The position numbers and the translations under genes were made by a program. A stretch of 64,000 nucleotides of DNA from Polyangiaceae bacterium. GTDB lineage: Bacteria; Myxococcota_A; Polyangia; Polyangiales; Polyangiaceae. The number at the start of each line of letters is the position of its first letter. The first letter of the stretch is position 1. Of the stretch, positions 1-64,000 are shown piece by piece. Below the pieces are notes generated by a model. That model made no database searches and was not told where the DNA came from. It saw nothing but the letters and a program-made list of their open reading frames with translations. The DNA lies in NCBI GenBank assembly GCA_019637295.1, contig JAHBVX010000005.1, positions 310,001 to 374,000 on the forward strand. Reading direction: 5' to 3'.

Positions 1-1080
1 CGCGGCGAGCTCGACACGTGCGAGCTTGGAGTTGAGCACACGCCACAGTTCCTCCTGCCGCCAGAGTGCAGCAGGCAGCTCGAGCGCGAACTTCAGCTCC
101 GGCGACGCGCCGCGCAGCTCCGCGATGGCTCGGTCGTAGTGGAGCGTCAGCGCGAGCCTCTGCGCGGCCTCCCCTCGCCCGCCGAGTCGCGCCGACAAGC
201 GCGCGCACACACCGCGCAGCACGAACCCCAGCGGTTCGATGCCGTCGATCGGCTCGTCCCACTCCACCCGCTCACTCGGAGTGACCGCCGGACGATAGGG
301 CGTGAGCGGCGTGTCGTCCCGCCCCACGCACAGATCGAGCACACTCGCCGCATACTCACCGAGCCGCGCCACCGTCTGCGCGCGAGGCAGCCGCGACACC
401 TCGGCGAGGGTGAGTACGCCGAGACGCGTGAAGTAGGTCAACAGCTCCGGCGGCAAGGGTAGCGCAGCGAGCGGCAGCTCGGTCGCGACCTCGGCGCTCT
501 GCTCGGGAGACACCACGACAGCGCCGCGCTCCGCCGCTAGCTGACGCTCTGGCGCGAGCCAGCGGGCCAGCGCCGCCGCCAGCTCGGGACCAGCCGCCAG
601 CGCGATGTTGGCCGAGTGGCCGAGCTGGCGCACGCGCCCGAGCAGCTCCAAGACCACCGTCGCCTCCCCACCCCACAGCTGAACCGAGCCGGTGACGTCC
701 ACCCACACCGTGTCGGGTGCGCGGAACGCCACCAGGGGGCCGAACCCGAGCGCGACGTCGGCGACCGCCGCGAGCGCCGTCTCTACCTCGCTCCGTCGCA
801 GCGCTCGCACGACGAGCTTGCTGCACAGCGCCTGCGCCTCCACGAGCGTCTGTCCGGGCGCGACGCCCTGTCGCCGCGCGAGGCGATTGACCTGCGCGAG
901 CACCGAGCTCGGCTGCAGCACGGGCTCGCTGCCGCCCGCGAGGTCCTCCGCGAGGACCACGCCGAGCGGGAGCTGTCGCGCACGCGGGGTTCGCGCCGTG
1001 GACAGACGCCGAACGGCGAGCTCGACCAAGAGCTCGGGCAGAACCAACGCGACCACGCGTCGTGGCGACAGGGCGCTCAC
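1..1080 (-). CDS. imuB: ImuB-like Y-family polymerase homologue (partial, 3' end outside window)
   Basis: The minus-strand frame starting with GTG at 1080 reads without a stop to the window edge (360 codons). It resembles the ImuB branch of Y-family polymerases. The N-terminus (ALVLPELLVE) lacks the Asp-containing metal-binding motif of active Pol IV/V, and a WVDVTGSVQLWGG stretch near residues 125-137 is typical of ImuB. ImuB proteins are regarded as catalytically dead scaffolds that link ImuA and DnaE2 to the beta clamp during SOS mutagenesis. The GTG overlaps the imuA stop by 4 bp (GTGA), so the two genes are translationally coupled. The C-terminus, where a clamp-binding motif would lie, is not in the window, nor is dnaE2. 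Confidence 0.85.
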   Translation of the reverse strand, partial: MSALSPRRVVALVLPELLVELAVRRLSTARTPRARQLPLGVVLAEDLAGGSEPVLQPSSVLAQVNRLARRQGVAPGQTLVEAQALCSKLVVRALRRSEVETALAAVADVALGFGPLVAFRAPDTVWVDVTGSVQLWGGEATVVLELLGRVRQLGHSANIALAAGPELAAALARWLAPERQLAAERGAVVVSPEQSAEVATELPLAALPLPPELLTYFTRLGVLTLAEVSRLPRAQTVARLGEYAASVLDLCVGRDDTPLTPYRPAVTPSERVEWDEPIDGIEPLGFVLRGVCARLSARLGGRGEAAQRLALTLHYDRAIAELRGASPELKFALELPAALWRQEELWRVLNSKLARVELAA

Positions 1081-1823
1081 GAGCCCACTCCTTCGTGCAG
1101 GGGCGCGCTGGGTACTTCACAGCCGCGCGCCTCCCGCGGCGAGACCGGGCGCAGGCTGACGGTGCGCGCGAGACCTACCCGACCGCGACGATCTTTGGCC
1201 ACGCGCACCCGGAGCAGCTCCGGCGCTGGACGCGACAGCTCGAGCCGCTGCGCCACCGGCAAGGGGACGGTGACTGCTCCCGACTCGGTGATGAACAGCA
1301 CGCTGAGCGCCGTGCCCTCCACCGCGAGGGCGAGCCGACGCACCAGCCGCGGCCACTGCTCGGTCCGCGCTTCGACGAAGCACCCCGGCACCCCGACGGC
1401 ATCCACGACGAGCACGGCGAACGCCCGCGACTCCGCGAGGCGAACGGCGACCCGCTGTAGCTGCTCTGCCCCGGGGCGGACCACGAGCAAGCGCTCGAGC
1501 GCGACGCCAGCTCGAACCACACCGGGCGCGTGAAGCGTGCGCGATGGATCGACGAACGCGCACCAGGCCAGCTCCCCACCGTGACGCAGAGCCTCTTGCT
1601 GGGCCGCGCGGCAGGCAGCGAGTGCCAGTGTAGTCCCGAACGCGGCGCCGCCCTGGACAGCGAGCTGGACCACCCCACCCCGCAAGAGCCCCCCACCCGG
1701 CAGCGCCGAGCCTACCTCCCCGAGCTCGATGGGCAGCACGAGCTGCGGCTCTTCCCCGAGGATCCCCACGCCGGGAGGGAGTCGGTCGAGCAGCTGGGCC
1801 GGCAGCGCCATGACACTGAACAT
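1077..1823 (-). CDS. imuA: ImuA-like RecA-fold mutasome protein
   Basis: The protein (248 aa from the ATG at 1823) looks like an ImuA/SulA-type RecA-like domain that has lost a clear Walker A motif. It has alternating hydrophobic strands (TTLALAAC, WCAFVDP, LLVVRPG, AVLVVDAVG) and the LPPGVGILGE opening of the family. ImuA works with ImuB and DnaE2 in error-prone translesion synthesis. An in-frame ATG at 1811 (MALPAQLL) is an equally good start, and an upstream extension to 1916 is low-complexity and unlikely to be coding. I found no convincing LexA box upstream. Coupling to imuB through a 4-bp overlap supports the assignment. Confidence 0.8.
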   Translation of the reverse strand: MFSVMALPAQLLDRLPPGVGILGEEPQLVLPIELGEVGSALPGGGLLRGGVVQLAVQGGAAFGTTLALAACRAAQQEALRHGGELAWCAFVDPSRTLHAPGVVRAGVALERLLVVRPGAEQLQRVAVRLAESRAFAVLVVDAVGVPGCFVEARTEQWPRLVRRLALAVEGTALSVLFITESGAVTVPLPVAQRLELSRPAPELLRVRVAKDRRGRVGLARTVSLRPVSPREARGCEVPSAPLHEGVGS

Positions 1824-1953
1824 ATCATCAGCTATGCTTCCCGCAAGCCCGCGACACCTCCCCCGGACATTGTTCGTCCCACCCGGCCTGCCCCGCGGCC
1901 GACGCGCGGATTTCACCGCCCTCGCCGCCGCCCGCGGCTATGCTCGCCGCTCG

Positions 1954-2514
1954 ATGCGCCGCTTGCTCTTGCTCTGCGCCGCTGCCACCCTCGTGGCCTG
2001 CGGGGCGCGCACGTTCGAGAGTCGCGCCACCACGCCCCCGCCGGAGGACGGCGCCGACGACGTCTCCGCCGCGGGCGGTGGCACTTGGTCCGAGTGCTAC
2101 GCGGGCTTCGCCCCGACCGGCAACGCGCGCTCGGATCTGGGACGCCTCACTCGCGCCTGCGGCCCGACCGGCGGGATGCGCGCCATCACGGCGGTGACCG
2201 AGGCCACCCAGCAAGAGAGCGATCCGGTCGACCGTTACACCTTCTTCGTGCCCAAGGCGGGCGCCTGCTATCGCGTGTACGCGGTGGGCGAGCGCACCGT
2301 CAGCGATCTCGATCTACTGGTGCGCGGCCCGACGGGCGAAGACGTAGCCGCCGATCTGACCAACGACCCCTTCCCCGTGTTGCCCCCGCGGGGTCCGTTG
2401 TGCTTCGAAGTGCCCGGCGTCTACATGCTCGAGGTCAGCGTGTTTCGTGGACAAGGCAAGTACGCCATCCAGGTCTGGGGCAACACGGACGGCCTCGGGC
2501 AAACCACGCCGTGA
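1954..2514 (+). CDS. Lipoprotein of unknown function
   Basis: This is a 186-aa protein with a short signal peptide (MRRLLLLCAAATLVAC) whose Cys16 fits a lipobox, so it should be lipid-anchored. The mature part has a low-complexity acidic linker. A beta-rich domain follows from about residue 90 (YTFFVPKAGACYRVYAV, DLDLLVRGPTGED, CFEVPGVYMLEVSVF), reminiscent of bacterial pre-peptidase C-terminal-like beta-sandwiches that bind surfaces or polysaccharide. That resemblance is by eye only. Its stop overlaps the GTG of the following glycosidase-like gene by 4 bp, so the two are probably co-expressed. Confidence 0.75.
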   Translation: MRRLLLLCAAATLVACGARTFESRATTPPPEDGADDVSAAGGGTWSECYAGFAPTGNARSDLGRLTRACGPTGGMRAITAVTEATQQESDPVDRYTFFVPKAGACYRVYAVGERTVSDLDLLVRGPTGEDVAADLTNDPFPVLPPRGPLCFEVPGVYMLEVSVFRGQGKYAIQVWGNTDGLGQTTP

Positions 2515-3878
2515 CGCGCTCGCGCCGCCGCTTCCTCGGCGATCTCACCCTGTCCGCGGGCGCGCTGTGCTGGCCCGCGTGCGTCGAGGCGCCCCCCGAG
2601 CCCCGGGCGCCGAAGTTTCACTGGGGCGTCGCCGTCGAGAACACCTGGATGGCGCAGAGCGATCCCGCCTACGACGGGGACCGGCGTTTGCTCGACGAGT
2701 ACGCGCTGACCGAGCACGACGAGCGCTTCGAAGACGATCTCGCGCTGGCGCGGGACCTGGGCGTGACCAGCGTGCGCACGAGCGTGCCCTGGTATCTGAG
2801 CGAGCCCAGCCCGGAGCAGTACGACTTCGACTGGTTCGATCGCGTGATCGATCACTGCCTGAAGCTCGACCTGGTGCCCATCGTCGATCTCATCCACTAC
2901 GGCACGCCAGCCTGGATGGAGACCGGGATCGGAGACGCGCGCTTCGAGGCGTCATTTGCAGCGTACGCGCGCAAGCTCGGCGGGCACTTTCGCGGCCGCG
3001 TGTCACACTTCACGCCGCACAACGAGCCGCAGCTGGCCGCGCTCTACGGCGGCGCGCTGGGGCTGTTCCCTCCCTACGGCCAGACCGTGCAGCGCTGGGC
3101 AGAGCTCGGCGTACGCATCGCCCGGGCCATGGTGCTCGCGACCGAGACGCTACGCGACGAGGTCCCCAAAGCTCGCATCTTCTCCGCCGAGCTCATTCAC
3201 TGGCCCGCGGCCGAGGCGCTGTTCGGCACGCTGCCCGAGGAGCCCGAAGCGCGGGACGCTCTCGTGCTCTCGACCGGCAGTTTCCCGGCGTCCCTCGCCT
3301 ACGGACGCATCGTCGCCACCCACCCGCTCGTCGACCGTTTGGCGTCGCTCGGCGTCCCGTCGAGCGAGCTCGAGTGGTTCACGGAGCGAGCCGCTCCACC
3401 CGACGTGCTCGGCTACAATCACTATCCGGACCTCGTGGACTTCGCCGCCGATGGCGATTTCACCCGGGGCGGCAGCCTGCCCCTCCACGAAGCCGCGCGG
3501 CAGGCCGCGGACAAGGTGGAGCAGGCGCTGCGCCGAGTGGCGCGCTACTTCGGACAGCCCGTGTGGCTCAGCGAGACCAGCGCGGGGCTCGCGGGCGAGG
3601 CGCGCGCGGCCTACGCCCACGCGCTCGGGGAGATGACCGATCGCCTGCTCGCCGACGGCGTGCCCCTCGTCGGCCTGCACTGGTGGCCACTGCTCACTGC
3701 CGCGCAGTGGCGCTACCGAGATGAGCCGAGTACGCCCCTCGACGCGTTCCTCGTCCCGGGCGGCTGGAACAACGGCCTGTTCGACCTGGTTCGTGACGGC
3801 GGCGGGGGCCTCGAGCGCGTGGCCACCGCGGCGGCGGAGGCCTTCGCCACGATGGTCCGCGAGAGGACCAGAGCGTAG
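2511..3878 (+). CDS. Glycoside hydrolase family 1-like Tat lipoprotein
   Basis: The product is 455 aa from a GTG that overlaps the previous stop. The N-terminus has a twin-arginine motif (SRRRFLGDL) followed by a hydrophobic stretch and a Cys in ALCWPAC, so it may be a Tat-exported lipoprotein. The body follows a GH1-like TIM barrel: FHWGVAVENTWM near the start, SVRTSVPWY, a HNEP motif matching the GH1 acid/base (NEP) site, VLGYNHYPD, and VWLSETSAG where the nucleophile Glu would lie. The usual ITENG nucleophile context is changed, so the substrate cannot be predicted. An endpoint near HWWPLLTAAQWRY fits a clan-A barrel. Confidence 0.7.
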   Translation: MTRSRRRFLGDLTLSAGALCWPACVEAPPEPRAPKFHWGVAVENTWMAQSDPAYDGDRRLLDEYALTEHDERFEDDLALARDLGVTSVRTSVPWYLSEPSPEQYDFDWFDRVIDHCLKLDLVPIVDLIHYGTPAWMETGIGDARFEASFAAYARKLGGHFRGRVSHFTPHNEPQLAALYGGALGLFPPYGQTVQRWAELGVRIARAMVLATETLRDEVPKARIFSAELIHWPAAEALFGTLPEEPEARDALVLSTGSFPASLAYGRIVATHPLVDRLASLGVPSSELEWFTERAAPPDVLGYNHYPDLVDFAADGDFTRGGSLPLHEAARQAADKVEQALRRVARYFGQPVWLSETSAGLAGEARAAYAHALGEMTDRLLADGVPLVGLHWWPLLTAAQWRYRDEPSTPLDAFLVPGGWNNGLFDLVRDGGGGLERVATAAAEAFATMVRERTRA

Positions 3879-3925
3879 ACCCGACTGGCCGCGTGGGCTC
3901 GGTCGCGCTATGTACCTCCACGATC

Positions 3926-4759
3926 ATGAGCGAATCGGCACCGGACAAACTCGACCGCCTCGCCGCGCTGCTGCGCGACATGGGCTCGGTGCTCGTGTGC
4001 TACTCCGGGGGCATCGACAGCGCGCTGGTGCTCGCGGTGGCGACCCGGGAGCTCGGTCACCGGGCCATCGGCATGACCGCCGTGAGCCCGAGCCTGCCTG
4101 CCAGCGAGAAGGACGACGCGGCGCGCATAGCCCGCGCCATCGGCGCCGACCATCGCTTCGTGAACTCCAACGAGATCGCGCGTCCGGGCTACGTGGCCAA
4201 CGCGCCGGATCGCTGCTTTCACTGCAAGACCGAGCTGTACGACATCGCCAAGGCCAAGCAGGCCGAGTGGGACTTGGCGTTCGTCCTCAACGGAACCAAC
4301 GCCGATGACCTCGGGGACTACCGGCCCGGGCTCGACGCAGCGGACAACGCTCGGGTGCGCAGCCCGCTGCTCGAGGTCGGCATGTCGAAGCAGGACGTCC
4401 GCGACGCCGCCCGCATCCTCGGCATGGAAGTGTGGGACAAGCCCGCGAGCGCCTGCTTGTCCAGCCGCATCCCCTACGGTCAAAGCGTCACCCCCGAGCG
4501 TCTCGCACAGGTGGGCGGTCTCGAAGCCGAGCTGAAGTCGCTCGGCTTCCGCCAGATCCGCGCGCGCTGGCACGACACCATCGCGCGCATCGAGATCGAT
4601 CTCGCGGAGTTGCCCCAGCTGCTCGCCCCCGGCGTACGCGATCAGGTCGTCGCCGCGGGCAAACGACATGGCTTTCGCTACGTGACGGTGGATCTCGGCG
4701 GCTATCGCACCGGCTCCCACAACGAAGTGCTGGTGGGCAGGGCGCTGCGCTTGGTGTGA
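3926..4759 (+). CDS. larE: LarE-type ATP-dependent sacrificial sulfur transferase
   Basis: This 277-aa PP-loop protein has SGGIDS at residues 27-32 and the conserved PASACLSSRIPYG segment with Cys177, matching the sacrificial cysteine of Lactobacillus LarE. LarE adenylates and then donates sulfur to the pyridinium dicarboxylate precursor of the nickel-pincer nucleotide cofactor of lactate racemase. The RCFHCKTELY segment around residue 100 is also typical of the family. The ATG at 3926 was preferred over an 11-codon upstream extension because family members begin shortly before the PP-loop. No larA, larB or larC lies in the window, so the cofactor's client enzyme is unknown. Confidence 0.88.
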   Translation: MSESAPDKLDRLAALLRDMGSVLVCYSGGIDSALVLAVATRELGHRAIGMTAVSPSLPASEKDDAARIARAIGADHRFVNSNEIARPGYVANAPDRCFHCKTELYDIAKAKQAEWDLAFVLNGTNADDLGDYRPGLDAADNARVRSPLLEVGMSKQDVRDAARILGMEVWDKPASACLSSRIPYGQSVTPERLAQVGGLEAELKSLGFRQIRARWHDTIARIEIDLAELPQLLAPGVRDQVVAAGKRHGFRYVTVDLGGYRTGSHNEVLVGRALRLV

Positions 4760-4788
4760 GCTCGAGAGCCGCCGACCGCTCGAGCCCG

Positions 4789-5220
4789 TTAGCCGAACAC
4801 GCGCTTGAGCCAGCCCGACAGGCCGGCGCTCGATAGCGCGCGCAGCTCACCCGCGTCCAGGAAGATCCCGCCGCAGCTCGAGCACTGCTCGTAATGGACG
4901 TCAGGTCGCTCCGCGTCCACGCGCTGCACCATGCGACTGTCGCAGCGCGGGCAGTCGATGGCACGCAAGGCATCGAGGCGTGCGCCGACCGCGGGATCCC
5001 CCGTGTCCGCTGCTTCAGCGCCGGGGAGCGCGCGGACGACGTCGAGCTCGTCGGCGTCGAACCACATGCCGCCACAACCCGTACAGCGGTCCACCACCCA
5101 CTCGAGGATGCCCACCCGCTCGAGGGGCTCGATACACTTGGGGCAGCGCAGGGGCTCGATCACGTTCGCCAGCTCTCGCGGAAACGCCGCGAGCGTCACC
5201 TGGACAACTCGCGGCGTCAC
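4789..5220 (-). CDS. Zinc-ribbon (TFIIB-type) protein
   Basis: This 143-aa protein carries two copies of the zf-TFIIB motif. The first is CPKC near residue 25 followed by CTGCGGMWFDADEL; the second is CPRC followed by CSSCGGIFLDAGEL. Each probably binds one zinc ion. The GTG at 5220 was chosen because it has a GAGGA Shine-Dalgarno 8 nt upstream and lies 19 bp after the pnp stop. A longer reading frame reaching 5397 would run backwards through the pnp tail as poly-alanine and is rejected. Function is unknown; position suggests co-transcription with pnp. Confidence 0.8.
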   Translation of the reverse strand: MTPRVVQVTLAAFPRELANVIEPLRCPKCIEPLERVGILEWVVDRCTGCGGMWFDADELDVVRALPGAEAADTGDPAVGARLDALRAIDCPRCDSRMVQRVDAERPDVHYEQCSSCGGIFLDAGELRALSSAGLSGWLKRVFG

Positions 5221-5239
5221 GCGACATTCCTCGAGACCG

Positions 5240-7492
<2,253 letters not shown>

Positions 7493-7679
7493 GATGTTTG
7501 GCGCCCCCTTCGGACGCTGGGCCGCTGCGTGCGGCTGGACGCCGCCGTCGAGCGCGCCTCACATCTTCAGCCTCGGGTCCTACCCATCAGCGGGCGCTGG
7601 TGGGCACGATGCGAAGTTGAAGCGACGAGACGCCTCGCGGTCGGGATGGTTGGGTACGAACCGACTCGCTAGCCTGCGC

Positions 7680-7949
7680 TCACTTGCGCAGGCTCAGCGA
7701 AGCGACGATGCTGCGGTAGCGCTCCACGTCCTTGCGCTTGAGGTAGTCGAGCAACCGGCGGCGCTGGCCGACGAGCTTGAGCAGACCGCGACGCGAGTGG
7801 TGGTCCTTCTTGTGGGTCCGAAAGTGACCGGTGAGGTACTCGATCCGCTGGCTGAGCAGCGCGACCTGGACCTCCGGTGAGCCGGTGTCGGAGTCGTGGA
7901 GGCGATGATTGGTGATGACGCTCTGCTTGGCGCCCGGGAGAAGGGGCAT
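7680..7949 (-). CDS. rpsO: 30S ribosomal protein uS15
   Basis: The 89-aa product has the normal length and the family signatures: [38 protein letters not shown] and the [14 protein letters not shown]-terminal helix. It binds 16S rRNA in the platform of the 30S subunit. It is the first gene before pnp and has a good sigma70-like promoter 35-62 bp upstream of its ATG. Confidence 0.98.
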
Positions 7950-7983
7950 GGTGTCTTACGCTTTCCTGGTTTCGAGGCGCGGG

Positions 7984-8011
7984 AGTATACCGACCCCGGC
8001 TGGCCGGTCAA
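7984..8011 (-). promoter_or_regulatory. sigma70-type promoter of rpsO-pnp
   Basis: On the minus strand, TTGACC (8006-8011) is followed after 16 bp by TATACT (7984-7989), close to the TTGACA/TATAAT consensus. A start site about 7 bp beyond would leave a leader of roughly 25-30 nt before the rpsO ATG at 7949. It stands out against very GC-rich surroundings. Confidence 0.75.
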
Positions 8012-8140
8012 CCGCGGCCGACGCCCCGCTGTCGGTCTCGACGCCCCAGGCCTGCAGCGAGACCGCCGGAGGGTGCGACGCCACGAGTCGCGCCGGACCT
8101 GGCGCTTCCTTTCTCCCGTCGCTTCGGTCAACCTGCGGCC

Positions 8141-8704
8141 ATGGCGGCGCACAGGGCAGCGAGCGGCGGGGTGGTGCTGGGTTTCATGCTTCTGGGTTGT
8201 GGCGGCGCGGGCACGCCGCCCGCTCGCCAGCCCCCGTCACCCACCGAGATCACCGCGCCGACGCCCGCCCCGGGCGAGAGCGAGGCAGCGGTCGGCGACG
8301 CCCCGGTCGCTGAGTCCACCGATCCCCCGGGCCCCCCGGGCGGGGAGCCGAGCGCGGCGGACTGCACGCGCCCGGAGTCCTTCGGGCCGGTGCTGATGAG
8401 CCCCGAGCGCCACGCCCACCGCAACGGCGTGCGCGCGCGACAGTTCGCGGATGCTCCGACGACCAAGGACAACCCCCTCGAGGAGTGCGGCCTGCAGCGG
8501 AGCCTGCAGCGGCTGCTCCAGATGACGTGCAGCGACGGCACCAACCCCTTCCCGTCGGCTCAGGCTGCGCACCGCTCGCGGGTCGGCAACCTCGGTCCCG
8601 GCGGGCGCTGCGGCAGCATCATCGATCTGTATCGCGTCCCCTGCCCCGAGCGCGAGTACGACATCCACATGGACATGTACGTCTGCGCGGCGGAGGGGGC
8701 GTAG
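8141..8704 (+). CDS. Small lipoprotein of unknown function
   Basis: A 187-aa protein with a signal sequence ending in a lipobox (FMLLGC, Cys20), then a Pro/Thr/Glu-rich linker to about residue 75. The C-terminal half contains six cysteines (for example CTRPESFG, EECGLQRS, MTCSDGTNP, GGRCGS, VPCPERE, VCAAEGA), which suggests a disulfide-stabilised periplasmic or surface domain. I recognise no family. It converges with the outer-membrane gene, whose stop is 8 bp away. Confidence 0.65.
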   Translation: MAAHRAASGGVVLGFMLLGCGGAGTPPARQPPSPTEITAPTPAPGESEAAVGDAPVAESTDPPGPPGGEPSAADCTRPESFGPVLMSPERHAHRNGVRARQFADAPTTKDNPLEECGLQRSLQRLLQMTCSDGTNPFPSAQAAHRSRVGNLGPGGRCGSIIDLYRVPCPEREYDIHMDMYVCAAEGA

Positions 8705-8712
8705 GGGTCAGC

Positions 8713-10512
8713 TCAGAAGCGCGCTTGCATGGCCAGGCCGTAGCCCACGAAATTCGGCGAGATGAAGCGGCGCAAGAGCACGGTGCCGGACGGGTCGAGC
8801 TCCAGCCTCGTGGCGTTGTTGTCGCGCCGGTACTGCAGCCAGGTCACGGCGCTCATCATCGGCGACAGATCCCACTTCAGGCTCGCCCGCGCCTGAAGGA
8901 TCGGCACCCGCTGCTCGCCCACGGGCAAGAACGCCAGGTTGCCCTGCTCACGCACCACGATGGTGCGAGAAGTGTCTTGGCCGAACAGGTCCACGGACTC
9001 GCTGCGGAACGTGGCGGGCATCTGCAGGCCGGCGCCGAAGCCGGGGGTGAGGCGCGCGCTGTCGATGAAGTAGTCCGTGCTCACGGCGAAGAACGTCTCG
9101 TCCTCCGTCTTGGCCTGATCCGGGATGGTCTGAAACGGTATGAAGCTCGGCTGGTTGCGCAGCACGTAGGGCAAGTCGCGATAGATCGCCGACACGCTCG
9201 TGCGCAAGAAGCCGTACTTCAGGTTGGCCTGCAGCGCTGCGGCGCGAGCCAACTGGATGTCCGTCGCGCCCGGACGATCGAAGTCCTTGAGGTTCTGGTG
9301 CAGCTGCGAGCCTTCCGCCGCGATGGCCCAGGCGAACTTGCCGGCCTCGTACTGCTCCGGCCGGAACAGCTCCGTCGGCGCGTTCGGATCGTTTCGGTAC
9401 AGGGCGAAGTCTGCGGAGCGCGGCACCGGCATGCCATCGTGCAGCACGACTCGCCCGGAGAAGCCGAAGGTGTACACCCGTTCGCCGAGCACGTCCGGCT
9501 CCTCGAAGCGGCCCTGCTGAAAGTAGCCGGCTCCCCCGTCGAGGCGGAAGCCATCGGTCACGTCGAAGCCGAGCCCGCCCAGGAAGCCGTAGTTCGTCTC
9601 GGCGACGCGCACCGTGTCGGTGGTCGCACCCTCGCCGCTGCCGCTCTCCACGATGCGCCGCTGCACCTCCACGATGCTAGCGGTCTTGAAGCCGCCGAAC
9701 GCATAGAACCCCTTGCCGTCGTACTGCAGCTTGGCGCCCGGCGCGCTGCCCTGCAGGCGCGGGAAGATCGATTGGTTGATGCGCGCGTTCGTACCACCCC
9801 AGGAGATGTCGTACAGGTAGCCGAGTCGGAAGCGATCCGTGTCGATCGGGTACAGCACGAGGGAAGCGCCTTCGGCCTTCTGCTCGTCGCCGCCAGTCTT
9901 GTAGAAGACCCGCAGGTAGCTGCCCGCGTCTTCGAGCACACTGTTGACGTTGTTCGACTGACTGGCCAGGCTCGTCATGTTGACGCGCATGACCAGGGCC
10001 GCGTCCGTCTCCAGGTTCTCGATGTAGCCCGGCATCTTGCCGTACAAGACCAGGTGCGACACGTTCTCGCGACCCGAGAAGCGTGAGTTGAGGTTATCGA
10101 AGAACAGCCGGTACTGCGGGCGATCGCCGATGCTGAAGTTGGGCGAGAGCGGGATGGCCTCGCCGGTGGGGTGCAGAAAGTCGTCGTCGCCCAGCGTCCA
10201 GGTCAAGCGCGTATCGACGAAATCCGAGTGAGCCCGGACCGCCCCCGGCTGGGTCGGGGTCGCTTGGCGCTTCTGGACGGACACGTCACCCTCGGGGCTG
10301 CGTGCCGCTAGGGAGTGCGACGCCTCCGGCCCCTTGACCTCGGCCTCCGGCGGCCTCGGCTTGGCCGGCTCCGGCGGGAGCTCCGGCGCTGCCTCGGGCG
10401 GCGAAGGCGCGTCTTCGTCCGCGTCCTGGGCGAACGCCGCCGTCGGTGCGCACAGCGCGCCGAGCGCGAGGACCTTGCCCAGCGCTCTAATTCGAACCTT
10501 CGTTCGGGTCAT
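8713..10512 (-). CDS. Putative outer-membrane beta-barrel protein
   Basis: The 599-aa product begins with a signal peptide ending near TAAFAQ, followed by a Pro/Glu-rich periplasmic linker (about 30-90). The rest has alternating beta-strand patterns with aromatic ends and finishes in QARF, a terminal Phe typical of BAM substrates. An AGGAG sequence just upstream supports ATG at 10512, which puts the start 26 bp inside the end of the preceding lipoprotein gene. It is the last gene of a tightly overlapping operon with an OB-fold-like lipoprotein and a 5'-nucleotidase lipoprotein. No specific family was recognised; a channel or surface anchor for the upstream products is an inference. Confidence 0.7.
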   Translation of the reverse strand: MTRTKVRIRALGKVLALGALCAPTAAFAQDADEDAPSPPEAAPELPPEPAKPRPPEAEVKGPEASHSLAARSPEGDVSVQKRQATPTQPGAVRAHSDFVDTRLTWTLGDDDFLHPTGEAIPLSPNFSIGDRPQYRLFFDNLNSRFSGRENVSHLVLYGKMPGYIENLETDAALVMRVNMTSLASQSNNVNSVLEDAGSYLRVFYKTGGDEQKAEGASLVLYPIDTDRFRLGYLYDISWGGTNARINQSIFPRLQGSAPGAKLQYDGKGFYAFGGFKTASIVEVQRRIVESGSGEGATTDTVRVAETNYGFLGGLGFDVTDGFRLDGGAGYFQQGRFEEPDVLGERVYTFGFSGRVVLHDGMPVPRSADFALYRNDPNAPTELFRPEQYEAGKFAWAIAAEGSQLHQNLKDFDRPGATDIQLARAAALQANLKYGFLRTSVSAIYRDLPYVLRNQPSFIPFQTIPDQAKTEDETFFAVSTDYFIDSARLTPGFGAGLQMPATFRSESVDLFGQDTSRTIVVREQGNLAFLPVGEQRVPILQARASLKWDLSPMMSAVTWLQYRRDNNATRLELDPSGTVLLRRFISPNFVGYGLAMQARF

Positions 10513-11995
10513 CCTGACTCCTGGGGAACACACATGCTGTCGTGGAACTGACGGGATCTTTGGGACCTTCGGCGCACGCCACCTGGCTCGGCTCGTCGCA
10601 CACTAGATCCGAGGGGCACCGGGTCTCGATGGTCCAGTTGAGCGCCCCGCCGCTGAAGTTACGCAGCGTGCCCGACAGGACGCGGATGGGTTTGCCGCGC
10701 ATGGCCACCGGGTCGAAGCGAGTGCGCGGCACGCTGCCCGTGTTGACCTGCAGGCTCTTCTGGTTGGGGAGGACGACGCGGTAGTTGCCCCGCGCGGAGA
10801 AGCCCGTCCACTCCACGCACTGTGGGTCGACGCCGCACGCGTTGGCGCACGCTCCTTCGGGGCTGCCGGTGCTGAAGTCGATGATGCCGTTGCCGTCGAG
10901 ATCGCAGTTGGACTGATCCGCCGCGAAGCCGTTGCCTGCCGGCTTGGGACCGAAATAAGCGCCGACCATGACGTTCTCGACCCGCACCAGCGAGCTCTCG
11001 AGTCGCTCCATCACCGCGTCCGAGTCCACGTCGTCGGGAGCGATGACGGTGGGCTCGGGCACCAAGCACTCCCCATCCCCGGGATCCGTGGCCGTCGGGA
11101 ACCGCCACGGATGATTGCTGAAGGACGGGAAGCTCAGCTCCGTGAAGCCGAAGAATTCGAGCGCCGTGCCGGACAGCGCCGTGATGCGATCGCACACCCT
11201 CAGCCCGCCCGGGCTGTTGAAGGTGAAGGCGAACATGTGATTGTACCCGCCCAGATCCGAGATGTCCGTGACGTAGAAGCCGTCGGACGAGATGCGGGTG
11301 ACGATCAGGTCTGGGCACCTCTCCGGGGTCGCGTCGCAGTCCACCCCCACCGCGGGCTTGGTCGCGACCTCGACGCCCTCGAGCGGGTACGGGGTGCGCG
11401 CGCCTCGACCCTGGACGTCCCCGAGGCGCGGCAGCTCGAAGCTGATGGGCCGGCTCACCCCCGTTGCGTGGGTCCCGCCCGTCTCCGTGTCGTCGTTGGC
11501 GAAGGCGCAGCCGGGATCGTAGGGAAAGTCGATCAGGCCGTCCCCGTCGTTGTCGATGCCGTCGGAACAGGCCGGGTTCTCGTCCACGGACACGGGGACG
11601 TAGCCCACGTCCTCCGCCCACAGGCGGGTGGGCCCACGCGGATTGCGCAGTCGGACCCGCTGCGCGAGCGCCTCCCCCTGCAACAGCACGATGTTGCGAC
11701 CGTTCGCGCGATCTCCGGCCACGCTCACCACCACCCCCGGCTCCACGCTGATGCGCACATAGCCGTTGAAGCCATCGTCCTTCGCGCCGTTCGGCAGCCG
11801 CGCGATCAGATCCACCAAGATCTCGACCTCCTCGTCGAGCGGCAGCGGCAGCGGCGGCTCGGTCACGCCCGGCAGCGCGCTGCCGTCGCTCGCTCGCAGG
11901 TTGACGTACAGCGCCTCGGTGCGCTCCTCGAGCGGCTTGTTCACCGTGCAGGACGCGAGTCCGCAGGCGACCATGGCGAGCCGGGCGCGCCTCAT
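10487..11995 (-). CDS. Surface lipoprotein with OB-fold-like domains and DNDGDG motif
   Basis: The 502-aa protein has a lipobox (ACGLASC, Cys16). After an N-terminal beta domain comes CSDGIDNDGDGLIDFPYDPGC (about 145-165), a calcium-loop-like motif framed by cysteines that is common in myxobacterial surface proteins. A second shorter CDLDGNGIIDF loop lies near 370. The stretches LVRVENVMVGAYF and IRVLSGTLRNFSGGALNWTIETR resemble the OB-fold-like domain seen in YhcR-type secreted nucleases, and the same pattern recurs in the lipoprotein at 30784-31584. Its start overlaps the nucleotidase stop by 4 bp. The OB-fold assignment is by eye and needs a profile search. Confidence 0.65.
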   Translation of the reverse strand: MRRARLAMVACGLASCTVNKPLEERTEALYVNLRASDGSALPGVTEPPLPLPLDEEVEILVDLIARLPNGAKDDGFNGYVRISVEPGVVVSVAGDRANGRNIVLLQGEALAQRVRLRNPRGPTRLWAEDVGYVPVSVDENPACSDGIDNDGDGLIDFPYDPGCAFANDDTETGGTHATGVSRPISFELPRLGDVQGRGARTPYPLEGVEVATKPAVGVDCDATPERCPDLIVTRISSDGFYVTDISDLGGYNHMFAFTFNSPGGLRVCDRITALSGTALEFFGFTELSFPSFSNHPWRFPTATDPGDGECLVPEPTVIAPDDVDSDAVMERLESSLVRVENVMVGAYFGPKPAGNGFAADQSNCDLDGNGIIDFSTGSPEGACANACGVDPQCVEWTGFSARGNYRVVLPNQKSLQVNTGSVPRTRFDPVAMRGKPIRVLSGTLRNFSGGALNWTIETRCPSDLVCDEPSQVACAEGPKDPVSSTTACVFPRSQDDPNEGSN

Positions 11996-14229
11996 CGACC
12001 CACCATCAGCACGCGCCCATCCGAGCCGCTGCCCAGGTTACGATCCACGCACGCCAAGAACTTGCACTGCTCACCGCCGGCCTGACACACGCCCACGTTG
12101 CTCGCGCAGCTGGCCACGGCGACCGCGCTGTCGGCGTTCTTGCACAGCTGGCGGTAGTAGTCCGCCACCCCCTGGCGACAGGCGTTCAGCACGCAGCGCC
12201 CCTTGGCCCCGCACGCGCCGTTCGAGGTGCAGGCCCCGCCCGCGCTCTCGGCAGCGTTCTCGGGACAGGCGCACACGTACGCGCCTCCCAGCGGGCTGCA
12301 GTCCCCGTCCACCGCGCAGGCCAGGAGGCCATCATCCGTGGTGTGTTCGGTGCGGTAGCCACAGGGGTTGCCGCCCCGCACCCAGTCGATCAGCGCGTCG
12401 CGCTGCTGGATCTTGGTGTCCAGCTGGGTCGTGTTCTTCTTCAGCACCACGAAGCCCGAGCCACCTCCGGCCAGGTAGGTGCTGGTCGCCAGCTCGTAGG
12501 AGCCGGTGGGATCGATCTGCACCAGGCAGCGACCAAGCCCCTGGGCGTCTACCCGGCCGGTGTCGCAGCTGTTGAGCTGCCCACCACAGTCGACGTCGGA
12601 CGCGCAGGGCTTCTCGTTCGAGCCGATGTAGATGCGGTCCGCACAGGCCGTCACGACGCAGGCGCCGCTGACGCAGTCGTTGGACGGGCAATCCTCGTCC
12701 TTGGTGCACGCCTTGACGACGGGGTTGTCACACCCCTTGCAGTTGAGTACGACCCGCGCTCCGGCGATCTGGACCTGAGTCGAGCAGCCGCGACCCGCCG
12801 AGCGGCGCGCGATGAAGTCGAACATCTCTTGCACCTCGCTGCCCGAGAGCTGCATCTTGGTGACGGAGTTGTCGAACGGAAAGATGTTGAACATCTGCTC
12901 GATGGAGACGGGCCCCGGCACCATGTCCGCGCGAATCCCGGTGGTGTTGGTGAGGGAGAAGTCCGTCTCGACGCCCAACCGGCGCCACATGGCCGTGGAG
13001 ATGAGGTTGCCGAGCGCCGAGTCGCCGCCGCCGGAGCCGAACCGACGAGAGCCGTCCGGCGAGTAGCCTACCAACAGGTCGAGGTCGACGAGCAAGTCGA
13101 GCTCCGCCCGGTAGGGCTCGAGGAGCTCGGCGACGGTGCGGTCCATGGGCACGTCCGCTGTGACCGGCAACAGCTCGAACTGATTGCCCACGACCTCGAA
13201 GCCGTTGACGGGATCGTAGGGCCACGCAATGTCTTCCTGCTGATCGCTGACCACGACGTCGAGGCGGCCGACGAACTTGGCGAAGGCTCCCGAGTGCGCG
13301 AGCACCACCCTGCGGGGGTGACAATAGCGAGTCACGAACTTGCCGTCGGCGTCCCGCAGCTTGACGTGGTGACGCCCCTGACCGTCCACCAGGTCGCAAT
13401 CCTCCACGACCTTGGGGGGCTGCAGCACGATGTGGTTGTGGCCGCCCAGGACGACGTCGATGCCGGTGGTCTTCCGGATCATCTCCTCGTCGCCGTTCAG
13501 TCCCAGGTGAGTCACGAAGACGACCACGTCCACCAGCGGCCGGAGCAGGTCGATGTAGGCCTGCGCGACGTCGATCGTCTCCAGCGGCGTGATCCCCAGG
13601 CGGTTGGGCCGCTCGTACAGCGAGCTGAGGCTCGACAGGTTGCCCATGCCGATGACGCCGACCTTCAGACCACGCAGGTTGAAGGTCTTGAACGGGAGGA
13701 TCACGTTCTCGAGGTGCGGGCTCCCCTCCACGTCCACGTCGTCGAGCAGATAGTTCGCCGCGAGCACCGGGAAGGTGGCCCACTTCTGATACTGCTGGCG
13801 CGCGTTGAGGGCGCCGTTGTCGAACTCGTGATTGGCGATCGACTGGGCGTCCACGCCCATCGCGCTGAGGGCGCGGATCTCGGCTTCCCCGTTGAAGTAG
13901 TTGAACACGGGTGCGCCCTGGAAACAGTCCCCGCCGTCGATGTGCAGCACCCGATCCGACTGTGCCCGCTCCCGACCGACGAGGTAGGCGATACGGGCGG
14001 CTCCCCCGACAGTCGTGATCTGGCCGGCAGGCCCCAGGCCCAGGGCTGCGTCATTCTGCGCGATCTGCAGCGCGTAGGGGAAGAGCCGAGAGTGCATGTC
14101 CGCCGTGTGCAGGAAGGTCAGCTTCACCTGACCCTGCGCGCGGTAGGGCTCCGGGTTCTTCGGGCAGCCGGCAAGCGAGAAGGCACACGCGAAGGCGAGC
14201 GCCGAGAGCGCGACCGACCGAAAATTCAT
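11992..14229 (-). CDS. 5'-nucleotidase / metallophosphatase lipoprotein
   Basis: A 745-aa lipoprotein (lipobox SLAGC, Cys22) of the UshA/5'-nucleotidase family, which hydrolyses nucleotides or related phosphoesters outside the cytoplasm. Metal-site motifs are present in order: HTADMHSR (about 41-48), GGDCFQG (about 98), ANHEFDNG (about 133), THLG and GGHNH (about 265). The C-terminal substrate domain is recognisable from NLISTAMWRRLG to FNIFPFDNSV. Unusually it is interrupted by and ends in Cys-rich segments (about 505-560 and 650-735, such as CTKDEDCPSNDC), giving a length well above the usual ~550. First gene of the three-gene operon. Confidence 0.88.
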   Translation of the reverse strand: MNFRSVALSALAFACAFSLAGCPKNPEPYRAQGQVKLTFLHTADMHSRLFPYALQIAQNDAALGLGPAGQITTVGGAARIAYLVGRERAQSDRVLHIDGGDCFQGAPVFNYFNGEAEIRALSAMGVDAQSIANHEFDNGALNARQQYQKWATFPVLAANYLLDDVDVEGSPHLENVILPFKTFNLRGLKVGVIGMGNLSSLSSLYERPNRLGITPLETIDVAQAYIDLLRPLVDVVVFVTHLGLNGDEEMIRKTTGIDVVLGGHNHIVLQPPKVVEDCDLVDGQGRHHVKLRDADGKFVTRYCHPRRVVLAHSGAFAKFVGRLDVVVSDQQEDIAWPYDPVNGFEVVGNQFELLPVTADVPMDRTVAELLEPYRAELDLLVDLDLLVGYSPDGSRRFGSGGGDSALGNLISTAMWRRLGVETDFSLTNTTGIRADMVPGPVSIEQMFNIFPFDNSVTKMQLSGSEVQEMFDFIARRSAGRGCSTQVQIAGARVVLNCKGCDNPVVKACTKDEDCPSNDCVSGACVVTACADRIYIGSNEKPCASDVDCGGQLNSCDTGRVDAQGLGRCLVQIDPTGSYELATSTYLAGGGSGFVVLKKNTTQLDTKIQQRDALIDWVRGGNPCGYRTEHTTDDGLLACAVDGDCSPLGGAYVCACPENAAESAGGACTSNGACGAKGRCVLNACRQGVADYYRQLCKNADSAVAVASCASNVGVCQAGGEQCKFLACVDRNLGSGSDGRVLMVGR

Positions 14230-14307
14230 CGAACCGAAGCCTTACCAACATAAGTCAGCGGCGCCAAGCCGGATAACCGGCGTTCACGGCAAAGTCACCC
14301 CTCGAAG

Positions 14308-16116
14308 TCAGTCGTCGAGCACCAAGTCGCTGAGCCGCTCCAACAGAACCGCGTCCAAGAGCGCCCCGGCCTCTGCGGCCGTCCGTAGGGCCCGAACACG
14401 CTCGGCGAGCCGCTCCGCGTCCGCGAGCGTGATGCGGCCAAGCGCGGCCTTGACCCGGGGGATCGCGGCCGCCTCCATGCTCAGCTCGCGCAACCCGAGC
14501 CCGACGAGCAGGACCGCGTCCTGTGGGTCGCTGGCCATGGCGCCGCACACCGTCACGCTCCTGTGTTCGGCGCGCCCCGCCGCCACCACCCGGTCGATGA
14601 GGCGAATGATCGCGGGGTCGAGCGGTGAGGCCAGGTACGCGAGTTCACGATTGGTGCGATCCACCGCGAGCGCGTACTGCACCAGGTCGTTCGTGCCGAT
14701 GCTCAAGAACTCCGCATCCCGCGCGAGCAGGTCCGCGACGATGGCCGCGGAGGGCACCTCCACCATGATGCCGAGCGGGATCTGCGGGGCGCGGGGCTGC
14801 CCCGCCGCGTCCACCGCGGCGATCGCGGTGTCGAGCAGACGGCGGACCGCCGCCAGCTCGCTCACCGTGGCGATCATGGGAACGAGTATCCGCAGCGTGC
14901 CGTGCGCGGAGGCGCGCACCATGGCGCGCAGCTGCGCGCCGAGCACCTCCGGACGCGCGAGACCCAGGCGCACCGCGCGCAGCCCGAGCGCCGGGTTCAT
15001 GTCGGCCGGCGCTTGCAGCGCGCTGGTGAACTTGTCGCCGCCGATGTCGAAGGTCCGCAGCGTGACGGGCTTGGGGCTCATCGCGCCCACCACCCGCCGA
15101 TAGGTCTCGTACTGCTCGTCCTCCGTGGGCGGGACGGTGCGGTCGACGTACAAGAACTCGGTGCGATACAGGCCGATCCCGGCGGCGCCTTGCGCCAGCG
15201 CCGCGTCCACTTCCACGGGCAGCTCGATGTTGGCGGACAGTTCGATGGTCACGCCGCAAGCCGTCGTCGCAGGCACGGCGCTGGCGCGACGCCGGTCGAG
15301 GGCGAGCGCACGCTGCCGCTCCACGCGCTCCGTGGAGCGCTCCACGAACTGCTGCGACGGGCTGACGGACACCTGGCCCCGAGTCCCGTCCACGACGAGC
15401 AAGTCCCCCTCCCCCACCAGCTGCAGCAGGTCTTTGACGCCAACCACCGCGGGGATCTCGAGCGCGCGCGCCAGGATGGAGGTGTGGCTGGTGCGGGTGC
15501 CGACCTCGGTGACCAGCCCGAGCACGCGGTTGCGGTCGAAGGTCGCCGTCTCCGCCGGCGACAAGTCGTGCGCAACGATGACACAGGGCTCGCCCGCGCC
15601 GACAGCGGCCACGGGCTTGTCCTGACCCGACAGCTCGATCAAGATCCGGTCCCCCACGAACTCGAAATCGTGGCTGCGCTCCGCGAGGTAGGGGTCCGCG
15701 GCCGCGCGCAACCCATCGGCCATCTCCCGCACCGCGCACTCGAGCGCCCACTCCGCGCACTGACGCTCCACTTCGATGCGCCGCGTCACGCTCTCGTGCA
15801 GGGTCTCGTCTTCCACCATGAGCACGTACGCTTCCAAGATCGAGGACTCAGCGCGCGCAGCGCCCTGCCGAACCCGCTCGGCCACCGCGCGCAGCGCGAT
15901 CGCCGCAGCCGCCGCGGCGGCGCGGAATCGCGAGACTTCGCTGCTCACCTGCTCCACCCCGACGTGGTGACGCGCGCCGGCGACTCGAGTCCGCCGCACC
16001 ACGCTGGCCCTGCCGATGGCGAGGCCGGGGGAGCCCGCGAAGCCCGCCAGGATGACGCCGGGGTCGGCGGTGTCGCTCGCTGCCGTGGTCCCCGCGCTCA
16101 ACTCACTCCCCCTCAC
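14308..16116 (-). CDS. ptsI: PTS enzyme I (PEP-protein phosphotransferase)
   Basis: The ~600-aa enzyme transfers phosphate from PEP to HPr. It has the phospho-acceptor site GTRTSHTSILAR (His211 from the GTG), the PEP-binding GLYRTEFLY, RTFDIGGDK, GIMVEVPSA and SIGTNDLVQY motifs, and the catalytic VTVCGAMASDP cysteine. The N-terminal HPr-binding region is rather Ala-rich. The GTG at 16116 has no Shine-Dalgarno; an in-frame TTG at 16101 preceded by GAGGGGGAG is an attractive alternative and would place it just after the ptsH stop. The surrounding block contains EIIA-Ntr but no sugar permease, so a regulatory role is likely. Confidence 0.93.
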   Translation of the reverse strand: MRGSELSAGTTAASDTADPGVILAGFAGSPGLAIGRASVVRRTRVAGARHHVGVEQVSSEVSRFRAAAAAAAIALRAVAERVRQGAARAESSILEAYVLMVEDETLHESVTRRIEVERQCAEWALECAVREMADGLRAAADPYLAERSHDFEFVGDRILIELSGQDKPVAAVGAGEPCVIVAHDLSPAETATFDRNRVLGLVTEVGTRTSHTSILARALEIPAVVGVKDLLQLVGEGDLLVVDGTRGQVSVSPSQQFVERSTERVERQRALALDRRRASAVPATTACGVTIELSANIELPVEVDAALAQGAAGIGLYRTEFLYVDRTVPPTEDEQYETYRRVVGAMSPKPVTLRTFDIGGDKFTSALQAPADMNPALGLRAVRLGLARPEVLGAQLRAMVRASAHGTLRILVPMIATVSELAAVRRLLDTAIAAVDAAGQPRAPQIPLGIMVEVPSAAIVADLLARDAEFLSIGTNDLVQYALAVDRTNRELAYLASPLDPAIIRLIDRVVAAGRAEHRSVTVCGAMASDPQDAVLLVGLGLRELSMEAAAIPRVKAALGRITLADAERLAERVRALRTAAEAGALLDAVLLERLSDLVLDD

Positions 16117-16378
16117 CGAACAGTCCGTCGATCAGCTCGCCGATCGAGCGCACGGCGTCGTCGGCGCCATCACCCCTGGCCTCCACGTCCAGCGCCGTTC
16201 CCTGGGCGCCGCACAGCAAGAGCACCCCCATCACGCTCTTGGCGTTGGCGACTTGCCCATCTCGCCCCAGCGTGACCTCGCACGGAAACCGGCAAGCGAG
16301 CTGCACGAGCTTGGTCGCTGCCCGAGCGTGCAGGCCCAAACGATTCTTGACTTCGAACGTACCCTTCGCGTGGCTCAA
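16103..16378 (-). CDS. ptsH: HPr-family phosphocarrier protein
   Basis: With TTG at 16378 as start the product is 91 aa, the usual HPr length. It carries the His phosphorylation site in RLGLHARAATKLV (His17) and the regulatory serine in NAKSVMGVLLL (Ser48), the residue acted on by HPr kinase/phosphorylase. Both sites being intact agrees with hprK two genes upstream. TTG was chosen because it lies 1 bp after the rapZ stop and because an upstream extension to 16426 reads only the rapZ gene in another frame. Confidence 0.92.
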   Translation of the reverse strand: MSHAKGTFEVKNRLGLHARAATKLVQLACRFPCEVTLGRDGQVANAKSVMGVLLLCGAQGTALDVEARGDGADDAVRSIGELIDGLFGEGE

Positions 16379-16379
16379 A

Positions 16380-17351
16380 CTACTTCTTGGGCGCCTCGCG
16401 CCCACCCTCCTCGAATCGCTGCACATCGCCGACCACGTCGCTCGGCCGGTCGAGAGTAGCTCGATCCACGTCGCGGTGCACCACGTCGATGGGAAGGGTG
16501 ACCTGCTGCCGGAGCGCGCCCGCGATTCGGTCGGCCAAAACCACCGAGCGATGGCGCCCTCCGGTGCACCCGATCCCGACGGTGAGGTAGCTCTTTCCCT
16601 CCCGTTCGAAGCGGGGCAGGCAGTACGCGAGCAGGTCGAGCAGCCGGTGCTCGAGCTCGTGAGCCTCCGGATCGCCGAGCACGTAGTCCCGCACCGGGGT
16701 CTCGAGACCCGTGTGCTCCCGCAGCGACTCGTCGAAGTACGGATTTTTCAGGAACCGAACGTCGAACACCAGATCCGCGTCCACCGGGATGCCGTACTTG
16801 AACCCGAAAGAGACCAGCCGCGCGCGCAGGCGAGGCCCGCTGCCGCCGCTGGCGCCGAACTGCTCGAGCACGCGTCGGCGAAGATCGTGAACGCTCAGAC
16901 CGGTGGTGTCCACCACGTGGGTGGCGCGCGCCCGGAGCTGGGCGAGCTTCTCGCGCTCGACCGCGATCCCGTCGAGCACGGCGTTCGCGGCCCGCGCGAG
17001 GGTGGGCTCGACCACCTGCGACAAGGGATGCGGCCGGCGCGTCGCAGAGAACCGCCTGAGCAGGCTGCCGTCTGCCGCGTCGAGGAACAGCACGCTCACG
17101 TCCCGGTCTGCCCGCGCGACCGCCAGCGGCACGTCCCCGATGACGTCCACGAAGCCTTGCACCCGTACGTCGACCCCTAGCGCGATGCGTCGAACCCGCG
17201 CGGCCTCGAGCGCCTCCACCGTCGCGGACACCACGGGAGGGGGCGTGTTGTCGACGCAGAAGTAGCCGAGGTCCTCGAGCGCGTGGAGCGCGGTGCTCTT
17301 GCCGGCGCCGCTCATGCCGGTGACGACGACGAGCCGCGTCTGCTCGGTCAC
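16380..17351 (-). CDS. rapZ: RapZ family nucleotide-binding protein (YvcJ-like)
   Basis: This 323-aa protein has an N-terminal P-loop (GMSGAGKST, residues 12-20) followed by ALEDLGYFCVDNTPP, and the C-terminal SFGFKYGIPVDADLVFDVRFLKNP and YLTVGIGCTGGRHRSV blocks of RapZ. In enterobacteria RapZ guides RNase E to the sRNA GlmZ; in other bacteria it senses nucleotides or cell-wall precursors. GTG at 17351 overlaps the hprK stop by 4 bp and has a GGAG sequence upstream. The long frame that continues to 18029 crosses hprK out of frame and is not coding. Confidence 0.93.
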   Translation of the reverse strand: MTEQTRLVVVTGMSGAGKSTALHALEDLGYFCVDNTPPPVVSATVEALEAARVRRIALGVDVRVQGFVDVIGDVPLAVARADRDVSVLFLDAADGSLLRRFSATRRPHPLSQVVEPTLARAANAVLDGIAVEREKLAQLRARATHVVDTTGLSVHDLRRRVLEQFGASGGSGPRLRARLVSFGFKYGIPVDADLVFDVRFLKNPYFDESLREHTGLETPVRDYVLGDPEAHELEHRLLDLLAYCLPRFEREGKSYLTVGIGCTGGRHRSVVLADRIAGALRQQVTLPIDVVHRDVDRATLDRPSDVVGDVQRFEEGGREAPKK

Positions 17352-18400
17352 TTCGGTCTCCGCGGGGCGACCGGTGGGGGCGCCGAGCTCTCTGGCGGCG
17401 CCGCGCGAGGCAGGCTCTGCCGGGGAGGCTCGGCGCGCTGCATGCCCGTCCCCGTCGCGCGCTCGATCTGGGCGACGAAGTCCCGGGCCGGATGGTGTCC
17501 GGCCTGCCGAAGCAGCTCGTGGCGCGCGGCGATCTCGATGATCGCGCTCATGTTCCGCCCCGGGCGCACGGGCAACACCACCTCGCGGATGGGAACGCCG
17601 AGGATGGTGCGGTGACGTTCGTCGAGTCCGATGCGATCGTAGTGACCGTCCCCCTCCTTCAACTCGAGCTGAACGACCAAGTCGATGCGCTTGCGTGCAC
17701 GGATGGCCGTGACGCCGTAGAGATCTTTGATGTTGAGGATCCCGAGACCACGAACTTCGATGTGATGGCGGAGGAGCTCCGCTGGCTCTCCGAACACCAT
17801 TCCGGGAGGCTTGTAGTCGCACTCGACGACGTCGTCCGCCACGAGCCGGTGCCCATTCATGACGAGCTCGAGCGCACACTCGCTCTTGCCGATGCCGCTC
17901 GAGCCGAGCACCAGCACACCGACCTCGAACACATCCACCAAGACGCCGTGCACTCGCGATCGGGGCGCCAATCGCTCGTCGAGCAGCGTGTGTAGCGCCG
18001 TGATGGCTGCGGACGAGCGATCGCCACACGAGAGCAGCGGCGTACCGGTCTGCTCCGCCTCGTGCACCAGGGCGGTGGGGGGCGGCGCCCCACGCGTGAC
18101 CACCACGCAGGACAGCCCCAGCGAGAAGAGACCTCGCGCCGCCTGCAGCTGCCCGTCGGGCGGCAAGCCCTCCACGTAAGAGATCTCGGTCTCACCCAGC
18201 ACCTGCACGCGAGTGGGGACGATACCGTGCATGTGACCCACCAGCGCGAGGCCGGACTTCTGGATCCGCGGATGCGTGATCTCGCGATCGACGCCCGAGT
18301 GCCCCGCGACCACCTCGACCGCCAGCGCGAGCTCCGGGTCCTCCAGCAGAGCGCGCACGGTGATCCCACGGCGGTCATCCGGCGGCTCGTACACGGTCAT
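17348..18400 (-). CDS. hprK: HPr kinase/phosphorylase
   Basis: The 350-aa product has the Walker A GSSGIGKS at 166-173, the HGVLVDVF segment at 151-158 and the HprK signature EVRGLGILNIKDLYG at 215-229, then PVRPGRN near the end of the catalytic domain. It phosphorylates and dephosphorylates the regulatory Ser of HPr. A Pro/Ala/Arg-rich tail of about 40 residues follows the conserved core. In proteobacteria that lack carbon catabolite repression by CcpA, this enzyme usually belongs to regulatory PTS circuits; the EIIA-Ntr gene 3 bp upstream fits that. Confidence 0.95.
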   Translation of the reverse strand: MTVYEPPDDRRGITVRALLEDPELALAVEVVAGHSGVDREITHPRIQKSGLALVGHMHGIVPTRVQVLGETEISYVEGLPPDGQLQAARGLFSLGLSCVVVTRGAPPPTALVHEAEQTGTPLLSCGDRSSAAITALHTLLDERLAPRSRVHGVLVDVFEVGVLVLGSSGIGKSECALELVMNGHRLVADDVVECDYKPPGMVFGEPAELLRHHIEVRGLGILNIKDLYGVTAIRARKRIDLVVQLELKEGDGHYDRIGLDERHRTILGVPIREVVLPVRPGRNMSAIIEIAARHELLRQAGHHPARDFVAQIERATGTGMQRAEPPRQSLPRAAPPESSAPPPVAPRRPK

Positions 18401-18403
18401 GGT

Positions 18404-18874
18404 TCAGCCCTCGGCCCCATCCTGGGCGGTGATCAAGCGAAGCGCCGCGCCGGATGACGTGCAGGCGACCAGCGCGCGGCGCGTCTCGGGATTGCGGAGC
18501 AAGCGCGAGATGCGAGCGAGCAACCGCAGGTGCTCGCCCGCCGCGCGCTTGGGCCCGACCACTCCAAACACGATGGTGCAGTCCTTCCCGTCGATGGAGT
18601 CGAACGGGATGCCGCGCGGGAACAACAGCAGCGCCGCCGCCTGCTGGGTCGCCAGCTCGCTCGAGGTGTGGGGGATGGCCACGCCGTCACCGATGCCAGT
18701 GCTCTGCAGCGTCTCGCGCTCGGCGAACCAGCGGAGCAGGTCATCCTCGTCTCCGCCGACGGTAGGCGCCAGGAGCGAGGCGAGCACGCGCAGCACATCG
18801 CGCTTGTCGCGCGCGCGCTCGCCCCCGGCATCGACCAGGATGCGCTCCTCACGAAGAACGTCAGCGAGTCGCAC
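18404..18874 (-). CDS. ptsN: PTS EIIA-Ntr domain protein
   Basis: The 156-aa protein matches the EIIA nitrogen/fructose family, with the phosphorylated His in STGIGDGVAIPHTSS (His69). GTG at 18874 was preferred to the TTG four codons earlier because GGAGGT lies 4 nt before it and the protein then opens with RLADVLREERI, as in other PtsN proteins. EIIA-Ntr commonly regulates partners such as potassium transport or stress kinases according to its phosphorylation state. It sits between hpf and hprK. Confidence 0.9.
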   Translation of the reverse strand: MRLADVLREERILVDAGGERARDKRDVLRVLASLLAPTVGGDEDDLLRWFAERETLQSTGIGDGVAIPHTSSELATQQAAALLLFPRGIPFDSIDGKDCTIVFGVVGPKRAAGEHLRLLARISRLLRNPETRRALVACTSSGAALRLITAQDGAEG

Positions 18875-18904
18875 ACCGACCTCCAAGCTGAGCCCGGCTC
18901 GAGC

Positions 18905-19318
18905 TCACCGCGCCCTGGCCGTGCGCAGAGGGGCCTTCTTGGTCACCTTCTTCTTGGCCTTGGCTGCCGGACGTGCCGCGGTGGCGGCACGGGCCGGCAC
19001 CGCGCCGTCACGCACTGACTCCCCACGCCGCTTCTTGGCTTGTGCCGTGCCCTTGTTGGCGCGGATCTGGCGCTCGAGCTTGCCGATCACGCGGTCGATC
19101 GACACGTACATGTCCTCGCTCGATTCCTTGGCCTCGAGGTGCGCGCCACCGCTCGAGACTCGCGTCTCGGCGACGTGCTTGAGCTTGTCGAGCGAGAGCG
19201 TGACCTTGGCGGTCATCGGCTGGCGCAAGAATTTCTGGAGCTTGGCGACCTTCTCCCGCGCGTAAGACTTGATGGCTTCGCTCGCGTCCATGTGACGGAA
19301 GGTGATGCTGATGTTCAC
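18905..19318 (-). CDS. hpf: Ribosome hibernation promoting factor (HPF/YfiA family)
   Basis: A 137-aa protein opening with MNISITFRHMDASEAIKSYA, the canonical HPF/RaiA start; the ~95-residue domain binds the 30S decoding region and silences idle ribosomes. The last ~40 residues are an Ala/Lys/Arg-rich tail (KKVTKKAP) in place of the long-HPF dimerisation domain. A strong AGGAGGAG lies about 10 nt upstream of the ATG. The rpoN-hpf-ptsN order is widely conserved in proteobacteria. Confidence 0.92.
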   Translation of the reverse strand: MNISITFRHMDASEAIKSYAREKVAKLQKFLRQPMTAKVTLSLDKLKHVAETRVSSGGAHLEAKESSEDMYVSIDRVIGKLERQIRANKGTAQAKKRRGESVRDGAVPARAATAARPAAKAKKKVTKKAPLRTARAR

Positions 19319-19406
19319 TGTCTCCTCCTAATTGCTTGACGGGCAAGCGCCCACGACGATCCGGGGGCGCGTGATCTCGTTCGCGGCCTGGGCTGGCCAC
19401 GCTCTC

Positions 19407-20891
19407 TCAGAACAGGCGCTTGCGCTTGGACGACGCCAATATCCCGAGCATCTCTCGGTACTTGGCGACGGTTCGGCGCGCAATCTTGATGCCCTCGGTC
19501 CGCTCGAGGATCTCGACGATGGCCTGGTCGCTCAGCGGGTTCTGTTTGTCTTCGTCTTCGATGATCTTCTTGATGGCCTGCTTGACGCTCTCGCTGGCGA
19601 TGTCTTCCTCGCCGACCCGGCGGATGCTCGAATTGAAGAAGTACTTGAGTTCGAACAAGCCCTGGGGCGTGTGCATGTACTTGTTGGTGGTAACGCGGGA
19701 GATCGTCGATTCGTGCATCCCGACGGCCTCGGCGACGTCGCGCAGGATCATCGGCTTGAGGAACGCGACGCCGCGTTCGAAGAAATCCCGCTGTTTCTCC
19801 ACGATGCACTCGGCCACTCGGATGATCGTCTTTCGTCGCTGCTCGATGGCACGGATCAGCCACTGAGCGTTGCGCAGCTTCTCGCCGATGAACTCCTTGG
19901 CGTTGGGATCCTGGAGCATCTTTCGAGTCAGGTCTTCGTTGATGTACAGGCGCTGTACCCCGCGATCGTTGTCGAGCACCACGAAGCGTTCGCCGTCCTT
20001 CAGCACGTACACGTCGGGCGTGATGCCGATCGTACGGTCGTCGGTGTCCGTAAAATTGCGCGCCGGGCGGCTCTCGAGCTTCTGGATCTCCTTGGCAGCC
20101 TCGTACACCTCCTCGAGCGGAATCTTCATTTCGCGCGAGATGGCCTGGTAGTTGTGCTTCTCGAGGTGGTGCATGTGGTGCTCGATGATGTCGATCTCCA
20201 CGTCCTCGTAACCGTAGACCTTGGCCTGGATCAGCAGACACTCCCGCAGGTCACGGGCGGCGACCCCGATGGGATCGAAGTTCTGGATCAGCTCGAGGAC
20301 CAGGGGGGTGTCCTCGGGGTGCAAGCCCGCCTCCGCCCCTAGGTCTAGGATGCTCAGGTCCGGGGTCCGGGTCCCATCCTCTCGCTCCACACCCTCGAGA
20401 TCGAGATAGCCGTTCTCGTCCAGGTTACCGATCACGAGCTCGGCGAATCGCCGCTCTTCGTCGGTGAAGTCGCTGAGCTGCAGCTGCCACATCAGGTGGT
20501 CCTGCAAGCTGCGCGGTTTGGTCAGGTTCTGCTCGATGGGCGGCAGCTCATCGAAGCCACCGCGGCTGCCCGGCAGTGGCTGCTGCATCGAGCGGTTCTC
20601 GAGGAACTTCTCCCAGTCCACCTCCCGGGCGGCCTTCTCGGTCTCACGGGCGTCTTCCGTGCGCTCGGCCTTGGGAAAGTCGCGTTCTTCGGCGTTGTGA
20701 GCCGCCTTGCGCTCCCCCTCCCGGCTGCGCCCGTCCGCCTCTTCGTCGCTGAGCACCGGGTTGTTGTCGAGCTCCTTGCGGACTTCGTCGATCAGCTCGA
20801 GCCGCGAAAGTTGCAGCAACCGAATCGCCTGTTGCAGCTGAGGCGTCATCACGAGCTGCTGGGACAGGCGCAGTTGCTGCTTGATTTCCAT
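19407..20891 (-). CDS. rpoN: RNA polymerase sigma-54 factor
   Basis: The 494-aa product has region I (KQQLRLSQQLVMTPQLQQAI), an acidic region II (about 50-120), the core-binding domain, and the RpoN box ARRTVAKYRE near the C-terminus that reads the -24 element. It directs core polymerase to -24/-12 promoters opened by AAA+ activators. The 94 bp upstream contain a TACACT hexamer (rc at about 20939-20944) that could be a -10 box, though no good -35 matches it. The gene lies between lptB and hpf, as in many proteobacteria. Confidence 0.97.
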   Translation of the reverse strand: MEIKQQLRLSQQLVMTPQLQQAIRLLQLSRLELIDEVRKELDNNPVLSDEEADGRSREGERKAAHNAEERDFPKAERTEDARETEKAAREVDWEKFLENRSMQQPLPGSRGGFDELPPIEQNLTKPRSLQDHLMWQLQLSDFTDEERRFAELVIGNLDENGYLDLEGVEREDGTRTPDLSILDLGAEAGLHPEDTPLVLELIQNFDPIGVAARDLRECLLIQAKVYGYEDVEIDIIEHHMHHLEKHNYQAISREMKIPLEEVYEAAKEIQKLESRPARNFTDTDDRTIGITPDVYVLKDGERFVVLDNDRGVQRLYINEDLTRKMLQDPNAKEFIGEKLRNAQWLIRAIEQRRKTIIRVAECIVEKQRDFFERGVAFLKPMILRDVAEAVGMHESTISRVTTNKYMHTPQGLFELKYFFNSSIRRVGEEDIASESVKQAIKKIIEDEDKQNPLSDQAIVEILERTEGIKIARRTVAKYREMLGILASSKRKRLF

Positions 20892-20985
20892 GTTCTACGC
20901 GGCTTCCGGGGCGAGAGCGGCTGACCGCCCGCGGCCAGTGTACCATCCCCCGAGCAAGAAGTGAGCCCACTAAGCGGGGCCGGGG

Positions 20986-21714
20986 TCAGCCCAGGTAGCG
21001 GGCTTGGACCGCGGGATGGTCGAGGAACTCCGCCGGCGACGCCCATAGCTCAATCCGGCCGTCCAGCAACAGCGCAGCTCGGTCGGCGAAGCCGAGCGTC
21101 TCGACCACGCGGTGGTCGGCCACCAGCACGGCTGCGCCGCGGTCCGCCTCCTCGCGCAGCACGCGCCCGACCCGCTCGGCGAGCCCCGGATCGAGGCCTC
21201 CGAGGGGCTCGTCCAGCAGCATGACCTTGGGGCGTGGCAGCAGCACGCGCAACAGCTCCAGTCGGCGGCGCTCTCCCCCCGAGAGCTCGCGGGCGCGGAG
21301 GCCCAGCAGCTTGGGCTCGAGGCCCACCCGAGCGAGCCGCTCGCCCGGCTCCAGCTCCGCGGCGCCGCACAGGCGGGCGAAGGTCCGCAGGTTGTCCGCG
21401 ACGGTCAGGTCGAACAGGACGCTCGGCGTCTGCGGCAGATAGCCCAGCCCCGCTCGGGCTCGACGCCACAGGGGCTGCGCGGTGACCTCGCTCGGGCCGA
21501 GCCGAACCACGCCACCGCTCGGCGCCAGCTCGCCGGCCAGCACCCGCAGCAGCGTGCTCTTTCCCGCACCGCTCGGGCCCAGCAGCGCGACGACCTCTCC
21601 CGGTCGGACCTCGACGTGCACGCCGGAGAGCACCGCGCTCTCGCCCAAGCGCACCGTGAGGTGCCGTCCGCTGAGCGCCGGCTCGGTGGAGGCGTCGAAG
21701 GTCAGCGTGGTCAC
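20986..21714 (-). CDS. lptB: LPS export ABC transporter ATPase LptB
   Basis: This 242-aa ABC ATPase has Walker A GPSGAGKST (about 47-55), the Q-loop YLPQTPSVLFDLTV, signature LSGGERRRLE, Walker B VMLLDEPLGGLDP and a switch His in VADHR. The YLPQ...FDLTV wording and the position between lptA and rpoN identify it as LptB, the motor of the LptB2FG complex that extracts lipopolysaccharide. It overlaps the lptA stop by 4 bp. The LptF/G permeases are not adjacent; a short LptF/G-like gene lies at 46050-46790. Confidence 0.87.
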   Translation of the reverse strand: MTTLTFDASTEPALSGRHLTVRLGESAVLSGVHVEVRPGEVVALLGPSGAGKSTLLRVLAGELAPSGGVVRLGPSEVTAQPLWRRARAGLGYLPQTPSVLFDLTVADNLRTFARLCGAAELEPGERLARVGLEPKLLGLRARELSGGERRRLELLRVLLPRPKVMLLDEPLGGLDPGLAERVGRVLREEADRGAAVLVADHRVVETLGFADRAALLLDGRIELWASPAEFLDHPAVQARYLG

Positions 21715-22214
21715 CGCTTCGGTGGTTGCACTGGAATCGAGCCCTTGACCTCGTGCAGCGTCACCTTGCGCGTGTCCAGATCGATGCTGGCCTTGGCGGC
21801 CTCCACCCAGCCCTTGCCGCGTGCCAATCGGACGGCGCCCCGCAGCACCACGCTGCGACTGGCGACGTCGAGCTCGACCGTGGAAGCGGTGGCCTCGATG
21901 CCGCGCATGGTGGCCTTCACGCCGCCGCTGCCCTTGGCCCAGCGCACTCGGGGCGCTTGATCGTAGCTGAGCTCCAGCTTCGGGCTGCTGAGCGCGAGGT
22001 CCCCGAGGCCAATGCGCACATCGCCTTCGAGCAGCGCCGTTCCCTTCGCCACGTCCACGTCGAGCCGCTTGGCGGAGACGTCCAACGTCTCGCCCTCGAC
22101 GACCAACAACGGCTCGGCGTGAGCGCTAGGCGTCCCGCCGCTGCCGAACCAGCCCACCGCCAGGGCCATCACGGCCAACCGGAGCCAGGAGCGAGTGCGC
22201 GGGGGAGACAACAC
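21711..22214 (-). CDS. lptA: LptA/OstA-like periplasmic LPS transport protein
   Basis: The 167-aa protein has a signal peptide (SWLRLAVMALAVGW, cleavage near AHA-E) and an OstA-type beta-jellyroll pattern: VVEGETLDVSAKRLDVDV, ALLEGDVRIGLGDLALSSPKLELSY, TASTVELDVASRSVVLRGAVRL. Such domains form the periplasmic bridge for LPS between LptC and LptD. An LptC-like or fused LptC/A role cannot be excluded, since no separate lptC is seen. GTG start at 22214 lies 7 bp after the GTPase gene upstream. Confidence 0.8.
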   Translation of the reverse strand: MLSPPRTRSWLRLAVMALAVGWFGSGGTPSAHAEPLLVVEGETLDVSAKRLDVDVAKGTALLEGDVRIGLGDLALSSPKLELSYDQAPRVRWAKGSGGVKATMRGIEATASTVELDVASRSVVLRGAVRLARGKGWVEAAKASIDLDTRKVTLHEVKGSIPVQPPKR

Positions 22215-22221
22215 CGATAGC

Positions 22222-24708
22222 CTAACACTTGGACGCAGGCGGCGCCGGTTCCATTCGTGCCGATTGCGCCCCCGCGAAGGCGTCGCTGATGGCGGTCAGT
22301 CGCAGCTCCCAGCTCGGGGCCTGTGCCCCCTCGGGAGCGCCCAGCGCCGCGCAGGACTCGGCCAACTCCTCCAGCACCAGCAGCAGCCGCTCGACGGCGC
22401 GCCCTCGGCCCTCGCCCACCAGCAGCGGCCCCAGCGCCGTGAGCGCGGCGATCACTGGCGCTTCGCCGAGCGATCGCGCGTGTTCCCGCGCCGGGCCTAC
22501 CAGGTCCGCCACGAAGCTGTCGAGGACCCCAGCGCACAGCAGCCGTGCAGCCCGTCGAGACAGGAAGCGCTCCACGCTCGCGTCGTGCGCGAGGCCGGCC
22601 ACCGGCCGCGCGGCGGCCTCGAGCTCCGGCAGCAGCGCCACCACCGCCTGCCGCCAGCCCTCGACCCGCCGGCTGTCGCGTCGGCCCTCGGCCCAGCGCG
22701 CGAGCGCACGGGCCATCTCGCGGCGCTCCTCGAGCCGGCGTTGCTGCTCCTGCCGCGCGAGCTGCGCGCGGGCCCCGAGCCTGCCGACCAGCCGTCCAAC
22801 CCGCTGCCGCAGCGCGCGGCGACGCACCTCGTCGCCCCAGCGCCCAGCGAGCTCGTCCACCAAGCGGCACACGTCGTTCAGCCCGGACCCCGCACGCACT
22901 GCCGGATCCGGCGACAAGGCCTGACGGGCGGACAGCGACAGCAGCGGGCGCTCGAGCGTCAGCCCGGCTGCAGCCAGACCTCGCTCCACGTGAGCAACGG
23001 CCTCGTCGAGCGCCGGGCCGTCGAGCCGGTCTCGCTTGTTCACGAGCACGAGCAGCGGCAGCCCGAGCGCGCCGAGCTCAGTCAGACGGTCGCGCTCGCT
23101 GGCCTTCAAGGGTTGCGTCGCGTCGAGCAGCCAAACCGCGACATGAGCCTCCGCGATCGCCTGCTGAGCCGCGCGCGCATGGGCCGCCTCGGGCGCGTTG
23201 AAGCCCGGCGTATCCACCAACTCCACCCGCTTGAGCAGCTCCAGGGGCGCCGACAGCGTCACCCGCTCGACCTGCTCGGCGGTCACCTCGTCGAGGGTGC
23301 GCTCGAGCTCGGAGAAGGGTACCAGCCGGTCCGCTTGGCCATCGCGCCGCTCGATACGGGCAATGCGGTCGGGGGACCACACGAGGCGATGGAGCGTCGC
23401 CGTGGTCGGCAACACGCCCATGGGTGCGACGGCCTCGCCGAGCAGGGCGTTGATGAGGCTCGACTTGCCCGCGTTGAACTCGCCGACGATCGCTGCGCGC
23501 AAGGGGCGCTGGAGTTCGAGCGCGAGCCCACCGATCTCGGTCACGGTCTCCATGGCCCCTAGCGCGGAGGCCACCGCGAACAGCTCGTCGAGCAACGCCG
23601 CAAGCTCGGCGTCCGCGCCCGAGAGCCAGCTCGTCACGATAGCGACCCGGCGCTGGTGCGCGAAGGGGCTGGTGCAGCCGTCGAGCGTGGCCAGCTGCTC
23701 GTGCGGCGGGCTGGCCTCGAGCGAGCGCGCGATGGCGAGCGCTTCCGGATCGATGCTCACGCCGCGCTGCGCCGCGAGGCGAGCGGCTTGGGCGAGAGCC
23801 GCCGGATCCTGACGTTGCAGCGCGCGACGCACCAGGGCTGCGAGCAGCAGCGGGTCCTCGTGGGAGGCGGCAGCACGGCAGAGGGCCAGCATTCCGGCGT
23901 TGGGATCCGACGCCAAGGCGAGCGCGGTCGACCAGTGCGGATCGTCACCGCGTCCCAGATCGACCATCAGACGCGCGAGCTTCTCCACCTCCGGCACCGG
24001 CAGCGACTCGATGGAGTCCAGCAGCACGGCGTCCGCGCCCGGCGCGTCAAGCAGCAGCGCCCGTCGGAGCGCCTCGGCGTGACCTGGGTGTTCGGCCCCC
24101 AGCAAGCGCGCGCGCAGCAGCCAGCCCGGGCCATCTCCGGCCGCGGGCAACGACAGCTGGCTGGCCAGCCGCATCGCGCCCTCACGATCGCCGAGCTCGA
24201 GGCGTGTGCGCACGCGGATCGCTCGGGCGAACTCCTGCTGCGCCGCCGCCACGCCCAGCTGCGCCAGCCAGCGCTCGGCCCGCTCCGGATCACCGCGCTC
24301 CAGGTCGCGCTCGGCCAGCTGAAGGCGTGCTCGATCTGCTGCTTCTGTCGGCGCGAGCGCGTCGGCCGCTCGCTCGAGGGACTGCCCCACGTCCACGCCG
24401 AGCCGGCGCTCGACCTCCGCCCGTCGCAGCCAGACGTCCGCGCGGAATGGCAGCAGCACGGACAGGTGCTCGAGCGCGTCGAGGGCGTCGCGATCGAGCT
24501 GCATGGCGAGCGCTGCGTCGATGCACAACAAGAGCACTACCGGCGAATCCGGCAGCTCCGCGAGGAGGTCGAGCCCGATCGAGCGCGCTTCCGAGGCCCG
24601 GCCCTCGCCGAGCGCGCGACGACCGGCGCGCAGCCGCCCATCGGCGCCCCGGGCGACGACTTCGGCGCGGCTCAGCCAGTCGGAGAGCGCATCGGAGAGT
24701 CGGACCAT
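22222..24708 (-). CDS. Dynamin-like GTPase with helical-repeat N-terminus
   Basis: An 828-aa protein. Residues 1-~390 are Ala/Leu/Arg-rich helical pairs resembling TPR repeats (for example LAELPDSPVVLLLCIDAALAM, DVWLRRAEVERRLG). The GTPase domain has P-loop GEFNAGKSS at 409-417, a PTTATLH switch I, VELVDTPGFNAPE (G3, about 500) and LLVLVNKRDRLDG (G4, about 558), the pattern of bacterial dynamin-like proteins. The C-terminal ~170 residues are helical. Bacterial dynamins remodel or repair membranes. No transmembrane segment was seen. It is immediately upstream of lptA-lptB, so an envelope role is plausible but inferred. Confidence 0.8.
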   Translation of the reverse strand: MVRLSDALSDWLSRAEVVARGADGRLRAGRRALGEGRASEARSIGLDLLAELPDSPVVLLLCIDAALAMQLDRDALDALEHLSVLLPFRADVWLRRAEVERRLGVDVGQSLERAADALAPTEAADRARLQLAERDLERGDPERAERWLAQLGVAAAQQEFARAIRVRTRLELGDREGAMRLASQLSLPAAGDGPGWLLRARLLGAEHPGHAEALRRALLLDAPGADAVLLDSIESLPVPEVEKLARLMVDLGRGDDPHWSTALALASDPNAGMLALCRAAASHEDPLLLAALVRRALQRQDPAALAQAARLAAQRGVSIDPEALAIARSLEASPPHEQLATLDGCTSPFAHQRRVAIVTSWLSGADAELAALLDELFAVASALGAMETVTEIGGLALELQRPLRAAIVGEFNAGKSSLINALLGEAVAPMGVLPTTATLHRLVWSPDRIARIERRDGQADRLVPFSELERTLDEVTAEQVERVTLSAPLELLKRVELVDTPGFNAPEAAHARAAQQAIAEAHVAVWLLDATQPLKASERDRLTELGALGLPLLVLVNKRDRLDGPALDEAVAHVERGLAAAGLTLERPLLSLSARQALSPDPAVRAGSGLNDVCRLVDELAGRWGDEVRRRALRQRVGRLVGRLGARAQLARQEQQRRLEERREMARALARWAEGRRDSRRVEGWRQAVVALLPELEAAARPVAGLAHDASVERFLSRRAARLLCAGVLDSFVADLVGPAREHARSLGEAPVIAALTALGPLLVGEGRGRAVERLLLVLEELAESCAALGAPEGAQAPSWELRLTAISDAFAGAQSARMEPAPPASKC

Positions 24709-24720
24709 TGGCGCCGCAGG

Positions 24721-26100
24721 CTATCGCGGCTCGCTCGCCGCGTCTCGGGCGCCGTACTCGGCCAGCACGACGTAGCGTTGGTCGGCGCCGAGCGGCAGCT
24801 CGGCGATCGGCTGGTAGCCCAGCGCATGCGCGTCACGCGCAACGACCTGCTCGACCCCCCGAGCGAACTGGCCGCCCTGAGGGGGCCAGACGAGCTTCCG
24901 CCCTGGGGCGAGCAACAGCACGACGTGATCGACGCGGCGCGTGCGCAGCAGGTCGGCCGGCACCCGCTTGGTCGTGTGCCCCCCCGCCAGCCGGGCGATG
25001 CTGGGGTCGGTGACTCCCGCGAGGTCGACAACCAGCCCGGGGTGAGCCACGCCGACCCAGCCCACGTCCAGCGCCGCGACGCGCCGAGCGCCGGTCAGCA
25101 CGGGTCGCGCGCTCTCGATCAACGCCCGGCGCTCGCCCGCCACGCGCCGACTCGGCCCACCCAGCCCCACGTGCAGTAGCAGCGTCGCCGCCAGCGCGAG
25201 CGTGCCCCGCAGGAGCGTCCAGCGCAGCGCAGCCCGCTCGGCGATCTCGACGGCCACGAGCACCATCCACGGAAACACGGGCACCCACAGCCGGAACAGC
25301 GGCATCCAGTCGCCCCCCGCGGCCAGCAGCGACGCCGCGTGCGCGCCGAGGGCGACCAGCAGCAACTGGCTCTGCCGGGGCAGCCCGCGGACCACCCCCG
25401 GCGCGAGCAGCAGCCACGGTAGTCCCGTCAGCGCGAGCCCGCCGAGGACGTAGCGCAGACCATGGACGAGCTCCGCGGGCTTGGCGAGCGCAGCGAGTGG
25501 ATAGGTCGCCCCGAACGCGAGCTGTCGGACCAGCACCACCAGCACGATCGGCGTGAGCCAAATCAGCGCTCGAGTCGCGACCCGGCCGCGGCGCTCCCGC
25601 TCGACCCAGGCCCCCCCGACGGCCACGATCGCCGTCGCCGGGATCAGCTCCGGGCGGAGCGCGCCCACGACGCCGGCGGCGAGCACGCCCGCTGGGCCTC
25701 GGCCCGCCGCCAGGGCACACCCGAGCGCCACCAAGCCGGTCTCCAGCCCCGCTGATGCCCAAGCCAACCACGGCAGACTGGCGCACCAGAGCAACACGGG
25801 CAGCCATCCACGCCAGCTGCCCCCTCGGCGAGCCACTCGCCCCGCAACCACCGCCGCGGTCGTCACGACGCTGGCAGCGCCGACGACGCGGGCGAGCTCG
25901 AAGGCGGCCTCCGTCGAGCGCCGCGCCGCCGGCAGCAGCAGCAGCGGGAAGCCGAGCGGCGTGACCGCGTCGACCGCTGCGCCCGCCGCGTTGAACCGAT
26001 GACCGTCGCCAATCGCCCAGTGGTGAGCGACTCGGGCGATGATCCAGGCATCATCTACCGTGAAACCCCAGACCGCGCCCACACCCAGCACGGTGAGCAC
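24721..26100 (-). CDS. GT-C-like polytopic membrane glycosyltransferase
   Basis: The 459-aa protein has about nine hydrophobic segments and an N-terminal TVDDAWIIARVAHHW motif. The acidic DDA after the first membrane helix, followed by a DAVTPLGFPLLLL segment, is the arrangement of GT-C enzymes that use polyprenyl-phosphate sugars (AftB-like arabinofuranosyl/mannosyltransferases). The soluble C-terminal ~130 residues include ALDVGWVGV and VVDLAGVTDP. Substrate is unknown. It starts with GTG and runs 12 bp upstream of the dynamin-like gene. It is divergent from the PQQ-propeller gene across 130 bp. Confidence 0.68.
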   Translation of the reverse strand: MLTVLGVGAVWGFTVDDAWIIARVAHHWAIGDGHRFNAAGAAVDAVTPLGFPLLLLPAARRSTEAAFELARVVGAASVVTTAAVVAGRVARRGGSWRGWLPVLLWCASLPWLAWASAGLETGLVALGCALAAGRGPAGVLAAGVVGALRPELIPATAIVAVGGAWVERERRGRVATRALIWLTPIVLVVLVRQLAFGATYPLAALAKPAELVHGLRYVLGGLALTGLPWLLLAPGVVRGLPRQSQLLLVALGAHAASLLAAGGDWMPLFRLWVPVFPWMVLVAVEIAERAALRWTLLRGTLALAATLLLHVGLGGPSRRVAGERRALIESARPVLTGARRVAALDVGWVGVAHPGLVVDLAGVTDPSIARLAGGHTTKRVPADLLRTRRVDHVVLLLAPGRKLVWPPQGGQFARGVEQVVARDAHALGYQPIAELPLGADQRYVVLAEYGARDAASEPR

Positions 26101-26230
26101 GGCGACCGCGACGGAGGCGACGAGGGCCCGAGCTGGCCTAGCGACGTTTTCCAGTACTGTCCACTCCTCGGCAATCGCGCCGCAAAAGTTAGGGGAGGTC
26201 CCGCGGAGTTCCTACGATGGCACGCATCGA

Positions 26231-28489
26231 ATGTCAGCGATTCACGTCGTCGTTCGCCCCAGCGGCTCCCCCTCTCAGCGCGGTCAGAACACGCTCCTTG
26301 GCCTCATCGACCTCATCGTCGATGGCGTCAACCTGACCGCTCGCATCGGCGAGGCGCTGGCCGTCCCCCTGCTCACCGAGCTCTCCCACGCCGTTCTGGC
26401 CATCGAAACGGGCCGCAAGACCCGGGCCAGCGTCCAGGTGTACGCCACCGACGACGTGTGGGAAATCGGGCTCGAGAGCGACGGTCAGCACGTCCTGCTG
26501 ACCCTGTTCCGCACCGCGCCAGCGGTCGAGGTCGTCGTGTTCGAGCGGCGGCTGAGGCGCGCTGCGCTGCGCGAAGCGTTGGCGGAGGCGATCAGCAGCG
26601 CCGCTGTGGACGCCCAAGGCGACACGGGTCCGCTCGCAGCGGCGGCGCGCCTGCTCGCCGCTCTGGCTCCCGCCTCGGACCCGCTGGCGGTGGCTCAGCG
26701 TTCGAGCCACGCGCTGTCCCGAACCATGGGCGGCGTGAAGCTCGCGGCGAACGTGTCGCTCCGCAAGGGGTCCCAGTCCCTCGGACGTGACGGCGTGGAG
26801 CGCGCCGACCTGCACGCGCTGCTGGCGCTCGGTCGCGTCGAGCTGACCGTGAGGCGCAAGGCTGTCAGCCTGGGGGAGTGCCATGTGTTCTTGCTCGCGG
26901 AGCGCCTGGTGGCCTTGGCCGAGGACGTGCTCGCCTCCTGGAACGACGGCCGCCCTTGCTTCCGCCGGGTGGAGCTCTCGGGGCTGACCATCGGCGCGCA
27001 GCGCGGTCCGGCCGCCGCGCCGTTGGCGCTCACGGTGAGCCGACGTGACGGCACGAAGGTGACCTTCCCCGAGCTCGAACCGCTCGCGCTGGTGCGCGCC
27101 GTGGCGCGCTTCTCCCGCGCGCTGTCCGATCTCGTCCGCGCCGAGGACCCGAGTCAGGCCCTCAACCTGCGGCTGGTCGCGCTGGCGGAGGGTGCCCGTC
27201 AGCTCGAGCGCGGCGCCGCCGACCAGACGTGCGAGGAAGCTCCGGTGACCAACTCCAGCCCCGAGAGCTACCGCTCCTTCGCGCCTGCCGCGCGGAGCGA
27301 GAGCCGGGGGCGCTGGGAACACGGCTCGAAGATGCGCTTCCTGCCGCGCTGGGTGGCCACCGTGCCCAGCATCGATCTGTCCGCGACCTTCCTGTGCGGT
27401 GACCGCATCATCGTCGGCTCCAAGCGGGAGACCGCCTGCATCCACCGCAACTCGGGCAGCCTGCTCTGGCGCGTGCCCATGGCGCGCGCGGCGAGCGTGG
27501 CGACGCCCGCGGGATTGGCGCGCATCCATCCGGATGGCTTGGTCACGCTCCATGACCTGGGCACCGGCGCCGCGAAGTTCGAGGCGCGACTGCAGCCCCG
27601 CACCGGCGGCGGCGCGAGCGGCGCCGTCGTACACAGCGCGGGCCTCCCCAAGCTGCTGGTGATCGCGGAAGGCGACCGGCGGGTCACCGCCCTCGATCTC
27701 GTCAGCGGCGACGTGCGCTGGCGCTTCACGGCCCGTCGACCCGGCACCTACCGCGTACGCCGCGCCGGCCGCTTGTTGCTGGTCACCGGCGGGGATCGCT
27801 CGCTGTCGGCGCTCGACGTGACCAGCGGAGAGTTGGTCTGGCGGCTACGCAGCGACGCCGCGCTCACCGGAGATGTCAGCGTCGACCACGACTCGGCCTT
27901 CGTACTCACCCAGGACGGAGCGGGCGCGGCCCTGCTCCACGTCGACCCGTGGTCGGGCCAAGTGCGCTGGAGAGCCGAGGTCGACGAGCGCGTCGCGCTC
28001 AGCAGCGGCTGCTTGGTCGCTCGAGACTCGGTGGTCGTTCCCCTCCGGGATCGTCGCGGCGCAGGGCTGATGGCCTTCGATCGCAGCACGGGAGCGCGGC
28101 TGTTCGCCCACGAGCCAGGCTTGTGTGCGCCGGTCGTCTCGTGGCTGTGCGTGGACGCGGACGTCGTGGGCAATACCGCCTCGGGTGCCCTGCTGTGTCT
28201 CGACGGGCGCACCGGCGCTCTCCGGTACAGCCATGTCTTTCCCCGACACGTGGACGCGGATCAGCCCCGTCGACTCGAGCCCGTGCTGCGCAGCGGAGCG
28301 CTGTTCGTCCCGCAACACCAGGTGCACGTGGTACGACCTCGCGACGGCGAGCTCCTCGGCACCGTCCCGACGGACTTGATCCCGGACCTCCTGCGCGTGG
28401 ACGAGCGGTGCGACGTCTACGTGGCCGAAGAGAGCGGGCACGTGGCGGCCTTTGGCGCTGCCGCCCGCCTGACGCTGATCAAGGGCTGA
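26231..28489 (+). CDS. PQQ-like beta-propeller repeat protein
   Basis: The ATG at 26231 gives 752 aa. Residues 1-~350 form a unique mostly helical domain with no signal peptide. From about 365 the protein has repeated beta-propeller blades with the W-R signature (SLLWRVPM, DVRWRFTA, ELVWRLRS, QVRWRAEV) spaced about 40 residues, as in BamB/PQQ-repeat proteins. Cysteine and nucleotide-binding motifs are absent. Because there is no signal sequence it probably acts in the cytoplasm, unlike BamB. Function unknown. Upstream extension to 26039 would read through the divergent promoter region and is rejected. Confidence 0.72.
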   Translation: MSAIHVVVRPSGSPSQRGQNTLLGLIDLIVDGVNLTARIGEALAVPLLTELSHAVLAIETGRKTRASVQVYATDDVWEIGLESDGQHVLLTLFRTAPAVEVVVFERRLRRAALREALAEAISSAAVDAQGDTGPLAAAARLLAALAPASDPLAVAQRSSHALSRTMGGVKLAANVSLRKGSQSLGRDGVERADLHALLALGRVELTVRRKAVSLGECHVFLLAERLVALAEDVLASWNDGRPCFRRVELSGLTIGAQRGPAAAPLALTVSRRDGTKVTFPELEPLALVRAVARFSRALSDLVRAEDPSQALNLRLVALAEGARQLERGAADQTCEEAPVTNSSPESYRSFAPAARSESRGRWEHGSKMRFLPRWVATVPSIDLSATFLCGDRIIVGSKRETACIHRNSGSLLWRVPMARAASVATPAGLARIHPDGLVTLHDLGTGAAKFEARLQPRTGGGASGAVVHSAGLPKLLVIAEGDRRVTALDLVSGDVRWRFTARRPGTYRVRRAGRLLLVTGGDRSLSALDVTSGELVWRLRSDAALTGDVSVDHDSAFVLTQDGAGAALLHVDPWSGQVRWRAEVDERVALSSGCLVARDSVVVPLRDRRGAGLMAFDRSTGARLFAHEPGLCAPVVSWLCVDADVVGNTASGALLCLDGRTGALRYSHVFPRHVDADQPRRLEPVLRSGALFVPQHQVHVVRPRDGELLGTVPTDLIPDLLRVDERCDVYVAEESGHVAAFGAAARLTLIKG

Positions 28490-28518
28490 TCCGGACCCGG
28501 CACAGTCGCCACGGCGCT

Positions 28519-29343
28519 TCAGCCGCTGTGGCCTTCGCCACCGTCCACGTACAGCACGTTGCCGTTCAGCCAGTAGGTACAGGGCTGCGCCAGGGCGACC
28601 AAGGCACGGGCGACGTCGAGGGGCTCGGTCAGCCGGTGCGAGGGGTTCTTGCGGATCGCCACCTCGGTCATCGTGTCGTTGTCGGGGATCTTCTTGAGCG
28701 CGGGAGTATTCGTGACGCCGGCGCACACGGCGTTGGCCGTGATCCCGCGCGGGCCGAGCTCGAGGCAAAGCTGGCGCACGTGCGACTCGAGTGCGCTCTT
28801 GGCTGCACTCACGGCGCCGTAGCCTCGCCAAACGGACGTGGAGCCGGTGCTCGTCATCGCGAAGATACGACCTTCGTCGCTGAGCAGGCGGCGAGTCAGC
28901 AGGTCTTGGACCCAGTACACGAGACTGTGCGCCATCACATCCAGGGTCATGTCCATCTGCTTGGCGGTGACCTGATCCGCGGTGGACTCGGAAATGAAGG
29001 GGCGCAGGGTTCCAAACGCGAGGGAGTGAAGCAGCACGCGCACCTGCTCGCTCTGCCCGCGCTCGGCGAAGCGGCGCCGGATCTCGTCGAGCACCTCCGC
29101 GCGCTTCTCCGCGTCCGCCGCGTTGATGTTGAAGAACCACGCTTCGCGCCCGGTTTCGCGCACCGCTGCCGCGATGCGCTCGACGTTCGGCAGCGTCGCC
29201 CGTCGGTCCAAGTGGACCCCGATGATGTTGCAGCCCGCGCGGGCGAAGGTGAGCGCGGCGGCCTCGCCGAAGCCACTCGATGCGCCGAGGATGACGACCC
29301 AGCCGCTGAGCGCGGGGAGAGGAATGTCCTTGCCAGTGGTCAT
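28519..29343 (-). CDS. SDR-family enoyl-ACP reductase-like protein (FabL type)
   Basis: The 274-aa protein has the NAD(P)-binding GASSGFGEAAAL (20-31) and LLHSLAFGTLRPF, typical of enoyl-ACP reductases. The catalytic pair is Tyr175 and Lys182 (GYGAVSAAK), spaced Y-x6-K as in FabI/FabL rather than the Y-x3-K of ordinary SDRs. Length and sequence feel favour FabL, the NADPH-dependent enoyl reductase that completes fatty-acid elongation. An unrelated SDR reductase role remains possible. It overlaps the upstream small Fe-S-like gene by 4 bp, so they form an operon. Confidence 0.72.
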   Translation of the reverse strand: MTTGKDIPLPALSGWVVILGASSGFGEAAALTFARAGCNIIGVHLDRRATLPNVERIAAAVRETGREAWFFNINAADAEKRAEVLDEIRRRFAERGQSEQVRVLLHSLAFGTLRPFISESTADQVTAKQMDMTLDVMAHSLVYWVQDLLTRRLLSDEGRIFAMTSTGSTSVWRGYGAVSAAKSALESHVRQLCLELGPRGITANAVCAGVTNTPALKKIPDNDTMTEVAIRKNPSHRLTEPLDVARALVALAQPCTYWLNGNVLYVDGGEGHSG

Positions 29344-29846
29344 GATGCCGGTCCCGTGTCTACTACAAGTCGAGCCTGGTCGGACGGGCGCTTCTCCGAG
29401 ACCGCGGGCGGCGGGACGGAGTAGCCGACTTCAGCCGCCTTTTCCCGTATGAAGCGAGTGATCTGGAGGATGGGCACGTCCGCGGGGCAGTCGACCTCTT
29501 TGCTGCGGATCACGGACTCGGGGACGAAACCCAGGCTCTTCGCTGCAGCGTGGAAGTCCGGCATGCTTCGGCCCCCGGCGAGCACGATGGCCATGACGCC
29601 GCGGTACGCGCCCGCGGATCGGGCGATGCGCTCCGCCTCGCCGCGATCGCACACGCCGCAGGCGATGCAACGCCCGAATCCGCTCATCGCCGCGCGCTCG
29701 GCCTCGCTCACCGGCGGCAGGCGGTCGGCGTCGTAGTTCTCCCGAAAGGCCGCGATACCGGCGCGCCCCACGCCAAGCAGGCGAATGAAGGCGGTCCTGA
29801 GCACCGCCCAGGTGAGCAGCAAGATGGCCTTGAGTCGACCCGGCAC
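29340..29846 (-). CDS. Small HdrC-like protein with degenerate Fe-S motif
   Basis: A 168-aa protein with an N-terminal hydrophobic segment (LKAILLLTWAVLRTAF). It has the cysteine cluster GRCIACGVCD near residue 60, then DCPADVPILQITRFIREKA near 120, which resembles the CPxxVPI segment after the second cluster of HdrC/SdhB-like ferredoxin domains. Only four Cys are in these motifs, so at most one [4Fe-4S] cluster is likely, and the usual fourth Cys of the first motif is missing. Coupled by a 4-bp overlap to the FabL-like reductase; an electron-transfer link is an inference. Confidence 0.6.
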   Translation of the reverse strand: MPGRLKAILLLTWAVLRTAFIRLLGVGRAGIAAFRENYDADRLPPVSEAERAAMSGFGRCIACGVCDRGEAERIARSAGAYRGVMAIVLAGGRSMPDFHAAAKSLGFVPESVIRSKEVDCPADVPILQITRFIREKAAEVGYSVPPPAVSEKRPSDQARLVVDTGPAS

Positions 29847-29935
29847 GGCGGCGCAACCTAGCCTCAGCCCGAGCCGGCTCGCAACCGACGGGGAAGGGCG
29901 GCTCGAAGTCAGGCGTAGGACGGCCGGGCGCTCGC

Positions 29936-29990
29936 GTAACGGGGTTACGCCCTGGAGGTTACGCTGTTACGGACTGTTACGCGCCGTAAC
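29936..29990 (+). promoter_or_regulatory. Cluster of six GTTAC/GTAAC motifs before the sigma factor gene
   Basis: Six copies of GTTAC or its reverse complement occur in 55 bp: GTAAC 29936-29940, GTTAC 29944-29948, 29958-29962, 29966-29970, 29976-29980 and GTAAC 29986-29990. The first two form the palindrome CGTAAC-GGG-GTTACG. The last three are spaced exactly 10 bp, one helical turn. The array ends 11 bp before the ATG at 30002, so a protein bound here would cover the promoter and ribosome-binding region. It is probably an operator; the binding protein is unknown. Confidence 0.6.
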
Positions 29991-30001
29991 CAGTTGAAAT
30001 C

Positions 30002-30688
30002 ATGAGCGGTATCTCTGGCACGGCGGGTGCAACCTGGTCCGGCATGCTCGCCGCCCTGAACGCCCCGTCACCCGTCGCCCGCAACCTACCCCTGGAAGCG
30101 GGCTGGAACGAAGAGGCCCTGCTCGAAGGACTGCTCGTCGATGACGAGCGAGCGTGGCGCGCCTTCAGTGACCAGTACGCTCGCCTGGTCTTTCGCTGCA
30201 TCACCCGCGTGACCGCGCGCTTCTCGGCCGTGGTCGGCCCCGACGACGTTCGCGAGATCTACGCCATGCTGTGTCTCTCGCTGCTCGCCAACGACAAGAA
30301 GAAGCTGCGCAGCTTCGAGCGTGGACGGGGCAACAAGCTCGGCAGCTGGATCGGCATGCTCGCCATACACACCGCCTACGACTATCTGCGTGGCGTGCGC
30401 CGCGAGCCCAAGCGCACCAGCCTGACCGAGGCCGAGAGCGTCAGCTGTGAGCTGCCCGATCCCTTCGAGCAGTGCGCGTTGCGCCAACAGGCCGCGCTGG
30501 TCAGCGAGATGTTCGCCGAGTTCACGGACAAGGACCAGGAGTTCATCAAGCTGTACTTCGGCGAGAACCTCGAGCCAGAACAGATCGCCGAGCGCATGGG
30601 CATCAGCATCAAGACGGTCTATTCCAAGAAGCACAAGATCCGCGCGCGCCTCGAGACGTTGATGGCCGGGCGCCGGCTCGCGGCGTAG
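30002..30688 (+). CDS. ECF-type sigma factor
   Basis: The 228-aa protein has a sigma region 2-like part (about 45-130: AWRAFSDQYARLVFRCITRV, GNKLGSWIGMLAIHTAYDYLR) and a region 4 helix-turn-helix (about 165-215: FIKLYFGENLEPEQIAERMGISIKTVYSKKHKIRARL). It should direct RNA polymerase to a specific set of promoters. No anti-sigma factor is adjacent. ATG at 30002 has no Shine-Dalgarno; a second ATG at 30044 is possible. The upstream GTTAC array suggests tight or autogenous control. Confidence 0.82.
   Translation: MSGISGTAGATWSGMLAALNAPSPVARNLPLEAGWNEEALLEGLLVDDERAWRAFSDQYARLVFRCITRVTARFSAVVGPDDVREIYAMLCLSLLANDKKKLRSFERGRGNKLGSWIGMLAIHTAYDYLRGVRREPKRTSLTEAESVSCELPDPFEQCALRQQAALVSEMFAEFTDKDQEFIKLYFGENLEPEQIAERMGISIKTVYSKKHKIRARLETLMAGRRLAA
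30016..30031 (+). promoter_or_regulatory. Candidate sigma54 promoter inside the sigma gene start
   Basis: The sequence TGGCACG (30016-30022), four spacer bases, then GTGCA (30027-30031) matches the -24/-12 consensus TGGCACG-N4-TTGCA at all but one position. If used, transcription would start near 30043, right before the in-frame ATG at 30044, giving a near-leaderless shorter sigma factor. It is intragenic for the longer reading, so it may be chance; rpoN is in the window. Confidence 0.3.
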
Positions 30689-30783
30689 CGCCGGCGCGCC
30701 GAGGACGGGCAAAACAGCGGCGTGAACAGACCTGCCGGAGCCCGAGTTGCGAGGGGGGCCGAGCTGGTCTATCCCTCGGACCG

Positions 30784-31584
30784 GTGCACAGGTTCCTCGC
30801 TCCGGTCCTCACGGCGCTCGCGCTGGCCGCCTGTGGAGACGGCAAGCCCGGAGACTTGGCGCGCATCCCCCCCCCGACCTCGGAGGTGCGAGGGGACGGA
30901 GCCCGGCTCTCGGACCTGAATGATCCGGCCAAGCCGCGCCCACCTCAGAGCTCGGAGGTGTATGTCACCGGCGTCACCGTGCTCGAAGTCGATCGCTACG
31001 ACGAGACGTCCAACGGCTCCAGCTCCGGTAACATCTACGCCCAGGACTTGCCGGTCGCGGGTGAGCACCTCCCCTACAGTGGCATCACGCTGTTCAACGT
31101 GTCGTTCAGTCCGCCCACCCTGAGGGTGGCGCCCGGAGACGTGGTCGACATTCGAGGCGCCTATGAGGAGTTCCCCGGCCCCGCGTCGAGCCCGTTCGAG
31201 GATGGCAAGACCTTGCCGGAGATCGTCGGCGGCACCATCAGCCTGCGCTTCGAGGGACAGTCGCCACCACCGCGCACCATCGCGCTCGAAGATCTCGCGA
31301 ACTACCAGACGGGCCGCCAATGGATCGGCATGTTGGTCCGGCTGGAGAACGTGGTGGCGCAGTCCCCTGGTTTCAAGGCGACCTCGGGTCGCTTCTCCGT
31401 TCGTCTCGACGTGCCTGGCATGACCGGCAACGCGCTGCCGGCGATCAACAACGCCTTCTTCGATCTGGAAGGGTCGGGTCTGCCCTTCGCCCAGGGCACG
31501 ACGTACAAAGAGATCATCGGCGTGGTGCAGTACTTCTACAGCTTCACCATCAGCCCGCGGTCGGCAGCGGATATCGTGTTGTGA
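30784..31584 (+). CDS. Lipoprotein with OB-fold-like domain
   Basis: From GTG at 30784 the product is 266 aa, with a signal peptide and lipobox LALAAC (Cys14). The mature region has two similar beta-rich units: VYVTGVTVLEVDRY...LRVAPGDVVDIRGAYEEF, and WIGMLVRLENVVAQ...YKEIIGVVQYFYSFTISPRSAADI. The second resembles OB-fold-like domains near exonuclease or 5'-nucleotidase domains (YhcR type), and it looks homologous to the C-terminal part of the lipoprotein at 10487-11995. Its stop overlaps the next gene's GTG by 4 bp. Confidence 0.68.
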   Translation: MHRFLAPVLTALALAACGDGKPGDLARIPPPTSEVRGDGARLSDLNDPAKPRPPQSSEVYVTGVTVLEVDRYDETSNGSSSGNIYAQDLPVAGEHLPYSGITLFNVSFSPPTLRVAPGDVVDIRGAYEEFPGPASSPFEDGKTLPEIVGGTISLRFEGQSPPPRTIALEDLANYQTGRQWIGMLVRLENVVAQSPGFKATSGRFSVRLDVPGMTGNALPAINNAFFDLEGSGLPFAQGTTYKEIIGVVQYFYSFTISPRSAADIVL

Positions 31585-33905
31585 GACCCACGGCGACCCG
31601 CAGCGCCGCGCCGCTCGCGGTCTGCGGCATCGTTGCACTCGCCGGCTGTGCGCTCGTGCGCTCGGCACCCCCGGCGGCGGGCAGCCAAGGCGTCGCCCCC
31701 CCGGTCAGCCACGCTCGACTCGAGGTGCGGCAGTCCCCCGCGCGGCCCGCGACAGCGTTGGTCCATCGCAGCGGCGATCCCCTCGGCGCCGTCGCGCTCG
31801 CGCTGGCGCATGATGGGGGTTCGGTCGCCTCGGTCGGGCTCGCGGCACTGCTCGAAGCACGCCTGGGGCGGCGCGCACTGTCGACTCGACCCCATGCCCT
31901 CGGCGCCCACCTCTCCGTCCTGGTCAGCGGCCCCGACGACGTCGCGCGCTTCGTTCGCGACGTCAGCGCGGCGCTGCGCACACCAGTGACCGACGGCGAC
32001 GCCGCGCTCGAGCGAGTGCGGGAGAAGATCGCCGTGGCCTCCAGGCTGGCGCCGAGCCCCGAGAGCGCGCTCGAGCGCTGCAGCGGGGATCTCAGCGCCG
32101 CCGCGGCGACCATGCCGATTACGGCGGCTGTCGTGGAGGGCTGGCGAGCGCAGGTGAATCGAGCCCGGGGCGCGGCGTTCGGGGCCGTGGGTGAGCGCGC
32201 GCTGCTCGACGCGGCGGCCGCCGCGGTAGCGGCGACGGGCGAATGGCCCGACGGCGGACCCGATGATCCCTGGCCCGACGCGAGCACGGCCGAGTCCCTG
32301 GGCGGCGATCCGAGCGCGCGCCACGTGTCCGTCGCCCTGCGGCTACCCAGCGGAGCTCGCGCGGTGGCGGCAGCACGCTGGCTCGGCGCGGCCGGGGGCG
32401 AGCGTCTCAGCGCCCGTTTGTCATCGCTCTCCCTGCCCTGGACCGCTGATCGCATCAGCGCGACGCTGCGTCCCCGAGGCGCGTGTCTGCGCGTCGATCT
32501 GAGCGCTCCCGCAGCGGCGGAGGCCGCTGCGGACGAGCTGGCCTGGGCAGCCTGGGTGCTGGACACCGAGCTTCGCGACGCGCTGGAGCAAGGGGCCGAG
32601 GACTGGTGGGCCGTGGAGGACGGCATCCTTCGCGCCAGCGATCCACGCGAGGCCGCGGCCATCGCCGCATGGCGCGCGCTCAGCGCCCAGCTATCCGCCG
32701 GGCCGGTGCGGCGCTTCGTACGACACACCGGCGCCAAGCCCGAGCCGCTTCAGAGCTCGCTGGGGCGCGTCGAGCAGAACGCGCGAGCTGCGGCGTTGCC
32801 GGTGCGCTCGAAGGGCGAGCCGGGCCAGGGTGAGCTGTGGCTCTTGCTGGCCAGCCCGTGCTCGACCAGCAGCGAATCGGTGACCGACGCGGGAGTCACC
32901 GCGCTCACGCTGCGCGCGCTGGCCAAGCGCGCCGGTGCCGGAGTGACGCTCGCGCCGTGGCTCACGGCCGATGGCGCTGGGCTGCTCGCTCGCGGACCAC
33001 GGCTCGGACCCACCGAGACGCCCGCCGCGCAGGCGCGGCGCATCGCCGACGCCCTCGGTCGAGCCCTGGCCGTGCCTCTGGACGACCGCGACGTTGCGCC
33101 CGAGCGAGACAGCCTGCTCGGCGAGCTCGACGCGCCGGCGCAGTACTGGACGGCCCTCGACGCGCTGAGCCCGAGCCAGCCGAGCTGGCTCGAACCCCGC
33201 GGGACGTTTCGCTCGGTCAGCCAACTCGCCGGCAGCGCCGCGGACGCCCGCCGCCGCTCGCTGGCGGAGGAGCCGCTGCGCCTCGCGGTGCTGGCGAACG
33301 GTGACCCGACGCAGAGCGAAATCGCGGCTCGTCAGCTCTCGACCTGGCTGGCCCCCGCCCGCCGGCGGGGTCAGCGCCCCTGCAGCAAGGCGTCGGGACC
33401 GAGGCCCAAGCGCGGCGAACTGGTTCTGGACGCCGCTGAGCGAGACCTCGGTCGCACCCTGGTGGCCGTCCCGCTCTCGTCGGGCGGCGGGCCCGAGCCG
33501 AGCTGGATCGCCTACGCGCTCGGACGCCCCGGTGGGCTGTTGGCTCGAACGCTGACCGACGCGGGGCTCGGCTCCGCGCGCGCCACGGTCCTGGGCGGCC
33601 GACGTCGAGCCGCCCTGCTGATCGAACTCGTGCACTATCCCGAAGACCAGCCGAAGGCCATCAGCGAGGTGCGCGCGCTGCTGACTCGCCTTGCGCAGCG
33701 CTCCCTCGGCGCACAGGACTTCGCGCTGACGCGGGAGCACTTCCTGGAGCAGGCGCGGCTGCGGGAGCTGGATCCACGAGAGCGCGCCGCGCGGCTGTGG
33801 ACGGGCGGCGGCGTCGAGCCAGAGCCCACGCCGAGCTCCCTCGCCGCGTTCTGTCGAACCGCCCTCGACAGCGCCGCGCACCTGGTCGTCGCCGCCAAGA
33901 ACTGA
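31581..33905 (+). CDS. M16-like lipoprotein without a recognisable zinc site
   Basis: GTG at 31581 gives 774 aa with a lipobox (VALAGC, Cys22). The fold pattern suggests two M16 (insulinase/processing-peptidase) halves: [25 protein letters not shown] followed by [11 protein letters not shown] in the place of the HxxEH helix, and late on [16 protein letters not shown] with [23 protein letters not shown], as in M16 C-terminal domains. HxxEH itself is absent, so it is probably a non-catalytic partner like the B subunit of M16B pairs. The assignment is from pattern only. Coupled to the OB-fold-like lipoprotein. Confidence 0.55.
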
Positions 33906-33943
33906 CGTTTCCTCGACCTCGCGGTCGTGCTACGAGCGGCGGC

Positions 33944-35490
<1,547 letters not shown>

Positions 35491-35494
<4 letters not shown>

Positions 35495-35808
35495 GCGTCA
35501 TTCGCGTCCTCGCCATCGCCGTCGCGCTCGCGGCGACTTCAGCCGCCGCGTGTACCTCTGGCGTGGGCCGCGCCGCCGTCAGCCTGGGCTTCGACGCCCC
35601 GAGCCGCACCCCACGGGATGCGTCGGTGTACATCGACGAAGAGTACATCGGTCCCCTCGGATACGTCGCGGCCCATGGCGTGCGCTTGCCCGTGGGTGAG
35701 CACCGCATCACCGTGCAGCGCAGCGGGTATTTCCCGTGGGACCGGCTGGTCACCGCGGATCGCGAGCCCATCCGTCTGAACGTGGAGCTGGTGCCTATCC
35801 CCGACTGA
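35491..35808 (+). CDS. Small PEGA-domain lipoprotein
   Basis: A 105-aa protein whose ATG overlaps the guaA stop by 4 bp. It has a signal peptide with a Cys near residue 21 (SAAACTS), giving a weak lipobox. The mature part is one PEGA-type beta domain: [42 protein letters not shown] domains are surface or periplasmic modules common in Myxococcota. The link with guaA is probably just transcriptional. Confidence 0.7.
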
Positions 35809-35878
35809 CCCGCGGTCCGCTGGGGTCGTTCTGCGCTTGCCCTGGTCGGGGCAAACCGTGCTGATATGCGGCCATCGG

Positions 35879-37129
35879 ATGGCGGGCTCGACGAGGCGCG
35901 GATTTCTGGGCACGACCTTGGCCTTCGGGCTCGGGCTGGGCGTCGGCGGGCGCGTGGGCGCCCCGGCGGCCTTCGCGCCCGGCCCGCCCGCGCCGCTGGA
36001 CGACGACGAGCGTGAGCTGGCCGACAAGATGCTCGGGTCGCTGGACCGCGCGAAAATCTGGGACGCCCACGTCCACATCGTCGGACTCGGCAGCGGGGGC
36101 ACGGGCTGCTGGGTGAATCCGGCCGCGCGCAGTCACGCCCGACCGCTGCGACGCTTTCGCTACGAGGTCTACGTGCGGGCCGCCGGCGTGACCGACGAGA
36201 GCCGCGCGGATCAGCAGTACGTCGAGCGCTTGCTCAGTCTTCAGAGAGTCGCCAACCCCACGGGCAAGCTGCTCTGCCTTGCGTTCGACTACGCCGTGCG
36301 CCAGGACGGCAGCGAGGATCGGGGGCGAAGCGAGTTCTACACCCCCGACGAGTACGTGCTCGGGCTCGCCCGAGAGCACCCCGAGCTCGTGGCCTGCGCG
36401 TCCGTGCACCCCTATCGCAAGGATGCGCTCGACCGGCTCGACCGCGCCGTGCAGGCCGGCGCCGTCGCGGTGAAATGGCTGCCCAACGCCATGGGCATCG
36501 ACCCGCTGTCGGAGCGCTGTGACGCCTTCTACGAGCGCCTCAGCGAGCTGGACGTGCCGCTGATCACCCACGCCGGTGACGAGCAGGCGGTTCACGTGGA
36601 TGCGTGGCAGGAGCTCGGCAACCCGCTGCGCTTGCGCCGCGCCCTCGACGCGGGCGTGCGTGTCGTCGTCGCGCACTGCGCGGGCAAGGGGGACGTGCAG
36701 GACATCGACGCCGGCGACCTGCGCCGCATCCCTGCGTTCGACGCCTTCATGCGCCTGTTCAACGAAGAGCGGTACAAGAGCTCCCTGTTCGGTGACCTGT
36801 CCGCGCTCACCCAAGTGTCCCGCGCGGGCAAGCCCCTGCGCGAGCTTCTGATCTCGAAGCACCTGGGCGCGAGGCTGCTCTACGGCTCGGACTATCCCCT
36901 GCCCGCCATCGATCCCCTCGTGAGCACACGACTGCTCGCGCAGGACGGCTACATCGACGACGACCAGCGCGAGCAGCTCAATCGCATCTACCTCAAGAAC
37001 CCGCTGCTGTTCGACCTGCTGCTCAAGCGCATGCTGCGGGTGTCGTACAAGAACGCCACCTACGGCTTCGCAGACGCGGCCTTCCAGACCGCAGACTTCT
37101 TCGAGCAGCGCCGGCCCCTGCCCACCTGA
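35879..37129 (+). CDS. Tat-exported amidohydrolase (metal-dependent TIM barrel)
   Basis: From ATG at 35879 the protein is 416 aa, starting MAGSTRRGFLGTTLAFGLGL, a textbook twin-arginine signal. The barrel follows the amidohydrolase-2 pattern: IWDAHVHIVGLG (HxH metal ligands near residue 63), ACASVHPYRKDAL, PLITHAGDEQAV, VVVAHCAGKG, and the catalytic Asp in LLYGSDYPLPA. It is therefore a periplasmic hydrolase or decarboxylase of unknown substrate. Export by Tat implies cofactor loading in the cytoplasm. It precedes tRNA-Pro by 56 bp. Confidence 0.82.
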   Translation: MAGSTRRGFLGTTLAFGLGLGVGGRVGAPAAFAPGPPAPLDDDERELADKMLGSLDRAKIWDAHVHIVGLGSGGTGCWVNPAARSHARPLRRFRYEVYVRAAGVTDESRADQQYVERLLSLQRVANPTGKLLCLAFDYAVRQDGSEDRGRSEFYTPDEYVLGLAREHPELVACASVHPYRKDALDRLDRAVQAGAVAVKWLPNAMGIDPLSERCDAFYERLSELDVPLITHAGDEQAVHVDAWQELGNPLRLRRALDAGVRVVVAHCAGKGDVQDIDAGDLRRIPAFDAFMRLFNEERYKSSLFGDLSALTQVSRAGKPLRELLISKHLGARLLYGSDYPLPAIDPLVSTRLLAQDGYIDDDQREQLNRIYLKNPLLFDLLLKRMLRVSYKNATYGFADAAFQTADFFEQRRPLPT

Positions 37130-37138
37130 GCGGCTTCC

Positions 37139-37167
37139 TTGCATCGCCAAGCCATTGGCGCTAAGCA
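37139..37167 (+). promoter_or_regulatory. Probable tRNA-Pro promoter with hairpin in the spacer
   Basis: TTGCAT (37139-37144), 17 bp, then TAAGCA (37162-37167) is a fair sigma70 match, and a start near 37174 would leave a short 5' leader before the tRNA at 37186. The spacer is almost wholly the perfect inverted repeat CGCCAA-GCCA-TTGGCG (37145-37160), which could also act as a weak terminator for the preceding gene; there is no T-run. Confidence 0.5.
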
Positions 37168-37185
37168 GCGCGCGATTGATTCGAC

Positions 37186-37262
37186 CGGGGTGTACCTCAA
37201 CCTGGTAGAGGGCCGGCTTTGGGTGCCGGCTGTTGCAGGTTCAAATCCTGCCACCCCGACCA
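37186..37262 (+). tRNA. tRNA-Pro (anticodon TGG)
   Basis: The acceptor stem CGGGGTG (37186-37192) pairs with CACCCCG (37252-37258). The anticodon stem CCGGC/GCCGG encloses a TTTGGGT loop with anticodon TGG at 37220-37222, reading CCA codons (and by wobble others) for proline. The T-arm has the GTTCAAATCC loop. The discriminator A and CCA end (37260-37262) are genome-encoded. Confidence 0.96.
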
Positions 37263-37295
37263 CTGCTCCACGAATGGACAGGCGCTAGCGCGGCC

Positions 37296-37949
37296 GTGAT
37301 CCCCATCCTTCATCACTCCCGCGACTGGCTGATCGTCGACAAGCCTGCGGGACTGCTGACGCACCGCAGCGGTCTCGCGCCGGACTCGGACGTGGCGATG
37401 ATCCGAGCCCGCGACGCGATCGGTGCCAAGGTCTGGCCGCTGCATCGACTCGACCGGGGAACGAGCGGCGCTTTGGCGTTCGGGCTGTCCGAGGACGCGG
37501 CGCGAGCCTGGCAGCGGCAGCTCGAACTCGGCAGGGTGTGCAAGGTCTACGTCGCGTTGGTGCGCGGGGTTTTCCCGGATGAGGTGCAGCTCGACTACCC
37601 GGTCCCGCGCGCCGAAGGGCGGGAGCGGGTGCCGGCGGTGACGTCCTTTCGGCGCCTGGCGGCGGGCGAGCATTGCTCACTGGTCGAAGCGCGACCTCAC
37701 ACCGGGCGCTACCATCAGATCCGGCGACACTTGGCCCACCTACGCCACCCGATCGCGTGCGACGCCAACTACGGCACCGGCTGGTTCAATCGACTGATCC
37801 GCAGCGAGACGCCGCTGAACCGGCTCGGGCTGCACGCGCTCTCGCTCGGCTTCGAGGAGACCACCGGCACGGTGTGCGTGCGGGCGCCGCTGGCGCCGGA
37901 CTTCGCTGGCGCGCTGCGGACGCTGGGCATGTCGCTGCCGGGGTGCTGA
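37296..37949 (+). CDS. RNA pseudouridine synthase (RluA/TruC-like)
   Basis: GTG at 37296 gives 217 aa. The catalytic motif HRLDRGTSG, with Asp as the nucleophile for uridine isomerisation, lies near residue 50 after LIVDKPAGLLTHRS. ARPHTGRYHQIRRHLAHL is the second family block, and there is no S4 domain. Length and the DKPAG start resemble TruC, which makes pseudouridine 65 of tRNA, or RluA-type rRNA enzymes. It follows tRNA-Pro by 33 bp. An extension to 37233 overlaps the tRNA itself and is rejected. Confidence 0.87.
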   Translation: MIPILHHSRDWLIVDKPAGLLTHRSGLAPDSDVAMIRARDAIGAKVWPLHRLDRGTSGALAFGLSEDAARAWQRQLELGRVCKVYVALVRGVFPDEVQLDYPVPRAEGRERVPAVTSFRRLAAGEHCSLVEARPHTGRYHQIRRHLAHLRHPIACDANYGTGWFNRLIRSETPLNRLGLHALSLGFEETTGTVCVRAPLAPDFAGALRTLGMSLPGC

Positions 37950-37991
37950 GGCAGCGGGAACCTCAGGACCCCGGCGCGTGTCCCACCCGCC

Positions 37992-38462
37992 ATGCGCCTC
38001 ATCGCTGCCCTCGGCCTGGCTCTGGGTTGGATGACGCTGGCGCCCGGTGTCCCCGCCGCCAGCCTCGATCGCAAGCTGATGCTCGCGGTGCTCCGCCGCG
38101 CGACCCCCGAGCTGCGAAGCTGCGCCGGACAGCACGGTCTGCCCAGCGGGCGCTACGCGATGACCCTACAGGTGGACGCGCTGGGCCGGGTACAGTCCGC
38201 ACGTCTCGGGGAGCGACCGGCGACCATCCGGCGCGCCGCGGTGGTGTGCATCACCGGCGCCTTCGCCCGGCTGCGCTTTCCCCGTGCCAACGAGGCGCTG
38301 GTGGCTTGGTCAGCAGCGAGTCCGCCGAGCCCCAGCTACTCGCTCACGTATCCTTTCGTCCTGGCTCTGCCCGCGGTCAGCACCAAGAGTGTCCCTGCTC
38401 CGGGGAGCGCAGCAGCTCCCGTACGTTCGCCTCGATCACGCGGTAACCCACGTTTCCGTTGA
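37992..38462 (+). CDS. AgmX/PglI C-terminal domain-like periplasmic protein
   Basis: A 156-aa protein with a signal peptide (cleavage near VPAAS). It contains LRSCAGQHGLPSGRYAMTLQVDALGRV and VVCITGAFARLRFP, two Cys in a TonB-C-like beta fold ending in YSLTYPFVLALP; this layout matches the AgmX/PglI C-terminal domain of myxobacteria. The last ~28 residues run into the convergent gene (overlap 38377-38462) and are low-complexity. The protein at 39091-39864 has the same domain. Role unknown; the AgmX family is linked to gliding. Confidence 0.62.
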   Translation: MRLIAALGLALGWMTLAPGVPAASLDRKLMLAVLRRATPELRSCAGQHGLPSGRYAMTLQVDALGRVQSARLGERPATIRRAAVVCITGAFARLRFPRANEALVAWSAASPPSPSYSLTYPFVLALPAVSTKSVPAPGSAAAPVRSPRSRGNPRFR

Positions 38463-39045
38463 GGCGCTGTCGTCCTTCGTTGAAGACGAAGGAGGGGCTG
38501 ACCTCCACGCCGTAGCTCAGCGCCAGATCGATGCCGCGCGACAGCTCGGCGTGCGCTCGCCCGGAGTACAAGAGCTCCTCGATGGCGGGTACCGACAGCC
38601 CGAGCCGATCCCCCACCTCGAGCTGCGCCTTGCGCTGAGAAATGTCGATCCCATCGCGGAAGAACGCGAGGCGCAGGGCCCACGCGGCGCGGCGGAACGC
38701 CTCCCGATCGTACAGCTTCACGGCTGCAAGAAAGATGTGGCAGCCCAGCGACGAGGTGGGCGCCGCGCGCGCCCAGGCGTCCGGATGGATGCTCACGTGA
38801 TCGAACCGGCTCACGACCCCGCGCACGTGGTCGGCATACGCCGCGAGTCCGCCGCGCTCGGCCCAGCGTTGCTCGAGCTTGCTGCGCGCGTCACCGAAGA
38901 CCGTCATGAAGTGACAGTCGACCGAGACCTCCGCGCCGAACTCCGCCTCGAGCTCGTCGAGTCGAGCCTGACCGACGTAGGCCCAGACGCACAGCACGTC
39001 GGAGAAGTACTGCACCGTCACCGGACTCGAAGCGGCTGCCGTCAT
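38377..39045 (-). CDS. DsbA-family thioredoxin-fold protein (HCCA isomerase-like)
   Basis: The 222-aa protein opens VTVQYFSDVLCVWAYVGQARL, the entry strand of the DsbA/FrnE/2-hydroxychromene-2-carboxylate isomerase fold, and ends with VSPSFVFNEGRQRLNGNVGYRV, including the cis-Pro (SPSF) loop. The CxxC is CVWA, with only the first Cys kept, so disulfide exchange is unlikely; this is typical of HCCA isomerase/GST-kappa branches. No signal peptide. It overlaps the AgmX-like gene by 86 bp in convergent orientation. Confidence 0.8.
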   Translation of the reverse strand: MTAAASSPVTVQYFSDVLCVWAYVGQARLDELEAEFGAEVSVDCHFMTVFGDARSKLEQRWAERGGLAAYADHVRGVVSRFDHVSIHPDAWARAAPTSSLGCHIFLAAVKLYDREAFRRAAWALRLAFFRDGIDISQRKAQLEVGDRLGLSVPAIEELLYSGRAHAELSRGIDLALSYGVEVSPSFVFNEGRQRLNGNVGYRVIEANVRELLRSPEQGHSWC

Positions 39046-39090
39046 GCCTCGCTCATACTCGCTCGGCGTGGGCGCGACACGGCGAAAGAC

Positions 39091-39864
39091 TCACGGCTCC
39101 GCGCACACCGGATCGCCCGCTGCGCAACTCGACGCCCTGCGCGAACGCTCGGGCGGGCTCGGCAGCGAAAGCTGGGGCTGTGCCAGCGGGTTGCTCGCGT
39201 TCCACCGCTCCACGAAGCCCTCCGGGGCCGCGAGACCTCCGGGACGATAGGGCTTGGCCAGCGCGGTCGCCGCGCTCGCCCTTGGCGCGCCGAGCAGGAC
39301 GGGATAGCTCACCGTGACGTACTGCCCAGGTAGGCTGGGGAAGCGCAGATCGAAGAAGGTCCGTAGCAAGCAGCGACGGGTCTCGAGATCGTCGAGGGTC
39401 TGGCTCTCTTCCCGGGCGCGATGGACCTGGCCGTCGGGGCCGATCACGAAGCGCGCGACGAAGGTGCCCGCGAGCTTGGGGCTCCGCAGCAGCCCCCGCT
39501 GGTAGCAGCCGCGGAAGCGGCCGACGTTGAGCTGCACCACCCGCTGCACGGCCTGCGCGGGCACTCGGTGGTGCCGACTGGGCTCGGCGTCGTCGGTGAC
39601 CGGGTCCCGCTCGAGGGGCTCGAGCGGCGCGGCGTTCGCGGGCTCGTCCGTGGAGCCCGCGGCCCCGGTCGCTACCGCCACCTCCATCGCGCGGCGCAGC
39701 TCCGGGGGCGGAGCGAACACCGGGCGTTCGGCGGCTCCAGCGGCTCGGGTCGCCACGGCTAGCCGCGGCTGGGAGCTGGCCGCTGGCGACGAAGCGCAGC
39801 CCGCGGTGAAGAGCACAATCGAGAGCAACCCAGTCCGTCGCACGCCCGGGTCCGACAGCCGCAC
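39091..39864 (-). CDS. AgmX/PglI-domain lipoprotein
   Basis: The 257-aa product has a signal sequence with lipobox VLFTAGC (Cys23). A Pro/Ala-rich linker precedes the AgmX/PglI C-terminal-type domain (about 105-195): VQLNVGRFRGCYQRGL, GTFVARFVIGPDGQVHRA, RRCLLRTFFDLRFP and YVTVSYPVLL, with the characteristic pair of Cys. The tail (about 210-257) is Pro/Ser-rich. It starts with GTG. The same domain is in the protein at 37992-38462, on the opposite strand 630 bp away. Confidence 0.7.
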   Translation of the reverse strand: MRLSDPGVRRTGLLSIVLFTAGCASSPAASSQPRLAVATRAAGAAERPVFAPPPELRRAMEVAVATGAAGSTDEPANAAPLEPLERDPVTDDAEPSRHHRVPAQAVQRVVQLNVGRFRGCYQRGLLRSPKLAGTFVARFVIGPDGQVHRAREESQTLDDLETRRCLLRTFFDLRFPSLPGQYVTVSYPVLLGAPRASAATALAKPYRPGGLAAPEGFVERWNASNPLAQPQLSLPSPPERSRRASSCAAGDPVCAEP

Positions 39865-39888
39865 AGGGCGCGAAGTTCCCGAAAGGGC

Positions 39889-40509
39889 CTAGCGGTGGGG
39901 CGGCCCGGGTTCGAGCGTCGCCACGATCTCCGCCGTGAGCGACTCGAGCTCGCGCAGCCTACGGGTCACCACGCGGCGGTACAGCCCCCGGGTCAGCAGG
40001 TACACCAGCACCAGCCACAGCACCCCCGCGACCGTCATCAACCGCAGCGCCCCCGCCAGCCCCAGCAGCGGGATCACGACCCCCATGCCGCCGCCCCCGA
40101 CTCCCCCCACGACCCCCCCGAACAGCGCCCCCGCCAGGCTGCCCAGGCCCTCGGTGGCGCGCACGCGAGTCTGGCCTCGCAGCGTCGCGACGGTGATCTC
40201 GACGGTGCGAGAGCTGCCGCGTGCGCTGCTGAAGGTGAGCGAGCGCCCGATGCGCTGGACCTCCCCCACGTGGCCGAGCCGCGAGCGGACCAGCTCGAGG
40301 ATCTCCTCGGCGGCGGCGTCGTCGAGCTCGGCCACGACCCCGCGCTCGACGCGCAGCTCCCCCGGGCCTCCGCGCAGCAGGGAGGCAAAGTTTGCCGGCT
40401 CGAGCTGCTCCGCCCGGCCGGCGGCGAGCTGGGCGCGGGCGCTCGCGAGCTCGTCCTCCAGCTCGCGCAGCCGCGCTTTGAGATGCTCGAGCTCTTCCCG
40501 GTAGGCCAC
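39889..40509 (-). CDS. Coiled-coil membrane protein of unknown function
   Basis: A 206-aa protein (GTG start). Residues 1-~45 form a heptad-rich coiled coil ([24 protein letters not shown]). A soluble beta region then follows (~50-120), and two membrane segments lie around 124-170 (a Gly-rich [25 protein letters not shown] and [17 protein letters not shown]). The C-terminus ends in short helices. No family recognised. Confidence 0.6.
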
Positions 40510-40595
40510 GATCGTCAGCCGAGCCTAGCAAACGGGAGATGAGCCTGCTCGTTCAGTGGACAGTGGAGCGCGGGGTCGGGCATGTTGTACGCATC

Positions 40596-41834
40596 ATGGA
40601 CTCCAGGCCGCGTGTTTTGGGCGTCGTGCTTGCGGGCGGCGAGGGCAGTCGGCTCGCTCCGCTGACGAGGGACCGCGCCAAACCAGCCGTACCGTTCGGC
40701 GGCGTGTACCGCTTGATCGACTTCGCTCTGTCCAACCTGGTCAACGGTGGCTACCTGCGCATCGCCGTCCTGACGCAGTACAAGAGCCACAGCCTGGACC
40801 GTCACATCGCCCAGTGCTGGCGCATGAGCCCCCTGTTCGGGAACTTCGTGATGAGCGTGCCGGCGCAGATGCGCGTCGGCAAGCGCTGGTTCGAGGGCTC
40901 CGCGGACGCCATCTACCAGAACCTGAACCTGATCCAGGACGAGTCCCCCAAGTACATTTGCGTCTTCGGCGCCGACCACATCTACCGCATGGACCCGTCC
41001 CAGATGGTCGCCGCACACATCGCCTCCGGCGCCGGCGTGACGGTGGCGGGCATCCGAGTCCCAGTCTCGGAGGCGTCCCGCTTCGGGATCATCGAGCCCG
41101 ACGCCTCCGGCCGCATCGCTCGCTTCCGCGAGAAGCCCTCCGACGCCGTCGGCCTCGCGGACGCGCCGGACTTCGCGCTGGCGTCGATGGGCAACTACGT
41201 ATTTTCCACGGATGTCCTCGTGGCCGCCGTAAAGGAGGACGCGGTGCGCGCCGGCAGCCGCCACGACATGGGAGGCGACATCATCACGACCCTCGTCGAG
41301 AAGGGGCAGGCCGCGGTCTACGACTTCTCGACGAACATCGTCCCCGGCTCGACGGAGCGGGATCGCGGCTACTGGCGGGACGTGGGCACGCTGGACAGCT
41401 ACTTCGACGCGCAGATGGACCTCATCAGCGTGCACCCGGTGTTCAACCTCTACAACCTGGCCTGGCCCATCCACACCTGGTACGGCTCGCTGCCCCCGGC
41501 CAAGTTCGTCTTCGACGAGGATGGCCGGCGCGGCTACGCCGTGGACTCCATCGTGGCCCCCGGCGCCATCCTCTCGGGAGCGATCTTGCGCCGCTGCGTG
41601 GTCTCGCCTGGCGTTCACGTCGACAGTGGCGCGCTGGTCGAGGACTCGGTCTTGATGCACGACGTCCGCATCGGCCCCGGCGCCATCGTCAAGCGGGCCA
41701 TCCTGGACAAGACCGTCACCATCCCGGCGGATGCCCGGATCGGCGTGGATCCGGAGCACGACCGTGCGCGCGGGTTCGTCGTGAGCGACGAGGGTGTGGT
41801 GGTGGTTGGCAAAGGCGCCGTGGTGACTCCGTGA
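40596..41834 (+). CDS. glgC: Glucose-1-phosphate adenylyltransferase
   Basis: The 412-aa enzyme makes ADP-glucose for glycogen. The nucleotidyltransferase start [29 protein letters not shown] is complete, followed by [12 protein letters not shown] (catalytic Asp), [21 protein letters not shown], and a C-terminal left-handed beta helix with [17 protein letters not shown] at 40596 was chosen because the conserved first strand begins six residues later; an earlier ATG (40539) is possible. The downstream glgA-like gene overlaps by 4 bp. Confidence 0.95.
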
Positions 41835-43036
41835 GCACGGGTCCCGTCGCCCTGCTGACGCGCGAGTACCCTCCGGAGGTGTACGGCGGGGCGGGAGTCC
41901 ACGTCGAGTACCTGGTGCGCGAGCTGCGCGAGCTGACCGAGGTTCAGGTGCACTGCTTCGGAGCACACCGCAGCGAGCCGGGCGTCACGTGCCACCCGTC
42001 GTGGTCGGAGCTGTCGGGCAGCGCCCCTCACCTCGCGGCCCTGCGCACCGTCTCGACGGATCTGTCCATGGCGCAGCGCGCCGAAGGCGCGCGTCTCGTC
42101 CACAGTCACACCTGGTACACGAACTTCGGCGGGCACCTGGCCAAGCTGCTCTACGGCGTGCCCCACGTGATGACCAGCCACAGCCTCGAGCCCCTGCGGC
42201 CCTGGAAGGAGGAGCAGCTCGGCGGTGGCTATCGCTTGTCCTCGTTCTGCGAGCGGACCGCGGTCGAGAACGCTGACGCCGTCATCGCCGTCTCGGGCGG
42301 GATGAAGGCGGACGTCCTGCGCACCTACCCCGCGGTGGATCCGACGCGGGTACACGTCATTCCCAACGGCATCGACTTGGACGAGTTTCGTCGCACCGAG
42401 GCTCCCGAGCTGCTGCGCAAGCTGGGTGTCGATCCGGACGCCGCCTACGTCATCTTCGTGGGTCGCATCACGCGGCAGAAGGGCGTGGTCCACCTGCTCG
42501 ACGCCGCGCGCCTGCTGCCCAAAGAGCTCGGGCTGGTGCTGTGCGCGGGCGAGCCCGACACGCCCGAGATCGCCGCAGAGATGAACAGCCGGGTGGCGGC
42601 GCTGCGGGCGGAGCGCGGCGGGGTGGTCTGGATCGAGCAGATGCTGCCTCGCCCGCAGCTCATCGCGCTGCTGTCGCACGCGCGGGCCTTCGTCTGCCCA
42701 TCGGTCTACGAGCCCTTCGGGATCGTGAACCTCGAGGCCATGGCCTGCGGGGCTCCGGTGATCGCGTCGGCGGTGGGCGGGATCCCGGAGATCGTGGTGC
42801 CTCGGGTCACCGGCGAGCTGGTCCCCCTCGAGTTGACCCGCGGGGGCTTGCCAGGACCCGTCGATCCCGCGCGGTTCGCCCAGGACCTCGCGAGCGCCAT
42901 CGCCTCCGTCGCCACCTCACCAGAGCGGGCCGCGGCGCTGGGGCGGGCGGGGCGGGCCCGGGCCGAGGCGGAGTTCTCCTGGCGCGCCGTGGCGAAGAAG
43001 ACCTTCGACTTGTATCGAGCGCTGGCGCCCGCTTGA
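41831..43036 (+). CDS. glgA: GT4 glycogen synthase / maltose-1-phosphate synthase (GlgA/GlgM type)
   Basis: GTG at 41831 gives 401 aa, shorter than the GT5 GlgA of E. coli. The layout is GT4: [21 protein letters not shown] at the N-terminus, [27 protein letters not shown] and [20 protein letters not shown] with the donor-site Glu. This is the actinobacterial GlgA family, whose Mycobacterium member (GlgM) mainly makes maltose-1-phosphate from ADP-glucose for the GlgE route. Which reaction applies cannot be told here; no glgE or glgB is in view. Coupled to glgC. Confidence 0.85.
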
Positions 43037-43082
43037 CCTCTCGGCAAACGCCTGAATTTCGGGCACACTGCAGGGCATCGCG

Positions 43083-44024
43083 GTGGCGTCCGACAAGCCC
43101 TTCATCAGCGTCTTCCCCGACGACTCGGATCTCGAAGATCGAACGGCGGTCGTGCACTTGGCCGATCTGCGGCGGTCGAGCATGCCGACCCGACCCGACC
43201 GTCATGTCCTCGTGCGCATGGACGCCTCGCACGTGGGGCAGGTGCTGAGTCTGGAGGGAGACGAGTACCTCCTCGGCCGCCACCCCAGCTGCCAGGTGGT
43301 GCTCACGGACGACGGCGTCAGTCGCAAGCACGCTCGCATCCGGCGTGACGGCGACGGCTTCGTGCTCGAGGACCTGCAGAGCGCGAACGGGACGTTCGTG
43401 CATGGCAAGCGCATCGAGCATCAGTTGCTCGCCGACGGCGACGTGTTCCAGCTGGGCCCGACGGTGCTGTTCCGCTACACGTTCACGGACTCGAGCCAGG
43501 AGCGCATGCTGCAGCAGTTGTACGAGGCCAGCGTGAAGGACGCGCTGACCGGCGCGTACAACCGAGAGCACTTCGACGAGCGCCTCAAGATGGAGGTCGC
43601 CTATGCCCGCCGTCACGACACCATCGTCTCGCTCGTGATGTTCGACCTCGATCACTTCAAGCAGGTCAATGACGCCTACGGCCACCCGGCGGGGGACTTG
43701 GTGCTGATCGAGACCTCCCGCCGCGTGGCGAGCGGGCTGCGCACGGAGGACGTGTTCGCGCGCTACGGAGGCGAGGAGTTCGCCGTCATCCTGCGCGGCA
43801 TCGACCTCGCGGGCGCCGCCGCCGTAGGCGACCGGCTGCGGCTGCACATCGCCGCAGGCCCCGTGCCCACGGACGCCGGCGCCGTAGCCGTCAGCGCCAG
43901 CGTCGGGGTCGCCAGCCTCAGCTGCTGTGACGAACCAGCGACGACGACGCTGGTCGCGATCGCCGATCGTCGCCTCTACTTGGCCAAGCGCGGCGGGCGC
44001 AATCGAGTGATCTCGACCGGTTGA
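43083..44024 (+). CDS. FHA-GGDEF signalling protein (predicted diguanylate cyclase)
   Basis: The 313-aa product (GTG start) has an FHA domain (about 55-125: YLLGRHPSCQVVLTDDGVSRKHARI, SANGTFVHGKRI) with intact phosphothreonine-binding residues, then a GGDEF domain (about 145-313) with VSLVMFDLDHFKQVNDAYGH and the active GGEEF motif (RYGGEEFAV). It should make cyclic-di-GMP, with activity tuned by binding phosphorylated threonine. A Ser/Thr kinase gene ends 10 bp away on the other strand, a plausible partner. The FHA-GGDEF layout is common in Myxococcota. Confidence 0.9.
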   Translation: MASDKPFISVFPDDSDLEDRTAVVHLADLRRSSMPTRPDRHVLVRMDASHVGQVLSLEGDEYLLGRHPSCQVVLTDDGVSRKHARIRRDGDGFVLEDLQSANGTFVHGKRIEHQLLADGDVFQLGPTVLFRYTFTDSSQERMLQQLYEASVKDALTGAYNREHFDERLKMEVAYARRHDTIVSLVMFDLDHFKQVNDAYGHPAGDLVLIETSRRVASGLRTEDVFARYGGEEFAVILRGIDLAGAAAVGDRLRLHIAAGPVPTDAGAVAVSASVGVASLSCCDEPATTTLVAIADRRLYLAKRGGRNRVISTG

Positions 44025-44033
44025 GTCGAGCGC

Positions 44034-44888
44034 TTACTGGCTCCACACGTCCAGCTTCTGCAGGTCTTCCCACACCTGCGCGGGCGAGGTGTAGCGGTAC
44101 TGCTCCGTCCGTCGGAGCATCACGCTGGCGATCTTTCCGAGCGGCGTACCGAGCGCTTCCGCCTTGGCGCGGGGCAGCCCCTGCCGGATCTGCTCGACGA
44201 TCGCGTCGTAGCCCTGTGAGAAGTCGATGGCCGTCTCGCCAGTGTGCATCTGGTACAGCAGCAATCCCAGCTGGTACAGATCGCTCTGCTTCGTGGTGTA
44301 ACCGCCCGCGGCCACTTCGGGCGCCATGATGCGGTGGTGCACGACCTGCGGGCGCACGGCGTACTGCCCGTACATCTCCTGCGAGATGCCCAGGTCGCTC
44401 AGCTTGCAGATGATGTTCGGTCCTTGCACGATCAGTACGTTGCCAGCGTGCAGGTCGTTGTGAACGATCTCGTTGTCCGCGAGGTACTGGATGGCGAACA
44501 GGAGCTGTCGCATCACCTCGACCACCAGGCGATCGGTGAAGGGGCGGCCGAGCATGCTCTCGAGGGAGTGGTCGCAGCGCTCCAGCACCAGGTAGAACAG
44601 GCCTTGGTGCTCGAAGTAGTCGAACACGTAGACGATGTTGGGGTGACGGACCCGATACAACCGCTCGGCCTCGCTGACCCACTCGCCGCGCACCTGCTCG
44701 TAGGGCCGATTCTGCGGCTGGAACACCTTCAGCGCGAAGGACTGGTCGAACGGGCCAACGCACTCGAACACGGCCCCGTAGGCGCCATCCCCCAGCAAAT
44801 TGCCGAGCAAATAGCTGAAGCCCCGGGGAGAGCGGACCACCCCCCCGCTCATGGGGAAGGCCTGCGACATGGTCAAATACTGGGTCAC
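44034..44888 (-). CDS. Serine/threonine protein kinase with HND catalytic loop
   Basis: A 284-aa single-domain Hanks-type kinase. G-loop LGDGAYGAVFE (about 33-43), VAIK-like ALKVF, catalytic loop HNDLHAGNVLI and LSDLGIS in place of DFG. The HRD arginine is replaced by Asn, so activation-loop control probably differs, but the catalytic Asp and metal-binding Asn are kept. MAPE replaces the APE motif well. There is no transmembrane segment or sensor domain. A GTG at 44888 or ATG at 44870 may be the start. The kinase faces the FHA-GGDEF gene. Confidence 0.85.
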   Translation of the reverse strand: MTQYLTMSQAFPMSGGVVRSPRGFSYLLGNLLGDGAYGAVFECVGPFDQSFALKVFQPQNRPYEQVRGEWVSEAERLYRVRHPNIVYVFDYFEHQGLFYLVLERCDHSLESMLGRPFTDRLVVEVMRQLLFAIQYLADNEIVHNDLHAGNVLIVQGPNIICKLSDLGISQEMYGQYAVRPQVVHHRIMAPEVAAGGYTTKQSDLYQLGLLLYQMHTGETAIDFSQGYDAIVEQIRQGLPRAKAEALGTPLGKIASVMLRRTEQYRYTSPAQVWEDLQKLDVWSQ

Positions 44889-44953
44889 GCTCGGGACAAT
44901 CCTACTCGTCCGCCTTGTCTTGTGCCGGAAGGTTGGCTATTAGCTCGCGTCCC

Positions 44954-45121
44954 ATGGCGAATCGAGCGATTTGGAACGTCCGCAAGCGGCACGAGTGGTT
45001 GAGCACACCGGTCAAGCCCAAGCGCCTGAAGCGGCGCAAGCGGCTGCGCATCGGCCTCGAGCAGGCCCTCGAGCGCAAGCGGCAGAGAGCCGCAGCGGCC
45101 GCCCAGCCCGCGGGCGCCTGA
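44954..45121 (+). CDS. Small basic protein of unknown function
   Basis: A 55-aa protein starting MANRAIWNVRKRHEWL, with about a third Lys/Arg (KPKRLKRRKRLRIG, ALERKRQR). Its charge recalls ribosomal or nucleic-acid-binding proteins but I know no match. It is short, so it may be spurious; the conserved-looking aromatic start and a codon pattern free of stops argue for a gene. It lies between the kinase and the isoaspartyl peptidase. Confidence 0.4.
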   Translation: MANRAIWNVRKRHEWLSTPVKPKRLKRRKRLRIGLEQALERKRQRAAAAAQPAGA

Positions 45122-45132
45122 GCCGAGGCGCG

Positions 45133-46053
45133 CTAGTCCCCGGTCGCCGCCTCGGGCGCCGAGGCTGACAGCGCGCCCCAGGTCATGGTCGCGGTCGAGC
45201 GCGCGAGGCCCAGGCGACCCCGACGGTCGACCAGGATGATGCCGCCGCTCGAACCGACCCGGGCCTCGAGCTCCGCGATGACCGCCCGCGCGGCTGCCTC
45301 GGGCTCGTCGCCCTGCACCATCGCGGCGACCGCGCGGCCCGCCAGCACCAACCGCAGGATCCCCTCGCCGTGCCCCGTGGCCGACGCCGCGCCCCCCGCA
45401 TCGTCGGCGTAGGTGCCCGCGCCGAGCAGCGGGCTGTCGCCCACGCGCCCGAGCCGCTTGCCGGCCGTCCCGCCGGTGCTCGTCGCCGCCGCGACGTGAC
45501 CGGCCCGGTCCCGCGCCACCGCGCCCACGGTACCGCCGGCCCAGTTGCTGCCTTGCCCGGCCTGCACCGCGGCCAGCTTGCTGCGCGCCGCCTCGGTGAT
45601 CATCGACTCGGGCTCTGCCGCTCGGAAGCCGCGGGAGCGGGCGAACGCCGCAGCCCCCGCTCCTGCGTACAAGACATGTCGTCCCTCGTCGAGCGCGCCC
45701 CGGGCGATGGCGATGGGATTGCGAAACGGCGGCAGCGCGCACACGCCGCCGGCGCGCAGGTCAGCTCCCGACATGAGCGCCGCGTCCAGCTCGAGGGTGC
45801 CGGCTTCGGTCAAGCACGCGCCGGTCCCCGCGTTGAAGCAAGGGTCGTCTTCAAGCACCATCACCGCCGCCTGCACGGCGTCCAGGGCGCCGCCGCCGCC
45901 GCGCAGTCGCTCGGCGCCGGCGCGGGCCGCGCGCGCGCACCCGTCACGATGCGCCGGCAGTCGGTCCGCCGGGACGTCGCCTGCGCCGCCGTGCACGAGG
46001 ATGCTCCACTCGGCCTCGCCCTGGCCCTGACTGTAGCGCACCCGACCGCTCAT
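45133..46053 (-). CDS. Isoaspartyl peptidase / L-asparaginase (N-terminal nucleophile)
   Basis: A 306-aa Ntn-hydrolase that cleaves itself at Thr175 (NWAGGTVGAVARD) to free the catalytic threonine. The opening SILVHGGAGDVP and the NAGTGACLTEAGTLELDAALM substrate block are typical of isoaspartyl peptidase/type III asparaginases, as is TSTGGTAGKRLGRVGDSPLLGAGTYAD. It cleaves beta-aspartyl dipeptides from damaged proteins. Start 46053 overlaps the previous gene by 4 bp. The far upstream extension to 46449 reads that membrane gene out of frame. Confidence 0.9.
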   Translation of the reverse strand: MSGRVRYSQGQGEAEWSILVHGGAGDVPADRLPAHRDGCARAARAGAERLRGGGGALDAVQAAVMVLEDDPCFNAGTGACLTEAGTLELDAALMSGADLRAGGVCALPPFRNPIAIARGALDEGRHVLYAGAGAAAFARSRGFRAAEPESMITEAARSKLAAVQAGQGSNWAGGTVGAVARDRAGHVAAATSTGGTAGKRLGRVGDSPLLGAGTYADDAGGAASATGHGEGILRLVLAGRAVAAMVQGDEPEAAARAVIAELEARVGSSGGIILVDRRGRLGLARSTATMTWGALSASAPEAATGD

Positions 46054-46790
46054 GCCTCCACCCCGAGCTGCCGGCGCCAGCGCGCCAGCGCGTGCAGCGC
46101 GAGGGGTAGTGCCGCGGCAGGAAGCAGCACGACGCTGATCCGACCTGCGGCGGCGGCGTGCAGCAGCACGATGGTGCCCAGCAGCGTCGCTAGCGGCGCG
46201 AGCCAGCGCGAGCCGGCTCCTGACGACGCGATCGCCCACCAGGGCCCCACCAGCGCCAACGCACCGACAACCAGCTGCGCGCCGCGCCGCGCGTCGACTC
46301 CAACCGCGGCAGCCGCCGGCTCGAAGCGCTCGATGTCGCCCTGAGCGCCCACCGACAGTCCCGCGCCGGGCTCGACCAGCCGGCCATCGACCAGGAGCCA
46401 GTCCGCCGTGCCAGCCACGCTTGGGAAGAGCGAGCTCGGATCCGACCAAGGCGACGCGACCAGCCCGAGCGCGACCGCTCCCACGAGCCAGGCCGCGAGC
46501 AGCGCTCCCCGCAGCGCGCGCGGGGCGGTGACGCCGAGCGCGGCCAGGGTGGCAAGCTCACCGCGCAGCACCGCCTGCCGCTCCACCACGATGCACGCGA
46601 CGACGCTGAGGGCTGGGGCAAACACGCTCAGCCGCGCGAGTCGCTCGGCTGCAGTGCTGCCGACCTCGTCGGTGGTGACCACTACCGCCGACGCAGCGGC
46701 CACCAGCGCGCACGCGAGCAACCCGGTCCGCACACAGAGAAGGCGATCGAAGGGGGTCAGCCGCACACCATAGACTTGCCCCAAAGCCAC
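46050..46790 (-). CDS. Half-size LptF/LptG-like membrane protein
   Basis: A 246-aa Ala/Leu-rich protein with five or six predicted membrane segments. LARLSVFAPALSVVACIVVERQAVLRGELATLAALGVTAPRALRG resembles the LptF/G permease motif in which a short cytoplasmic helix (GELxALxxxG) meets LptB. The jellyroll domain is very small (about 125-165), so this would be a degenerate or minimal relative. GTG starts only 21 bp from the divergent lipoprotein gene. The relationship is by pattern only; alternative: unrelated polytopic protein. Confidence 0.5.
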   Translation of the reverse strand: MALGQVYGVRLTPFDRLLCVRTGLLACALVAAASAVVVTTDEVGSTAAERLARLSVFAPALSVVACIVVERQAVLRGELATLAALGVTAPRALRGALLAAWLVGAVALGLVASPWSDPSSLFPSVAGTADWLLVDGRLVEPGAGLSVGAQGDIERFEPAAAAVGVDARRGAQLVVGALALVGPWWAIASSGAGSRWLAPLATLLGTIVLLHAAAAGRISVVLLPAAALPLALHALARWRRQLGVEA

Positions 46791-46811
46791 GAGCTTCGCT
46801 AGCGGTAGCGC

Positions 46812-47336
46812 ATGAGACTCGCCGCCGCGCTAGCCCTGGTTGCCCTGACCTCCGGCTGTATGGACCCGTCCAAGGACGCGAAGATCCCGGGCGAGCCCTT
46901 GGGCACCTTCCATGTGGTGGGCAAGCTGCAGCACTCGAGCTGTGGACCCGGTGCGGTGGGCTCGACGGACGTGTGGGAGTTCGACATGCAGCTCTCGAGA
47001 GACGGCCCGGATCTCTACTGGCTCAACGGGCAAGAGCCGATCTGGGGCAAGGTCGCCTCGGACGGCGTGTCCTTCTCCTTCGACACGGCGACGCAGGTCA
47101 CCCTGCGGGAGCCCAAGGGCGCGATGCCCGGCTGCGCCATCGTGCGCCGGGATGTGGCCAGCGGGACCCTGGACCACCCTGAAAACATAGGTGGTTTCGA
47201 AGGCTTGATGCGCTTCGGCTACGCCCAGACGCCGGACAGCGACTGCCTGGAGCTGGTGAGTGTGGACGGTGGGTTCGCTACCCTGCCGTGTGAGATCAGC
47301 TACCGCGTCTCAGCCACAAAGACCAAGGATCCCTGA
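46812..47336 (+). CDS. Small lipoprotein of unknown function
   Basis: The 174-aa protein has a clear signal peptide and lipobox (LALVALTSGC, Cys16). The mature part is beta-rich with conserved-looking Cys (SSCGPGAVG, MPGCAIV, DSDCLELV, TLPCEIS), suggesting two disulfides. I recognise no family. Its stop codon lies at the edge of an inverted repeat (GAGGCT-TG-AGCCTC, 47335-47348). Confidence 0.65.
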   Translation: MRLAAALALVALTSGCMDPSKDAKIPGEPLGTFHVVGKLQHSSCGPGAVGSTDVWEFDMQLSRDGPDLYWLNGQEPIWGKVASDGVSFSFDTATQVTLREPKGAMPGCAIVRRDVASGTLDHPENIGGFEGLMRFGYAQTPDSDCLELVSVDGGFATLPCEISYRVSATKTKDP

Positions 47337-47404
47337 GGCTTGAGCCTCCGGTGGGAGGCGCACTTTTGGCGCCAGGGCGCCGGCCATGCTATGTCTGAAC
47401 CAAC

Positions 47405-47774
47405 GTGCAGGCTGGACTCGTCCCGGATCTCGCCGGCGGGAGACTTCTCCCGCACCTGCACTGGACCCGGGGCCGCTTCGCTGCGGCCTCCGCTCATGGA
47501 AACGCCCCAGACGGCGGCGGCCGCGGTTGGAAGCGGCTCGCTGCTCTCGCGGCCCTGCCCGAAGGGCGACCGGCGTAGCGCCGGAGGAGGTAGGCACGAC
47601 ATGCAAATATGCAAACGCCCGAACCCTCGAACCTTTACCGGAGGGCACGCGCCCTGAGGTCCTGGAGCCGACCCCGGAGGTCGGCCCTTCCCGGACCCTA
47701 GCCGGGGGCTAGCGGTCAAGGTCGGGAGGACGGCACGAGCCGGGTGGCCCAGCGTCACCCGGCTCGTTTTTTTT
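47405..47774 (+). ncRNA. Candidate structured non-coding RNA region
   Basis: The 515-bp gap 47337-47851 holds no convincing gene. From 47405 it contains a chain of perfect stem-loops: GTGCAGG/CCTGCAC closing 47405-47461 around GCGGGAG-ACTT-CTCCCGC (47436-47453); GGCCGC/GCGGCC (47471-47488); CCGGCG-TAG-CGCCGG (47570-47584); GCCGACC/GGTCGGC (47667-47685); CTAGCC-GGG-GGCTAG (47698-47712); then the terminator. An AT-rich patch with ATGCAAA repeated at 47601 and 47609 could be a promoter for a shorter RNA of about 150 nt. No tmRNA, RNase P or SRP signature was seen. It may be a 3' UTR instead. Confidence 0.4.
47736..47774 (+). terminator. Strong intrinsic terminator
   Basis: CGAGCCGGGTG (47736-47746) pairs perfectly with CACCCGGCTCG (47756-47766), an 11-bp stem with a 9-nt loop, followed at once by eight T residues (47767-47774). 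It is the only such element I noticed in the window and it closes the structured gap, 77 bp before the next gene. Confidence 0.9.
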
Positions 47775-47851
47775 GAGATTGCCGGTTGCCTGGCGCCTGG
47801 GCGCCAAGTCCTGTCGCCGAATCCCGGACGTTGGGGTAGCCTCCGCGGCCG

Positions 47852-49663
47852 ATGATCGACCAGGCTTGGCAGCTCGCCGGATGGCTCGGGGCACCCATCC
47901 TCGCGGCAGCCGACTTCTTCTGGCAGAGCCCGCTGTTCGCCAACGACTCCTGGAGCCGTTTCATGAACGGCGTGCGCATCGCCCTGACGCTGGGTGGCGC
48001 GTTGCTGCTCGTCTACGAGGTCCGCGCGCGCAAGCTGCGCGCGCCCGTCCCCGAGCGCACCCGCAAGCGCATCGCCATCGCCATGAGCGCGATGGCCTTC
48101 GGCGCCTACTTCGACTTCTTCAACCCCAACGTCCGCTACCCCGAGTACTACCACCGGCACGAGTACTTCCACTACTACCTCGGCAGCAAATACCACGAAG
48201 AGCTCGGCTACCACCGGCTGTACGAGTGCGCCGCTGCCGCCGAGATCGACCTCGGTCGGGGAGCGGAGGTCAACCGGCGCGAGCTGCGGGATCTGCGCGT
48301 CAACCTGATCAAGAAGAACAGCAACCCGGAGGTGCAGGCCAACATCGCCGCCTGCAAGCCGCTGTTCACGCCGGAGAAGTGGGACGCCTTCAAGAAGGAC
48401 GTGGACTGGTTCTATCAAGTGTCCCGGGGGGGGTACTGGGACAACATGCAGAAGGACCACGGGTACAACCCGCCGCCGGTCTGGACCATGACCGGCAAGT
48501 TCTTCTCGTCCTTCGGTCACGCGAGCGATCGCTTCTTCAAGGTGCTGTCGTCCATCGACATCCTCTTCCACCTCGGCTCGGTGGCGATGCTGTTCTGGGC
48601 CTTCGGCTGGCGGGTGGGCGCCGTGGCCACGGTGTTTTGGGGCTGCAATGCGCCCGCCAACTTCTACTGGACCGGCGGCGCGTTCATGCGCATGGACTGG
48701 TTCTTCTTGCTCGTGGCGTCGATCTGTCTGACGCGCAAGCGCATGTTCTTCCTGGCGGGGTTCGCGCTCACGTGGTCCGCGCTGCTCAGAGTCTTCCCTC
48801 TCATCTTCTTCGCGGGCTGGGGGATCATCATCGCCCTGTACATCGTGCGACGCTTCCGCGACTGGCGCCTCGGCAAGCTCAACGCCCCGCTCGAGACCAC
48901 GAAGAAGCGCAAGGCTTCGGCGCCCGCCGCCCCGGGCAAGCTGCCCGGGGGGATTCTGGGGCTGTTGCACCGCGACCACCGCGCGCTGATCGGCGGCTGC
49001 ATCGTCGCCATCGGCGTGCTCGTGCCGGCCAGCATCTTGGTCACCGGCGCCAAGTCCTACGAACACTTCGTGGGGCACACCCTGACGACGCACAACAACA
49101 CGCCTCTGACCAACCACATGGGGCTGCAGACCATCCTGGTGCACGACTGGGAGGGCCGCATGCGCTTCACCCGGGACGACAACCTGGAGGACCCGTTCCA
49201 GGGCTGGAAGCAGGGGCGGCTCGACCGCCACAAGAAGCTCAAGCCCGTTCACTACGGGATCGTGCTGCTGCTCGGCGCGTGGATGGTGTGGGCGCTACGG
49301 CGAACCAAGCTGCTCTGGGTTGGCCAAGCGCTGAGCGCGCCGTTGGTGATGAGTCTGGCGAATCTGACCTGTTACTACTACTCGATGTTCATCTGCTGCG
49401 CGGCGCTGGCGATGGTGCGCTGGCAGCTCGGAACCGTGGTGCTCTTGTGTAGCGGCGCGAGTCAGATCCTGCTGCTCAACTACTACTGGGTGGACGACAA
49501 GTTCACGGCGCAGGCGTGGCTGTTCTTCGTGTTCGGGCTGGTGCTGCTGTGGGGCTACAGCCGACCCTTCAGCTTCACGCGCCTGGGCGCGTGGTGGCAA
49601 GGCAAGCCCGAGCCCAAGTCCCCGGGCGCTGGCGAGGCCCCGAAGGCCGCGCCAGCGGAGTGA
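47852..49663 (+). CDS. Polytopic membrane protein of unknown function
   Basis: The 603-aa product has about ten hydrophobic segments: one near 37-55, one near 70-88, and a cluster from ~230 to ~545. The soluble insert at about 95-225 is rich in Tyr/His (RYPEYYHRHEYFHYYLGSKYHEELGYHRLYE) and ends in basic/acidic helices. NFYWTGGAFMRMDWFFLL and HTLTTHNNTPLTNHMG stand out. The general layout recalls GT-C-type enzymes, but no DxD-like motif could be placed with confidence. The C-terminus is a Pro/Ala-rich tail. Confidence 0.6.
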   Translation: MIDQAWQLAGWLGAPILAAADFFWQSPLFANDSWSRFMNGVRIALTLGGALLLVYEVRARKLRAPVPERTRKRIAIAMSAMAFGAYFDFFNPNVRYPEYYHRHEYFHYYLGSKYHEELGYHRLYECAAAAEIDLGRGAEVNRRELRDLRVNLIKKNSNPEVQANIAACKPLFTPEKWDAFKKDVDWFYQVSRGGYWDNMQKDHGYNPPPVWTMTGKFFSSFGHASDRFFKVLSSIDILFHLGSVAMLFWAFGWRVGAVATVFWGCNAPANFYWTGGAFMRMDWFFLLVASICLTRKRMFFLAGFALTWSALLRVFPLIFFAGWGIIIALYIVRRFRDWRLGKLNAPLETTKKRKASAPAAPGKLPGGILGLLHRDHRALIGGCIVAIGVLVPASILVTGAKSYEHFVGHTLTTHNNTPLTNHMGLQTILVHDWEGRMRFTRDDNLEDPFQGWKQGRLDRHKKLKPVHYGIVLLLGAWMVWALRRTKLLWVGQALSAPLVMSLANLTCYYYSMFICCAALAMVRWQLGTVVLLCSGASQILLLNYYWVDDKFTAQAWLFFVFGLVLLWGYSRPFSFTRLGAWWQGKPEPKSPGAGEAPKAAPAE

Positions 49664-49664
49664 G

Positions 49665-50315
49665 CTAGAGCAGCGAGCGCACGCCTTCGACCGCGCCGCC
49701 CACGCCATGAGGCAACGGGCGGACGAGGACATCGAGGTGATCCGTGTCGGTCTCGATGCCGCGCAGTGTGACGAAGGCGGTCAGCGCTGCCAGCAGGCGC
49801 TCGGCCTTGCGGTTGTCCGCGAGCTTGGGGTGCTTCTTGAGATCGAGCGTGATGCGGTCGTCCTTGGCGTCCACCAGCACCGCCGGGCGCTTGGGCATGA
49901 AGGCAGCCAGGTTGCCCGGCTTGCTCAGATCGAGCGCGCCCGACTTGAGCAGCGCGGCGACCGGCGACTCGGCGGCGTCGTCGACCAACTTCAGCTCCAC
50001 GTCCGCGAGGCGCAGCTCGAAGCGCAGCTCGTCGGGCCCGATGCGCACCTCCTCCACGAAGACCGTCGCGCCCGCTCGCACGTCCGTGCCCGCGAGGTTG
50101 ACGATGGCGCTGGCGCGGATCCCCGGCGGCACCGCGGTCAGCCTCAGCTCCTTGGGCGCCTTCTTGCCTTGCAGCTGCGCGGCCAGCCAGCGCAGGGCGT
50201 CGAGGGGCAAGCCGAAGCGCAGCCCGACAGCGTGCTTGGCCGCGCGCAGCAGCTCCTCCGGGTGGCTCACCAAATACGACCCCGCGGCAGAGAACATTGC
50301 CTTCTTGTCTGGCAT
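49665..50315 (-). CDS. Conserved-looking hypothetical protein
   Basis: A 216-aa soluble protein beginning MPDKKAMFSAAGSYLVSHPEELLRAAKHAVGLRFGLP, probably helical, followed by a beta-rich middle (PPGIRASAIVNLAGTDVRAGATVFVEEVRIG, RFELRLADVELKLVDD) reminiscent of a lipid- or ligand-binding barrel. The C-terminal third contains ITLDLKKHPKLADNRKAERLLAALTAFVTLRGIETDTDHLDVLVRPL. No signal peptide and no known family recognised. It converges with the membrane protein gene. Confidence 0.6.
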   Translation of the reverse strand: MPDKKAMFSAAGSYLVSHPEELLRAAKHAVGLRFGLPLDALRWLAAQLQGKKAPKELRLTAVPPGIRASAIVNLAGTDVRAGATVFVEEVRIGPDELRFELRLADVELKLVDDAAESPVAALLKSGALDLSKPGNLAAFMPKRPAVLVDAKDDRITLDLKKHPKLADNRKAERLLAALTAFVTLRGIETDTDHLDVLVRPLPHGVGGAVEGVRSLL

Positions 50316-50459
50316 CGCGCCGGAGTATAGAGGCTACCCTCCACGGTTCACCAGGGCTGTCTGCTCCCCGCCCCCGCGCGGGCGCCGATTCAGCCCCGAG
50401 CCCGCACCCGCTCGGCCGCGCCTCGGCCGACTTGCAGTTCCATCGCCCCCGGAGGCTCC

Positions 50460-51794
50460 ATGTTCCGCCGCTCAGAGATCCCCGCCCACGAGGTCCACGC
50501 CACCCTGCGCAAGCACATGCTGGTGGACGGCTACCCCATCGTCGTGGACATGCAGAACAGTCGCCGCTCGCGGGTGCGCGATCTCGTCACCGGGCGAGAG
50601 TACCTCGACTTCTTCAGCTTCTTCGCGTCCAACCCCATCGGCTTCAACCACCCGAGCATGCTCGAGGAAGACTGCCTCTCGCGGCTCGCTCGCGTCGGCG
50701 TCACCAAGGTGAGCAACGCGGACTACTACACGACCTACATGGCGGAGTTCGTCGACACCTTGTCCCGCTCGGCAGCGCCGCCCGAGCTGCCACACTACTT
50801 CTTCATCGATGGCGGCGCGCTCGCCATCGAGAACGCCATGAAGGTGGCGTTCGACTGGAAGGTGCAGAAGAACCTCGCCCGTGGCCGCGGCGAGAAAGGC
50901 CAGCGCATCCTGCATCTCGAGCACGCATTTCACGGCCGAAGCGGCTATACGCTGAGCGTCACCAATACGGATCCGGTCAAGACCCGTCACTTCCCGCAGT
51001 TCGACTGGCCCCGCATCCCGAGCCCCGCCATCGCCTTCCCGCTCGCGGATCACCTCGCGCAGGTCCAGCAGGCCGAGGCCGAGTCCCTCGCCGCCGCCGA
51101 GCGGGCCTTCGATCAGTACCCCGACGACATCGCCGCCATCTTGCTCGAGCCCATCCAGGGCGAGGGCGGGGACAACCACTTTCGCCCCGAGTTCCTGCGC
51201 GGGCTTCGGCGCCTGGCGGACGAGCGAGAGGCGCTGCTCATCTTCGACGAGGTGCAGACCGGCCTCGGGCTCACCGGCAAGTGGTGGGCCTACCAGCACT
51301 GGGACGTCCTGCCCGACATCCTCTGCTTCGCCAAGAAGATGCAGGTGGGCGGTATCTTCGTGTCGCCGCGAGTGGACGAAGTCGAAGGCAACGTCTTCGT
51401 CAAGCCCAGCCGCATCAACAGCACCTGGGGCGGCTCACTGACGGACATGGTGCGCTGCACCCACATCCTCGAGATCATCGTGAACGAGCAGCTGCTCGAC
51501 AACGCGACCGAGCGCGGGGCCGAGCTGGTGGCCGGCCTCCAGCGCATCCAGGCGGCCTACCCGGACGTGGTCAGCAACGCGCGCGGCCGCGGGCTGATGT
51601 GCGCCCTCGACTTGCCCTCGGCGGACATGCGCGGACGGGTCGTGAGGCAGTGCTTCGAAGACGGGATGATCGTCCTGGCCTGCGGCCCACGCTCGGTCCG
51701 CTTCCGACCCACCCTCACCGTCGACGCCGACGTGATCAGCGAGGGCGTCGCGCGCCTGCAGCAGGCCATCGGCGAGGTCGTGGCAGCGGGCTGA
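50460..51794 (+). CDS. lat: L-lysine 6-transaminase
   Basis: The 444-aa class III aminotransferase transfers the epsilon-amino group of lysine to 2-oxoglutarate, giving allysine. Markers are FFSFFASNPIGFNHPSM, the FHGRSGYTLSVTNTDPVKT block, LLEPIQGEGGDNHFRPEF, LIFDEVQTGLGLTGKWWA and the PLP-Lys region ILCFAKKMQVGG. This set is the LAT signature rather than ornithine/acetylornithine transaminase. Allysine dehydrogenase is not next to it. The enzyme starts 144 bp after the divergent hypothetical gene. Confidence 0.85.
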   Translation: MFRRSEIPAHEVHATLRKHMLVDGYPIVVDMQNSRRSRVRDLVTGREYLDFFSFFASNPIGFNHPSMLEEDCLSRLARVGVTKVSNADYYTTYMAEFVDTLSRSAAPPELPHYFFIDGGALAIENAMKVAFDWKVQKNLARGRGEKGQRILHLEHAFHGRSGYTLSVTNTDPVKTRHFPQFDWPRIPSPAIAFPLADHLAQVQQAEAESLAAAERAFDQYPDDIAAILLEPIQGEGGDNHFRPEFLRGLRRLADEREALLIFDEVQTGLGLTGKWWAYQHWDVLPDILCFAKKMQVGGIFVSPRVDEVEGNVFVKPSRINSTWGGSLTDMVRCTHILEIIVNEQLLDNATERGAELVAGLQRIQAAYPDVVSNARGRGLMCALDLPSADMRGRVVRQCFEDGMIVLACGPRSVRFRPTLTVDADVISEGVARLQQAIGEVVAAG

Positions 51795-51811
51795 GCTGCC
51801 CCCTCCCTGTG

Positions 51812-52291
51812 CTACTTGGACTTGGCGTCGTCCGCAGCGGCGAGGCGCGGCGCCGTCTCGGCGTCAGCCGCGTCGGACAGCTCACCCTTCACGCCCCGGT
51901 GCTTCAGCTCGAAGTTCACGCGATCTCCGAGGGTGTGCGCGAGCTTGTTCACCAGGTCAGGCACCTCCGCGAGCAGCGCGCTCCAGGTGCTCGTCGCGTC
52001 CGCGTCCACCGTGAGCAGATGGGCGTGACCGTCCTTGCCCACCGCGATGGCCGCGACGGGCTCGAGCTCGATGGCACCGCCTGCGCCGTGCCCGCCGCTG
52101 TCGCCGCCGATCTTTCCGCGATGGGCACCCGCGGACGCGCTACCCGCACCGAAGGCGATCTTGACCCGGTGCACCGGGATGATGGTCGCGTCCCCGGCTG
52201 CGCGAGGCTCACCGATGATGGTCTCGCTGCGCGAGACGCCGTGGATGCCGTCCAGCAGGTTGCCCACGATCTTGGTGATCTTCTCGCTCAT
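51812..52291 (-). CDS. GerW/YtfJ-family protein (copy 1)
   Basis: The 159-aa protein starts MSEKITKIVGNLLDGI and has the YtfJ/GerW pattern: SETIIGEPRAAGDATIIPVHRVKIAFGAGSA, a Gly-rich stretch, then GGAIELEPVAAIAVGKDGHAHLL. In Bacillus this family is a spore-coat/germination component, but homologues occur outside spore formers. Start at 52291 overlaps the DUF2953-like gene stop by 4 bp. A second copy lies at 52990-53394. Confidence 0.75.
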   Translation of the reverse strand: MSEKITKIVGNLLDGIHGVSRSETIIGEPRAAGDATIIPVHRVKIAFGAGSASAGAHRGKIGGDSGGHGAGGAIELEPVAAIAVGKDGHAHLLTVDADATSTWSALLAEVPDLVNKLAHTLGDRVNFELKHRGVKGELSDAADAETAPRLAAADDAKSK

Positions 52292-52968
52292 GATGCTGCC
52301 TTTCCACTCGCCGCCTTCGCGCCGCCCAGGCGCCCGAGCGGGCTGACCCTTCGTATCACGAACCAGGTGGTATCGACGAGCATCCAACCCGGCCACACGA
52401 CGATAGACCCCTGAACACTTGCGCGCCCGCGGTCGACCCAGTCCCAGGAGGCGCCGTGCCGCAGGCGGACGGGCGGGGGTAGCATGCCGGACAGTACCGA
52501 CAGGGCGGCGAGCAGCTTGCCCGTCAGCAGGATGTCGCGGAACGAGTAGGCCAGGTCCACGTCGAGCTGGCGGACGACAATACGCCGTCGCTCCTGCAGC
52601 AGGAAGACGAGCAGTTCGCCCGGATCCACATGGGCATTGAGCCGACCCCAGCCGCGCTCGGCCTGCTGCTGCCAGCGCTTCACCCGCTCCGAGGCGGGCT
52701 GCGTCGGCTCCTCGCGGGGCTCGGAGCCCCGCGTCAGCTCCCGGTCGGCGATCTTGCGTCCGAAGACGTGTACCTGCCCGCGCGGCGCGAGCCCGGCGGC
52801 CGCGACCCCGCTGGCCGCCACCGGTCCCACCTGCAGCCCACCCGCCAGCGCCCAGACTCCGCCCGGCTCACCGCGAGCCTCGGCGCTCACCTCGATGGTC
52901 AGGCGCCAGTAGAGCAGCGCGAGGGACAGATCGACGATGACGATGACAATCAGGCCGAGCCAGACCAT
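52288..52968 (-). CDS. DUF2953-like membrane-anchored protein (YtfI-like)
   Basis: The 226-aa protein has an N-terminal transmembrane anchor (MVWLGLIVIVIVDLSLALLYW) and a soluble part with RKIADRELTR and ERRRIVVRQLDVDLAYSFRDILLTGKLLAALSVLSGMLP, matching the DUF2953/YtfI pattern. In Bacillus, ytfI lies next to ytfJ (gerW), the same pairing as here. Start 52968 (GAGG upstream) was preferred to the GTG at 52986. Confidence 0.65.
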   Translation of the reverse strand: MVWLGLIVIVIVDLSLALLYWRLTIEVSAEARGEPGGVWALAGGLQVGPVAASGVAAAGLAPRGQVHVFGRKIADRELTRGSEPREEPTQPASERVKRWQQQAERGWGRLNAHVDPGELLVFLLQERRRIVVRQLDVDLAYSFRDILLTGKLLAALSVLSGMLPPPVRLRHGASWDWVDRGRASVQGSIVVWPGWMLVDTTWFVIRRVSPLGRLGGAKAASGKAAS

Positions 52969-52989
52969 GTGCCCCGCCTCGGGCACGAG

Positions 52990-53394
52990 CTATTTCTTCT
53001 TGCCGTCGCCGAGCGCGGGCGGCTGAGCGCCCGTCAGCGCCGGGGGCGCGTCCTGCGGGATCAACTCGAGACCGCGACGCAGCACCGCCTGACGACCGTT
53101 GCGCAGCGCGAGCATGTGCGGGACTCCGTCCTCGCCCACCACGACGAAGGCCTTGGGCTCGACCACCACCGCGCCGCCGGCGCCCCCGCCCTCGATGCCT
53201 GCGTCGGCCTCACGCCCCTCCTTCTCACTCTTGCCGCCAAAGTTCGCCACGCCCGTGCCAAAGGCGACGCTGATCTTGCTGAGCGGCAGCACCTTGGCCT
53301 TGCCCGCGTCGCGCACCTCGCCGACCACCGCGTCGCTCTTCGAGACTTTGCCGATCTCGCTGAGCAGCCCCTTCACCAGATCGTTCAGGTCCAT
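52990..53394 (-). CDS. GerW/YtfJ-family protein (copy 2)
   Basis: A 134-aa protein starting MDLNDLVKGLLSEIGKVSKSDAVVGEVRDAGKAKVLPLSKISVAFGTGVA, followed by a Gly-rich linker and GGAVVVEPKAFVVVGEDGVPHMLAL. It is clearly homologous to copy 1 at 51812-52291, with shared VxVxF G(A/T)G and G(A)(I/V)xVEP blocks, but shorter at both ends. It opens the trio with the DUF2953-like gene between the copies. Confidence 0.72.
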   Translation of the reverse strand: MDLNDLVKGLLSEIGKVSKSDAVVGEVRDAGKAKVLPLSKISVAFGTGVANFGGKSEKEGREADAGIEGGGAGGAVVVEPKAFVVVGEDGVPHMLALRNGRQAVLRRGLELIPQDAPPALTGAQPPALGDGKKK

Positions 53395-53510
53395 GTCGGC
53401 GGAGCAGACCACGCCCCACCGGGCTCGTCAAATGCCGACAAATCTCGCCCCAGCACCCGGGATAGGCTGCCTGTCGGTCCGGCGCGGTCCCGGAGCGAGG
53501 CGCCCCCACC

Positions 53511-54260
53511 TCATCCAGCCAGCGCGGCCTCGAGCACGTGGCCGACGTCGTCGTCGATGCATAGTGTGGCGACGTGATCGTGCGGCGTGCTGCCCCGGTT
53601 GACGATCACGTAGGGCACCCGTCGCGCGACCGCGACGAGGGGCACGTCCGCCGCGGGGGTCACCACCAGCGACGAGCCGAGCGAGAGCACGAGATCGGCG
53701 CGCGCAGCCTCGCGTCGAGCGCGAGCGAGGAGGTCCATGTCGAGCGCCTGCCCGAACATCACGACCGCGGGCTTGAGCCAGGCCTCGCACGCGGGGCACG
53801 TCGGCGGCAGTCGCGTTCGCTCAAACAGCTCCAGAGCCCGCGTCGAAGGCTCGCGAAACTCGCAGCGGACGCACTCGACGAACGCGTTCGTGCCATGCAG
53901 CTCGATCAGCCGCCCCGCCGACGTCCCCGCAGCCTGATGCAGTCCGTCGATGTTCTGAGTGACCAGGGCGCCGAGCACGCCCCGGCGCTCGAGCTCCACC
54001 AACGCGCGGTGACCCGTGTTGGGCTGGGCGTCGCGGAACTCGGCGTGGCCTTCGAGCTTGTACTCCCAGTAGTCCACCCGCGCGTCCTCACTCGCCAGGA
54101 ACTGCTGAAAGGTGACTGGGCTGCGGCGCGTCCACACGCCGCCCGGTCCGCGGAAGTCCGGGATGCCGCTCCCGGTCGAGATGCCGGCGCCGGTGAACGC
54201 CAGCACCCGGCGGCTCTGCTGCAGCAGCACCGCGAGCTCGAGGATCGGATCCACGGCCAC
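53511..54260 (-). CDS. cobB: Sir2-family NAD-dependent deacetylase
   Basis: The 249-aa sirtuin has the NAD motifs FTGAGISTGSGIPDFRGPGGVW (about 22-43), TQNIDGLHQAAG and the catalytic His in ELHGTNA. Zinc ligands are in VECVRCEF and PPTCPACEAWLKP, two CxxC pairs. LVLSLGSSLVVTPAADVPLVA and VIVNRGSTP complete the Rossmann fold. It removes acyl groups from lysines. It lies alone between the GerW trio and the MATE exporter; cobB is used as the generic bacterial name. Confidence 0.9.
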   Translation of the reverse strand: MAVDPILELAVLLQQSRRVLAFTGAGISTGSGIPDFRGPGGVWTRRSPVTFQQFLASEDARVDYWEYKLEGHAEFRDAQPNTGHRALVELERRGVLGALVTQNIDGLHQAAGTSAGRLIELHGTNAFVECVRCEFREPSTRALELFERTRLPPTCPACEAWLKPAVVMFGQALDMDLLARARREAARADLVLSLGSSLVVTPAADVPLVAVARRVPYVIVNRGSTPHDHVATLCIDDDVGHVLEAALAG

Positions 54261-54342
54261 GGGCGCAGCATAGCCCCGGCGCGGGCCGGCGGCGCAAGGC
54301 CCTAGTCAGCGCCGCGCGCGCGTCCTATGGCTCGCCTCGGGC

Positions 54343-55668
54343 ATGTCTCCATCCAGCCGCCGGTCGCGCATTCTGGACCTAGCGCTTCCGATCATCGGCG
54401 GCATGGTGTCGCAGAACGTCCTGAACCTGGTGGACACGCTGATGGTCAGCCGGCTCGGGGATGCGGCCCTCGCCGGCGTCGGGCTCGGCAGCTTCGCCAA
54501 CTTCATGTGCACCGCGTTCATCACCGGCCTGTCTGCCGGCGTGCAGGCCATGAGCGCGCGGAGACTCGGCGAGGGACGCGCGAGCGAGCAGGCCGTCCCG
54601 CTCAACGGCGGCCTGCTCCTCGCCCTGGTGCTCGGGGTGCCCATGTTCATCGCGCTCTTCGCGTCCGTGCCCGCGTGGTTCCCCCTGCTCGCCAGCGACG
54701 CGGCGGTCCGCGCCGAGGGCGAGCCGTACCTCCAGGCGCGCCTGGCAGGGCTCGTCGCCATCGGCATGAACTTCAGCTTTCGCGGCTACTTCAACGGCGT
54801 CAATCAGTCCCGCCTGTACATGCGCACGCTGGTCGTCATGCACGTGACCAACGTGGTCGTGAGCTACGTGCTCATCTTCGGCAGCTTGGGCGCCCCCGCG
54901 CTCGGTGCGACCGGCGCCGGCCTCGGCAGCGCCATCGCGACCTGGGTGGGCACCCTCACCTACGTGACGCTGAGCCTACGGCACGCCCGCGCGGCGGGGT
55001 TCTTGCGAGGGTTGCCCGACCTCTCCACCACCAAGACGATGCTGCGGCTGAGCGTACCGGCGGGACTGCAGCAGTTGTTCTTCGCCGCGGGCATGACCGC
55101 GCTGTTCGCGATCATCGGCCGGGTGGGCACCCGAGAGCTGGCCGCCTCCAACGTGCTCATCAACTTGCTGCTGGTTGCGCTCTTGCCCGCCATGGGATTT
55201 GGACTCGCCTCCGCGTCCCTGGTGGCCCAGGCGCTCGGCCGCGGCGACCAAGGCGACGCGCGACGCTGGGCGTGGGAGGTCGTGCGCATCGCGGTAGTGG
55301 CCATCTCCGCGCTCGCGCTCCCCGCGCTCCTCGTTCCCGACCTCGTGCTCGGGTTGTTCCTGACGGACACCGAGACCCTCGCTCTCGCCCGCTGGCCGCT
55401 GCGCATCATCGCGCTCGGCATGCCGCTCGAGGCGCTCGGCATCGTGCTGATGCTCAGCATGCAGGGCGCGGGCGACACGCGAACGGTGCTGCTGGTCAGC
55501 GTGGGTCTGCAGTGGATCGTGTTGCTGCCTGCGGTGTACCTGGTCGGCCCGGTGCTCGGCTACGGCTTGCTCGGGATCTGGCTGACGCAAGCGGTCTATC
55601 GCCTCGTACAGTCGGGCCTGTTCGCCGTGCTGTGGTCCCGCGGCCACTGGGCAGCGGTCCGCGTTTGA
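54343..55668 (+). CDS. MATE-family efflux transporter
   Basis: The 441-aa protein has twelve predicted membrane segments in two related halves. LALPIIGGMVSQNVLNLVDTLMVSRLGDAALAGVGLG at the start and KTMLRLSVPAGLQQLFFAAGMTALFAIIGRVGTRELAASNVLINLL mid-way mark the two bundles, and RGYFNGVNQSRLYMRTLVV is typical of the NorM/DinF group. It probably exports cationic drugs or metabolites using a Na+ or H+ gradient. Substrate unknown. It has no regulator beside it. Confidence 0.9.
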   Translation: MSPSSRRSRILDLALPIIGGMVSQNVLNLVDTLMVSRLGDAALAGVGLGSFANFMCTAFITGLSAGVQAMSARRLGEGRASEQAVPLNGGLLLALVLGVPMFIALFASVPAWFPLLASDAAVRAEGEPYLQARLAGLVAIGMNFSFRGYFNGVNQSRLYMRTLVVMHVTNVVVSYVLIFGSLGAPALGATGAGLGSAIATWVGTLTYVTLSLRHARAAGFLRGLPDLSTTKTMLRLSVPAGLQQLFFAAGMTALFAIIGRVGTRELAASNVLINLLLVALLPAMGFGLASASLVAQALGRGDQGDARRWAWEVVRIAVVAISALALPALLVPDLVLGLFLTDTETLALARWPLRIIALGMPLEALGIVLMLSMQGAGDTRTVLLVSVGLQWIVLLPAVYLVGPVLGYGLLGIWLTQAVYRLVQSGLFAVLWSRGHWAAVRV

Positions 55669-55686
55669 CGCCCCCCGTCGCAGCGC

Positions 55687-56664
55687 TCACGGCAGCAGAT
55701 CGCCGCTGATCTTGTAATAGAAGAAGCGCCTGAGCTGATCGTGACCCGTGCTGGTCGGGTGTGTGCAGTCGCTCGCGTACCAGCTCGGCGGGTGGTTGAA
55801 GCCGTGCAGGCGGAAGAGCGCGTGGATGCTGGCGTAGGTCTGCCCTGCCTGTTCCACCCGAGCCTTGATCTCGCCGTTCCAACTCGCGAAGTAGCCGTCC
55901 GTGGGCAGCGCGGGGAAGTTGCCGGCGAAATTGCAGCCGTGGGCGGCGTAGTTCCCTTGCCCGTCGCTCGCGTCGTAGATGTCCGCCTCGAACACGTGCA
56001 CCGCGACCCCCGCTCCGAAGCGACCCGGGGCGAGCAGCTTGTTCAGAGCGCTCGTGATGTTGTTGCCCATTTGCGTGCGCGCGGGGCCATCCGTGCCCGT
56101 CGCGACCTGGACGAGCACGTCCTTCATGTCGTTGCCGCCGCTGGTGATGCACACTGCCACGGGACCCGGCAAGGTGGACGGCAGCGAGTCGATCTGACCG
56201 GAGAGCGCGCCGGTCTTGGAACCGCCTTGGGCCTTTCGCTGATACGCGAGCGCGCCGTACTTCGCCTCGAGGTCGGCGCGCAGCAGGTTGTAGTAGTACG
56301 GACCCTGACCGCCGCCGTCGCTGATCGAATCCCCGAGCACCACCAGCGCCCCCAGCGCCGGCAGCGCCTTCGAGGGTCCGTAGCCACCGGTCCCCGCCCC
56401 CCCCGTCCCCGAACCACCGGCGCCGGCGCCACCCGTGCCGGCGCCACCCGCCGCTCCGCTCGCCCCGCCCACGCCTGCGGACGCCCCGACCCCGCCGCTC
56501 CCCGCGCTCCCGCCACTCGCTGCGCCTGCCGCGCCGCCCGCCCCCGCGCTGGCTCCCGCGCCGGCTTGCGCACCGGAGCCGCCTGCCCCTGCCCCGCCCC
56601 CGTCACTGGCGCTGCAGCCAGCGGCTATCACCACCCACCCGATACCCAACACGGTCCTGACCAT
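55687..56664 (-). CDS. SGNH-hydrolase lipoprotein with Gly/Ala-rich linker
   Basis: The ATG at 56664 (GAGGTG upstream) gives 325 aa with a lipobox (VVIAAGC). Residues ~20-95 are a very low-complexity Gly/Ala/Ser spacer, probably a flexible surface tether. The enzyme domain follows: GDSISDGGGQG (nucleophile Ser), SGGNDMKD (block III Gly-Asn), and the DCTHPTSTGHDQL block with Asp and His. It should be an esterase or lipase at the outer membrane. GTG at 56673 is an alternative start. Confidence 0.85.
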   Translation of the reverse strand: MVRTVLGIGWVVIAAGCSASDGGGAGAGGSGAQAGAGASAGAGGAAGAASGGSAGSGGVGASAGVGGASGAAGGAGTGGAGAGGSGTGGAGTGGYGPSKALPALGALVVLGDSISDGGGQGPYYYNLLRADLEAKYGALAYQRKAQGGSKTGALSGQIDSLPSTLPGPVAVCITSGGNDMKDVLVQVATGTDGPARTQMGNNITSALNKLLAPGRFGAGVAVHVFEADIYDASDGQGNYAAHGCNFAGNFPALPTDGYFASWNGEIKARVEQAGQTYASIHALFRLHGFNHPPSWYASDCTHPTSTGHDQLRRFFYYKISGDLLP

Positions 56665-56776
56665 GCGCGCCACCTCGCCGCGAGTCTATCATGGTCCGGC
56701 CCGCGGGCCAGTCGCTACCCTGGGCGACGATCTTCTCGAGCCTGCCGCTGACGGGGGGCGCTATGGTCCCCCGGTC

Positions 56777-57472
56777 ATGCGAACCGCACCGCTGGGCGAG
56801 CTCACCACGACCTTCGCCGGGGGCGAGGCTCGGGACGGCAGCGGGGATGGCCCGATCGTGGTGCTGCTGCACGGGTATGGCGCGCCGGGCACGGATCTGG
56901 TGCCCCTGGCCCGCCAGCTCGACGTGCCCCGCAGCGTGCGCTTCGCCTTCCCGATGGCGCCCCTCGAGCTGGCGGAGGTGCCCGGCGGTCGGGCCTGGTG
57001 GCCCATCGACCTGATGGCCCTGCAGCAGGCGCTGCTCGAAGGTCGGGAGCGCGACCTCTCCCTCAGCGAGCCCGACGGCCTCGCTCCGGCACGCGAGCAG
57101 ATCGAGACCGCGCTCCACGCCCTCGGCGACGCGCCTGTGCTGCTCGGCGGCTTCTCCCAGGGCGCCATGCTGGCGCTCGACGTCGCGCTGCACACCCAGC
57201 GTCCCCTCGCTGGCGTCGTGCTGATGAGCGGGACTCTGCTGTGCGAGGACGCCTGGCGCTCGCTCGCGGCGGCGCAGAGCCCGCTCGAGGTGCTGCAGAG
57301 CCACGGCCGCGCCGACCCCATGCTGCCGTTCACCCAAGCCGAGCGCCTGCGAGACTTGCTCACGGCCGCGGGCCATCGCGTCGAGTTCGTGCCCTTCAAC
57401 GGCGGCCACGAGATCCCCCTCGGCGTGCTCGACGCGCTCGCCCGGCGGGTTCGTGTGCTCGCCGGAGTCTGA
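56777..57472 (+). CDS. Carboxylesterase/phospholipase-type alpha/beta hydrolase
   Basis: The 231-aa protein has VVLLHGYGAPGTDLVPLARQL, the oxyanion-type opening of the esterase/phospholipase YtpA/EstB group, then nucleophile motif GGFSQGAMLALD (Ser near 130), the Asp in SHGRADPMLPF and the catalytic His in FNGGHEIPLG. No signal peptide. It probably hydrolyses short acyl esters. ATG at 56777 is the first in-frame start after the divergent SGNH gene's upstream region. Confidence 0.85.
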   Translation: MRTAPLGELTTTFAGGEARDGSGDGPIVVLLHGYGAPGTDLVPLARQLDVPRSVRFAFPMAPLELAEVPGGRAWWPIDLMALQQALLEGRERDLSLSEPDGLAPAREQIETALHALGDAPVLLGGFSQGAMLALDVALHTQRPLAGVVLMSGTLLCEDAWRSLAAAQSPLEVLQSHGRADPMLPFTQAERLRDLLTAAGHRVEFVPFNGGHEIPLGVLDALARRVRVLAGV

Positions 57473-57570
57473 GCGCCCGTGGCGCTCTGCGCGCGCGGTT
57501 CGAGGCCCCTCCCCAGACTCGCGCAAAGGTGCTAGGTCCGTCCGTCCCGCTGCGCCGCGTTCGACCCGCC

Positions 57571-59958
57571 ATGCCCGTCGCCGAACCCACGACCACCGAC
57601 GACCCCGAGCTGACTCGCATCGTAGACGAGGAGGAGCAGTGCCTCGCGCGTGTGCTCGCCCACGTCGAGGAGCGGCGCGGTCGAAAATCCGAGCGTCCCC
57701 CGGCCGACTACGACGAGCAGATGCTCGCCCTGCGGGACGAGATGGTCAGCGCGCGGCTCGAGGATCTGCCCCCGCTGCTCGAGCAGATGGAGAGACTGCA
57801 GAGCCTCGCCGCTCACCGCCGGGAGACCAGCGAAGGAGTGGTGGACGTGCGTTCGCCCTACTTCGGTCGGCTCGTGCTGCAGGAAGGGGAGCGCCGGCGT
57901 GAGGTGCTCATCGGACGCTCCACTTACTTGGACACTCGCTCGGGCGTCCGGATCGTGGACTGGCGCGACGCTCCGGTCAGCCGCCTGTACTACCGCTACG
58001 ACGAGGGCGACGAGTACGACGAGGTGTTCGGGGAACGCGAGGTCAGCGGCGAGGTCATCACCCGCCGCAGCCTGTCCATCGTGGACGGAGAGCTGAGGCG
58101 CATCGGCTCCCCGCAGGGTGCGTTCTCGAAGCTCGCCGGAGGCTGGCGCCGCCTCGACGAGGGCACCTTGCGGCTGGCCGGCGGCCAGGGCAGCGCCCTG
58201 CGCCCCGAGCAACATCGCGCGCCTGGGTCCTTGGGGGTCGGCGCGGATGGCAGCGAGGACAAGCACCTGCGCGAGATCACCGCGCTGATCGATCCTCGTC
58301 AGTTCGAGCTGATCACCCACTCGGACGCAGGCTTGGTCGTGATCCAGGGCGGAGCGGGCAGCGGCAAGACGACCATCGGCCTGCACCGCCTGGCCTACCT
58401 CGCGTATCACGACCCGCGCCGGTTCCGCGCCGATCGCATGCTCGTGGTGGTCTTCAACACCGCGCTGGCGCGCTACATCTCGCAGGTGTTGCCGGCCCTG
58501 GGCGTCAGCGGACTGGCCATCCGCACCTACGAGGACTGGGCAGAGCGCACCCGCGTAGCTCAGTTGCCTCGGGTGCCCCGACGCTACAGCGACGCGACGC
58601 CCAACGTCGTGACTCGTCTGAAGAAGCACCCGGCGATGTTGAAGGTGATCGACGATCGCGTGCACCAACTCGGGGACCAGTTCGAGCGCGAGCTCGACTC
58701 GCTCGGCTCGAGCGCCGAGGGTGCCCGCGCCGCCTGGCGCACCACCGCCTCCCGCGCCCTATCGCACCGGCTCCACGCTCTGCGCAGCTTCGTCGCGCGG
58801 GGGGGCAACGTACCGCTCGACAGCAACGCACGACTCAAGCTCGAGGGCTTGATTGAGCGTCACCTGCGGGTCGCCCGGGACGTGGTCGGCGCCTGGGCAG
58901 ATCTGGTCAGCGATCGCCAGTTCCTGGGCGCGAGCCTCGCGCGCCACGCGCCCGGAGTGTTCACGACGTCAGAGCTGGATCGGGCCTGTGCCTGGTCCGC
59001 TCAGCAGGCCTCCGAGCTCATCTCCGAGCTCGAGGACCGCGCCGAGGCGCGCGCCAGCGCGCGCGACGATGACGCTCTGGAGGACGACGTCGACGATCGA
59101 CGTCACGGCATCGACGGCGCCCGAGTCGACGAGCAAGCGACGCTGGATCGGGAGGACGACGCGCTGCTGCTTCGCCTGTGCCAGCGCCTGCGCGGCCCGC
59201 TCCTGCGCGGCGCCAAGAACAAGGAGGCGCTGGTCTACGAGCACATTCTCGTGGACGAAGCGCAGGACCTCTCGCCGGTGGAGCTGGCGGTGGTCCTGGA
59301 CACCGCCAGCGCAAAGAAGAGCGTCACGCTCTCCGGCGACGTGGCGCAGCGCCTGCACATGGACAACGGCTTCTCGGACTGGCAGACCGTGCTCGCCGAG
59401 CTCGACCTCACGCACGTGGCCGTCGATCCGCTGCAGCTGAGCTATCGCTCCACGCACGAGATCCTCGAGCTGTCCCGCGCGGTGCTCGGCCCGCTCGCCC
59501 CGGCCGAGCCGCCCAAGGCCACGCGCCACGGGGCGCCGGTGGAGCTGTTCACCTTTGGTCACGCCGGCGACGCCGTGGCGTTCTTGGCGGATGCGTTGCG
59601 GGAGCTGTCGCAGCGGGAGCCGCGCGCCAGCGTGGCGCTCATCACCCGCTACCCGGAGCAGGCCGACCTCTACTACGACGGCCTGTCGAAGGGTGAGATC
59701 CCGTACCTTCGGCGCATCGCGGATCAGGACTTCCCCTTCCGCCCGGGCATCGACGTCACCGACGTACGCCAGGTCAAGGGCCTCGAGTTCGATTACGTGA
59801 TCTTGGTGGAGACCTCGCACGCGAGCTACCCGGAGCAGGACGAGGCCAGGCACCTCCTTCACATTGCAGCGACCCGCGCGGCGCACCAGCTCTGGGTGCT
59901 CGCCACCGGCGAGCCGTCGCGGCTGCTGCCAGCCGCGCTGCGGGAGCCCGCGCTGTAG
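57571..59958 (+). CDS. helD: HelD-like UvrD-family helicase
   Basis: The 795-aa SF1 helicase-like ATPase has an N-terminal coiled coil and VRSPYFGRLVLQE... domain, P-loop GGAGSGKTTIGLHRL (about 261), motif II VDEAQDLS (about 560) and a C-terminal motor with VKGLEFDYVILVE and AATRAAHQLWV. The N-terminal arm plus large insert points to HelD, which removes stalled RNA polymerase, rather than UvrD/Rep. A highly acidic spacer (ARDDDALEDDVDDRRHG, about 495-512) sits between the motor subdomains. HelD is best known in Gram-positives. Confidence 0.8.
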   Translation: MPVAEPTTTDDPELTRIVDEEEQCLARVLAHVEERRGRKSERPPADYDEQMLALRDEMVSARLEDLPPLLEQMERLQSLAAHRRETSEGVVDVRSPYFGRLVLQEGERRREVLIGRSTYLDTRSGVRIVDWRDAPVSRLYYRYDEGDEYDEVFGEREVSGEVITRRSLSIVDGELRRIGSPQGAFSKLAGGWRRLDEGTLRLAGGQGSALRPEQHRAPGSLGVGADGSEDKHLREITALIDPRQFELITHSDAGLVVIQGGAGSGKTTIGLHRLAYLAYHDPRRFRADRMLVVVFNTALARYISQVLPALGVSGLAIRTYEDWAERTRVAQLPRVPRRYSDATPNVVTRLKKHPAMLKVIDDRVHQLGDQFERELDSLGSSAEGARAAWRTTASRALSHRLHALRSFVARGGNVPLDSNARLKLEGLIERHLRVARDVVGAWADLVSDRQFLGASLARHAPGVFTTSELDRACAWSAQQASELISELEDRAEARASARDDDALEDDVDDRRHGIDGARVDEQATLDREDDALLLRLCQRLRGPLLRGAKNKEALVYEHILVDEAQDLSPVELAVVLDTASAKKSVTLSGDVAQRLHMDNGFSDWQTVLAELDLTHVAVDPLQLSYRSTHEILELSRAVLGPLAPAEPPKATRHGAPVELFTFGHAGDAVAFLADALRELSQREPRASVALITRYPEQADLYYDGLSKGEIPYLRRIADQDFPFRPGIDVTDVRQVKGLEFDYVILVETSHASYPEQDEARHLLHIAATRAAHQLWVLATGEPSRLLPAALREPAL

Positions 59959-60001
59959 CGCAGTGGGGCCCGAGCGACGGCTGTGGCATGCTCTCGCTGG
60001 C

Positions 60002-60856
60002 ATGTGTCGTCTCTTCGGTTTTCGCAGCGTGATCCCGAGTCAGGTCCATCGCTCCCTGCTCGCCGCGGAGAACGCCTTGGGCGTGCAGAGCAACGCGCAC
60101 CCGGACGGTTGGGGCGTAGCGTTCTACGTGGACGGCGCGCCTCACGTCACCCGCAGCCCCGAGTTCGCCCTCGGCGACCAGCTCTTTCACCGGCTGAGCG
60201 GCGTCGTGTCGTCCGAGACCGTGGTCGCCCACGTGCGCCGCGCGACCCAGGGCGACAAGACCGTGCTGAACTGCCACCCGTTCCAGTACGGCCGCTGGGT
60301 GTTCGCGCACAACGGTGACATCCCCGAGTTCGCGGGTCACCGAGAGCGGCTACTGTCGGAGATCGCGCCCCGACTGCGCCGCTACGTCCTGGGAGACACC
60401 GACAGCGAGGTGGTCTTCTACATCTTCCTCACCCAGCTGTCGGGCTTCGGACCGCTCTCCCGCCGGCACTCGGTCGAGGACGCGGCCAGCGCGCTCGAGT
60501 CGACGATCGCGCGGGTGCGCAACATCTGCGGTGGAACGTGTGACGAGAGCCGCCCCCTGCTGACGTTGATGGTGACCGACGGCGACACCATGGTCGCGAC
60601 TCACGGCGGCAAGGAGCTGTTCTGGTCGAGCTACAAGCAGCGCTGCTCGGATCGCGACACCTGCCCGAGCCTCTCACCCGAGTGCGAGGCGCCCAGCCAG
60701 ACCGGCTTCGTCAACCACCTGATCTTGTCGAGCGAGCCGCTGCAGGGCGAGAACGTGTGGTTGCCCCTGGAGGAGGGGGACGTCATCGGAGTCGACTATC
60801 GCATGCACGTCCACACCCGCAAGCAAGGGCGGGTCGCGTTGCCCGTCGTGGCGTGA
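60002..60856 (+). CDS. Class II glutamine amidotransferase
   Basis: The 284-aa product starts MCRLFGFRSV; Cys2 becomes the Ntn nucleophile after Met removal. NAHPDGWGVAFYVDG, VVAHVRRATQGDKTVLNCHPF and WVFAHNGDIPEF build the GATase-II fold, as in YafJ/EgtC-type proteins. Acceptor substrate unknown; Cys-rich region ICGGTCDES and CSDRDTCPSLSPEC in the C-terminal third is unusual. It follows helD by 43 bp. Confidence 0.85.
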   Translation: MCRLFGFRSVIPSQVHRSLLAAENALGVQSNAHPDGWGVAFYVDGAPHVTRSPEFALGDQLFHRLSGVVSSETVVAHVRRATQGDKTVLNCHPFQYGRWVFAHNGDIPEFAGHRERLLSEIAPRLRRYVLGDTDSEVVFYIFLTQLSGFGPLSRRHSVEDAASALESTIARVRNICGGTCDESRPLLTLMVTDGDTMVATHGGKELFWSSYKQRCSDRDTCPSLSPECEAPSQTGFVNHLILSSEPLQGENVWLPLEEGDVIGVDYRMHVHTRKQGRVALPVVA

Positions 60857-60865
60857 CGGACGCCC

Positions 60866-62284
60866 TCAGAGCTGCAGCGACTTGATCTCGAGGAACTCCT
60901 CGAGCCCGTGGCGTCCGAACTCGCGCCCGATGCCGGATTGCTTGTAGCCGCCGAAGGGCGCGAAGGGGTTGAACGGGGCGCCGTTGATGTCCACCTGTCC
61001 GGTACGCAGCCGCCGGGCGACACGCTGGGCCCGGGCGCCGTCCGCGGACCACACCGCGCCTGAGAGTCCGTAGGGTGAGTCGTTGGCGATGCGCACCGCG
61101 TCGTCTTCGTCGTCGTAGCCCATGAGGCAGATCACCGGACCGAAGATCTCCTCGCGCGCGACGGTCATCGTTGGGGTGACGTCGGAGAACACGGTCGGCT
61201 TCACGAAGAAGCCGCGCGGCAGCTCCGCTGGCGCGTCGGCCCCGCCGGTCACGAGGGTGGCGCCCTCGGCGACGCCCTGCTCGATGTAGCGGCGCACCCG
61301 CTCCCGCTGCGCTCCGCTCACGAGGGGTCCGAGGCGCCCCTTGCCCTCGAGGGCGGGGCCGAGGGTGAAGCGCTCTGCGCACGCGCGCGCGAGCGCTGCA
61401 GCTTCGGGCAGGCGCGCCCGCGGCACCAGCACCCGCGAGAGCGCCGAGCAGGTCTGACCGCTGTTGAGGAAGCACTGACTCATGCTGCCCTTGATCGCCC
61501 GCTCGAGATCGGCGTCGTCGAGCACCACGCTCGCGCTCTTGCCCCCGAGCTCGAGGGCGACGCGCTTGATGGTGCCCGCCGCGAGCTCGGCCACGCGCCG
61601 CCCGGCGCGGGTGGAGCCCGTGAAGCTCACCATGTCGACCTCGGGGTGGGTGGCGAGCGCTTCGCCCACCACCGGGCCCTCGCCGCTCACCAGGTTGAAG
61701 ACGCCGGCTGGCAGTCCCAGGGCGTGCACGCACTCGGCCAACACGTAGGCTGACAGGGGGGCAACCTCGCTGGGCTTGAGCACCACCGTACAGCCCACGG
61801 CGAGCGCCGGGGCGACCTTGCCAATCACCTGGTTCAGCGGGTAGTTCCAAGGCGTGATGGCGGCCACGACGCCGACGGGTTCGCGAACCACCAGCGAGGT
61901 GCCGACGTTCTCCTCGAAGCGAAGCTCGCGGACCATCGAGGCGAAGGCGCGCACTTGCTGGATGGGCAGACCCGCTTGGATCCCGCTGGCCAGCTTGATG
62001 GGCATGCCGACCTCGGAGGCGATGAGCTCCCCGAGCTCGGTCTGGCGCGCCGCGAGCGCGTCGGCCAGCGCGTCCAGCGCATCCGCGCGGGTCGCGACGG
62101 ACTCGGCCATCCAACCGTCGAACGCCGCCCGCGCGTGGGTAACGGCGCGCTCGGCGTCAGCCGTCGTGCCCGCGGGGACCCGACCCAGGACCGCCTCGGT
62201 CGACGCATCGACCACGTCGAAGTGCCCACTTCCGCTGGAAGGGACCCACGCTCCGCCCAGATAGTGCTCGGTGTACTCGCGCAT
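60866..62284 (-). CDS. NAD(P)-dependent aldehyde dehydrogenase
   Basis: A 472-aa enzyme starting [20 protein letters not shown]. It has the general base Glu in [13 protein letters not shown] (about 241), nucleophile Cys279 in [11 protein letters not shown], and [17 protein letters not shown] near the end. It should oxidise an aldehyde to an acid. Sequence is nearest in feel to broad-range ALDHs (betaine/aldehyde type); the substrate is open. Convergent with the amidotransferase gene, 9 bp apart. Confidence 0.92.
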
Positions 62285-62339
62285 GGGCTCGGTGATTGTC
62301 CGGCGCGGCCGGCGGGTCAAGCGGCGCCGAGCGGCTCGC

Positions 62340-63674
62340 TCAGAGCAACGCGCCGGCCACGCAGGCGGTCATGAAGGCCGCCAGACTTCCGCCGATCATG
62401 GTCCGAAGTCCGAGACCAGCGAACTCCCGCATGCGCTCCGGGGCGATGCCCCCGAGGCCGCCGAGCTGGATCCCGATGCTGGCGAAGTTGGCGAAGCCGC
62501 ACAACGCGTAGCTGGTGATGATGGCCGAACGCTCGCTCAGCACGGGCGTGGCGGACGCCATCAGCTCGCCCAAGTGGATGTAGGCGATGAACTCGGTGAG
62601 CACGATCTTCTCGCCCAGCAGCCCGCCGACGATGGCAGCCTCGGACCAGGGGATGCCCATGGCGAAGGCCAGCGGCGAGAACAGCCAGCCGAGCACGCGG
62701 GACAGGCTGAGGGGAGCGCCGGCGAAGGGCACAAACCCGAGCGTAAAGTCCGCGAGCGCGACCAGTCCAACGAACGCAATCAACATCGCGGCCACGTTGA
62801 TGGCGAGCTTGGCGCCGTCCGTCGCGCCGTTGGCGGCGGCTTCGAGCACGTTGCTGGCGGTGGGCTGTCGTACGAGTTCGACGCCGGCGGCGGTCTCGCT
62901 CTGTGCCGTCTCGGGCACCATCAGCTTGCTGATGGCGAGGGAGGCGGGCGCCGAGAGGATGGATGCGGTCACCAGATGGCCCGCGATCCCGGGGATGTCC
63001 TTGAGGAACCCGACGTACGCGGCCATCACGCCGCCCGCGACGGTGGCGAACCCGCCGGTCATCACGGCGCTGACCTCCGAGCGGGTCATGCGCGCGACGT
63101 AGGGGCGCACCACCAGCGGCGCCTCGGTCTGCCCGACGAAGATGTTGGCCGCCGCGCTCAGGCTCTCTGAACCACTGGTGCCCAAGGTGCGCTGCATCAC
63201 CCAGGCGATGGCCCAGACGACGCGCTGCATGATGCCCAGGTGGTACAGGATGGACATCAAGCTCGAGAAGAACACGATCGTCGGCAGGATCCAGAAGGCG
63301 AACGTCTTGACTGGCGGCGAGATGCGTCCAACGAACGTCACGGGTTGCCCCTGTGTGTCGAGGATCTGATGGGCCTCCACGCTCTGGAACACGAAACCCG
63401 CCCCCGCCTCCGAGAACGACAAGAGTCGCCGCACACCCTGATCCACCACGTCGAAGAACACTCGCTGCAGCGTGGGGTTGAGGATCAACAGGCCAAGCCC
63501 GAGTTGGAGCGCGACGCCCCAAACCACGGGCCGCCACCGCACGAGGCGACGCTGTTCGCTCAGCAGCCAGGCGAGCAGCAGCATCACCAGCAGTCCGAGC
63601 GCGGACGAGCCGCGATCGGCCCAGGTCGCGCTAGCGGCGCCGGAGGCAGCGACGGTCGTAGCCAACATCATCAC
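62340..63674 (-). CDS. Concentrative nucleoside transporter (NupC/CNT family)
   Basis: The 444-aa polytopic protein has the CNT layout: [26 protein letters not shown] early, the conserved [15 protein letters not shown] binding-site segment, and [44 protein letters not shown] at the end. It imports nucleosides by Na+ or H+ symport. The [30 protein letters not shown] part is a typical CNT loop. It could supply substrate related to nucleotide salvage elsewhere in the window. Confidence 0.9.
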
Positions 63675-63694
63675 TCGGCTCCCCGCCTCGCGGT

Positions 63695-64000
63695 TCAGTC
63701 CGTCACGAGCACGACGCCATAGTCGAAGCCCGCGAGCTCGGGCAACGGATCGGCCTCGCGCGACGCGATCACCGCGCGGACGCCGATGGCGCGGGCGCCG
63801 CCTCGCCGCGCGATGCGCGTGGGGATGGCGCCGCTTCGGCAGTGGCCATTGCCCGCGATCACGACGATCTGACGCGCGGGCTCACGGACCGCGAGCCAGC
63901 TCGCCGCCGCCTGCGCCATGGTCTCGTCCCAGGTCACCTGAGCCGCGTACAGGTTGTCCGGATCGCCGTGACCCGGGTGATGCTTCATCGTGCCGCGGAA
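63695..64000 (-). CDS. ChaN-like haem-binding/Tiki domain protein (partial, 5' end outside window)
   Basis: Reads in-frame to the window edge; only the last ~100 residues are seen. YAAQVTWDETMAQAAASWLAVREPARQIVVIAGNGHCRSGAIPTRIARRGG is the C-terminal signature of the ChaN/Tiki superfamily, including the Trp-Asp-Glu metal or haem pocket and a late His. ChaN members are iron/haem-associated lipoproteins. The last residues GVVLVTD may be the true C-terminus. The start lies to the right. Confidence 0.7.
   Translation of the reverse strand, partial: FRGTMKHHPGHGDPDNLYAAQVTWDETMAQAAASWLAVREPARQIVVIAGNGHCRSGAIPTRIARRGGARAIGVRAVIASREADPLPELAGFDYGVVLVTD

Follow-up and report, generated by a model that had tools for sequence, protein, structure and literature searches.

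The space between two genes in a 64,000-nt stretch of a Polyangiaceae genome (the window) appears to hold a member of a new family of peptide-coding structured RNA that acts in trans, a reading to which we assign a probability of roughly 0.6. In our best reading it is a gene standing on its own, present once in nearly every genome seen, whose RNA of ~380 nt is the mRNA of a micropeptide of ~14 residues. Judged from comparison of the copies, a conserved structured RNA is almost certain and translation of its ORF is highly probable; that the product acts in trans, with the folded 5′ domain setting the amount of peptide or the lifetime of the RNA, is a more tentative proposal. An ORF of ~14 codons is of a size overlooked by routine gene finding.

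The first-pass annotation had described a gene-free gap of 515 bp whose hairpins resemble a folded RNA more than random GC-rich sequence and which closes in a perfect stem followed by eight Ts. The length is correct: position 47336 is the last of the upstream ORF and 47852 the first of the downstream one. The terminator is also present: its arms (47735–47746 and 47756–47767) are 12 nt long and 100% complementary, giving a stem of 12 bp, and the eight Ts occupy 47767–47774; a terminator scan counted 14 stem pairs. Folding beyond chance is confirmed as well. The minimum free energy of 47337–47774 is −244.1 kcal/mol, whereas shuffles average −211.2 (z = −5.73) and 0 of 100 are as good; the reverse strand of the same segment gives z = −2.93. 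The gap is not gene-free, however, as it contains a Shine-Dalgarno sequence and a conserved ORF of 18 codons, and the RNA would start near 47396 rather than at 47337 (Table 1). In a sister genome (G001), query bases 58–254 align at 73% identity with a copy in the syntenic position, and the first of these bases, 58, is position 47394. In both genomes the RNA is flanked by the same lipoprotein-like and membrane-protein-like genes, neither of which has a Pfam match in the window.

Table 1. Coordinates of the RNA gene, its parts and the flanking ORFs in the window
Feature	Position	Strand	Remarks
Lipoprotein-like ORF	46812–47336	+	Upstream neighbour, outside the RNA; also adjoins the RNA in the sister genome
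Promoter-like element	47366–47395	+	TTGGCG (47366–47371) and TGC-TATGTC (47387–47395), 18-nt spacer; predicted from sequence
RNA gene, ~380 nt	47396–47774	+	Putative 5′ end; R1/R2 model match begins at 47394
5′ domain	47405–47461	+	RNAalifold (17 copies), pair counts (47 and 92 copies), covarying column pairs
P1	47405–47411/47455–47461	+	Closing helix of the 5′ domain, around P1a, P1b and P1c
P1a	47414–47417/47420–47423	+	Just 3 pairs possible in the window copy
P1b	47424–47427/47432–47435	+	Fourth pair non-standard in the window copy
P1c	47436–47442/47447–47453	+	Present in most aligned copies
P2 hairpin, GGCCGC/GCGGCC	47471–47476/47483–47488	+	Read from the sequence; outside the covariation claim
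P3, CGCCC/GGGCG	47503–47507/47564–47568	+	Helix around a variable domain; element spans 47503–47568
P5 hairpin, CCGGC-GTAGC-GCCGG	47570–47584	+	Immediately 5′ of the Shine-Dalgarno sequence
Shine-Dalgarno, AGGAGG	47585–47590	+	Start codon 10 nt further on
Short ORF, 18 aa	47601–47657	+	MQICKRPNPRTFTGGHAP, stop TGA; predicted from sequence
Intrinsic terminator	47735–47774	+	12-bp perfect stem and eight Ts
Membrane-protein-like ORF, 603 aa	47852–49663	+	Downstream neighbour, outside the RNA

Copies of the RNA were collected with three models. R1, a covariance model built from 17 copies of the 5′ part, matches 47 of the 108 family (Polyangiaceae) genomes at one site each, with one site in the window's own genome. 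R2, rebuilt from 47 copies and covering the 5′ domain alone of family members, matches 64 of the 183 order genomes and 13 of 329 phylum genomes, in both cases only inside the family; a second R2 match in G004 has no Shine-Dalgarno hairpin and was dropped. R3, a model of the Shine-Dalgarno and ORF part from 48 copies, matches 137 of the 183 order genomes with a cut-off of E 0.05; in the phylum, with a cut-off of E 0.005, it matches 62 of 377. The R3 loci examined beyond the copies in hand (60 from the order and 16 from the phylum) were judged by eye on P5, the Shine-Dalgarno sequence, the ORF and the surroundings, and 51 and 7, respectively, were taken as real. The order loci rejected in this way were L170, L173, L174, L176, L177, L195, L196, L202 and L204, five of which read as 16S rRNA, and the phylum loci were L232 and L234–L241, of which L234 reads as 16S rRNA. 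The combination of P5 and Shine-Dalgarno sequence in the model also matches a 16S rRNA-like segment (L170, L176, L177, L202, L204 and L234), which contains GCCGGCGTCAAGCCGGAGGAAGGTGGGGATGACG in five of these six loci; this is probably a chance likeness.

Verified copies are present in 121 genomes (64 + 50 + 7), comprising 82 of the 108 family genomes and 114 of the 183 genomes of the order (Polyangiales), plus six in other orders of the class and one in another class. This count leaves out R3 matches in 15 further order genomes (11 of f5, G052, G063, G178 and G180) and retains the weak f3 members L197, L198 and L205. Twenty-six of the 108 family genomes have no verified copy, among them G063 with its uncounted R3 match. 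A second copy occurs in just one genome, G174, where two slightly different copies (L153 and the uncounted L154) lie on two short contigs and may reflect a mixed assembly. R2, which knows nothing of the ORF part, offers an independent test of the 57 copies that came from R3: in 29 it places the 5′ domain on the correct strand, 30–150 nt ahead of where the Shine-Dalgarno sequence ends. E is at most 0.1 for 27 of these 29, which include the copy from the other class (L233). An R2 match is absent from the expected place in the remaining 28, and the 18 false R3 loci gave no R2 match at all. Five of the 34 R2 matches on R3 member loci are misplaced or weak, being too near (L146), too far upstream (L184, L194), or weak, second and on the other strand (L148, L192). 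Early DNA matches in G020 and G048 were dropped as chance since the RNA is absent at those sites, and phages and plasmids gave no DNA match.

The conserved fold was first derived with RNAalifold from 17 copies aligned by MAFFT without constraint; of the 21 pairs predicted, 15 show compensatory changes. In 47 copies, 97.0% of pair cells pair, and in the 92 of the 121 copies aligned by R2, 95.9% are canonical, with double changes in 19 of the 21 pairs in each set. The covariation in the 92 copies is 0.624; shuffling lowers it to 0.191, and sliding the alignment to 0.087 or less. Alignments A3 and A5 are biased towards the model, having been fitted to its structure; A5 holds R2-matched copies only, including L146 and omitting L183, L184, L191 and L194. 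A ranking of column pairs by APC-corrected mutual information (92 rows, Neff ~75) itself uses no structure, and 17 of its top 18 are pairs of the model, the remaining one being an extension of P1. P3 lies outside the model and was tested separately. Of the 109 copies in which it could be parsed (out of 121), 91 have a run of five or more contiguous pairs. The mean is 5.62 pairs, and re-dealing the 3′ strands among copies lowers it to 3.63 (4.02 at the highest). Compensatory changes thus exceed both the shuffled and the slid controls, which argues for a structured RNA.

A lack of covariation among relatives, which the first-pass annotation had named as grounds for refutation, is thus not what the alignments show. 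The helices that covary are P1, P1a–c and P3, and some of the hairpins visible in the gap lie outside the conserved fold. P1c is absent from the alignment rows of several outer families, and relatives have, by eye, a hairpin of different sequence at the position of P2. P5 and the Shine-Dalgarno sequence are nearly invariant in 48 aligned copies. Some caution is due for the window copy itself, for which energy modelling predicts a rival fold: in its own ensemble the pair probability of P3 is 0 and that of P1 ~0.37, and its minimum free energy structure, in which P3 is missing, is 10 kcal/mol more stable than the fold in which the consensus helices are forced.

We looked in the fold for a switch that would control the ribosome-binding site. 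In some copies the C-rich 3′ strand of P2 seemed able to pair with the Shine-Dalgarno sequence, as it does in the forced window fold, but such pairing was rejected as a conserved feature. In the 40 nt before P3 of 111 copies, the longest run complementary to the Shine-Dalgarno sequence is 3.74, against 3.73 in shuffles, and re-dealt Shine-Dalgarno sequences reach the observed mean complementarity in 33 of 300 trials. The conserved sequestration that would mark a translational riboswitch thus does not appear within these 40 nt, and because no conserved partner is found there the Shine-Dalgarno sequence looks constitutively open. A pseudoknot linking the P1b loop to a downstream strand, sought by eye, forms no part of the proposed fold. 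A further helix, P6, between the 3′ half of the ORF and a strand after the stop codon, was rejected as a general feature, as matched strands outdo the mean of mismatched ones in just 57 of 101 copies. Twenty-one of the 101 pass z = −1.65, where ~5 would be expected, and P6 is strong in some members of f5, f9 and f10 (z to −5.6) and in some genera of f1. We retain it as a putative lineage-specific helix.

The ORF is the second conserved element. All 64 copies found by their 5′ domain have an ORF of 12–21 codons that begins 6–12 nt after AGGAGG; 47 of the 64 alone form an unbiased sample for this purpose, because the 17 seeds of R1 were chosen with the Shine-Dalgarno hairpin in view. Across all 121 copies, for which R3 partly selects an ORF of about the observed length, the spacing is again 6–12 nt, the start codon is ATG in 119 and GTG in 2, and the stop is TAG in 60, TGA in 37 and TAA in 24. 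The 106 distinct peptides are all 12–23 aa long (median 14, mostly 13–16), and 106 of 106 fall within the range of 11–23 codons in frame 0, compared with 30 of 106 in frame +1 and 12 of 106 in frame +2. The short ORF and its ribosome-binding site are thus conserved in frame, which argues that the RNA codes for a peptide. For the same reason, the earlier label of an undescribed structured non-coding RNA needs to be changed: covariation and the lack of an Rfam match sustain its first part, and the conserved short ORF inside the RNA speaks against calling it non-coding.

The peptides follow a rough consensus, M-[QHD]-S-T-x-G-[LS]-S-P-E-[GV]-x-x-S, and are rich in serine (18%). The window peptide and that of the sister genome (MSRYLTQIPGRVPFTGGPTP) diverge from this consensus and agree with each other only at their ends (FTGG..P). 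Part of the ORF conservation belongs to nucleotides rather than residues, because the window's genus reads the conserved CCGGAGG in another frame. The commonest serine codon is AGT (108 of 262), a preference that hints at a constraint at the nucleotide level; codons such as AGT are rare in the two genes neighbouring the RNA in the window, where GC3 is 0.86 and 0.93, compared with 0.63 in the short ORFs.

How such an RNA might work can be outlined as follows. It would be transcribed from its own promoter, ribosomes would load at the Shine-Dalgarno sequence and a Ser-rich peptide would be made; the folded 5′ domain would bind a protein or ligand and so set the peptide output or the lifetime of the RNA, and the product would work in trans. 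With its folded 5′ region it has the build of a stand-alone peptide gene, or of a dual-function sRNA, and we therefore favour a trans-acting peptide-coding RNA. The effector could be the peptide or the RNA. In the families where P6 forms, translation would remodel the RNA. A bolder proposal, which we consider rather improbable, is a phylum-level housekeeping RNA of the Myxococcota, similar to 6S RNA and tmRNA in age and copy number, that works through its own translation, its open start site and Ser-rich ORF either gating the fold or producing a signal peptide.

The same observations bear on a purely non-coding RNA acting in trans, whose body would bind a protein or a target RNA, which loading ribosomes would stabilise or remodel, and whose peptide would be inert. 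The variety of the peptides (106 among 121 copies), set beside a nearly fixed P5 and Shine-Dalgarno sequence and a retained 5′ structure, is what such an RNA would be expected to show, and the copies with P6 beyond z = −1.65 offer a place where a ribosome would remodel it. Yet the length, the start, the stop and the motif S-T-x-G-[LS]-S-P-E-[GV] recur across families, and the shortest copies, in which the T run starts 33–60 nt past the stop codon, consist of approximately the 5′ domain, P3–P5, the ORF, the terminator and little more, leaving scant 3′ body. We regard an inert peptide as fairly unlikely.

The favoured reading of a stand-alone, peptide-coding gene includes a promoter and a terminator of its own. 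In 45 of 92 copies the 40 nt ahead of the RNA contain an extended −10-like pattern, TGnTAnnnT, compared with 1.8% of shuffles and 0 of 578 flank windows. The window copy (TGCTATGTC) is outside these 45, lacking the last T of the pattern. Evidence for a promoter apart from this pattern is weak: a generic sigma-70 scan of the window found none at the RNA, and the full sigma-70 consensus was set aside because a hexamer score of at least 8/12 in 22 of 92 copies, against 14% of shuffles, is only a slight excess. At the other end, a terminator-like stem and T run are present in 108 of the 121 copies. From the start of the R2 match to the T run, the RNA has a median length of 429 nt (271–701 in 84 copies), and in the window it measures 381 nt to the end of that run.

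Genes next to the RNA vary by lineage. Besides the membrane protein they include what looks like a lipoprotein gene and, in several genera, a tRNA. Such a tRNA, with anticodon CCC by eye, lies near the RNA in L053, L057, L060, L069, L075 and L101, on the same strand or, in L057, on the opposite one. Among 108 copies, the next coding signal lies on the same strand in 51 and on the opposite strand in 34, is unclear in 17 and could not be sought in 6 whose flank is too short; the strand is a rough call from GC by codon position, leaving 85 classifiable copies. The gene that follows the RNA in L166 (an f5 genome) and in L178 (an f9 genome) encodes, by eye, a similar protein (HTFRDGVLSKLGHDL and HIFTEKDGLLSKVAHDL).

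This variety of neighbours, together with the 34 of 85 copies whose next gene is on the opposite strand, fits poorly with both of the cis-acting roles offered by the first-pass annotation, a regulator of the downstream membrane protein and a long 3′ UTR of the upstream lipoprotein gene. The former would be a leader or attenuator of the neighbouring gene, in which the short ORF is a leader peptide and the hairpin a conditional terminator. Its anatomy is plausible, as attenuators combine a short ORF, alternative pairings and a terminator, and in 51 of 85 copies the RNA shares its strand with the next gene, which in several genera encodes the membrane protein. Homologues of that protein occur in 68 of the 108 family genomes, and the same RNA lies upstream of many of them, judging from 30 family loci examined. 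Many others have no copy in the upstream sequence examined, however, and a regulated gene directly downstream on the same strand is not a constant of the family: besides the copies facing an opposite gene, some are followed by a tRNA or, by eye, a lipoprotein gene. With a terminator-like stem also present in 108 of the 121 copies, an attenuator is improbable as a general role and largely contradicted. A 3′ UTR of the lipoprotein mRNA is very improbable: the RNA does follow that gene on the same strand, its conserved part beginning 57 bp after the stop codon, and the sister genome shows the same order with the homologous gene, but in other lineages it lies upstream of a lipoprotein gene (by eye) or near other genes, and 45 of 92 copies have the −10-like element directly before the RNA.

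Comparison with described RNAs supports the novelty of the family. Rfam 15, searched at the gathering threshold in the window, in 20 family loci and in another 20, of which 19 come from outside the family, yields tRNAs only. What appears below the threshold looks like chance and concerns miRNA and a handful of other families; at the RNA itself there is no family match. The sole gathering match in the window is a tRNA-Pro (TGG) at 37186–37262, identified with ARAGORN. Among the open-licence literature matches listed, titles and the openings of abstracts contain no description of this RNA family.

tmRNA usually has one gene, a similar size and an internal short ORF, and the Rfam tmRNA model has 374 positions. 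The present RNA differs from it in having its own Shine-Dalgarno sequence and ATG, an end at a terminator and no Rfam match. That it might nevertheless be a diverged tmRNA, RNase P RNA or 6S RNA, as its mostly single copy, structure, terminator and tmRNA-like short ORF might suggest, is scarcely credible and already contradicted, since none of these was found in the Rfam scans of the window and 40 homologue loci and all have matches elsewhere in the genome: tmRNA (RF00023) at G000:C8 (best match E 1.2e-51), RNase P RNA (RF00010) at G000:C19 (the sole match, E 1.2e-92) and, weakly and below the cut-off, 6S RNA. The last match, at G000:C23:367353–367548 (L260; E 1.5e-4), is a candidate for the 6S RNA of the window's lineage.

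Dual-function RNAs that also encode a small protein include RNAIII and Spot 42/SpfP. SgrS/SgrT and VcdRP likewise combine one RNA with a small protein. The VcdP protein of VcdRP is reported to be longer, at 29 aa, and the present family differs from these dual-function sRNAs in keeping one elaborate fold across a whole order; coding sRNAs are surveyed in PMC5521070. A similar layout is seen in the Downstream-peptide (RF01704), glnA and yfr6 RNAs, which share a conserved folded 5′ region before a short ORF (PMC2864571). There, products are typically 17–100 aa, yfr6 is a cyanobacterial RNA of ~250 nt with a short ORF, and coding was argued from the pattern of changes. Relative to these accounts, the family described here has mostly shorter products, is best conserved in P5 and the Shine-Dalgarno sequence and belongs to another phylum; RF01704 gave no match in the Rfam scans of the window and the 40 homologue loci. 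Pxr of Myxococcus xanthus is also a small RNA of myxobacteria, described as a non-coding sRNA that blocks development.

A basic role for the RNA is likely because it is kept in 114 of 183 order genomes as well as found in other orders and one other class, and a structured RNA so widely kept had neither an Rfam match nor a description in the titles and abstract openings noted above. Its presence in cultured Sorangium and Polyangium makes expression, the peptide and the phenotype of a deletion directly testable. A pattern scan of named genomes returned 16 stretches, uncurated, which include Sorangium cellulosum So0157-2, So ce26 and So ceGT47, Polyangium species and a Polyangiaceae MAG.
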